From: Alphaproteobacteria bacterium
GTDB lineage: Bacteria; Pseudomonadota; Alphaproteobacteria; ATCC43930; CGMCC-115725
Assembly (NCBI GenBank): GCA_030041385.1
Contig: JASHNY010000079.1
Coordinates: forward strand, 1 to 32,925
Length of the DNA: 32,925 nucleotides
Reading direction: 5' to 3'
Below, piece by piece: positions 1 through 32,925 of the stretch; positions within the stretch are counted from its first letter, which is position 1; each line of letters starts with the position of its first letter. The position numbers were made by a program, and so were the translations under genes. The notes beneath the pieces are model-generated. The model had not been told where the DNA came from. It saw only the letters and a program-made list of their open reading frames with translations, and did no database searches.

Positions 1-985
1 TGGCGATCTGCTGGGCCACCCAGCCCGAGATGTTGCCGATCTGCCAGGCCATCGGGATCGCCATCGCCACGGTGCCGACCGGCACCCGCCCATGCGCCCA
101 CAACCCGATCGAGATCGCACTCGTGGCCACCAGCAATGAGGCGTTCATCAATATCAGCGACAGGCCCCATGACGAGGTCATCCGCTGCTGGCGGCGATAG
201 GCGAGCGTGTGCTCGTCCACCGCCTCGCGCACGAACCGGTCCTCGTCGCGGGCGCGGGCAAAGAGCTTGACCGTGAGGATGTTGGTGTAGCTGTCGACGA
301 CGCGGCCGGTCACCTCCGAGCGCATCTCCGACATGCGCCGAGAGCGCTCGCGCATGCGCGGCAGGAATGCCCGCAACACCACGGCGTAGGTCGCGAACCA
401 CAATACGATCGGCACGGTCAGCCGCCAGTCGGCGACGGCGAGGAGCGCGATCGCACTGGTGCCGTAGACCAGGATGTACCAGACCGCGTTGATCGTCATG
501 ACCACGCTTTCGCGCAGCGCCGGGCCGGTCTGCATGACCCGCGAGGCGATGCGGCCGGCGAAGTCGTTCTGGAAAAAGGTCCAGCCCTGGCGCACCACAT
601 GCCAGTGGTTCTGCCAGCGCACGAGGTTGGTCAGGCCCGGGATCAATGCCTGGTTGGTGATCAGCGCGTTGGTGAAATGGGCGCACGGGCGCAACACCAG
701 CAACAGCCCGGCCATCGCCAACAACTGCCAGCCGGCCGCGTGCCATACCGTCGCCGGGTTTTGCGAGGTGACGAAGGTGACGACCTTGCCGATGCAATAG
801 GGGATCGCCGCGTCGCACAGCGCGACGGCAAGACCGGTCGCAAACAGCACGACCAGGAGGGCCGGGATCTGGCGCACGAAATGCCAATAGAAGCGCGCGA
901 GCGCACGCGGGCTGCCGAGCACGGGCGGCGGCGCGTCGGGCGGCTTGTCGGTCGGCTCGATCAGCTGTTCGAAAAAGCTGAACAT
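1..985 (-). CDS. ABC exporter (type I, ABCB-like), N-terminal transmembrane part; cut by window edge
   Basis: The visible 328 codons start at ATG 985, which has an AGGATTGGG stretch just upstream, and run off the left edge with no stop. The product begins MFSFFEQLIEPTDKPP. It carries long hydrophobic spans at roughly residues 40-65, 88-103 and 165-200, then the loop RMRERSRRMSEMRSEVTGRV and VDSYTNILTVKLFARARDED. Those last two stretches are typical of the intracellular helices of ABCB/MsbA-type exporters, which couple the membrane domain to the nucleotide-binding domain. The ATP-binding half would lie outside the window, so whether it is fused cannot be seen. The substrate is unknown; lipids, peptides or drugs are all possible for the family. 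The family call is firm, the function is not. Confidence 0.85.
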   Translation of the reverse strand, partial: MFSFFEQLIEPTDKPPDAPPPVLGSPRALARFYWHFVRQIPALLVVLFATGLAVALCDAAIPYCIGKVVTFVTSQNPATVWHAAGWQLLAMAGLLLVLRPCAHFTNALITNQALIPGLTNLVRWQNHWHVVRQGWTFFQNDFAGRIASRVMQTGPALRESVVMTINAVWYILVYGTSAIALLAVADWRLTVPIVLWFATYAVVLRAFLPRMRERSRRMSEMRSEVTGRVVDSYTNILTVKLFARARDEDRFVREAVDEHTLAYRRQQRMTSSWGLSLILMNASLLVATSAISIGLWAHGRVPVGTVAMAIPMAWQIGNISGWVAQQIA

Positions 986-1099
986 CCCAATCCTAAATGC
1001 CTATCGAAAAGGCAGGGGTCAACCGGCGGGACAGCATTGCTGCCCTCGCCAGGGCGTTGGGGATGATCTTCGGCGCAACCCCGAAGGGGGTGAGGGCGG

Positions 1100-2782
1100 T
1101 TACCGCAGTTCCGGGAAATCCTCTTCCCAGAATTCGGCCGGCCCGCGCGTGCCGGCCGCACGGCTGGCGGCCTCGTTGCGGCGCAGTTCGACACGGCGGA
1201 TCTTGCCCGAGATGGTCTTGGGCAATTCGGCGAATTCGAGCCGGCGCACCCGCTTGAACGGGGCGAGGTGGGCGCGCAGATGGGTGAAGATCGACAATGC
1301 CGTCTCGCGGGTCGGCATGTGGTTGCCGGCGAGCGCGACGAACGCCTTGGGCACGGAGAGGCGCAGGGGATCGGGCGAGGGCACCACCGCGGCCTCGGCG
1401 ACGGCCGCGTGCTCGATCAATACGCTTTCCAGCTCGAACGGGCTGATCCGATAGTCCGACGCTTTGAACACGTCGTCGGCGCGGCCGACATAGGTGAACA
1501 CGCCGTCGGCATCGCGCATCGCCACGTCGCCGGTGCGATAGGCGGCGCCGGCGAGCGGCTGGATCGTGCCGTCGTCGGCCTGATAGCCCTGCATCAATCC
1601 GAGCGGCGGCGGATCGAGGGCGAGGCAGATCTCGGCCTCGCTTTGCGCGGCGCCGTCGGCATCGAGCAACGCGACGCGATAGCCCGGCGCCGGCTTTCCC
1701 ATCGCGCCCGGCTTGACCTCCTGGCCGGGGAAATTGCCGATCTGCAACGTTGTTTCGGTCTGGCCATAGCCGTCGCGGATGGTCAATCCCCAGGCCGCCT
1801 TGACCCGCTCGATGATCTCGGGGTTGAGCGGCTCGCCGGCACTCAGCGCCTCGCGAAGGGCGATCTTGCGGCTGGTCAGGTCCTCCTGGACCAGCATCCG
1901 CCATACGGTCGGCGGCGCGCAGAACGTCGACACCCGGCAATGGGCGATCGTGTCCAGCAGATTGCGGGCGTTGAAGCGCGGCTGGTTCAGCATGAACACG
2001 CCGGCGCCAGCGTTCCACGGCGCGAAGAAGCAGCTCCAGGCGTGCTTGGCCCAGCCCGGCGACGAGATGTTGAGGTGGATGTCGCCGGGCTTCACGCCGA
2101 GCCAGTACATCGTCGACAGATGGCCGACCGGGTAGCTCTGGTGGCTGTGCAAGACGAGCTTCGGCTTGGCCGTCGTGCCCGAGGTGAAATAGAGCAATAG
2201 CGGGTCGCTCGCTTTGGTCTCGCCATCGGCGGCGAAAACGGCGGGCGCATCGTAGGCTGCTTCATAGCGCTGCCAGCCGGCAGCGTCGCCGCCGACCGCG
2301 ATGCGGGTGTAATCGCCCGGCAGGTCGGCGAATTTTGCGGCGTTGCCGGCATCGGTCACGACATGGCGCACCCGGCCGCGGGCGAAACGGTCGTCGAGGT
2401 CGTCGCGCGACAGCAGGGTCGTCGCCGGGATGATCACGGCGCCCAGCTTTATCGCCGCCAGCATCACCTCCCATAGCGGCACGACATTGCCGAGCATCAA
2501 CAGGATGCGGTTGCCGCGGCCGATGCCGAGCGCCCGCAGATGGTTGGCGACGCGGTTCGAGCGGGCCGCCATCTCGTCGAAGCTGAGCCGGGATTCGCCG
2601 CCGCCCTCGTTGACGATCCACAGCGCCGTGTCGCGGTTTCCGCGCGCCATCGGGTCGAAATGGTCGAGCGCCCAGTTGAACCGGTCGAGCACCGGCCAGC
2701 GGAATTCGCGGTAGGCGGTTCCGTAATCCGTGCGATGAGTGAACAGGAAATCGCGCGCCTTCCGGAATTCCGCTGCCGACAT
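1100..2782 (-). CDS. AMP-dependent acyl-CoA/aryl-CoA ligase (AMP-binding enzyme)
   Basis: A 560-residue member of the adenylate-forming ligase family. It activates a carboxylic acid as acyl-AMP and transfers it to coenzyme A. Visible core motifs are the P-loop YFTSGTTAKPK (residues 198-208), DGYGQTET (337-344), YRTGD (415-419), the hinge region around DYRISPFELE (443-452) and the C-terminal KTISGKIRR near residue 537, which holds the catalytic lysine. The N-terminus (FRWPVLDRFNWALDHFDPMA) and overall length resemble acetyl-/medium-chain acyl-CoA synthetases and benzoate-CoA ligases rather than long-chain FadD. The substrate cannot be read from sequence. The gene stands alone, about 115 bp upstream of the exporter start on the same strand. 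ATG 2782 is the first start before the conserved region. Confidence 0.9.
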   Translation of the reverse strand: MSAAEFRKARDFLFTHRTDYGTAYREFRWPVLDRFNWALDHFDPMARGNRDTALWIVNEGGGESRLSFDEMAARSNRVANHLRALGIGRGNRILLMLGNVVPLWEVMLAAIKLGAVIIPATTLLSRDDLDDRFARGRVRHVVTDAGNAAKFADLPGDYTRIAVGGDAAGWQRYEAAYDAPAVFAADGETKASDPLLLYFTSGTTAKPKLVLHSHQSYPVGHLSTMYWLGVKPGDIHLNISSPGWAKHAWSCFFAPWNAGAGVFMLNQPRFNARNLLDTIAHCRVSTFCAPPTVWRMLVQEDLTSRKIALREALSAGEPLNPEIIERVKAAWGLTIRDGYGQTETTLQIGNFPGQEVKPGAMGKPAPGYRVALLDADGAAQSEAEICLALDPPPLGLMQGYQADDGTIQPLAGAAYRTGDVAMRDADGVFTYVGRADDVFKASDYRISPFELESVLIEHAAVAEAAVVPSPDPLRLSVPKAFVALAGNHMPTRETALSIFTHLRAHLAPFKRVRRLEFAELPKTISGKIRRVELRRNEAASRAAGTRGPAEFWEEDFPELR

Positions 2783-3314
2783 CGCGATTCCTCCATCAGG
2801 TCTGGTTGCGACTCTTACAACCCGCGCGCTGTCATTGCGACCCCCGGATGGCCGGAACGACTTGAAGAGAAGAGGTGAGAAGCATCAGAAAAGCACGGTC
2901 AGGTTCGTGGCCATCAGGATATTCCGGTCGACCGTGATCCCGCGCCTCGCCAATCGCCAGCCGTCGCCGACCCCAGCGCAACAGGTCGTTGCGCTTGCCG
3001 GCGAATTATATGTCACATTTTCTTGCCGCTTGATCGCGTATGACGACAATGCGACGATCCGGGTGCGAAGGGTTTTTGATGTTTCGGGCGTTTGCTTGCC
3101 GTTGTGTTGCCTTAAGTCAAAGCTCCATGACCCAGACCAAAGCACCGGTCGCCAAGATCGGCCATTGTCGGCAGCGGTATCGGGCGCCGACCGCTGAGAG
3201 AGATACTCCCTTTACCGGAAAGAAAACAGGCTCTCGCCCGACCGGGATCGAGCACGTCAGGTTCGCCTCATCTCCCCGTCCGCGGGTATGGTGCCGCGCC
3301 TCCGAGGAAGTGAC
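2783..3314. other. Lower-G+C intergenic region with gene debris
   Basis: About 530 bp between the ligase and the receiver gene without a convincing intact gene. By my count 28 of 60 bases are G/C at 3001-3060, well below the neighbouring coding regions. A half-copy of the GTCATTGCGA repeat motif lies at 2831-2840. The minus strand carries the possible outer-membrane protein tail listed separately. The small plus-strand reading frames here show no recognisable domain. Confidence 0.5.
2885..3145 (-). pseudogene. Possible remnant of an outer-membrane beta-barrel protein C-terminus
   Basis: An 86-codon minus-strand frame ends with VDRNILMATNLTVLF and a stop. An amphipathic strand ending in Phe is the usual C-terminal signature of BAM-assembled outer-membrane barrels, and the earlier segment IVALSSYAIKRQENVTYN looks like the preceding strand. 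No full-length barrel is open upstream and no signal peptide is visible, so this would be the decayed tail of a longer gene. It is also possible that the frame is chance. The local base composition is unlike the flanking genes, which fits foreign or decaying DNA. This is inference from a short pattern. Confidence 0.3.
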
Positions 3315-3695
3315 GTGAGCGACGTAAACGGAGCCGGTCTCGAAGGCAAAACCGTCGCGGTCATCGACGATGACGCCGGGGTGCGCGATTCGATCCGGCT
3401 GCTGCTCGAAATTCACGACATTTCCGTCCAGACGTATCAGAGCAGCCGCGAGTTTCTTCGGCAGAAGCCCGAAGTGGCATGCCTGATCGTAGATTATTTG
3501 ATACCCGGCCTTGATGGCGTTGAGCTCGTCGCCGAGGCGCGGAGGCAAGGGGTGGCCGCTCCGGCGATCATGATCACCGCCACGAGCGACGCGTCGTTGG
3601 AGCGACGTGCAGCTGCAGTGGGGGTGAAGCAGGTGCTGAGAAAACCGCTCGCGCCGAAGGCGCTAATTGCAGTTCTACGCGAAGAGCTGAAATAG
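3315..3695 (+). CDS. Stand-alone CheY/FixJ-like receiver protein
   Basis: A 126-residue response-regulator receiver domain with no output domain. Visible signature residues are the acidic pocket DDD (18-20), the phospho-acceptor Asp60 in LIVDYLIPG, Thr88 in MITATSD and Lys110 in VLRKPLAP. It would be phosphorylated by a histidine kinase and act by protein-protein contact. I prefer GTG 3315 as start because GAGGAAG lies four bases upstream; an in-frame ATG at 3288 would add nine residues. No kinase gene is adjacent, so the partner is unknown. The EFLRQ / LIVDYLIPGLDGVEL wording resembles FixJ/NodW-type receivers. Confidence 0.85.
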   Translation: MSDVNGAGLEGKTVAVIDDDAGVRDSIRLLLEIHDISVQTYQSSREFLRQKPEVACLIVDYLIPGLDGVELVAEARRQGVAAPAIMITATSDASLERRAAAVGVKQVLRKPLAPKALIAVLREELK

Positions 3696-3725
3696 CTGTA
3701 TCAAGGCCTTGATCTTCCATTCTCT

Positions 3726-3930
3726 TTATTGGTCTCTTCTGCTTTTCGATATGGCCGTCGCTTTGGCAATATGGCGGTCGGCCAGGTTGAGGTGTCGCTC
3801 GCGCGCGCCGTACCTGTCCGCTTCGTCAAGCAGCAGCCGTTGTAGCGTTCGAGCGCCTCGGCGGGTTGGGACAGTTCAAGGGCGCGGGCGGCACGCTCTT
3901 GTCTGGTACGGCGATCGAGTTTCTCCGGCA
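3726..3930 (-). pseudogene. Frameshifted remnant of a small helical hypothetical protein
   Basis: Two minus-strand frames together spell a helical, charged polypeptide. One gives RRTRQERAARALELSQPAEA and then LERYN. The next frame continues LLLDEADRYGARERHLNLAD and RHIAKATAISKSRRDQ to a TAA at 3726-3728. The wording ERHLxLADRHIA recalls small alphaproteobacterial hypothetical proteins with a helical HLxxADRHIAEGE segment. A frameshift near 3840-3846 and the absence of a start suggest decay. The evidence is pattern recognition only and could be coincidence. Confidence 0.25.
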
Positions 3931-3946
3931 GTCGGCAGCACCTGCT

Positions 3947-4198
3947 CTACCGCGGCGGCCAGTAATCCGGTTGCCCATAGGTCGGCGGCATCTGTTCGCG
4001 GCACGGGGTGGTGTCTCCCTGATGCCATTGCGGACATGGCGACAGGCCGCTGGTGTAGGGATCGTAGCTCCACGACGGCGGCCGTGGCGGCGGTGCATAA
4101 GGATACGGATAAAACGGGTATTGGGGCTGCGCCCAGGCGGCAAGCGTGATTCCGCCGACGAACGCGACGCTCAGCACTATGGATTTTATCAGGGCCAT
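3947..4198 (-). CDS. Small secreted Pro/Tyr-rich hypothetical protein
   Basis: An 83-residue protein with a clear signal peptide (MALIKSIVLSVAFVGGITLA, cleavage likely after AWA) and a mature part rich in Pro and Tyr. The mature part begins QPQYPFYPYPYAPPPRPP and contains two cysteines (SPCPQW and TPCREQ) that could pair in the periplasm. A good ribosome-binding site, AAGGTAGG, precedes ATG 4198 at about seven bases. I do not recognise a family and propose no function. The mature N-terminus resembles that of the secreted protein encoded at 17386-17880. It is divergent from the nat gene, with about 60 bp between the starts. Confidence 0.6.
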   Translation of the reverse strand: MALIKSIVLSVAFVGGITLAAWAQPQYPFYPYPYAPPPRPPSWSYDPYTSGLSPCPQWHQGDTTPCREQMPPTYGQPDYWPPR

Positions 4199-4257
4199 CG
4201 GGTGCCTACCTTTTCAAGCGTCGGCGGTCCACTTGCAGAATCGGATATAGTGACGCG

Positions 4258-5100
4258 ATGAGCCTCGGCGAAGACGACCTTTCCGCCTATTTCCGGCACA
4301 TCAGCTATGCCGGCGGACGCGAGCCGAATTTGGCCGCGCTCGCCGGCATCGTCGCTGCGCATGCCGGCGCGATCCCGTTCGAGAATCTCGACGTCCTGTT
4401 GCGGCAGCCGATCCGGCTCGATGCCGCCGCGCTCGTCGACAAACTGGTCCGTCGGCGCCGCGGCGGCTATTGCTTCGAGCACAACACATTGCTGCGGGAG
4501 GTGTTGACCGCGCTCGGCTTTGCGGTCGAGGGGCTGAGCGCCCGCGTCGTCTGGATGCGCGGTCCCGACGATATTCCGCCGCGTAGCCACATGCTGCTGC
4601 GGGTCGCCTTGCCCGATGGGAATTACCTCGCCGATGTGGGTTTCGGCGGGCTGACCTTGACCGCACCGCTGCGGTTCGCACCCGGCGTCGAGCAGACGAC
4701 GCCGCACGAGCCGCATCGCCTGGTCGAACGCGAGAGCGGCGAGCTGGAATTGCAGGCGCGGCTCGATGGCGACTGGGTGGCGCTGTACCGGTTCGAGCCG
4801 CGACTGGTGCAGCAACCGATCGATTACGAACCGGCGAACTGGTTCACCTCGACCCATCCGGACAGCATCTTTGTCGCTAATCTGATGTGCGCGCGGCCCG
4901 ATGCGGAATGCCGCTACGCGCTGCTCAACAACCGGTTCACGGTCCGGCGCCCCGGTCGTCCGCCCCAACATCGCGCTTTGCGCGATGCCGGTGAACTGGC
5001 CGAGGTTCTGGCGAAGCACTTCCGCAGCCCGGTCTCGCGTGACGAATGCGACCGGGTCTGGCAGGCGATCGGTCCGCGGATCGTCGCCGCACCGGGCTAG
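4258..5100 (+). CDS. nat: Arylamine N-acetyltransferase
   Basis: A 280-residue cytoplasmic enzyme that moves an acetyl group from acetyl-CoA to arylamines or hydrazines by a ping-pong mechanism. The catalytic triad is visible: Cys72 in RRGGYCFEHN, His111 in PRSHMLLRV and Asp126 in LADVGFGG. These positions are close to the usual Cys69/His107/Asp122. The N-terminal IPFENLDVLL motif is also typical, and length is normal for bacterial NATs. ATG 4258 is the first start and fits the family N-terminus. The stop overlaps the stop of the convergent lipoprotein gene in the shared tetranucleotide CTAG. No neighbour suggests a specific substrate. Confidence 0.93.
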   Translation: MSLGEDDLSAYFRHISYAGGREPNLAALAGIVAAHAGAIPFENLDVLLRQPIRLDAAALVDKLVRRRRGGYCFEHNTLLREVLTALGFAVEGLSARVVWMRGPDDIPPRSHMLLRVALPDGNYLADVGFGGLTLTAPLRFAPGVEQTTPHEPHRLVERESGELELQARLDGDWVALYRFEPRLVQQPIDYEPANWFTSTHPDSIFVANLMCARPDAECRYALLNNRFTVRRPGRPPQHRALRDAGELAEVLAKHFRSPVSRDECDRVWQAIGPRIVAAPG

Positions 5101-5555
5101 TAGACGCCCTTCAGCACCGAGGTCTGGCGCTTTTCGACCGTCGCGCCGGCACCGACATCGTTGGAGGTCAGCAATTTTTCCGACAGGCTGTCGGCGCCCA
5201 CTTCCTGGCTCGCAACGGGTCCGCCGCTTCCCGGCAGTTGCGGCAATCCGCTTGCGTTTGCCTGATTCCCCGGCTGGCCGGGGCCGGCCGCGTCGATCTC
5301 CTCGCGCGCCTTCGTCGATGCGCTCATCTCCTGCGGGCGCGGCGCGCCGGGCTCGGGCGGCCGCAGGTTGAACTCGGGCGGGATCGTCAGCGGCGCCCGC
5401 GATTCGACCGTAAACTCGTCGGGCGGCGCCTCTTCCAGCCCGATCGCCTGCTTGAACCCGGTGCAGCCGCCGAGCAGCAATATTGACGCTATGCAAGAAA
5501 CCCTGAATAGAGACACAAGCGTTCCCATTGCAACAGAACGGTCACCACCGGTCAT
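5097..5555 (-). CDS. DUF3035 family lipoprotein
   Basis: A 152-residue protein with a lipobox, ILLLGGC (Cys about residue 31), after a hydrophobic segment, so it should be lipidated and exported. The mature part has FKQAIGLEEAPPDEFTVESR and PLTIPPEFNLRPPEPGAPRP, the hallmark of DUF3035 proteins found next to lspA in alphaproteobacteria. The start at ATG 5555 overlaps the lspA stop as ATGA, implying translational coupling; an internal Met at residue 10 is an alternative. Being downstream of the enzyme that processes lipoproteins is suggestive, but the function is unknown. The family is sometimes linked to envelope assembly; that is not shown here. Confidence 0.85.
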   Translation of the reverse strand: MTGGDRSVAMGTLVSLFRVSCIASILLLGGCTGFKQAIGLEEAPPDEFTVESRAPLTIPPEFNLRPPEPGAPRPQEMSASTKAREEIDAAGPGQPGNQANASGLPQLPGSGGPVASQEVGADSLSEKLLTSNDVGAGATVEKRQTSVLKGVY

Positions 5556-6055
5556 GACAGGGAGTCTCCTCGCCCTTTTGCTTGGGGCGGGGTATGCCGC
5601 AACACGAAGCCTTCAAGCAACATTGCCGCCACCCCAAGGCAAATGGCGCTGTCGGCCACATTAAAGGCGGGCCAATGCCACGAGCCGAGATGAAAATCAA
5701 GAAAGTCGATAACGCTGCCGCGAATCAGCCGGTCGATCACGTTGCCGGCGGCGCCACCGATGATCAGGCCGATCGCGACCGCCAAGAATCGGGTCTCGAC
5801 CCGTTTCAACCAGAATATCAGCACCACGATCACCACCGCCGCGGCCACCGAGAACAACAGCGAATTGGCCGCGTCGCCATTGTTGAACAAGCCGAAGCTG
5901 ATGCCCCGGTTGCGGGTCAGCAGCAGGTCGAAAAACGGCGCCAGCCGAACCAGATGGCCGGGCGGATAGGCGGCGAACAGCGCGACGATTCCCGCCTTGC
6001 TGAGCTGGTCCAGGGCCACAACCAGCACGGCGGTGACAAGCCCGCGTCCGATCAT
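5552..6055 (-). CDS. lspA: Lipoprotein signal peptidase (signal peptidase II)
   Basis: A 167-residue inner-membrane aspartyl protease that removes signal peptides from prolipoproteins after diacylglyceryl transfer. Four hydrophobic spans are visible. The conserved blocks are LTRNRGISFGLF (46-57), GNVIDRLIRGSVIDFLDFH (104-122) and PAFNVADSAI (129-138). The catalytic aspartates should be Asp117 and Asp135. The start codon ATG 6055 overlaps the ileS stop as ATGA, and its own stop overlaps the start of the DUF3035 lipoprotein the same way. The ileS-lspA pairing is widespread in proteobacteria. Confidence 0.96.
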   Translation of the reverse strand: MIGRGLVTAVLVVALDQLSKAGIVALFAAYPPGHLVRLAPFFDLLLTRNRGISFGLFNNGDAANSLLFSVAAAVVIVVLIFWLKRVETRFLAVAIGLIIGGAAGNVIDRLIRGSVIDFLDFHLGSWHWPAFNVADSAICLGVAAMLLEGFVLRHTPPQAKGRGDSLS

Positions 6056-8913
6056 GCTCCCGCACCATGCGCGACGACATCGGCGCAGCGCCGGCAGAGA
6101 TCGTCGTGGTCCGGTACCTGCCCGACCTCGGGCAGGATGCGCCAGCAGCGCTCGCAGCGCTCGCCCGGCGCCAGCTCGACGCGGACGCCGATGCCGGGTA
6201 CCTCGGGCAGGGTGAAGGCACCTTCCGGTACGTCACCTGAACGGGGCGTAGCTGCCGAGGTTATGCACAATTCGGCCAGGTCCACGCCCGCCAGTTCGGG
6301 AGCGAAGAGCTTCGGCACGTAGATCTCGATCGCCGCCTGCAGGCTCGACCCGATGCGCTTTGCGGCGCGTTCGAGTTCGAGCGCGCCGGTGGCGACCCGG
6401 CGCAGATCGCGCAACCGCTCCCACCGCGCCGCCAATGCGTCATCGCGCCATTCCGGCGGCACCGGAGCGTAGAGTTCGAGGTGGATGCTGCGCCCCGGTG
6501 CGTCGCCGTGCCGCGCCAGCCACGCCTCCTCGGCGGTAAAGCACAGGATCGGGGCGAGCCAGCGGACGAGGCAGTCGAAGGTGCGGTCCAGCACGGTGCG
6601 CGTGGCGCGACGCTCCGGCGCGTCGGCGGCATCGCAATACAGCCGGTCCTTCCTGATGTCGAAATAGAATGCCGACAGATCGACCGCGCAGAAATTGTGC
6701 AACGCCGTGAACATGTCGTGGAAGTCGAACGCCTCGATTGCCGCCCGCACGACCCGGTCGATCTCGGCGAGCCGGTGCAGCACCCAGCGCTCGAGTTCGG
6801 GCAATGCTTGCGGATCGAGCGGAACCGCCTCCGCCGGCGTGAATCCGGCAAGCGCGCCGAGCAGATAGCGCAGCGTGTTGCGCAGCCGGCGATAGATGTC
6901 GGCATGGTGCTTGAGGATTTCGGGGCCGATGCGCAGGTCTTCGGCGTAATCCGAGCCGACCACCCACAGGCGCAATATGTCGGCGCCGTATTGCCGCATC
7001 ACGTCCTGCGGCGCGACGACGTTGCCCAGCGATTTCGACATCTTGCGGCCGTCCTCGTCGAGCACGAAGCCGTGCGTCAATACCGCCTCGTAAGGGGCGC
7101 GGCCGCGCGTGCCGCAGGATTCGAGCAACGAGGAATGGAACCAGCCGCGATGCTGGTCGGACCCTTCGAGATAGAGCGAGGCCGGCCATTTCAATTCCGG
7201 CCGCTGCTCCAAGACGAAGCTGTGGGTCGAGCCGGAGTCGAACCACACCTCGATGATGTCGGTAACCTGCTCCCACTCGTCGGGATCGTACTGATTGCCG
7301 AGAAACTCGCGCGGGTCGGTGGCGAACCAGGCATCGGCGCCGCGCGCCTCGACCGCGCGCGCCACCCGCTCGGTAACGGCGGGGTCGCGCAGCGGCTCGC
7401 CGGTCTTGCGGCTGGTGAAGATCGGGATCGGCACGCCCCAGGCACGCTGGCGCGAGACGCACCAATCGGGCCGGTTTTCGATCATCGCGGCGATGCGGTT
7501 CTTGCCTTGCGGCGGCACCCAGCGGGTGTCGTCGATCGCCTGCAATGCCTTCTGCCGCAGGCCGTTCGCCTCCATCGAGATGAACCATTGCGGAGTGTTG
7601 CGGAAAATCAGCGGCGCCTTCGAGCGCCATGAATGCGGGTAGGAGTGCACGAGGTGGCCGCGCGCGAGCAGCGCGCCCGCCGCCTCGACCGCGGCAATCA
7701 CCGCCGCGTTGGCGTCGCCCTCCCTGCCGTCGGGGCGGTAGACCGCGCGCCCGGCGAACAGCTTCACGCTCGCCAGATACACCCCGTCCGGGCCTACCGT
7801 GTCGATGACCGGCAGGCCGTGCTCGCGCCCCAGTTCCCAGTCGTCCATGCCGGCGTTCGGGGCGATATGGACAAGGCCGGTGCCCTGGTCGGCTTCGACG
7901 AAGCCGGCGGGCAGCAGCGGCACTTCGAACTCGTAGCCCTGCCCGAAGAGCGGGTGGCGGGCCACCGTTCCGGCGAGCGCGGCGCCCGGAAACACGTCGA
8001 CGACGGTGTGGCGCTCGATCCCGGCGCGCGCGCACAAATCCTCGATCAGCGGCAATGCGACCAGCAGCTTCTCGCCCGGCTTCCCGGCGGCAAAAGCAAT
8101 CGCACGGCTGTCGGCGGCGGCCGCATCGACCTGGATCACTGCGTATTCGAGCTTGGCGCTGTAGGCGATCGCGCGGTTGCCGGGAAGCGTCCACGGCGTC
8201 GTCGTCCAGATCACCGCCGCGGTGTGGCGCAGGGACGGGCGCACCGCCCCCGTGATCGGAAAGCGGACCCATATCGTGGTCGAGCGGTGGTCGTGGTATT
8301 CGACCTCGGCCTCGGCCAGCGCGGTCTGCTCGACGACCGACCACAACACCGGCTTGGCGCCCTTATAGAGCCCGCCATTGACGAGGAACTTGCCGATTTC
8401 GCGCACGATCTGCGCCTCGGCCTTGTAGGCCATGGTGAGATACGGGTCGTCCCAGTCGCCGACCACGCCGAGGCGCTGAAACTGCTCCTTCTGCCGCCCG
8501 ATCCAGTGCTCGGCAAAGGCCCGGCATTCGGCGCGGAACTGGGCGATCGGCACGCTGTCTTTCGACTGCTTTTTGGCGCGGTATTGCTCCTCGACGATCC
8601 ACTCGATCGGCAATCCGTGGCAGTCCCACCCCGGCACGTAGGGCGCGTCCTTGCCCAGCATCTGCTGGGTGCGGTTGACCACGTCCTTCAGAATCTTGTT
8701 GAGTGCGTGACCGATATGAAGATCGCCGTTGGCGTAGGGCGGCCCGTCGTGCAACACGAATTTCTCGCGCCCGGCCGCTACGTCCCGCAATCGGCGATAC
8801 AGATCCATCGCCTGCCAGCGCTCGAGGGTCGCCGGCTCGCGGTTCGGCAGGTCGCCGCGCATCGGAAAGTCGGTCTTGGGCAGAAAGACGGTCGGGCGGT
8901 AGTCCGTGGGCAT
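6052..8913 (-). CDS. ileS: Isoleucyl-tRNA synthetase
   Basis: A 953-residue class I aminoacyl-tRNA synthetase that charges tRNA-Ile and edits misactivated valine. Visible motifs are PPYANGDLHIGHALNK with HIGH at 66-69, KMSKSLGN at about 624-631, and the anticodon-binding region. A C-terminal zinc-binding segment, CERCWR ... CRRC, is also present, as in E. coli-type IleS. The editing domain lies between roughly residues 200 and 400. Length is normal. ATG 8913 precedes the conserved PTVFLPKTDFPMRGDLP start. It is the first gene of the coupled ileS-lspA-DUF3035 set, and a perfect hairpin lies 38 bp upstream of its start. Confidence 0.97.
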   Translation of the reverse strand: MPTDYRPTVFLPKTDFPMRGDLPNREPATLERWQAMDLYRRLRDVAAGREKFVLHDGPPYANGDLHIGHALNKILKDVVNRTQQMLGKDAPYVPGWDCHGLPIEWIVEEQYRAKKQSKDSVPIAQFRAECRAFAEHWIGRQKEQFQRLGVVGDWDDPYLTMAYKAEAQIVREIGKFLVNGGLYKGAKPVLWSVVEQTALAEAEVEYHDHRSTTIWVRFPITGAVRPSLRHTAAVIWTTTPWTLPGNRAIAYSAKLEYAVIQVDAAAADSRAIAFAAGKPGEKLLVALPLIEDLCARAGIERHTVVDVFPGAALAGTVARHPLFGQGYEFEVPLLPAGFVEADQGTGLVHIAPNAGMDDWELGREHGLPVIDTVGPDGVYLASVKLFAGRAVYRPDGREGDANAAVIAAVEAAGALLARGHLVHSYPHSWRSKAPLIFRNTPQWFISMEANGLRQKALQAIDDTRWVPPQGKNRIAAMIENRPDWCVSRQRAWGVPIPIFTSRKTGEPLRDPAVTERVARAVEARGADAWFATDPREFLGNQYDPDEWEQVTDIIEVWFDSGSTHSFVLEQRPELKWPASLYLEGSDQHRGWFHSSLLESCGTRGRAPYEAVLTHGFVLDEDGRKMSKSLGNVVAPQDVMRQYGADILRLWVVGSDYAEDLRIGPEILKHHADIYRRLRNTLRYLLGALAGFTPAEAVPLDPQALPELERWVLHRLAEIDRVVRAAIEAFDFHDMFTALHNFCAVDLSAFYFDIRKDRLYCDAADAPERRATRTVLDRTFDCLVRWLAPILCFTAEEAWLARHGDAPGRSIHLELYAPVPPEWRDDALAARWERLRDLRRVATGALELERAAKRIGSSLQAAIEIYVPKLFAPELAGVDLAELCITSAATPRSGDVPEGAFTLPEVPGIGVRVELAPGERCERCWRILPEVGQVPDHDDLCRRCADVVAHGAGA

Positions 8914-8950
8914 CGTCAGCCTTTGGGTGGAATGCGAAAAACCGGGAGCA

Positions 8951-8976
8951 GCATGATCCTCAACCGAGGATCATGC
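8951..8976 (-). terminator. Perfect 11-bp hairpin between the prenyltransferase gene and ileS
   Basis: GCATGATCCTC (8951-8961) pairs exactly with GAGGATCATGC (8966-8976) around a four-base loop. Read on the minus strand it lies after the prenyltransferase stop and before ileS. A TTTTT run follows about nine bases beyond the stem, too far for a textbook intrinsic terminator. It may terminate upstream transcription weakly, protect an mRNA end, or regulate ileS. The structure is certain; the role is inferred. Confidence 0.55.
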
Positions 8977-9069
8977 CGGTAATTCGCTCTCTCCGCCCGC
9001 GCCTCGCCATCATGCCGACGATATAACAGCCGTACGCGGCGAATTCGAGGGGGTTGTTGGCCGCCCCCG

Positions 9070-9927
9070 TCACAGACCGAAGCGGCGCTGGCGCATTTGA
9101 TAGGTGCGGATCGCCCGCAAGAAATCGATCTTGCGGAAAGCCGGCCAGTGCACGTCGGTGAAATAGAACTCGCTGTGCGCGCTCTGCCACAGCATGAACC
9201 CGGACAGGCGCACCTCGCCGCTGGTGCGGATGATCAGATCGGGGTCGGGCAGGCCGGCGGTGTAGAGGTAGCGCTCGACGGTGTCGGGCGTCAGCCGCGC
9301 GATCAATTCGGCGAGGCCGACATCCGGCGCCAGATTATCGCCGAGAAACGCCGCTATGGCATCGACGATTTCCTGCCGCCCGCCATAGGCGACCGCGATG
9401 TTCAGCGCCATCCCGTTGTAGCTGGCGGTCGCCTCTTCGGCCGCCCGGATCGCCGCCTGGGTCGCTTCCGGAACGAGGCTCAGCTTGCCGATCGCACGTA
9501 CCCGCACGCGGCCCTGATGGATGCGCGGATCGCCGGCCAGGGCGCGCATTTTCGCCTCGACCGCGGCGAAAATGCCGGAGACCTCTGCGGTCGGGCGCCG
9601 CAAATTGTCCGGCGAAAAGACCCACAGCGTTACCGTCGGGATCTGCATTTCCCGGCACCAACCCAGCACATCGTCGAGTTTGCGGGCGCCGATATCGTAA
9701 ACTTCGCGCGGCTCGGTAATCCCGATGCGGCGCGCGTAGCGGCGATTCCCGTCGAGAATGATCCCGACATGGCGCGGCAAGGCGTGGCCGCGGATCGTCA
9801 CCAGCAGCCGCTCCTCATAGAGCCGATAGAGCGGCCGCAAGACGACGGGCAGAAACCGGTTGCGACCAGCACGCCGCGCCTCCCTCGAAAGGGGCGCGGA
9901 AGACGAACTCGCCGGGGCTGTAATCAT
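9070..9927 (-). CDS. cis-Prenyltransferase (UppS family; resembles short-chain Z-prenyl synthases)
   Basis: A 285-residue member of the undecaprenyl diphosphate synthase family, which condenses isopentenyl diphosphate onto an allylic diphosphate in cis. Motifs: HVGIILDGNRRYARR with catalytic Asp59, FSPDNLRRP (104-112), VAYGGRQEIVDA, PDLIIRTSGEVRLSGFMLWQ and FTDVHWPAFRKIDFLRAI. The LYRLYEERLL lead-in and the SPDNLRR/RLSGFMLWQSA wording look closer to the mycobacterial Rv1086-type Z-farnesyl diphosphate synthase group than to E. coli UppS; that comparison is from memory. It is not beside frr, cdsA or dxr, where the cell-wall uppS usually sits. ATG 9927 is chosen; an in-frame TTG at 9981 would add 18 poor residues. 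Product chain length is unproven. Confidence 0.85.
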   Translation of the reverse strand: MITAPASSSSAPLSREARRAGRNRFLPVVLRPLYRLYEERLLVTIRGHALPRHVGIILDGNRRYARRIGITEPREVYDIGARKLDDVLGWCREMQIPTVTLWVFSPDNLRRPTAEVSGIFAAVEAKMRALAGDPRIHQGRVRVRAIGKLSLVPEATQAAIRAAEEATASYNGMALNIAVAYGGRQEIVDAIAAFLGDNLAPDVGLAELIARLTPDTVERYLYTAGLPDPDLIIRTSGEVRLSGFMLWQSAHSEFYFTDVHWPAFRKIDFLRAIRTYQMRQRRFGL

Positions 9928-10081
9928 GGCGTCGGGCACTGGCGGCCGGGACGTGGCCACCGATGTCCCATACAACCACAATTATGGCACCGAGGCGTTA
10001 ACGGCGCGCCGGCACCCCGGCGCGGCTTGTCGATGCGCGCCGGCCGTCGGCAGGTTTTTCGCGGCGCCGGCAAGCGGCGGC

Positions 10082-11047
10082 TCAGCGGCCGGGATGGGCG
10101 CCGGCCAGGATCTCGCGCGCCCGCGCTGCATCCTCGCCGATCTGCGCCTGCAATTCGTCGAGCCCGGAGAATTTGCGCTCCGGGCGGATGAAGTCGATCA
10201 GAAACACGCGCAGGTGGCGGCTATAGAGGTCGCCGTCGAAATCGAACAGATGCGCCTCGAGCCGCGGCCGGTGACCTCCGACGGTCGGGCGCAAGCCGAG
10301 ATTGGCGACGCCGTCGAGCGTGTTCCCGCCGAGCGGGTCGTCCTTGCCGTCGCCCGCGATTTGCACTGCATAAACCCCGAGCGCCGGCCGCAGGTACTCG
10401 CCAAGCGCGATGTTGGCGGTCGGAAAGCCGAGCAGGCGGCCGCGCCGATCGCCGACCGTGACCCGCCCGTCGATCTCCCAGGGCCGGCCGAGCTGGGCCG
10501 CCGCCTCGCGCGGCTTGCCGGCCTTCAGCAATTCGCGGATATGGGTCGAGGAATAGACCGCATGGTCGGCGCTGCACACCGGCTCGATCACGGTCACGCC
10601 AAACCCGTGCTCGGCGCCGGCGGCGCGCAGCAGGTCGGGGGTGCCGCGGCGGCGATTGCCGAACGTGCAATCATGCCCGACGACGACATGGCTGACGCCG
10701 ATCGTGCCCAGCATCACCTCGTCGACGAACGATTCGGCGCTTTTCTCGGCAAAGGCGCGGTCGAAATGCTGGACGAACAAGAGGTCGACGCCGAGCCGGG
10801 CGATCTCCCGCTCCTTGACCCGCAGCGGCGTCAGCCGGAACGGCTCGCCGCCGGGCATGAACACGCTGCGCGGATGCGGCTCGAAGGTCAGCACCGCGGC
10901 GGGGACGCCGGCGGCCCGGGCGCGTTCCCGGGCGTCGCCGATCAGCGCGGCATGGCCGCGATGCAGCCCGTCGAAATTGCCCATCGCCAGCACCGCGCCG
11001 CGGCGATGGGTCGATCGGGATCCCGGGTGTCGAATGATGCGAAGCAC
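10082..11047 (-). CDS. ribF: Bifunctional riboflavin kinase / FMN adenylyltransferase
   Basis: This enzyme phosphorylates riboflavin to FMN and adenylates it to FAD. The N-terminal nucleotidyltransferase half shows AMGNFDGLHRGHAALI (21-36), VVGHDCTFGNRRRGT and the YSSTHIRELL motif. The C-terminal kinase half shows GFPTANIALGEYLRPALGVY, then FDFDGDLYSRHLRV and FIRPERKFSGLDELQAQI. With start GTG 11047 the protein is 321 residues and begins VLRIIRHPGS, matching the usual RibF N-terminus and length. The frame is open further upstream to 11248, but those residues are Arg/Pro-rich and overlap the divergent promoter region. The start is therefore the only uncertain point. It heads the ribF-prenyltransferase-ileS run. 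Confidence 0.94.
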   Translation of the reverse strand: MLRIIRHPGSRSTHRRGAVLAMGNFDGLHRGHAALIGDARERARAAGVPAAVLTFEPHPRSVFMPGGEPFRLTPLRVKEREIARLGVDLLFVQHFDRAFAEKSAESFVDEVMLGTIGVSHVVVGHDCTFGNRRRGTPDLLRAAGAEHGFGVTVIEPVCSADHAVYSSTHIRELLKAGKPREAAAQLGRPWEIDGRVTVGDRRGRLLGFPTANIALGEYLRPALGVYAVQIAGDGKDDPLGGNTLDGVANLGLRPTVGGHRPRLEAHLFDFDGDLYSRHLRVFLIDFIRPERKFSGLDELQAQIGEDAARAREILAGAHPGR

Positions 11048-11214
11048 GGCGGAGGGCTGCAGCACGGTGTTGCGAAACGCGACAGGCCGCGAAAATAGCC
11101 GCTGTCGCGCCGCGATGATAGCGGCTGGCGCCGATATTGCGGGAAACCCGCGATCATTGCCTCGCTGCGCCGGGCGCGCTATCTGGGCGGGTCGCGGCAG
11201 GCGAGGGCGGTGAC

Positions 11215-12252
11215 GTGGACGAGGCGGCGGCGCCGTTGCGCGAGGCATGGTACTACGCGGTCCCGAGCCGGCAGGTGCGGCCCGGCGGGCTCGTCGCCCG
11301 CGTGATGCTCGGCGCGCCGGTCGTGCTCGGCCGCGATGCCGCCGGTGCCGCGTTCGCCTTGCGCGATATCTGCCCGCATCGGGGCATGCCGCTTTCCGCC
11401 GGCAGTTTCGACGGGCGCCAGCTCGAATGCTGCTATCACGGCTGGCGTTTTGCGCCGGACGGGCGTTGCATCGCGATCCCGTCGCTGGCCGAGGGGCAGA
11501 AATTCGATTTCGCCACCGTCGCGGTGCCGCGCTACCCGACCCGCGAGGTCCAGGGCAACATCTGGGTGTATCTCGGCGACAATCCGCAGCGCGCGCCGGA
11601 AATCCCCCTGCTCGACGGGTTCGGCGCCGATGCGGCGCCGAAGCTGTTCGAATCGGTGTCGTTCAAGGCCGCGATCGATGATGCCGTCGTCGGCCTGATG
11701 GACCCGGCACACGGGCCTTTCGTGCATCGCGCCTGGTGGTGGCGCGCGCGCCGCTCGATCCACGAAAAGGCGAAGCCGTTCGTGCCGTCGCCGTGGGGCT
11801 TCACAATGAGCCGGCACGCGCCGTCGAGCAATTCGCGCGCCTATAAATTGCTCGGCAGCGATACCGATACCGAGATCGTCTTCCGCCTGCCGAGCGTGCG
11901 CATCGAGCAGATCCGCGCCGGGCGCCATGCCGTGTGCAACCTGACCGCGATCACCCCGATCGACGAGAGCACCAGCGAAATCAACCACTGCATCTATTGG
12001 ACCGCGCCGTGGCTCGGCGCGCTGAAACCGCTGTTGCGGCCCTATGTGCGCAAATTCCTGCGCCAGGACCGCGACATTATGGCGCGCCAGCAGCAGGGTC
12101 TCGCGTATCGGCCGACCCTGGCCTTGATCGACGACGCCGATACGCAGGCGCGCTGGTACTACCGGCTGAAGCGCGAATATCGCCGCGCGCTGGACGAGAA
12201 CCGGGAGTTCGTGAACCCGGTCGAGCCGCGCACGCTACGCTGGCGGAGCTAG
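11215..12252 (+). CDS. Rieske non-heme iron ring-hydroxylating oxygenase, alpha subunit
   Basis: A 345-residue oxygenase component. The Rieske 2Fe-2S ligands are visible: Cys53 and His55 in CPHRG, and Cys72 and His75 in CCYHGW. The mononuclear iron site is intact as DPAHGPFVH (Asp163, His166, His171). Electrons would come from a separate reductase, which is not encoded nearby. The start GTG 11215 has GAGGGCGG upstream; an in-frame TTG at 11137 would add 26 unlikely residues. The substrate is unknown; the family hydroxylates aromatic rings or demethylates. The 3' end overlaps the convergent livM gene by 18 bp. The gene is divergent from ribF, with about 167 bp between the starts. Confidence 0.88.
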   Translation: MDEAAAPLREAWYYAVPSRQVRPGGLVARVMLGAPVVLGRDAAGAAFALRDICPHRGMPLSAGSFDGRQLECCYHGWRFAPDGRCIAIPSLAEGQKFDFATVAVPRYPTREVQGNIWVYLGDNPQRAPEIPLLDGFGADAAPKLFESVSFKAAIDDAVVGLMDPAHGPFVHRAWWWRARRSIHEKAKPFVPSPWGFTMSRHAPSSNSRAYKLLGSDTDTEIVFRLPSVRIEQIRAGRHAVCNLTAITPIDESTSEINHCIYWTAPWLGALKPLLRPYVRKFLRQDRDIMARQQQGLAYRPTLALIDDADTQARWYYRLKREYRRALDENREFVNPVEPRTLRWRS

Positions 12253-13227
12253 CGATGTTTCCGCGTTGGTCGGGGTGGTGCCGGGCGTTTCCGCCGGCGA
12301 ACGCCGAAACGTCAGGTACGGCCCGATCACGCCGACGATGCCGCGGCGGAAGGTGAGAACGCAGAGGACAAAGATTATCCCCTCGATGATCGTCACCCAC
12401 GAGCCGGTCTGCGCCAGATAGTTCTCCATCGCCATGATGATGAAGGCGCCGAGGACGGGGCCGAGGCTCGTGCCGACCCCGCCGATCAGCGTCATCAGCA
12501 CCACATCGCCCGAGGTCGGCCAGTCGACATCGCTCAGCGCCGCGAACTGGAACACGAGCGCCTTGGTCGAGCCGGCCAGCCCGGCCAGCGCCGCCGACAA
12601 CACAAAAGCGAGAATCTTGTACTGGTCGACGCGGTAACCGAGCGAGATCGCGCGCGGCTCGTTTTCACGGATCGCCTTGAGCACCTGCCCGAACGGCGAA
12701 TCGATCGCGCGGGCGATGATGCCGAAGCCGATCAGGAACATCGCCAGCACGAAGTAGTACATCGTCAGCGGGTGGTTGAGGCTGATCAGGCCGAGTAGGT
12801 GCCCGCGCGGCACGGCCTGGATGCCGTCTTCGCCGCCGGTAAACGGCGCCTCGACCGCGAAGAAATAGACCATCTGGGCAAAGGCCAGCGTGATCATCGC
12901 GAAATAGATGCCCTGACGGCGGATCGCCAGCCAGCCGAACACCGCCCCCATCGCCGCCGCGACGGCGACCCCGGCGAGGATGCCGAGCTCGGGCGGCAAG
13001 CCCCAGGCCTTCACCGTGTAGGCGGTGATGTAGGCGGCACCGCCGAAGAACGCGGCATGGCCGAACGACAGCAGCCCGACATAGCCGAGCAGCAGGTCGA
13101 AGGCGCAGGCAAACAAGGCCCAGCACAGCGCCTGCATCAGAAAGACGGGATACAGCACGAACGGCGCGATCAGCGCCAGCGCGATCAACCCGGCCGTCCA
13201 GCAAAGCGCGGCGCGATCACGCAGCAT
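12235..13227 (-). CDS. livM: Branched-chain amino acid-type ABC transporter permease LivM
   Basis: A 330-residue inner-membrane permease with eight or more hydrophobic segments. It carries the LivM signatures LLGYVGLLSFGHAAFFGGAA, GIYFAMITLAFAQMVYF and AIRENEPRAISLGY, followed by GGVGTSLGPVLGAF. It forms the membrane channel with LivH and is driven by LivG and LivF. It is the last gene of the five-gene transporter cluster, and its start follows the livH stop with one base between them. The C-terminal tail (SPAETPGTTPTNAETS) is extra to the core fold and is encoded over the 18-bp overlap with the convergent Rieske gene. Confidence 0.95.
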   Translation of the reverse strand: MLRDRAALCWTAGLIALALIAPFVLYPVFLMQALCWALFACAFDLLLGYVGLLSFGHAAFFGGAAYITAYTVKAWGLPPELGILAGVAVAAAMGAVFGWLAIRRQGIYFAMITLAFAQMVYFFAVEAPFTGGEDGIQAVPRGHLLGLISLNHPLTMYYFVLAMFLIGFGIIARAIDSPFGQVLKAIRENEPRAISLGYRVDQYKILAFVLSAALAGLAGSTKALVFQFAALSDVDWPTSGDVVLMTLIGGVGTSLGPVLGAFIIMAMENYLAQTGSWVTIIEGIIFVLCVLTFRRGIVGVIGPYLTFRRSPAETPGTTPTNAETSLAPPA

Positions 13228-13228
13228 C

Positions 13229-14125
13229 TCAGCCGGCCCGCCCGAACAATCCGGCAGGCTTGACCAGCAGGACCAGAGCCATGATGACGAAGATCACGGT
13301 GGTCGACGCTTCGGGCCAGAACACCTTGGTCATCCCCTCGATCACGCCCAGCGCGAAGCCGCTGATCACGGCGCCGAGGATCGATCCCATCCCGCCGATC
13401 ACGACGACGGCGAACACCACCGTGATGATGTTGACCCCCATCAGCGGGCTGACCTGATAGATCGGCGCGGCGAGGACCCCGGCAAAGGCCGCCAGCGCCG
13501 CGCCGGCGCCATAGGTCAGGGTCACCAGGCGCGGCACGTTGATGCCGAACGCCCGCACCAGCTCCGGGTTTTCCGTGGCGGCGCGCAACAGGGCGCCGAT
13601 GCGGGTGCGCTCGATGACGAACCAGGTCACCGCGCACACCGCAAACGAGGCGACGATGACCCAGGCCCGATAGTTGGGCAGGAACATGAAGCCGAGATCG
13701 GTCGCGCCCTGCAATTCCGCCGGGATCGAATAGGGCATCCCGGAGGAGCCATAGAGCTGGCGAAACACGCCGTCGATCACCAGCGCCAGGCCGAACGTCA
13801 GCAGCAGCCCGTAAAGATGGTCGAGCCTGGCGATGCGGCGCAGGAACAGCCGCTCGATCGCCATGCCGACGAGCCCGACGGCGACCGGCGCGATCAGCAG
13901 CGCCGCCCAATAGCTGATCCCGAGCCAACTCAGCAGAAACCAGGCGCAGAACGCGCCCAGCATGTAGAGCGCGCCATGGGCGAAGTTGATGATGTTGAGC
14001 AGCCCGAAGATGATCGCCAGGCCGAGGCTCAAGATCGCATAGAACCCGCCGTTGATCAGCCCGACCAGAAGCTGGGCGAGAAACAGCGGCAGGGGCGGCA
14101 TCGCGACATGAAGGAACGAAAACAT
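13229..14125 (-). CDS. livH: Branched-chain amino acid-type ABC transporter permease LivH
   Basis: A 298-residue inner-membrane permease. Family marks are GLINGGFYAILSLGLAIIFG, LLNIINFAHGALYMLGAF, IERTRIGALLRAATENPELV and VVVIGGMGSILGAVISG. It pairs with LivM. ATG 14125 is the start; 83 bp separate it from the upstream binding-protein gene, and that gap holds a strong hairpin. The ligand cannot be told from the permease. Related clusters import branched-chain amino acids, amides, urea or aromatic acids. Confidence 0.95.
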   Translation of the reverse strand: MFSFLHVAMPPLPLFLAQLLVGLINGGFYAILSLGLAIIFGLLNIINFAHGALYMLGAFCAWFLLSWLGISYWAALLIAPVAVGLVGMAIERLFLRRIARLDHLYGLLLTFGLALVIDGVFRQLYGSSGMPYSIPAELQGATDLGFMFLPNYRAWVIVASFAVCAVTWFVIERTRIGALLRAATENPELVRAFGINVPRLVTLTYGAGAALAAFAGVLAAPIYQVSPLMGVNIITVVFAVVVIGGMGSILGAVISGFALGVIEGMTKVFWPEASTTVIFVIMALVLLVKPAGLFGRAG

Positions 14126-14154
14126 CGGCTCAAGCGCCTAACCCCCACCCCAGA

Positions 14155-14178
14155 CCCTCCCCCGCAAGCGGGGGAGGG
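14155..14178. repeat. G/C-rich palindrome in the livK-livH gap
   Basis: CCCTCCCCCGC (14155-14165) pairs perfectly with GCGGGGGAGGG (14168-14178) around AA. Palindromes of this wording recur in many alphaproteobacterial genomes as small dispersed elements. Located between the binding-protein gene and the permease genes, it could stabilise the livK message or reduce downstream transcription; this is a common arrangement in binding-protein operons but is inferred here. Confidence 0.75.
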
Positions 14179-14208
14179 AGGGCGGCGCAGCAACCCGGGG
14201 GAGTGCGA

Positions 14209-15420
14209 TCACCCTTTGACCAGCGGGCATTGGTTGCCGTGCGGCAATTTATAGGCCACCGCGCTGGGGATCGTGGCGATCAGCTTGTAGAGGTCCCAGG
14301 GGCCTTTCGATTCGCTCGGCTTCTTGACCTCGTACAGATACATGTCGTGGACCAGGCTGCCGCTCGCCTCGATATGGCCATGGTGGATCAGGAAGTCGTT
14401 GATCGGCCGTGATTTCAGATATTTCATCACGGTCGGGCCGTCGACGCTGTTGGTTGCCTTGACCGCCTGGAGATAGTGCATGACCGAGCTGTAGACGCCG
14501 GCCTGCACCATCGTCGGTTCCTTGTGCATGACCGCGTAGAATTTCTTCGACCAGGCACGGGTTTCGGGGGTCTGGTTCCAATAGAACGAGCCGGTCAGTT
14601 CCAGTCCCTGCGCGGTCTGCAGGCCCAGGCTGTGCACGTCGGTGATGAACAACAGCAGCCCGGCCAGCTTTTGCCCGCCTTTGACGATGCCGTATTCGGC
14701 CGCCTGCTTGATCGAGTTGATCGTGTCGCCGCCGGCATTGGCAAGCCCGACGATCTGCGCCTTCGACGCCTGAGCCTGCAGCAGGTACGACGAGAAATCG
14801 GCGGTGTTGAGCGGCACGTTGACCGAGCCGACGACCTTGCCGCCACTGGCCTTGACGACTGCAGCCGTGTCGTTCTGCAGCGAATGGCCGAAGGCGTAAT
14901 CGGCGGTGATGAAGAACCAGGTCTTGCCGCCCGCCTTGACCACCGCGGCGCCGGTGCCGTTGGCCAGCGCAGTGGTGTCGTATTCCCAATGCACCGAGGT
15001 CGGCGCGCAGTTCTTGCCGGTCAGGTCGGACGAGGCCGCGCCGGTGATCAGGATCACCTTGTTGCGCTGCCGGGCGACCTCCTGCACCGCCAAGGCGACG
15101 CTAGACGTGGTCAGGTCGGTGATCATGTCGACGCCCTGGGTATCGAACCACTGTCGGGCGATCGCGGCGCCGATATCGGGCTTGTTCTGGTGGTCCGCGC
15201 CGACCACCTCGATCTTCTTGCCGTTGACGGTGCCGCCGAAATCGGCAACCGCCATCTTCGCGGCGGCGACCGAGCCGGGGCCGCCGAGATCGGCATAGAG
15301 GCTCGACATGTCGGTCAGAACGCCGATCTTGACCGTATTTCCCTTGATCTGCGCGTGGGCCCCCGCGGACAGCAGAAGCGCTGCGGCGAACGCCGATAGA
15401 ACAGTCAGTCTTTTCATCAT
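14209..15420 (-). CDS. livK: Periplasmic substrate-binding protein of a Liv-type ABC importer
   Basis: A 403-residue protein with a Sec signal peptide (MMKRLTVLSAFAAALLLSAG, cleavage after AHA) and a type I periplasmic-binding fold. The mature protein begins QIKGNTVKIGVLTDMSSLYA and contains GKKIEVVGADHQNKPDIGAA. ATG 15420 or 15417 is the start; AGGGGGG lies immediately upstream and a TTG start further up is less likely. It captures ligand for the LivHM/LivGF transporter encoded around it. The ligand is not evident. Proteins of this subgroup bind aromatic acids as well as amino acids, and the nearby Rieske oxygenase makes an aromatic ligand worth testing. Confidence 0.92.
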   Translation of the reverse strand: MMKRLTVLSAFAAALLLSAGAHAQIKGNTVKIGVLTDMSSLYADLGGPGSVAAAKMAVADFGGTVNGKKIEVVGADHQNKPDIGAAIARQWFDTQGVDMITDLTTSSVALAVQEVARQRNKVILITGAASSDLTGKNCAPTSVHWEYDTTALANGTGAAVVKAGGKTWFFITADYAFGHSLQNDTAAVVKASGGKVVGSVNVPLNTADFSSYLLQAQASKAQIVGLANAGGDTINSIKQAAEYGIVKGGQKLAGLLLFITDVHSLGLQTAQGLELTGSFYWNQTPETRAWSKKFYAVMHKEPTMVQAGVYSSVMHYLQAVKATNSVDGPTVMKYLKSRPINDFLIHHGHIEASGSLVHDMYLYEVKKPSESKGPWDLYKLIATIPSAVAYKLPHGNQCPLVKG

Positions 15421-15435
15421 TCCCCCCTGCAATCC

Positions 15436-16140
15436 TCAAACTCCCAGGTATTCGTGCAACCGGTCGGATCGAATGCCGAGATCGGAGTTGGCGATCATGT
15501 CGACGACGCAACCGTTCTGAACCACGTAGTGGCGGTCCGCAACAGTTGCTGCAAACCGGAAGTTTTGCTCGACCAGCAGAATCGTGAAGCCTTTGGCCTT
15601 CAGCGTCCGCAACACCGCGCCAATCTGCCGCACGATCACCGGGGCCAGCCCCTCGGTCGGTTCGTCGAGCAGGAGCAGCCGGGCGCCGGTGCGCAGGATG
15701 CGCCCGATTGCCAGCATCTGCTGCTCGCCGCCCGACAGCTTCGTGCCGGGGCTGCGCCGGCGTTCGGCGAGGTTGGGAAAGATTGTGTAAATCTCCTCCA
15801 CGCTCATGCCGCCCGGCCGCACCGCCGGCGGCAGCATCAGGTTTTCCTCGACATCGAGGGCGGCAAAGATGCCGCGCTCTTCCGGGCAATAGCCGACGCC
15901 GAGCCGGGCGATCCGGTCGGACGGAAGGGCGATCAACTCCGCGCCGGCGAAGGCGATCCGGCCGCTGCGCCGGCCGACCATGCCCATGATCGCCTTCAGC
16001 GTCGTCGTCTTCCCGGCGCCGTTGCGGCCGAGAAGGGTGACGAGCTCGCCCTCGTCAACGGTGAAATCGATGCCGTGCAATACATGCGACTCGCCATACC
16101 AGGCGTTGAGGTCGGCGACCTCCAGCAGCGCCTCACTCAT
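15436..16140 (-). CDS. livF: ABC transporter ATP-binding protein LivF
   Basis: A 234-residue ATPase subunit of the Liv-type importer. It has Walker A GRNGAGKTT (38-46), the signature LSGGEQQ (135-141) and Walker B LLLLDEP (155-161), followed by TEGLAPVIV, which is characteristic of LivF. The H-loop region reads VEQNFRFA. Its start codon lies inside the 3' end of livG, with an 8-bp overlap. Its stop precedes the binding-protein gene by 15 bp. Confidence 0.95.
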   Translation of the reverse strand: MSEALLEVADLNAWYGESHVLHGIDFTVDEGELVTLLGRNGAGKTTTLKAIMGMVGRRSGRIAFAGAELIALPSDRIARLGVGYCPEERGIFAALDVEENLMLPPAVRPGGMSVEEIYTIFPNLAERRRSPGTKLSGGEQQMLAIGRILRTGARLLLLDEPTEGLAPVIVRQIGAVLRTLKAKGFTILLVEQNFRFAATVADRHYVVQNGCVVDMIANSDLGIRSDRLHEYLGV

Positions 16141-16885
16141 CGCCGGTGCCCATGTACGCCTCGACGACCTCGGAATTGGTCGAGACCGTGGCGTAATCCC
16201 CTTCGGCCAGGATCGTGCCGCGGGTCAGCACCGTGATGAATTGCGACAGGTCGGCGACGACCGGCAGATTGTGCTCGACCATCAGGACGGTGCGGTCGCG
16301 CGCCGCGGTGCGGATCAAGGCCGTGATGCGGGCGATATCCTCCCGCCCCAGCCCCGACATCGGCTCGTCGAGCAGGATCATCTCGGGGTCGAGCGCCAGG
16401 GTGGTGGCGATTTCCAGGGCGCGCTTGCGGCCATAGGGCAGCGAAGCCGCATTCGTCTCGGCGAATTCCGCCAATCCCACGGCGGCGAGCAGTTCCGCGG
16501 CGCGGTCGTTGAGCCGGTCGAGCACGCGCTGCGAGCGCCAGAAGTGAAACGAGTTGCCGAGCGGGCGCTGCAATGCGACGCGGACATTGTCGCGCACGCT
16601 CAAATGGGCAAAGACGGCCGAAATCTGGAACGAGCGCACCAGCCCCAGCCGGGCCACCGACGCCGGCTCCTCGCCGGTGATGTCGCGCCCGTTATAGAGG
16701 ATCCGGCCGCCGGTCGGTTCGAGGAATTTCGTCACCAGGTTGAAGACCGTGGTCTTGCCCGCGCCATTCGGGCCGATCAGGGCATGGATCGTGCCGCGCC
16801 GGACCTTGAGGTCAACCCCCTGTACTGCCGTGAAGCCACGGAAATCCTTGGTCAGGCCCCGAGTTTCGAGGATTAGCTCGTCCAC
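16133..16885 (-). CDS. livG: ABC transporter ATP-binding protein LivG
   Basis: A 250-residue ATPase subunit. Walker A is GPNGAGKTT (38-46), the signature is the LivG-type variant LPYGRKR (149-155) and Walker B is MILLDEP (169-175) followed by MSGLG. The C-terminal GTILAEGDYATVSTNSEVVE and AYMGTG is the usual LivG ending. It is the first gene of the livG-livF-livK-livH-livM run, so the operon promoter should lie in the roughly 100 bp shared with the divergent hisI gene. Confidence 0.95.
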   Translation of the reverse strand: MDELILETRGLTKDFRGFTAVQGVDLKVRRGTIHALIGPNGAGKTTVFNLVTKFLEPTGGRILYNGRDITGEEPASVARLGLVRSFQISAVFAHLSVRDNVRVALQRPLGNSFHFWRSQRVLDRLNDRAAELLAAVGLAEFAETNAASLPYGRKRALEIATTLALDPEMILLDEPMSGLGREDIARITALIRTAARDRTVLMVEHNLPVVADLSQFITVLTRGTILAEGDYATVSTNSEVVEAYMGTGDE

Positions 16886-16923
16886 GCAATCGCCGTCCGG
16901 ACGCGACCCCTCGCGGGCCGCCC

Positions 16924-16952
16924 TTGCTTTCGCCGCAGCGCTACCCTAATCC
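16924..16952 (+). promoter_or_regulatory. Candidate sigma70-like promoter for hisI
   Basis: TTGCTT (16924-16929) and TAATCC (16947-16952) are separated by 17 bases, and a ribosome-binding site AAGGAG (16971-16976) follows before ATG 16988. The -10 match is weak, so this is a tentative call. Confidence 0.25.
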
Positions 16953-16987
16953 CTGACACCGAGAGGTGACAAGGAGCGGGCCACGCC

Positions 16988-17392
16988 ATGGACGCGATCG
17001 AGGCCGCGCTCGCGGAGGTCAAGTTCGACGACAGCGGTCTTGTCCCGGCGATCGCCCAGCAGCACGACACCGGCGAGGTGCTGATGGTCGCGTGGATGAA
17101 CCGGGATGCGGTGCGGATCACGCTGGCGGAGGGCCGCGCCTGCTATTGGTCGCGGTCGCGCCGCCGGCTATGGCGCAAGGGCGAAACCTCGGGCCAGGTG
17201 CAGAGGCTCGTCGAAATGCGCCTCGATTGCGACGGCGACACGCTGTTATTGCTGGTCGATCAGAGCGGCGTCGCCTGCCATACCGGCCGGCGCAACTGCT
17301 TTTTCCGGGCCTGGCGCGGGGGCGAATGGGCGGTCATCGCCGCGCCCGAAATCGACCCCGAAACGCTGTACCCGCAGCCGCCCGGTCAGTAG
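16988..17392 (+). CDS. hisI: Phosphoribosyl-AMP cyclohydrolase
   Basis: A 134-residue cytoplasmic enzyme of histidine biosynthesis that opens the adenine ring of PR-AMP to give ProFAR. All family marks are present: VLMVAWMN (31-38), YWSRSRRRLWRKGETSG (53-69), the Mg-binding DCDGD (80-84) and the zinc cysteines Cys81, Cys97 (GVACHTG) and Cys104 (RRNCFF). It is the cyclohydrolase alone, without a fused HisE domain, as usual in alphaproteobacteria. No other his genes are in the window. The 3' end overlaps the convergent secreted-protein gene by 7 bp. Confidence 0.96.
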   Translation: MDAIEAALAEVKFDDSGLVPAIAQQHDTGEVLMVAWMNRDAVRITLAEGRACYWSRSRRRLWRKGETSGQVQRLVEMRLDCDGDTLLLLVDQSGVACHTGRRNCFFRAWRGGEWAVIAAPEIDPETLYPQPPGQ

Positions 17393-17880
17393 GGCTGTGC
17401 CGGGCAGGATAAGGTCGCCTGCACCTGGTTCAACAGGATCGGGTCCATCGGCCGGTTGGCGCAGCGCGCGTTGTATTCGTTAACCTGGCTGTTGTAGGCG
17501 CGCACAGCGGCGTCCACGTCGGCGACCAGGCTGCCGTTCGAGCGCTGGAACATCGCGTCGCGGCGCTGCAATTCCTGGCGAAACTGGGCCACCGCCTGCG
17601 GATCATTGACGTTGAGGGTGCGCCGCTCGGCGTCGAGCCGGGCATCGGTGCGCGCCAGGCGGTCGCGGATGGCGTCGAGGCTGCGCCGCTTCGCCCCCAA
17701 CGTCACCGCCGCCTGGTTCATCGACTGCTTCAGGCACAAACATTCGCGGATCGCCGCCGCTTCGGGGCTGGGGGGCGGGTACGGGTACGGCGCTTGCGCA
17801 CTCGCCGCCGTGGCGGCCAGGAGCATTGCGACGCCGCTCCCCAGGCACGACGCCCGCCGCATGATCGTCATCGTCATCAT
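17386..17880 (-). CDS. Secreted hypothetical protein with coiled-coil centre and four cysteines
   Basis: About 164 residues. It starts at one of the clustered ATGs at 17880-17871; AAAGGGG lies immediately upstream. A signal peptide (ASCLGSGVAMLLAATAASAQ) is followed by APYPYPPPSPEAAAIRECLC. The middle is a charged helical stretch (RRSLDAIRDRLARTDARLDA) likely to form a coiled coil. Mature cysteines sit at ECLC, ARCANRP and LSCPAQPY and could form disulfides in the periplasm. I do not recognise a named family. The mature N-terminus shares a PYPYxPPP-like motif with the small secreted protein at 3947-4198. An upstream start at 17952 is open but would bury the signal peptide. Confidence 0.7.
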   Translation of the reverse strand: MMTMTIMRRASCLGSGVAMLLAATAASAQAPYPYPPPSPEAAAIRECLCLKQSMNQAAVTLGAKRRSLDAIRDRLARTDARLDAERRTLNVNDPQAVAQFRQELQRRDAMFQRSNGSLVADVDAAVRAYNSQVNEYNARCANRPMDPILLNQVQATLSCPAQPY

Positions 17881-18032
17881 CCCCTTTCGTGCCGATTTCG
17901 GCTCCGCCACAACCAGGCGCGGGCGACCCATGTGCCCTTCGTCGTTTAGCATTTGTGCAAACTCCTCGCCCCTGAGAACTATCGTCGCGGAGCGAACGGG
18001 GCGGCGCGGCGGATCGTTCCGGTTGATCGCGT

Positions 18033-18887
18033 TCAGCGCGCCATCAGTACCGGGATCTTCGATTCCATGATCAGGTGCCGGGTCGCGCCGCCAAAGATCA
18101 TCTGGCGAATCCGGCTCTGCGTGTAGGCGCCTTTCAGCATCAAATCGGCGCCGGCGGCGATCGCCTCCTTCAGAAACGATTCCCCCTGCGGCTTCTGGCG
18201 CCCCAGCGCGGTGCGCATGCTGATGTTCATGCCGTGGCGCTCGAGCGCATGGGCCAGCTCCTCGCCGGTCGGCCCGGGCTCGGGCATGTGCTGCGGCCCG
18301 ACCGCGACGACGACGACCTCGCGCGCCTGCAGCAGAAACGGCATTCCCAGCGCCACCGTCAATGCCGTCTCGGTGCTGCCGTTCCAGGCGATGGCGACGA
18401 CCTCGCCCATCGTCGGCGGCACGGTCTTCGGCACCATCAGCACCGGGCGGCCGCTTTCAAACAGCGCGTCTTCGAGGGTCGCCTCGGCGATCGAGGCCAG
18501 TTTTTCCGGCTGCTCGACGACGATCAGGTCGTAGACCCGGCCGGTCATGCCGACGATGGCGTTCTGCCGTCCGTCTTCCTCGCGCCACGATGCGCTGGGC
18601 CCGATATGGTCGGCGGGCAAGCCGCCGACCGGCACGCCGTTTGCGTTCATGAATTCGCGGAACAGGCGCCGCGCCTGGTCGCGCCGGTCATGCCCCTCGC
18701 GTTCGAGCGTGCGGTCGACTTCGGACGAGATCGAGAACCCCATCTCGCCGCCGAACACGACGGCATATTCGGTGGTCAGGCTGTGCAGCCCGACGATGTG
18801 GCTGTTGAACCGGCGGGCGGTGATCAGCGCGGCCTCCAGCACCGGTCCCGCATTGCCGTCGCCGATTACTGCGAGCACATTTTTCAT
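18033..18887 (-). CDS. Universal stress protein with two tandem Usp domains
   Basis: A 284-residue cytoplasmic protein starting MKNVLAVIGDGNAGPVLEAA at ATG 18887, preceded by GAGGGCGAGG. The frame is open further upstream, but those residues do not fit the family. The first Usp-like half covers about residues 1-150 (ending with SGRPVLMVPK). The second half covers about 155-284 and ends with MIFGGATRHLIMESKIPVLM, the typical Usp tail. Such proteins bind nucleotides or small ligands and respond to stress; no specific role is evident. It is divergent from the quinone oxidoreductase gene. Confidence 0.88.
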   Translation of the reverse strand: MKNVLAVIGDGNAGPVLEAALITARRFNSHIVGLHSLTTEYAVVFGGEMGFSISSEVDRTLEREGHDRRDQARRLFREFMNANGVPVGGLPADHIGPSASWREEDGRQNAIVGMTGRVYDLIVVEQPEKLASIAEATLEDALFESGRPVLMVPKTVPPTMGEVVAIAWNGSTETALTVALGMPFLLQAREVVVVAVGPQHMPEPGPTGEELAHALERHGMNISMRTALGRQKPQGESFLKEAIAAGADLMLKGAYTQSRIRQMIFGGATRHLIMESKIPVLMAR

Positions 18888-19108
18888 CGTCCTCGCCCTC
18901 GACCAGGGATCCCGCGCGGAAGCGCCGCCACGGCCATCCTTTTTGATTATACAGGACCAGACCGCCCTTCGCGAGAGCGGCTTGCCGGACCCGATCCCAA
19001 GCTTCCCCCCGTCTTCCGCTGTTGACACAGGCGGGCGGCGGGTTCTCCTGTCGGCGGCACGGCGACGGTCCCGCCGCGCCGCGGCGGCGAGTGCGAACGG
19101 AGCGGACG

Positions 19109-20086
19109 ATGAAGGCGGTTGTGTGCCGGGAATGGAGCGGGCCCGAGGCGCTCAGGATCGAGGATGTCGAGGCCCCGCCGCTGTCGGCCCGCGCGGTGCG
19201 CATCCGCGTCCATGCCGCCGGGGTCAATTTCGCCGACACGCTGATGATCGCCGGCAAGTATCAGGTCAAGCCGGCTTTCCCGTTTACTCCCGGCCTCGAA
19301 GTTGCCGGCGAGGCGGTCGAGATCGGCAGCGGGGTCGGCCACCTGCAGCCCGGGCAGCGCGTTCTCGCCTTCCTGCGCTCGGGCGGCGGCTATGCCGAGG
19401 AGGTTGTCGTCGACGCCGATGCGGCGGTGCCGATCCCAGACGCGATGGACTTCGTCACCGCTGCCGGGTTTCCGGTGGTCTACGGCACCTCGCATTTCGC
19501 GCTGACCTATCGCGGGCGGCTGAAGCCCGGCGAGACCCTGTTGGTGCTGGGCGCCGCGGGCGGTGTCGGGCTGACCGCGGTCGAGATCGGCAAGCAGCTC
19601 GGCGCCCGCGTCATCGCCGCCGCGGGCGGCGCCGACAAATTGGCGGTCGCGCGCGACCGCGGCGCCGACGAGGTGATCGACTATCGCCGCGAGAACATCC
19701 GCGACCGCGTGCGCGAGCTGACCGGCGGGCTCGGCGCCGACGTCGTGTTCGACCCGGTCGGCGGCGATGCCTTCGACCAGGCGCTGCGGGCGGTCAACTG
19801 GGAGGCGCGGATGCTGGTGATCGGCTTCGCTTCGGGCCGCATCCAGTCGGTGCCGGCAAACCTGATCCTGGTCAAGAACATCTCGGTGATCGGCGTGGTC
19901 TGGGGTGCTCAGGCCGAGCGCGACCCGGTATTGATCAGCCGCAATCTTGCCGACCTGCTCGACTGGTGGGAGGCCGGGAAACTGCGCCCGCATATTGCCG
20001 CGACCTTTCCGCTGGCGGCGACCGGCGCGGCGATGCAGGCGCTGCTGTCGCGGCGCCATTCCGGCAAGATCGTGGTCGAGGTGTAG
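19109..20086 (+). CDS. Zinc-independent NADPH:quinone oxidoreductase-like MDR protein
   Basis: A 325-residue medium-chain dehydrogenase/reductase. The N-terminal GroES-like fold shows HAAGVNFADTLMIAGKYQ and FPFTPGLEVAGEAVEIG. The Rossmann fold shows LGAAGGVGLTAVEIGKQLGA followed by GADEVIDY. The catalytic zinc cysteine seen in alcohol dehydrogenases is absent, which places it with quinone oxidoreductase/enoyl reductase-like members that use NADPH. The start ATG 19109 gives the standard MKAVVCREWSGPEAL N-terminus; the open frame upstream to 19022 is unlike the family. The small UVR-like gene follows almost directly and is probably co-translated. Confidence 0.9.
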   Translation: MKAVVCREWSGPEALRIEDVEAPPLSARAVRIRVHAAGVNFADTLMIAGKYQVKPAFPFTPGLEVAGEAVEIGSGVGHLQPGQRVLAFLRSGGGYAEEVVVDADAAVPIPDAMDFVTAAGFPVVYGTSHFALTYRGRLKPGETLLVLGAAGGVGLTAVEIGKQLGARVIAAAGGADKLAVARDRGADEVIDYRRENIRDRVRELTGGLGADVVFDPVGGDAFDQALRAVNWEARMLVIGFASGRIQSVPANLILVKNISVIGVVWGAQAERDPVLISRNLADLLDWWEAGKLRPHIAATFPLAATGAAMQALLSRRHSGKIVVEV

Positions 20087-20088
20087 GC

Positions 20089-20337
20089 GTGGAGTTCGCG
20101 CCGCAGCGCGCGCGCCTCGCCGAGATAGAGCGGGAGCTGGCGCGGCTCGGCCAGCAGCATGAAATGGCGATTTCGGCGTTCCGCTTCGACGCGGCGCGGG
20201 ACCTGCAGAACCGCATCGCCCCGCTCGAACGCGAGCGCGCGGCGCTGGCGTCGGCATTGCCGCCGTTGCCGCCGCCGGTTCCGGCCGCGGGTGTGCCGTG
20301 GCGCGTCGGCCGCCGCCGCGACCGGCGTGTGCGGTAG
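20089..20337 (+). CDS. Small protein with a UVR-like helical hairpin
   Basis: An 82-residue reading frame starting with GTG 20089, two bases after the oxidoreductase stop. GAGGTG at 20078-20083, inside the end of the previous gene, serves as a good ribosome-binding site. Residues about 22-50 (QQHEMAISAFRFDAARDLQN, then RIAPLERERA) match the pattern of UVR motifs, short helical hairpins in UvrB/UvrC and some regulators (xFDxAAxLxxxIxxLE). A Pro-rich linker and a basic tail (GRRRDRRVR) follow. No function is known. The resemblance is by eye and a generic coiled coil is the alternative. Confidence 0.6.
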   Translation: MEFAPQRARLAEIERELARLGQQHEMAISAFRFDAARDLQNRIAPLERERAALASALPPLPPPVPAAGVPWRVGRRRDRRVR

Positions 20338-20380
20338 AGCGGCGGCGTTCGGTAGGATGGCATCAGCCTCTTTGGTCGTT

Positions 20381-20454
20381 ATGGCCGGGCTCGACCCGGC
20401 CATCTGGGGGACGATGCGGCACGTTTCGTAGATGCCCGGATCAGGTCCGGGCAT
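20381..20454. repeat. Two adjacent dispersed-type palindromes
   Basis: ATGGCCGGG (20381-20389) pairs with CCCGGCCAT (20395-20403), and ATGCCCGGA (20432-20440) pairs with TCCGGGCAT (20446-20454). Both are nine-base arms around five-base loops. They lie between convergent genes (UVR-like protein and PAS protein). The wording matches dispersed intergenic palindromes known in alphaproteobacteria. They could act as bidirectional terminators, but no T-run follows. Confidence 0.75.
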
Positions 20455-20505
20455 GACGAAGGGTAAAGGTGTTTCAACGTAAACGGACCATGTGCTGGAC
20501 GCCGG

Positions 20506-20949
20506 CTATGGCCCGGCCGCCTGCTTCAGCGCGGTGATCTCGCGGCGCAGGGCGCGCATCTCCTCGAACCGCTGGGTCGCGTCGCGCAGGAAGGCCGCGA
20601 TGCCGACCAGCCGTCCGCCGGCGTCGCGAAACGGCAGGATCGTGAACTCGATCGAGATTTGCGTGCCGTCCCGGCGCAGCGCCGGCACCGCCAGCAGCGC
20701 CCCGTCCTTGTAGCGGCTTTCGCCCCCGGCCATGACCCGGTCCCAGCCTTCCCAATGCCGCCCGCGCAGCCGCTCCGGGATGATCAGGTCGAGTCGCGCG
20801 CCGGCTGCCTCCGCCGCGTCGTGGCCGAAGATGCGCGTCGCCGCCGCGTTCCAGAAACGGATGTGGCCGGTCGCGTCGGCATAGATGATCGCGTCCGGGC
20901 AGCGCTCGATCAGAGCGGCCGGAAACCCGGCGGGCAGGCCCTCGTCCAT
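20506..20949 (-). CDS. Single PAS-domain protein
   Basis: A 147-residue cytoplasmic protein made of one PAS domain (about residues 12-125: LIERCPDAIIYADATGHIRF, WNAAATRIFGHDAAEAAG and GRLVGIAAFLRDATQRFEE) and a short C-terminal helix. No kinase, cyclase or other output domain is present. PAS domains bind small ligands, heme or flavin; the ligand is not evident. GGAGGAA precedes ATG 20949 at a suitable distance; a GTG at 20961 is an alternative. The start lies 26 bp after the stop of the second CHR gene on the same strand, so it may be co-transcribed with the transporter genes. Confidence 0.85.
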   Translation of the reverse strand: MDEGLPAGFPAALIERCPDAIIYADATGHIRFWNAAATRIFGHDAAEAAGARLDLIIPERLRGRHWEGWDRVMAGGESRYKDGALLAVPALRRDGTQISIEFTILPFRDAGGRLVGIAAFLRDATQRFEEMRALRREITALKQAAGP

Positions 20950-20974
20950 CGCTTCCTCCACGTGGCGCGCCGCA

Positions 20975-21523
20975 TCAGGGATGCAGGGCGCCGATGACGC
21001 CGAACAGGGCGCCGCAGCCGGCGATCAGGGCCAGCGGCGGCAGCTTCGGCCAGCGCAGCAATATCGCGGTCGCCGCGATGGCCGCCACCCATATCGACAG
21101 GCCGCCGGGCGAGGCCCGCAATATCGCGATCCCGGCCGACACCAGCAAGCCGGCCGCGATCGGAGCGACGCCGCGCTCGACCGCATCGTGCCAGGCGCGG
21201 CCGCGCCAGCGCTGCCACACCCGCGCCAGGCCGTACACGAGAAACGCCGAGGGCACGTAGAGCCCGATGGTGGCGACCAGCGCCCCGGAAAGTCCGGCGA
21301 CCTTCCACCCGATCAATGCCGCCAGCATCGAGCCCGGGCCCGGCGCGGCGCGGGACAGGGCGAAGAAATCGGCGAATTCGCGCCCGCTCATCCAGTGATG
21401 CACGGTGACGGTTTGGTGCGCGATGTCGGCCAATACCGCGTTGCTGCCGCCGAACGAGAGGAATGATAGCGGCACAAAGACGAGCGCCAGGGCGACGAGG
21501 TTGGCCTCGAACGAGCCGCGCAC
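20975..21523 (-). CDS. CHR-family chromate transporter, second half-size subunit
   Basis: A 182-residue membrane protein with one CHR domain. It shows VPLSFLSFGGSNAVLADIAH near residues 17-36, FALSRAAPGPGSMLAALIGW, and several hydrophobic spans to the C-terminus. Half-size CHR proteins are encoded as pairs that together make the equivalent of full-length ChrA, which exports chromate or related anions. The start is GTG 21523, three bases after the stop of the first subunit gene. Substrate assignment is by family only; many CHR proteins have no tested substrate. Confidence 0.85.
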   Translation of the reverse strand: MRGSFEANLVALALVFVPLSFLSFGGSNAVLADIAHQTVTVHHWMSGREFADFFALSRAAPGPGSMLAALIGWKVAGLSGALVATIGLYVPSAFLVYGLARVWQRWRGRAWHDAVERGVAPIAAGLLVSAGIAILRASPGGLSIWVAAIAATAILLRWPKLPPLALIAGCGALFGVIGALHP

Positions 21524-21526
21524 CTT

Positions 21527-22117
21527 CTAGCTCCGCCGCCGCTCGACCAGCGCCAGCACGATGCTGACCGGCGCCAGGGCGGCGATCACCGGGATCATCG
21601 GCCACCCCAGCACGCCGACGCACAATACCGTCGCCGCGGCTATTGCCAGGGCGATGACGCCCGGCCTGCCGTGAAACGCGCTGCGCAGCCCGGTGTCGAA
21701 GGTCAGGCCGATCGCGGCGGCGGCCATACCGTCGAGCACGGCCTCGACGAGCGGATGCTCGCCCAGCTCGCGATAGGCCGCGCCGACCAGCAGAATGATC
21801 GCGAACGGTCCCGACAACAGTCCGAACAAGGCCACCGTCGCGCCGATTCCGCCGCGCAGATTGTGGCCGATCAAGACCGTCGCCTTGACCCCGTTGGCGC
21901 CGGGCAGCGCCTGTCCGACCGCCAGGATCGACAGAAACGTCGCATTGTCGATCCAGCCGCGCCGCAACACGATGTCGCGATAAAGCCACCCGGCCGTGTT
22001 GCCGCCGAAGCTGGTGCTGCCGAGGCGCAGAAAGGCGAGAAAGATCGTGCCCAGGCCGATCGGTTCCTCCGCCACGACATCGCCGCCAAGGGAATCGTGC
22101 ATCGGCTCCGGCGTCAT
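21527..22117 (-). CDS. CHR-family chromate transporter, first half-size subunit
   Basis: A 196-residue membrane protein with one CHR domain. Visible are IFLAFLRLGSTSFGGNTAGW, LAVGQALPGANGVKATVLIG, FGLLSGPFAIILLVGAAY and a hydrophobic C-terminal half. The start ATG 22117 has GGGGGAG just upstream; the frame is open further to 22192 but that part is unlike the family. It pairs with the next gene, which begins three bases downstream. The two halves have opposite length and wording, so this is an ancestral split pair rather than a recent frameshift of one ChrA. Confidence 0.85.
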   Translation of the reverse strand: MTPEPMHDSLGGDVVAEEPIGLGTIFLAFLRLGSTSFGGNTAGWLYRDIVLRRGWIDNATFLSILAVGQALPGANGVKATVLIGHNLRGGIGATVALFGLLSGPFAIILLVGAAYRELGEHPLVEAVLDGMAAAAIGLTFDTGLRSAFHGRPGVIALAIAAATVLCVGVLGWPMIPVIAALAPVSIVLALVERRRS

Positions 22118-22277
22118 CGCTCTCCCCCGCGTTTCGCCAAGCCTAGAGCCAAACCGATCGCACGCAACCGCCTCTTTCCGCTCGGCGATCATGCGCCCGC
22201 CGCAAAACCGGCCCCTTGGCGCGACGCCGATCCGCCATGATGATCGCAGACCCCGGGGCTAGCCGACGAGGTGCGCG

Positions 22278-22661
22278 ATGATCCCGCGTTACACCGACCA
22301 TGCCGCCAATGAGCGCACCTTTCTCGCCTGGGTGCGCACCGGCATCGCGGTGATCGCCTTCGGTTTCGTCATCGAGCGGTTCGACCTGTTCCTGATGGTT
22401 GCCGCCAACTCGATGCCTGGCGCGGCGGTGCAGGGCGCGCAAGTCGCGCTGTCGAAACCGCTGGGCAAATACGGCGGGGCGATTCTGATCGCGGCCGGTC
22501 TCGTCTTGATCCTGACCGCGGTCGCGCGCTTTGTGCGTACCGGGCGGCGGCTCGACGATCCGGCGACCTATCCCGCCAGCGACGTCAGGGCGGAAGTGGT
22601 GTGGTCGAGCGTGATCGTCTTATTGATCGGCGGGTTCAGCGCCTACCTCGTGCTCGGCTGA
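22278..22661 (+). CDS. YidH/DUF202 family membrane protein
   Basis: A 127-residue inner-membrane protein with the DUF202 mark DHAANERTFLAWVRTGIAVI AFGF at residues 7-30 and about three transmembrane segments (roughly 19-40, 68-88 and 107-126). GAGGTG lies a few bases before ATG 22278. The family is widespread and its function is unknown. It is divergent from the CHR pair, with about 160 bp between the starts, and lies upstream of the comEC-like gene on the same strand. Confidence 0.88.
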   Translation: MIPRYTDHAANERTFLAWVRTGIAVIAFGFVIERFDLFLMVAANSMPGAAVQGAQVALSKPLGKYGGAILIAAGLVLILTAVARFVRTGRRLDDPATYPASDVRAEVVWSSVIVLLIGGFSAYLVLG

Positions 22662-22751
22662 CGGACCGGTCCCTACCAGGGCCGTTCTATTCGACTGTTG
22701 CGACAGAGAAAGATCGACTAGCCTCGGCCGGAGCGGCCGAGGCGGGCGAAG

Positions 22752-24941
22752 ATGGCGGATCTCGCGGTCGGGGACGGGAGGGCCGGGGCGGCGTCGGAAC
22801 GCCGCAACGGCCTTGCTGCCGTCGCCGCGATGCTGGCCGCCACGCTTGCGGCCGAAGGCGAACGCCGCATCCTGTGGCTGCCGGTGTGGTTCGGCAGCGG
22901 CATCGCGCTGTATTTCGCGCTGGTCGTAGAGCCGCCGGTATGGCTCGGGCCGGTCGCCGCGGCGGCGATGGGGGCGGCGGCGCTCGGCTGGCGACGACGG
23001 CCGGCGCTCGGCGCGGCCTTGCTGGCGCTGGCGCTGTGCGCCGCCGGGTTCACCGCGATCGAGCTCGCGCGCTGGCAATGCGGCGCGCCGATGCTGGACC
23101 ACCGCCTGGGGCCGGTCGCCATGACCGGCCGGGTGGTCGATATCGACACGCTCGACCGCGGCTGGCGCGTCATCGTCGCCCCCGACCCGCTGCCCGGGCT
23201 CGACCCCGACGAAGAGCCGGTGCTGGTGCGCATTCACATCGCCGCTGGCAGCGATCTGCTCGGGCCCGGCGACCGTATCGCGATGCGTGCGGTGCTCTAT
23301 CCGGTGCCGGCGCCGATCCTGCCTGGCGGCCGCGACATGCAGCGCGAATTGTATTTCGCCGGCATCGGCGCGGTCGGCTACAGCCTTGGGCCAGCATATC
23401 GCGCCGCGCCGGGCCGAGGCTTGAGGCCGGGTTGGCGCGAAGGGCTGTTGCGCCTGCGCACCGACATGACCCGCCGCATCAACGCCGTGTTGCCGGGCTC
23501 GACCGGCGGGGTCGCCGCAGCACTGATCACCGGCAAGCGCGGGACGATTTCGGAGCACGTCAAGGAGGCGTTTCGCGAGGCCGGCCTGTCGCATCTGCTG
23601 GCGATCGCCGGGTTGCATCTCGGGCTCGTCGGCGGGTTCGTGTTTTTCGCCGTGCGCGGCCTCCTGGCGCTGATCCCGCCGGTGGCGCTGCGCTTTCCGA
23701 TCAAGAAGATCGCCGCGCTGGCAACGCTCTGCGTGCTGTTCTGCTATCTGATGATCTCGGGCGCCGCCATTCCGACCCAGCGCGCCTTTGTGATGAACGG
23801 CATCGTGTTCGCTGCCGTGTTCTTGCGCCGGCTGCGCTTGTCGATGCGCATCTGCGCGCTGGCGGCGATGGTGGTGCTGGCGCTCGACCCGCCCTGCCTC
23901 ATCGGCGTCAGCTTCCAGATGTCGTTCGGCGCCGTCGTCGCGCTGATCGCGGTCTATGAAAGCTGGGGTTCCGAGCTTGCCGGCCTGTTGCGCCGCGGGC
24001 CGCCGCTGCGCCGGATTCTCGGCTACGGCGCTGCCATCGCGATCACCACCGTGGTCGCGACGATCGGCACCGAGCCGTTCGCGATCTACCATTTCCATCG
24101 CGTGGTCTTGTATTCGCCGCTGGCCAATCTGATCGCGGTGCCGATTTCGGCCGTGTGGACCCTGCCGTGGGGAGTCGTCGCCTGCCTGTTGATGCCGCTT
24201 GGCCTCGACCGGCTGGCGCTGGTGCCGATGGGCTGGGGCATCGATGCGACGATCTGGGTCGCCGAGCATGTTTCCTCGCTGCCGGCCAATCTGTGGGCGA
24301 CGCCGCGCCTGCCGATGGCGGGGCTGATCGCGATCGTCTGCGGCGGGTTGTGGCTGTGCCTGTGGCGACGGCGCTGGCGCTATTGCGGCCTCGTCGCGAT
24401 CGCCGCCGGGCTGGCGGCGATGGCGTTGACCCGCCCGCCCGACATCGTGATCGCCGATTTCGGCCGGTTTCTCGCCGCCCGCGCGCCGGGCGGCTATGCC
24501 GTGGCCGCGAGCGCGCAGGAAATCGACCGCTCGTTCTTTGCCTCCGAAACCGGCGCGGCGCTGGTGCCGTGGCCCGTGCCCGGCGCCCCCGCCGGCGATC
24601 TCGCTTGCGCCGATGCCGGAGGCTGCACCTACACGGCTGACGGATGGCGCGTCGCGATCGTCACCGCGGCAAGCGGGTTGCCGGTCGATTGCGCCACGGT
24701 CGACGCGATCGTCGCGCAGATTCCGGCCGGCTTCGCCTGCCGCCGCGTGGTCCCGGTCGCCGACCGCATCGACACCTGGCGCTACGGGGCGATCGGGTTG
24801 TGGCTGGGAAAGGCGGGCGTCACCCTCGAAAGCGCCAATTTGAGCCGCGGCGACCGGCCGTGGGTGCCACACCCGATCTCGCGCCGCGAGCGCGAACGCC
24901 GGCGCGAAGCGGCGGCGCGGCGCGCTATCCCGCCTGGTTGA
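22752..24941 (+). CDS. ComEC/Rec2-like membrane protein lacking a recognisable nuclease domain
   Basis: A 729-residue protein. The N-terminal part (about 1-240) fits DUF4131. The centre is the Competence domain, with GVAAALITGKRGTISEHVKE, FREAGLSHLLAIAGLHLGLV and LMISGAAIPTQRAFVMNGIV, plus many transmembrane spans. ComEC is the inner-membrane DNA channel of natural transformation. The C-terminal about 170 residues keep a soluble domain (PDIVIADFGRFLAAR onward) but have no HxHxDH metal site, as in several alphaproteobacterial homologues. The last codons (...RAIPPG, stop at 24939-24941) fall inside the left 30-bp repeat of the higBA insertion. Start ATG 22752 fits. Whether this strain is transformable is unknown. 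Confidence 0.88.
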   Translation: MADLAVGDGRAGAASERRNGLAAVAAMLAATLAAEGERRILWLPVWFGSGIALYFALVVEPPVWLGPVAAAAMGAAALGWRRRPALGAALLALALCAAGFTAIELARWQCGAPMLDHRLGPVAMTGRVVDIDTLDRGWRVIVAPDPLPGLDPDEEPVLVRIHIAAGSDLLGPGDRIAMRAVLYPVPAPILPGGRDMQRELYFAGIGAVGYSLGPAYRAAPGRGLRPGWREGLLRLRTDMTRRINAVLPGSTGGVAAALITGKRGTISEHVKEAFREAGLSHLLAIAGLHLGLVGGFVFFAVRGLLALIPPVALRFPIKKIAALATLCVLFCYLMISGAAIPTQRAFVMNGIVFAAVFLRRLRLSMRICALAAMVVLALDPPCLIGVSFQMSFGAVVALIAVYESWGSELAGLLRRGPPLRRILGYGAAIAITTVVATIGTEPFAIYHFHRVVLYSPLANLIAVPISAVWTLPWGVVACLLMPLGLDRLALVPMGWGIDATIWVAEHVSSLPANLWATPRLPMAGLIAIVCGGLWLCLWRRRWRYCGLVAIAAGLAAMALTRPPDIVIADFGRFLAARAPGGYAVAASAQEIDRSFFASETGAALVPWPVPGAPAGDLACADAGGCTYTADGWRVAIVTAASGLPVDCATVDAIVAQIPAGFACRRVVPVADRIDTWRYGAIGLWLGKAGVTLESANLSRGDRPWVPHPISRRERERRREAAARRAIPPG

Positions 24942-24951
24942 GCTTCAGGCC
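24922..24951. repeat. Left 30-bp direct repeat flanking the higBA insertion
   Basis: A 30-base stretch beginning GCGCTATCC and ending CTTCAGGCC. It matches 25891-25920 at 29 of 30 positions, differing only at the ninth base (C here, T there). It contains the comEC stop codon. Sequence identity ends abruptly on both sides. Inside it, GCCTG and CAGGC form five-base inverted arms around nine bases, a layout reminiscent of recombinase core sites, though it may be chance. Confidence 0.9.
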
Positions 24952-24984
24952 GTGGTAACCGCCTCCCACAACGGGATAATAGCC

Positions 24985-25013
24985 TTGCTCCCACACTGGG
25001 AGGAGCCTATACG
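24985..25013 (+). promoter_or_regulatory. Candidate higBA promoter with operator palindrome in its spacer
   Basis: TTGCTC (24985-24990) and TATACG (25008-25013) are exactly 17 bases apart. Inside and just upstream of the spacer is the inverted repeat CTCCCA-CAC-TGGGAG (24988-25002). A further half-site CTCCCACA occurs at 24963-24970. HigA-type antitoxins commonly repress their own promoter by binding such palindromes. Transcription would begin near 25020, leaving a leader of about 95 bases before higB. The pattern is clear; the function is inferred. Confidence 0.45.
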
Positions 25014-25114
25014 AGGTTGGCTGGATGTGCGATCTCAGCTGGATTTGTGCAGCAGGCGACCCGGGCGGGTGGGGCGCGCCGCCTTGAACCCGGGCAGGCG
25101 GGGCAGGATGAGCG

Positions 25115-25426
25115 ATGCAGGTTTTCAACAGCAACACGCTGCTGGCGTTTGGCAAGAGACATGCCGATGCCGATAAAGCGGTTCGGGAATTGAACAGAAC
25201 GTTACGGGCGGCGCGCTGGTCCAAGATGCAAGATATCGTCGATGCCTATCCTTCGGCGACAGTGTTGAACTCGGAACGGGTAGTGTTTAAGCTGAAGGGT
25301 AACGATTACCGAGCGATTGCAGCGTTTGATTTTCAAAGGCATGCGGTGTTTGTGAAATTTATCGGAACCCACGCTGAATACGATGCACTGAACGCATTGA
25401 CAGTCGATTTCTATTCAACCCGCTGA
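25115..25426 (+). CDS. higB: HigB-family toxin (mRNA interferase)
   Basis: A 103-residue RelE-superfamily toxin of the HigB type, expected to cleave mRNA at the ribosome. Family features are KRHADADKAVRELNRTLRAA (residues 14-33), ARWSKMQDIVDAYPSATVL, ERVVFKLKGNDYRAIAAFDF and the conserved C-terminal FVKFIGTHAEYDAL (79-92). Length is typical. The gene precedes its antitoxin, which is the usual order for hig systems. Base composition is clearly lower than in the neighbours: by my count 54 of 120 bases are G/C at 25261-25380. This supports horizontal origin. It lies within the segment bounded by 30-bp direct repeats. Confidence 0.92.
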   Translation: MQVFNSNTLLAFGKRHADADKAVRELNRTLRAARWSKMQDIVDAYPSATVLNSERVVFKLKGNDYRAIAAFDFQRHAVFVKFIGTHAEYDALNALTVDFYSTR

Positions 25427-25444
25427 CCGACAAGGTGGTCCGAC

Positions 25445-25885
25445 ATGAATGAAGCGCCGAAAACGATCGAGCCGGTTCGCGATGAAACGGGGCATCGCGT
25501 GGCATTGGCCGAGATCGAGCGGCTGTGGGGTGCAACACCAGGGACGCAGGAGGGCGATCGCCTGGACGTTCTGATGGCGCTCGTCGATACCTACGAGCGG
25601 GAACAATGGCCCGACGAAGATCTGGACCCGATCGACGCGATCGTGGCGCGGATGGAAAATTCGGGGCGCACTCGCAAGGAGTTTGAGGCGGTCATCGGGT
25701 CTTCCGGGAGAGCATCGGAAATCCTCAACCGCCGGCGACACCTGACATTGCCGATGATCTGGCGGTTGGTCCGGGAGTGGAAGATGTCGGCCGATGTCCT
25801 CGTGCGTCCGTACGCCCTTTCGCCGCACCCGAAAACGAACAAGCGTCGGCTATCGCGGCCGCGTCTTCATCGCGCCGCCTCGTAA
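25445..25885 (+). CDS. higA: HigA-family antitoxin with XRE-type helix-turn-helix
   Basis: A 146-residue DNA-binding antitoxin that should neutralise HigB and repress the operon. The N-terminal part reads ALAEIERLWGATPGTQEGDR and LDVLMALVDTYEREQWP. The helix-turn-helix follows at about 64-110 (DAIVARMENSGRTRKEFEAV, SGRASEILNRRRHLTLPMIW). Homologues normally end soon after ADVLVRPY; this one runs on for about 23 basic residues (ending RRLSRPRLHRAAS), and its stop is only a few bases before the right repeat. The tail may be an insertion-junction by-product. It starts 18 bp after the higB stop. Confidence 0.9.
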   Translation: MNEAPKTIEPVRDETGHRVALAEIERLWGATPGTQEGDRLDVLMALVDTYEREQWPDEDLDPIDAIVARMENSGRTRKEFEAVIGSSGRASEILNRRRHLTLPMIWRLVREWKMSADVLVRPYALSPHPKTNKRRLSRPRLHRAAS

Positions 25886-25890
25886 AATCG

Positions 25891-25920
25891 GCGCTATCTC
25901 GCCTGGTTGAGCTTCAGGCC
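25891..25920. repeat. Right 30-bp direct repeat flanking the higBA insertion
   Basis: Second copy of the repeat at 24922-24951, with one difference at the ninth base. It encodes, on the minus strand, the last residues GLKLNQAR and the stop (25894-25896) of the SMP-30 family gene. The left copy correspondingly encodes GLKLNQAG in the same reading frame, showing that it is a copy of this gene end. Confidence 0.9.
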
Positions 25921-26811
25921 CGGCGAGGGCCAGTCGGCGGCGACGAGTTTGCCGGTGCCGGCAAGGGTGATGTAGGCGGTTTTCATGTCCGCGCCGCCGA
26001 AGCAGATGTTGGTGGTGATCGGGTCCGGCATCTTGTGATGCTCGATGTGGCGGCCATCGGGCGAGATCACGGTGATGCCGCCATTGACCAAGGTGGCGAC
26101 GCAGATCCGCCCGTCCGCCTGCACCGCCAGCGAATCAAAGCGCTGATAGCCGCCCATGCCGGCGACCAGGCGGCCGCCATGCGGCGCCGGCGACTCCTGC
26201 TTTTTCAATATGCCGGGCGCCTCGATCGCGAATGCCCACAGCCGCGCCGCCTCGGTCTCGGCAACGTAGAGCGTGTTGCCGTCGGGCGACAGGCCGATGC
26301 CGTTCGGCGTCACCATCGGGTAGGCGAGTTCGACGATCGCCGAGCCGTCGAGCCGCGCGTAATAGACCCCGCCGCGGTCCCAGTCGCGCGCCCGCCCCTT
26401 GCCGAGGTCGGTGAAATAAACCCCGCCATGGGCATCGATGACGAGATCGTTCGGCCCTTTCAGCCGATGGTCGCCGCAGGCGCGGTAGAGCCATTCGGTG
26501 GCGCCGGTGTGCAAATCGACCCGCTCGATGCGGCCGCTGACATAGTCGCGGGCCTGCACGGTCGGCCGCCGGAGGCCGCCGACCATCGCCCATTCGAAGC
26601 CGCCATTGTTGGCGATGTAGCATTTGCCGTCGGGGCCGATAGCGGCGCCGTTGGGGCCGCCGCCGGTTTGCGCGACGACCGTACGCGTGCCGTCGGCGGC
26701 GATCCGGGTCAAGGCGCCGGCCGCGATCTCGACCAGGATCACCGAACCGTCGGCGAGCGCGACCGGCCCCTCGGGGAACAGCAGCCCCTCGGCCAGGGTG
26801 CGGACCTCCAT
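25894..26811 (-). CDS. SMP-30/gluconolactonase/LRE family beta-propeller hydrolase
   Basis: A 305-residue six-bladed beta-propeller lactonase-like protein. Metal-ligand candidates are Glu14 in LLFPEGPV, the Asn of GGGPNGAAIG, the Asn of LKGPNDLVID and the Asp of the later blade. VTPNGIGLSPDGNTLYVAET is typical of the family. Members hydrolyse sugar or other lactones. The start ATG 26811 has GGGGAGG upstream; the open frame extending to 26865 overlaps the preceding gene. It follows a Rieske-type gene by 14 bp on the same strand, implying one operon. The last eight codons lie in the right repeat of the higBA insertion. Confidence 0.9.
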   Translation of the reverse strand: MEVRTLAEGLLFPEGPVALADGSVILVEIAAGALTRIAADGTRTVVAQTGGGPNGAAIGPDGKCYIANNGGFEWAMVGGLRRPTVQARDYVSGRIERVDLHTGATEWLYRACGDHRLKGPNDLVIDAHGGVYFTDLGKGRARDWDRGGVYYARLDGSAIVELAYPMVTPNGIGLSPDGNTLYVAETEAARLWAFAIEAPGILKKQESPAPHGGRLVAGMGGYQRFDSLAVQADGRICVATLVNGGITVISPDGRHIEHHKMPDPITTNICFGGADMKTAYITLAGTGKLVAADWPSPGLKLNQAR

Positions 26812-26825
26812 GGCCGCCTCCCCGG

Positions 26826-27740
26826 CTAGTTGCGCACCGGGGTTGACAGCGCCGACCAGTACCACTCGTAGAACGGGCGCTTGAGCGCGGTCAGCGGCGC
26901 CGCCTCGACGGCGGCGGCTTCGTCGCGCAATGCGGCGGCGATGCGGTCGTCATGGAACCCGTCGGTTGCCGGCGCGCCGGGCCGGGCGATGCGCACCAGT
27001 TCGATGTCGGTATGGGCGGGAAAGCGCGGGACGAGGCGGCACAGCACGGCGTCTTCGCCTTGCAGCGCGAGGAAGCTCAGCGGGCCGAATTCGACCGCCG
27101 CATCGCACTCCCCGGCGGCGAACGCCAACTCCTTCGCGTGCCACAGGAATTGCCGCAAATGCTTCCAGTTCCAGGTGGTCGGATAGCGCTGACGGCGGGC
27201 GACCACGCGATCGCCGAGATCCTCGGGCACCGCGCCGACATCGACCTCTCCGGGCGCGGGCGGGTTTGGCGCGGCCAGCGACAGATCGACGAAGATCAGG
27301 CCGCGGCGGACCTGCATCGCATAGCGCGGCAGGCGAAAGCGCGAACGGTCCTCCTGGTCGGGCCGCAGCACCGGGTCGGTCAGCCGCCCGTCAAGCGCAT
27401 AGTCCCAGGCGTGATAATTGCAGAACAGGTGGTTGCCCTTGCCGTCCTCCTCCTCGCAGATGCGGTAGCCGGCGTGGAGGCAGGCGTTGCGCAGCGCATG
27501 CAGGCAGTCCGCCCGCTCGCGCACCAGCACGACCGAGCGGCTGCCCATGTCGATGCGGAAATAGCTGTTGTCTTCACCGAGCCGGCTGTGATGATCGACC
27601 GCCAGCCAGGGGCGCACGAAAACCTGCGAAAGCTCGGCGCTGAACACTTCGTAGGCGTCGAACAGATCGGGGGTGGCGACAATGTCGCCACCGGCCTCCA
27701 GCTGTGCGCCGATGCTTTCGACGGGTTCGGGAAGATCCAT
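26826..27740 (-). CDS. Rieske-type protein with degenerate catalytic domain
   Basis: A 304-residue relative of ring-hydroxylating oxygenase alpha subunits. The Rieske 2Fe-2S ligands are all present: Cys87 and His89 in CLHAGY, Cys107 and His110 in CNYHAWDY. The next conserved block, which normally reads NWKxxxEN followed by YHxxxxH, is NWKHLRQFLWHAKELAF (191-207). The Glu-Asn and the His pair that bind mononuclear iron are not recognisable. The protein is also about 100 residues shorter than typical oxygenases. It may be an electron-transfer or regulatory paralogue, or a decaying enzyme. It is upstream of and probably co-transcribed with the SMP-30 gene. ATG 27740 is the start. Confidence 0.8.
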   Translation of the reverse strand: MDLPEPVESIGAQLEAGGDIVATPDLFDAYEVFSAELSQVFVRPWLAVDHHSRLGEDNSYFRIDMGSRSVVLVRERADCLHALRNACLHAGYRICEEEDGKGNHLFCNYHAWDYALDGRLTDPVLRPDQEDRSRFRLPRYAMQVRRGLIFVDLSLAAPNPPAPGEVDVGAVPEDLGDRVVARRQRYPTTWNWKHLRQFLWHAKELAFAAGECDAAVEFGPLSFLALQGEDAVLCRLVPRFPAHTDIELVRIARPGAPATDGFHDDRIAAALRDEAAAVEAAPLTALKRPFYEWYWSALSTPVRN

Positions 27741-27866
27741 GGCTCGGCCCCGGAGCTTGCTGTTGCCTGCCCTGCCGCTATAGCGGGCTTTGCCGCCGGT
27801 GCCTACGAAAAGTTGGGCATGGCAGCAGCGACGCAGCGCGATACGCGCCGCTGCCGGCCAATCGGT

Positions 27867-29450
27867 TCAGTGCTCCGGCTCCTTTCTCTCCTCGGGCCGG
27901 GCTGCCGGATGCGGCGGGGCCGGATGGGGAGCAGCGGCCGGATGGGGCGGAGCGGCCGGATGCGGAGGCGCGACGGGGTGAGGGGCTGCGACCGGGCGTG
28001 GCGGCGCCATCGGGTGCGGCGGCGCTGGCCGTTGTGGAAATGCCGCGGGACGGGATTCAGGATGCGGCAGCGCCGGCCGGGCCTCCGGGTGCGGCGTCGC
28101 AGGACGCGCTTCGGGGTGGGGCACGACGGGATGGGCTGCCGGAATGGCCTGGTGTATTTCCGGACCGCCCGGGTGCGGTGCGGGTCCGCGCGGATGCACG
28201 ATCGCAGCGCCCGGGCGGGTTGCCGACGGACCCGGATGCGCGGGCGGTGCACCGGGATGCGGTTGCGCACCGCCCGGATGGATCGCCGGTGCCCCCGGAT
28301 GGATTGCGGTGACGCCCGGATGGATTGCGGTGACGCCCGGATGGATCGCGGGGGCGCCCGGATGGATTGCCAGTGCACCCGGATGCGCTATCGGGGTGCC
28401 GGGATGGGCCGGCGGTGCGCCCGGATGGGGTGCCGGCCCGCCGGGGTGGGTCGCGAGCGGCCGCGCCGCCGCAGGAATGCCGGGACGCCCCGGTTGCCGC
28501 CGGATCGCGCCGGGGTCGATCGTGCCGGGCGGATGCCCGGCCGCGCGCACCGGCGGGTGCGGCCTTGCCGCGACCGGAACCGGCGCCACCGGCGCCGTGC
28601 GCCGCCAGGTGTTGTTCTGGATGCGGATGTGGTTCTGCGTGGTGTAGCTCGTCCGGGTGATCCTGTCGTAGCGGCCCGGGTCGATGACCATCTCGTGGCG
28701 GTGCCAATCGGGGTGGCCCCAGCCCCATAGCGGGTGGACGATGCCGAACCCGACGCTGAACCCGATGACGGCGCCGAGGGCGAAATTGTCGGGGACGAAC
28801 CCGACCGGCGGCGGCAGATAGACCGGCGGGTAGTCGGTGTACGGCCAGGCGCCGTACACCACCGCGGGGTTGTAGACCGGAACATAGACGACGGCCGGGT
28901 TGGCCGGCTCAATGATGATCTCCGGCCCTTGATGCACGACCCGAATCTGCGCGTTGGTGGCGAGCTTGCCGGCCGCGGCCGCGCGGTCGCGCAGGTATTG
29001 CACCTGCGCCATCACCGCGACCTGTCCGTTCGCGAAGGCGAGGCCGAGATCCTCGGTCCATTCGAGATGGGCGTTCATCATCGCGATGATCTGCGGGAAG
29101 GCGACCAGCGACTTGACGCTCGGGTCCCACGGCAGTGGCGCCAGCGCACTGGCCAGCGCATCGCCCTTCAGCGCGGCGTTGTTGGGATCCTGCAGCCACT
29201 GCCCGGCCGCAACCACCTGCTGCGGGAATGTCGCGGCCATCAGCAGCTGCATCAGCAACTGGTCGGGGTAGAGCGCGATCGGCGCCAGCATCTGGTCGAG
29301 CTGCGCCCTGGTAAAGCTCGGTGCCGGGTTCAGCGCCGCCGCCGCCTCGGCCGCGGAGGGCGGCTGCATCTGTTGCGCATAGCCCGCCGCCGGCAACACC
29401 AACAGGAACGGCAGCGCTTGGTGCAACAGCCTGAACCGAAATGCCTTCAT
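27867..29450 (-). CDS. Secreted DUF3300 protein with His-Pro-Gly heptapeptide repeat tail
   Basis: A 527-residue exported protein. Signal peptide is about 1-25 (LLHQALPFLLVLPAAGYAQ). The DUF3300 domain spans about 46-258 (FTRAQLDQMLAPIALYPDQL, PNNAALKGDALASALAPLPW, NPAVVYVPVYNPAVVYGAWP). From 335 to 440 a His (Arg at 412) recurs every seven residues, mostly as HPG; three nine-residue HPEARPA-type units then follow (445-463), and the tail is PHP-rich. The start ATG 29450 has GAGG upstream and begins MKAFRFRLL; 14 further residues are open upstream. Family function is unknown. The tail may bind metal or cell-wall material, which is inference. It is divergent from the VOC dioxygenase gene. Confidence 0.85.
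   Translation of the reverse strand: MKAFRFRLLHQALPFLLVLPAAGYAQQMQPPSAAEAAAALNPAPSFTRAQLDQMLAPIALYPDQLLMQLLMAATFPQQVVAAGQWLQDPNNAALKGDALASALAPLPWDPSVKSLVAFPQIIAMMNAHLEWTEDLGLAFANGQVAVMAQVQYLRDRAAAAGKLATNAQIRVVHQGPEIIIEPANPAVVYVPVYNPAVVYGAWPYTDYPPVYLPPPVGFVPDNFALGAVIGFSVGFGIVHPLWGWGHPDWHRHEMVIDPGRYDRITRTSYTTQNHIRIQNNTWRRTAPVAPVPVAARPHPPVRAAGHPPGTIDPGAIRRQPGRPGIPAAARPLATHPGGPAPHPGAPPAHPGTPIAHPGALAIHPGAPAIHPGVTAIHPGVTAIHPGAPAIHPGGAQPHPGAPPAHPGPSATRPGAAIVHPRGPAPHPGGPEIHQAIPAAHPVVPHPEARPATPHPEARPALPHPESRPAAFPQRPAPPHPMAPPRPVAAPHPVAPPHPAAPPHPAAAPHPAPPHPAARPEERKEPEH
28131..28448. repeat. 21-bp-period minisatellite inside the DUF3300 gene
   Basis: The stretch encoding residues 335-440 repeats with a strict 21-base period. 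The best-conserved units lie around 28290-28370 (GGATGGATTGCGGTGACGCC recurs). The perfect seven-codon register over about 16 units, with variable codons between, suggests repeated unit duplication followed by drift and makes length variation between strains likely. Confidence 0.85.
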
Positions 29451-29717
29451 CGTGATCCTCGTCGGGAAGCCGGGCGCGAACGGAGCGGACAACGACGCGA
29501 CCCCGCTCGTATTCCGCGCCTGCTGGGGCAGCTAACAGGGCTTCCCCGCTGCGGTTCCCCAAAAGTTGAAAATGCACCGCCCGGTTCGCGGCGGCAGGCG
29601 TGCAAACGGCGCTGCGGCAGCCCCGCGACGCTGCGCGGGCTTGCCCGAAACCGCCGGCCGAGGCACGATATGCGGCCAGTGGTCGCACAAGCGGCCGGGA
29701 CGTTCCGGGAGGCCATT
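29451..29717. other. Divergent intergenic region between DUF3300 and VOC dioxygenase genes
   Basis: 267 bases that must hold the promoters of both divergent genes. The only clear signal I see is the ribosome-binding site GGGAGG (29707-29712) for the dioxygenase gene. No convincing promoter pair or palindrome was found. Confidence 0.4.
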
Positions 29718-30665
29718 ATGCCAGTCATCAAAGCCGCGGATCTCGCCTACGGGCGGTTGCGCTCCCCTGATCTCGACAAGCAGGAGGAGTTCCTGACCGC
29801 CTTCGGCATGGTCCGCGCGGCGCGCACCCCCAAGGCGCTCTACATGCGCGGCACCGATGCGCCGCACCACATCCATGTCACCGAACTGGGCGAGCCCAAA
29901 TATATCGGCATTGCCTTTCACGCCGCCAGCATGGAAGACCTCGAAAAGCTTTCGCGGGTCGAAGGCGCCTCGAAGATCGAGGACGTCGACGAGCCGGGCG
30001 GCGGCAGGCGCGTCCGCCTTACCGATCCCGACGGGTTCCAGGTCGAGGTGATTCACGGCATGGAGATGCTGCCGAAAATTCCGGTCAGGCGGCCGCCGGT
30101 CAACCGCGGCGAAGACAAGACGCAGCGCCGCAACGCGCTCTACTATAAAGGCGTCGAGCGCGGCCCGTCGCACGTCAAGCGCATCGGGCATTTCGTCGTG
30201 CATTCCCCGCAATTCGAGAAGACGCTCGGCTGGTATCGCGACATGGTCGGCCTGCGCGCCTCGGACGAGGTCTATATCGACGACAAGAGCCATATCGTCG
30301 GCTCGTTCAACCGGCTCGACCGCGGCGACGATTTTGTCGACCACCATGCCTTCTTCTGCATCCGCAGCGACAAGGCCGGTCTGAACCACCTCAGCTATGA
30401 GGCGGCCGACATCGACGACATCATGATCGGCCACGAGCACATGGTGAGCAAAGGCTACGAGCATTTCTGGGGCATTGGCCGCCATTCGCTCGGCAGCCAG
30501 GTCTTTGACTACTGGGGCGACCCGTGGCGCCGGGTGCACGAGCACTGGGCCGATACCGACGTGTTGAACGCGAGCGTGCCGCCCAATCTGATCAGCCGGA
30601 ACGATTTGGCCGGCCCGTGGGGCGACCCGCCGCCGGAAAAATTCATGCACCACGCGGTACGGTAG
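29718..30665 (+). CDS. VOC-superfamily extradiol dioxygenase (catechol 2,3-dioxygenase-like)
   Basis: A 315-residue two-domain type I extradiol dioxygenase. The iron ligands expected for the family are all visible in the second domain: His158 in RIGHFVVH, His224 in GLNHLSYE and Glu275 in DPWRRVHEHW. The first domain has the fold without a metal site, as usual. Such enzymes open catecholic rings next to the hydroxyls using Fe(II) and oxygen. The start ATG 29718 follows GGGAGG by five bases. It is followed by an amidohydrolase and an enolase-superfamily gene on the same strand, which suggests a catabolic pathway, although a palindrome lies between it and the next gene. The substrate is unknown. 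Confidence 0.88.
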   Translation: MPVIKAADLAYGRLRSPDLDKQEEFLTAFGMVRAARTPKALYMRGTDAPHHIHVTELGEPKYIGIAFHAASMEDLEKLSRVEGASKIEDVDEPGGGRRVRLTDPDGFQVEVIHGMEMLPKIPVRRPPVNRGEDKTQRRNALYYKGVERGPSHVKRIGHFVVHSPQFEKTLGWYRDMVGLRASDEVYIDDKSHIVGSFNRLDRGDDFVDHHAFFCIRSDKAGLNHLSYEAADIDDIMIGHEHMVSKGYEHFWGIGRHSLGSQVFDYWGDPWRRVHEHWADTDVLNASVPPNLISRNDLAGPWGDPPPEKFMHHAVR

Positions 30666-30683
30666 GGAGGCCTAGAGGCGGGC

Positions 30684-30767
30684 GTCATTGCGAGCGCAGC
30701 GACGCAATCTCGGGCGGGGTACGCTCCTGCGGTCGAGATTGCGTCGTCGCTGCGCCCTCGCAATGAC
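30684..30767. repeat. Long imperfect palindrome (dispersed GTCATTGCGAG-type element)
   Basis: GTCATTGCGAGCGCAGCGAC and the bases to 30712 pair imperfectly with 30734-30767, which ends CCTCGCAATGAC. Elements with this wording are scattered through proteobacterial genomes as intergenic repeats. It lies between the dioxygenase and amidohydrolase genes and would form a strong hairpin in the transcript. A half-copy of the same motif occurs at 2831-2840. Confidence 0.75.
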
Positions 30768-30800
30768 AGGGCAAGTTGTCAACGCCATGGAGACTCTCCG

Positions 30801-32168
30801 ATGAAGATTTTTGTCCGCTGCGGCCGGCTGTTTACCGGAAACGAGGACGAGGCGCAGAAGGACGCCGTGCTGGTCTACGACGGCGGCGGGCAGATCGTTT
30901 ACGCCGGCGCCGAGGCCGGTGCGCCAAAGCGCGGCAAGGGGGATCGGGCGATCGACCATTCCGGCCAGTTCGTGATGCCGGGCCTCATCGATGTGCACAC
31001 CCATCTCGCCTATGGCAACGCCAAGAGCGAGGAGGACATCGACCTTTACAGCCCGCTCGAGTTCCGCGCCCTGCGCGGCATGTTCTTTGCGCAAAAGGTG
31101 TTGGCCTCGGGCTATACGGCGATCTGTTCGCCGGGCGACGCCGGCCAGATCAGCCTGTCGATCCGCGATGCGATCAATGCCGGGCTGTTCGACGGGCCGC
31201 GGGTCATGGCGGCGGGGCCGTACCTGACCACGCACCAGGGGCTGACCGACTGGTATCCGACCTGGATCGGCGCCCCCGAAACCTCGATCGGCAAGCTCGT
31301 CACGACGGTTGCCGAAGCGGTCGAGGAAATCCGCCGCCAGGTCAAAAACGGCGTCGATTGCGTCAAGATCGCGATGGACGGCATCCAGCGTCGCCCGGAC
31401 GGCGAATTGATCGCCGCCTTCACGCAGGAGGAAACCGACATCATGACCCGCGAGATCCACCGCCAGGGCAAGAAGGCGGTGGCCCACGCGGTCGGGCGCG
31501 AGGCGACACTCTATTCGGCGCGCGCCGGCATCGACCTGATCTTTCACGCCTTCCATATCGACGACGAGTGCATCGCCGCGATGCTGAAAAGCGGCAGCGT
31601 TTTGTGCCCGACATTGACCCAGCCGAAGAACGTGATCGAGTTTACCCAGCCGCACGAGCCGGCCGCGCAGCGGGGAAGGCCCGACGCGACCCTGCGCCGC
31701 TACCAGACCGGCTGCAAGAATCTGAAAAAGGCCGTCAAGGCCGGCATCCCGTTCCTGACCGGCACCGACAGCGGCTTTGCCGTCACCCCTTATGGCGAAT
31801 GGCATGCGCGCGAACTCGAACTGTTCGTCGACGATCTCGGCTTTTCCCCGGCGGCGGCATTGCGCGCGGCGACCGAGGTCAATGCGCGCTTCATGTGCGG
31901 CGGCGACAGGATCGGGGTGTTGGAGGCGGGGCGGCTCGCGGATTTCACCGCGTGGGACGGCTCGCCGCTCAAGGACATCGGCATCCTGCAGGATCGCCGC
32001 CGCCTGCGCGCGGTTTATCTTGCCGGGCGAGAGATGAAGATCGAGGATCGACCCTACGATCCGCGTCGGGTTACCGATTTCGCCTTGTCGAACTGGACCG
32101 ACCTCTATACCCAGGCACGCGTCGCCGAATTGCGTGGCAGGCGCCGCCCCTTGCAGGCCGCCGAGTAG
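30801..32168 (+). CDS. Metal-dependent amidohydrolase (imidazolonepropionase/prolidase-like)
   Basis: A 455-residue amidohydrolase-superfamily enzyme with a split composite domain and a TIM barrel. Visible metal and catalytic residues are His66 and His68 in PGLIDVHTH, Lys189 in CVKIAMDG (probably carboxylated), His229 in AVAHAVG, His249 in IFHAFHID and Asp323 in LTGTDSG. It should hydrolyse a cyclic amide, peptide-like bond or related group in the cytoplasm. The substrate is unknown. The start ATG 30801 begins MKIFVRCGRLFTG, the normal N-terminal strand. It lies between the dioxygenase and PAS_5 genes. Confidence 0.88.
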   Translation: MKIFVRCGRLFTGNEDEAQKDAVLVYDGGGQIVYAGAEAGAPKRGKGDRAIDHSGQFVMPGLIDVHTHLAYGNAKSEEDIDLYSPLEFRALRGMFFAQKVLASGYTAICSPGDAGQISLSIRDAINAGLFDGPRVMAAGPYLTTHQGLTDWYPTWIGAPETSIGKLVTTVAEAVEEIRRQVKNGVDCVKIAMDGIQRRPDGELIAAFTQEETDIMTREIHRQGKKAVAHAVGREATLYSARAGIDLIFHAFHIDDECIAAMLKSGSVLCPTLTQPKNVIEFTQPHEPAAQRGRPDATLRRYQTGCKNLKKAVKAGIPFLTGTDSGFAVTPYGEWHARELELFVDDLGFSPAAALRAATEVNARFMCGGDRIGVLEAGRLADFTAWDGSPLKDIGILQDRRRLRAVYLAGREMKIEDRPYDPRRVTDFALSNWTDLYTQARVAELRGRRRPLQAAE

Positions 32169-32212
32169 CGGCGTTTGGTGGGCGCCGAGCCGGCGGCGGG
32201 TACGAATGCGAC

Positions 32213-32656
32213 ATGCCCGATATCGTCAATCCACGGCTGCGGCGCCTTTACGACTACTGGGCTGCGAAGCGCGGCGAGCGGGCGATGCCCGCGCGCGCCG
32301 ACCTCGACCCGGTCGAGATGCCGTTTGCGCTGGGCAATGTGATCCTCGCCGAGGTATTGCCGGAAACCCCGCCGCGCTTTCGCATCCGCCTGCACGGCAC
32401 GACATTGACGCGATATGCCGGGTATGATTTGACCGGCAGGATGCTCGACGAGATGCCGCTGCCGGAATTCCGCGAGTTGGCCACCCGGAGCTTTCGCAAA
32501 GTGGCGAGAACCGGCGAGCCGCTGCATGTGCTCGCCGACCGCATGCTCGACGACCGCCCGCAGCGTTACGAGGCGCTGTTGATGCCGTTGTCGAGCGACG
32601 GCATTCGCGTCGAGATGCTGCTGATCGGCCTCGTCTACGACAACGAGCGACGATGA
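32213..32656 (+). CDS. PAS_5-domain protein
   Basis: A 147-residue protein that matches the alphaproteobacterial PAS_5 pattern: NPRLRRLYDYWAAKRGERAM, PARADLDPVEMPFALGNVIL, FRIRLHGTTLTRYAGYDLTG and a C-terminal strand VEMLLIGLVYDN. There is no output domain. The family is abundant in these bacteria and its ligand and role are unknown. It starts 44 bp after the amidohydrolase stop. Its stop overlaps the start of a 25-codon frame as ATGA. Confidence 0.85.
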   Translation: MPDIVNPRLRRLYDYWAAKRGERAMPARADLDPVEMPFALGNVILAEVLPETPPRFRIRLHGTTLTRYAGYDLTGRMLDEMPLPEFRELATRSFRKVARTGEPLHVLADRMLDDRPQRYEALLMPLSSDGIRVEMLLIGLVYDNERR

Positions 32657-32730
32657 CGATCCGCCTCACGGTGTTTGATGTCGGCGACTTGAGCGAGCTG
32701 TTCGACGCGCTCGATCGGCTGGCGCCATGA
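32653..32730 (+). CDS. 25-codon micro-ORF coupled on both sides
   Basis: ATG 32653 overlaps the stop of the PAS_5 gene (ATGA), and the stop TGA 32728-32730 overlaps the start ATG of the next gene in the same way. The product would be MTIRLTVFDVGDLSELFDAL plus DRLAP. It could be a real microprotein, a translational relay that carries ribosomes into the next gene, or the remnant of a longer domain. No family is recognised. Confidence 0.45.
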   Translation: MTIRLTVFDVGDLSELFDALDRLAP

Positions 32731-32925
32731 TGAAGATACGCGACGTCAGGACCTATGTGCTCGACGCCGCGCTCGCCGAGCCTTTCGCCTATTCGCAAGC
32801 GTGGTACGAGCGCCGCGGCGCCTGCCTCGTCGAGATCGTCGGCGAGGACGGCAACAGCGGCTGGGGCGAGGCCTTCGGCCCGGCGCGGCTGACCGCGCCG
32901 ATCGTCGAGTACTATAAGCCGTTGC
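32727..32925 (+). CDS. Mandelate racemase/muconate lactonizing enzyme family protein, N-terminal part; cut by window edge
   Basis: The visible 66 codons start at ATG 32727 (or 32730) and read MMKIRDVRTYVLDAALAEPF, then a stretch ending GEDGNSGWGEAFGPARL. This is the capping-domain start of enolase-superfamily MR/MLE enzymes, which abstract a proton next to a carboxylate in sugar acids, mandelate or muconate. The catalytic barrel is outside the window, so the subgroup is unknown. It is translationally coupled to the micro-ORF and completes the plus-strand dioxygenase-amidohydrolase-PAS_5 run. Confidence 0.85.
   Translation, partial: MMKIRDVRTYVLDAALAEPFAYSQAWYERRGACLVEIVGEDGNSGWGEAFGPARLTAPIVEYYKPL

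Follow-up and report, generated by a model that had tools for sequence, protein, structure and literature searches.

In this work we analysed a window of 32,925 nucleotides (the whole stretch of DNA under study) and found that its higBA operon, lying between a comEC/Rec2-like gene and an SMP-30/gluconolactonase-like gene, was inserted there, and that the long duplication of target sequence made in the process restored the ends of both genes. The initial annotation had read this arrangement as a self-sparing toxin–antitoxin (TA) insertion, possibly by site-specific recombination or homology-based capture, and had proposed a comparison with relatives. The reading is borne out by a relative of the same genus (G004, L033/L366; MAG contig VAZF01000511.1), in which higBA is absent, the junction holds a single copy of the 30-bp sequence that flanks the operon in the window, and the comEC and SMP-30 genes overlap by exactly the predicted 17 bp. 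This empty site with one copy indicates that higBA was inserted at the window locus with a long target duplication.

The comEC/SMP-30 junction and its insert

The two convergent neighbours of the operon have intact open reading frames, the comEC/Rec2-like gene on the left (22752..24941, plus strand; Pfam PF03772, E=2.2e-65) and the SMP-30/gluconolactonase-like gene on the right (25894..26865, minus strand; PF08450, E=1e-48). The left copy of the repeat (24922..24951, plus strand) carries the last codons and the stop of comEC, while the right copy (25891..25920, plus strand) carries the end of the SMP-30 gene. The copies are identical at 29 of 30 bases with a start-to-start spacing of 969 bp, and since the bases immediately outside them differ, the repeat boundaries are sharp. 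With respect to an integron cassette or pdif module, whose ends would carry an attC fold or dif-like sites, inspection by eye showed coding sequence of the gene ends in the repeat and 5 bp between it and higA. Removing one copy in silico leaves gene ends that read RRAIPPG and LKLNQAG, each followed by its stop, and that overlap by 17 bp, as they do in G004. Alignment, ORF coordinates and this removal thus uphold what had been claimed about the match and its sharp ends, about which gene each copy completes, and about the overlap expected without the 969-bp segment. The two window copies are the sole matches to the 30-bp sequence in the G000 genome at up to three mismatches. The repeat has a score of 27, and repeats of the same geometry scoring at least 25 occur at 0/334 shifted positions in the surveyed stretches. 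The single difference is at position 9, where the left copy has C, as in the relatives G004 and G003, and the right copy has T, unlike both.

The inserted unit (24952..25890, plus strand, 939 bp) contains nothing but higBA and the region upstream of it, with a G+C content of 0.589 versus 0.672 for the window, in agreement with the initial annotation. The higB gene (25115..25426, plus strand, 103 amino acids) encodes a predicted RelE-like mRNA interferase toxin, which matches Pfam PF09907 with E=7.5e-24 (84.2 bits for a cut-off of 27), the PADLOC model PD-Lambda-2_A with E=1.3e-25, and three HigB sequences of the PDB with E about 0.001, including 5ifg (E=0.0011). Directly downstream, higA (25445..25885, plus strand) encodes a predicted antitoxin of 146 amino acids that matches PADLOC PD-Lambda-2_B (E=1.4e-29). 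Its homologs, 28–67% identical, adjoin HigB in relatives too, and most of them lack its last ~22 amino acids. A helix–turn–helix is weakly seen in HigA (Pfam HTH_3, E=0.17, below cut-off), and a search of the PDB with HigA gave no match. A HigB-family toxin gene with an adjoining higA argues for a type II TA system of the HigBA type. The PD-Lambda-2 anti-phage system, which combines HigB with a long partner resembling HigA and with one more gene, was rejected: HigB fits, but the HigA-like model (402 positions) is matched at positions 4–122 only and the insert holds no further gene. The upstream region contains the palindrome CTCCCACACTGGGAG (24988..25002, no strand), a perfect 6-bp dyad located 112 bp before the higB start, which is a candidate HigA operator. 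Similar palindromes were seen by eye upstream of higB at L118, L120, L139 and L153, nearer to higB than in the window.

Among the relatives, none was seen that has both repeats without higBA, an arrangement that would have spoken against an insertion. The other arrangement named in advance as contrary, unrelated DNA between the two genes and no 30-bp identity, was found in part: in G003 (L034; JAFAWI010000254.1), 106 bp of unrelated palindromic DNA separate comEC from the SMP-30 gene and higBA is absent, but one copy of the segment is still present on the SMP-30 side (22/30 bases like the window left copy), with no second copy. With its single copy and unrelated palindromic DNA, G003 points to a separate event at this junction. 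The HigA search of genome contigs found no relative.

Long direct repeats around other TA operons

We surveyed TA loci for long flanking direct repeats, defined by a score of at least 22. They were found at 8/61 HigB loci including the window (7/60 without it), at 5/70 PemK/MazF loci, two of these being flanking paralogs, and at 0/70 loci of GFA, a non-toxin control gene. Shifted positions gave 1/334 when those near the tandem array of the window were left out and 1/338 when they were kept, and at lower thresholds 3/334 (score 20) and 4/334 (score 18). HigB loci without the window thus differ from GFA loci (Fisher, p=0.004) and from shifted positions (p=1e-5), the PemK set being drawn from 385 genomes and the GFA set from 190, so that the sets are not genome-matched, and the GFA gene being shorter than a TA pair. 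The geometry of the shifted control is one-sided and that of the family comparison symmetric; HigB gives 8/61 in both. When restricted to clean cases, which were picked by judgement after the cases had been seen, HigB without the window counts 5/60 (p=0.019 versus GFA, 4e-4 versus shifted positions) and HigB with PemK 8/130 (p=0.052 and 2e-4). PemK alone does not differ significantly from GFA, either for all cases (5/70, p=0.058) or for clean ones (3/70, p=0.24). In an earlier scan of fewer loci, 3 of 14 had repeats. Of the 59 listed HigB matches, 50 are in the HigB set (49 fetched plus the window); the others are eight weak or truncated matches and the second one of G226. A further 11 loci come from 17 HigA matches, two of which (G016 and G000) the set contained before, while for 4 no HigB was found next to HigA; the HigB position is approximate at three family loci (G030:C54, G006:C380 and G011:C145). 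The PemK and GFA sets are each made of the 30 loci returned and the next 40 by rank, a part of all matches. These counts show that long, locus-specific direct repeats are over-represented at other higBA operons, and the window insertion is therefore probably not a one-off.

The repeats at HigB loci vary in length from 28 to 62 bp, against 30 bp in the window, which is the one survey locus where the empty site is proven. The duplicated stretch is the start of a cation-efflux gene at L139/L056, the start of an Rrf2 gene at L320 and the end of gatB at L283, and at L127 it includes a perfect 30-bp palindromic sequence. In G200 (L118), higBA lies behind a tRNA-Val gene with a 33-bp repeat covering the tRNA 3' end. 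The same tRNA-Val carries a MazEF pair with a 37-bp copy in G426, a sister species, and G070 has a 47-bp copy 49 kb from the tRNA; this case looks site-specific. Empty sites were searched for and not found at L139, L127, L118 and L116, nor at L135, where the oxidoreductase side with part of the insert was used and the other flank was compared with ten loci. Several loci were rejected as clean target duplications. At L284 and L291 the repeats are flanking paralogs, which we take to be proline-racemase-like; at L116 the gene has another copy, 95% alike, in the vicinity; L153 has repeats that look CRISPR-like by eye; and L228 is weak, with a score of 20. The repeats of L295 possibly belong to a repeat family.

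Possible routes of insertion

No integrase or transposase family was detected with Pfam among 25 scanned ORFs of the window, and none in the insert, in line with the recombinase absence claimed initially. An origin as a transposon, IS or MITE was discarded: the insert has no terminal inverted repeats (best terminal match 6/10 bases), and the duplication is 30 bp. The segment has no DNA match in 72,556 plasmid records, which provides no plasmid carrier, HigA relatives occur in 6 of 50,697 phage records, all below 60% identity, and in 61 genomes the insert upstream region has, apart from itself, a best match of 33 bp at 88%. A common attachment site was also rejected. No motif is common to the nine repeat sets, and the longest word found in any two is 8 bp, a length reached or exceeded in 168/200 shuffles.

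These observations bear on a site-specific integration, in which either the repeats would be attL and attR, made by a trans-acting tyrosine recombinase, or higBA would be all that remains of a larger integrative element that lost its integrase and kept the addictive pair. Gene 3' ends, such as those at the window junction, are common targets of integrases, and the tRNA-Val locus, with higBA in G200, MazEF in its sister species and the longer copy in G070, speaks for such an integration. Apart from tRNA-Val, no reused attachment sequence was found among the nine repeat sets, and no integrase family was detected among the 25 scanned ORFs of the window or, at the tRNA-Val locus of G200, among seven ORFs beside and including higA. 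The margins of the insert in the window, 5 bp between higA and the right repeat and 36 bp between the left repeat and the palindrome, show no visible scar of a larger element. Between loci the repeats have no sequence in common, and some of them are gene starts or a palindrome, so that a long target duplication is a better fit than a dedicated attachment site, with the exception of tRNA-Val. We regard site-specific integration as a serious rival, above all at tRNA-Val, but as rather unlikely for the window. A capture by homology is improbable. It would involve a circular or linear donor, carrying higBA and the comEC/SMP-30 junction of a relative, that recombined at the 30 bp of homology, and the one base at which the right copy departs from G004 and G003, while the left copy agrees with them, is as expected if the right copy came from such a donor; the E. 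coli higBA operon, between REP-like repeats of which three strains without higBA have one block, could point the same way. However, the single base difference is equally expected from a later mutation, and the donor would need to have had higBA beside the gene end already, an arrangement found in none of 60 relatives. Lastly, a foreign higBA fragment could have been joined at the 30-bp repeat during assembly of a MAG. MAG records account for all 14 named loci that the SMP-30 search retrieved, the G000 assembly has 264 contigs and the G+C content of the insert differs, but the repeat encloses both gene ends as predicted for an insertion, the expected genes are present on both flanks, and 30 bp is short compared with usual assembly k-mers, which makes a misassembly very improbable.

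We conclude that a bare type II TA operon inserted into the 17-bp overlap of comEC and the SMP-30 gene with duplication of 30 bp, and consider it fairly probable that this took place through capture or template switch followed by selection. The landing unit would be the upstream region with its operator-like palindrome, higB and higA, and presumably no dedicated recombinase made the event. Foreign DNA may have been captured at a staggered break or, alternatively, a repair template switch may have resumed about 30 bp behind its departure point; either process would yield duplications of variable length. Selection would then have retained landings whose duplication restored the damaged genes, which here would have needed a duplication of at least 17 bp for both to be restored, and the addictive operon would afterwards resist loss by recombination between the repeats.

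The repeat-flanked TA landings found elsewhere suggest that units as tiny as these are able to move although they carry no recombinase. We propose, tentatively, that small type II TA operons (higBA, mazEF and perhaps others) might be recombinase-free mobile units that insert at the ends of genes as an operon with its promoter, the broken gene being restored by a long target duplication and later loss being prevented by addictiveness. The spread of solitary chromosomal TA operons is usually attributed to plasmids, phages or islands; if true, a recombinase-free mobility would be a general answer to the question of this spread, and the TA counterpart of the insertion of restriction–modification systems. 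It also suggests how TA units enter tightly packed genomes, the duplication offsetting the damage to target genes. TA movement becomes measurable through the empty site of a relative and the countable surplus of repeats around HigB versus a non-TA control.

Relation to known systems

Insertions of the integrase type at tRNA genes and other gene 3' ends (IMEs, genomic islands) are also flanked by direct repeats, which give the target gene its 3' end back. Such elements use an integrase, their own or a borrowed one, and return to a fixed site; in contrast, neither an integrase, among the 25 ORFs, nor a reused fixed site was found at the window locus. The higBA operon of E. coli K-12, between fadH and rlmG, resembles that of the window by its toxin family (PF09907, E=3.6e-22), its convergent neighbours and its direct flanking copies, which are 21 bp long, 81% alike and 939 bp apart. 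At the fadH/rlmG junction of three compared strains, higBA is absent and a single repeat block is present. The repeat is presumably of the REP type, and because such repeats occur genome-wide, an insertion duplication is inseparable there from recombination between repeats.

A Mycoplasma TA pair is likewise bounded by direct repeats, which its authors interpreted as scars of previous recombination (PMC8562856); one pair is reported there, in passages that mention neither an empty site nor a duplicated target nor the sparing of genes. Our literature search found no report that type II TA operons recurrently insert with long target duplications. For restriction–modification systems, such insertions have been proposed, reportedly by Nobusato in 2000 and by Furuta in 2010. 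Two articles that cite this work state that these systems can insert with long target duplications of variable length (PMC3874152, PMC3031569). The likeness to the present case lies in an addiction-type unit unlinked to a known mobile element, in an unusually long direct target duplication, whose length may likewise vary between loci, and in its recognition by genome comparison. The present case differs from that of restriction–modification systems in that the cargo is a type II TA operon, that the repeats are 28–62 bp long versus the order of 100 bp, and that they rebuild gene ends.

Insertion of higBA between comEC and the SMP-30 gene

The higBA operon of the window lies between two 30-bp direct repeats (24922–24951 and 25891–25920) which, as the initial annotation had stated, are identical at 29 of 30 bases and spaced 969 bp apart; the 4.39-Mb genome contains no further copy when up to three mismatches are allowed. 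ORF positions and Pfam matches confirm that the left copy contains the end of comEC (Competence, E = 2.2e-65) and the right copy the end of the opposite-strand SMP-30 gene (SGL, E = 1e-48). The 939 bp between the repeats are indeed lower in G+C (0.589 vs 0.672 for the window), with higB and higA as the only genes and an upstream region bearing the dyad CTCCCACACTGGGAG. HigB matches PF09907 (84.2 bits), and HigA was identified through the PADLOC HigA-like model and homologues adjoining HigB in relatives; its helix–turn–helix gives a weak Pfam match, and a PDB sequence search with HigA returned no match. The higA stop is 5 bp upstream of the right repeat, and the basic C-terminal ~22 residues of HigA (25820–25885) exceed the ends of most homologues, possibly reflecting read-through into sequence gained at the insertion end. 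Elsewhere in the window, a tandem array with a 21-bp period occupies 28124–28459, where 11 overlapping 63-bp copies are listed.

The comEC/SMP-30 junction was sought in 60 relatives. The two genes adjoin in two genomes of the same genus, G004 and G003; in the remaining relatives they are on separate contigs or were not found, and among the eight closest of the 14 SMP-30 loci found, comEC is a neighbour only in these two. In G004 (L033, 3074 bp; by its equal length taken as identical to L366, VAZF01000511.1), higBA is absent from the junction, a single copy of the segment matches the left copy of the window at 22 of 30 bases, and comEC (end at 915) overlaps the SMP-30 gene (end at 899) by 17 bp. 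This is the overlap predicted for the window without its insert, and joining the window flanks through one repeat reproduces it, together with the SMP-30 ending LKLNQAG* found in G004. Position 9 of the repeat is C in the left copy, G004 and G003, and T in the right copy. higBA was inserted in the lineage of the window, and its target was duplicated. Keeping both genes whole requires duplication of at least the 17-bp overlap; the actual 30 bp leave a surplus of 3 and 10 bp. The empty site in G004 and the preservation of both gene ends uphold the earlier claim: this event is a real, self-sparing insertion of a toxin–antitoxin (TA) operon.

In G003 (L034, 13,104 bp; equal in length to JAFAWI010000254.1), which also lacks higBA, the genes are separated by a 106-bp gap (L034:1161–1266) filled by an unrelated palindromic spacer, CCCTCACC...GGTGAGGG, which may be a mobile palindromic repeat. 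Unrelated sequence with no 30-bp identity had been named as evidence against an insertion; the unrelated spacer is there, and so, still, is one segment copy, on the SMP-30 side. Such unrelated DNA beside a single segment copy suggests two separate events at this junction, each involving different DNA.

Direct repeats around other TA operons

Direct repeats were searched around 61 HigB operons (49 from a class-wide search, 11 from the family, and the window). Repeats with a flanking-repeat score of at least 22 were found at eight loci (window, L116, L118, L120, L127, L135, L139 and L153), for a fair count of 7/60, because the window was picked for its repeat. Shifted positions in the same stretches (n = 334) gave one repeat at score 22, three at 20 and four at 18, and the non-toxin GFA accessory gene family gave 0/70; Fisher tests of the HigB count yield p = 1e-5 against shifted positions (1/334) and p = 0.004 against GFA. 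With the cases that we judged clean after viewing them, p is 0.019 for HigB (5/60) and 0.052 for HigB and PemK together (8/130), both against GFA. PemK/MazF loci (5/70; 6/70 at score 20) do not differ significantly from GFA on their own (p = 0.058; clean 3/70, p = 0.24). Repeats are in excess around HigB loci beyond the window, and the window insertion probably belongs to a recurrent pattern.

Words common to any two of nine repeat sets do not exceed 8 bp, as in shuffles. At L135/L052 an oxidoreductase gene, which we take to be xanthine-dehydrogenase-like, has its end repeated, with one copy in the intact gene and the other a fragment; at L139/L056 the repeat consists of 28 bp from where a cation-efflux gene starts, the left copy being a relic. 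The probable GTG start codon of this gene, which lies downstream of higA, shares bases with the higA stop (GTGA, 1854–1857), so translation of the two may have become coupled through the insertion. In L120 the repeated sequence ends a small ORF, which we read as HTH-like and which has no Pfam match. The 43-bp repeat of L283, with mazEF between its copies, is the end of gatB, both copies finishing with a GatB-like tail and stop; the repeat of L320 is the start of an Rrf2 gene (32 bp), and that of L295 is intergenic (48 bp). L127 has a perfect 30-bp palindromic sequence, once per side; between its higB and higA lies a ~105-bp repeat (L127:5237–5342, G306:C5), with several more copies in that genome at 88–91% identity.

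Other candidates were set aside. The gene whose end forms the L116 repeat has a 95% second copy nearby, the L228 repeat is weak, and in L284 (G128) and L291 (G331), from two genomes of one genus, mazEF is flanked by paralogous, presumably proline-racemase-like, genes. In L153 (51–1440, G267:C507) higBA sits like a giant spacer amid the ~36-bp repeats of a CRISPR-like array.

Possible mechanism and alternatives

For the insertion with duplication in the window, and for the repeat excess elsewhere, we favour the inferred capture of a bare TA operon at a staggered break, or via a template switch during repair, which would generate direct duplications of variable length; selection would favour landings that spare neighbouring genes, and addiction would then retain the operon. 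According to the excerpts available, some RM systems insert with long, variable target duplications, of the order of 100 bp (PMC3874152, citing Nobusato 2000 and Furuta 2010; likewise PMC3031569), and one mycoplasma TA pair has flanking direct repeats (PMC8562856). Titles and abstract openings, covering few subscription journals, yielded no paper describing long target duplications that recur at type II TA operons.

An integrase acting in trans, or an eroded island, is a rather unlikely explanation overall, strong for the tRNA-Val site and weaker for the window. Its strongest support is that two species of one genus share a tRNA-Val in the manner of an integrase site: G200 (L118) carries higBA there, with a 33-bp repeat covering the tRNA 3' end, and G426 (L189/L380) carries mazEF (PemK, E = 1.6e-22; MazE, E = 2.1e-12) lying between the same tRNA and a 37-bp repeat of that tRNA's 3' end. 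Each pair spans ~1 kb and ends at such a copy; in G070 the distance between the tRNA and a 47-bp copy is 49 kb. No integrase family was found among seven ORFs of L118 (higA included, two of doubtful coding value). Capture of the operon by homologous recombination appears improbable, and a misassembly of the locus very improbable indeed.

The higBA locus of Escherichia coli K-12

HigB of E. coli K-12 and HigB of the window are members of one family (PF09907, E = 3.6e-22 for K-12); a PF09907 search of 14 control genomes including E. coli gave no match in the E. coli genome. Like that of the window, K-12 higBA lies between convergent genes, there fadH and rlmG, and is flanked by REP-like copies (21 bp, 81% alike, 939 bp apart). 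Because REP is a genome-wide repeat, this case is only suggestive. A fadH-higAB-rlmG query was covered to at least 80% in 4342 of 5426 E. coli genomes, and the three strains without higBA that were compared (UTI89, N1131 and 19SZHZ663Rt) have one REP-like block in a 117-bp gap.
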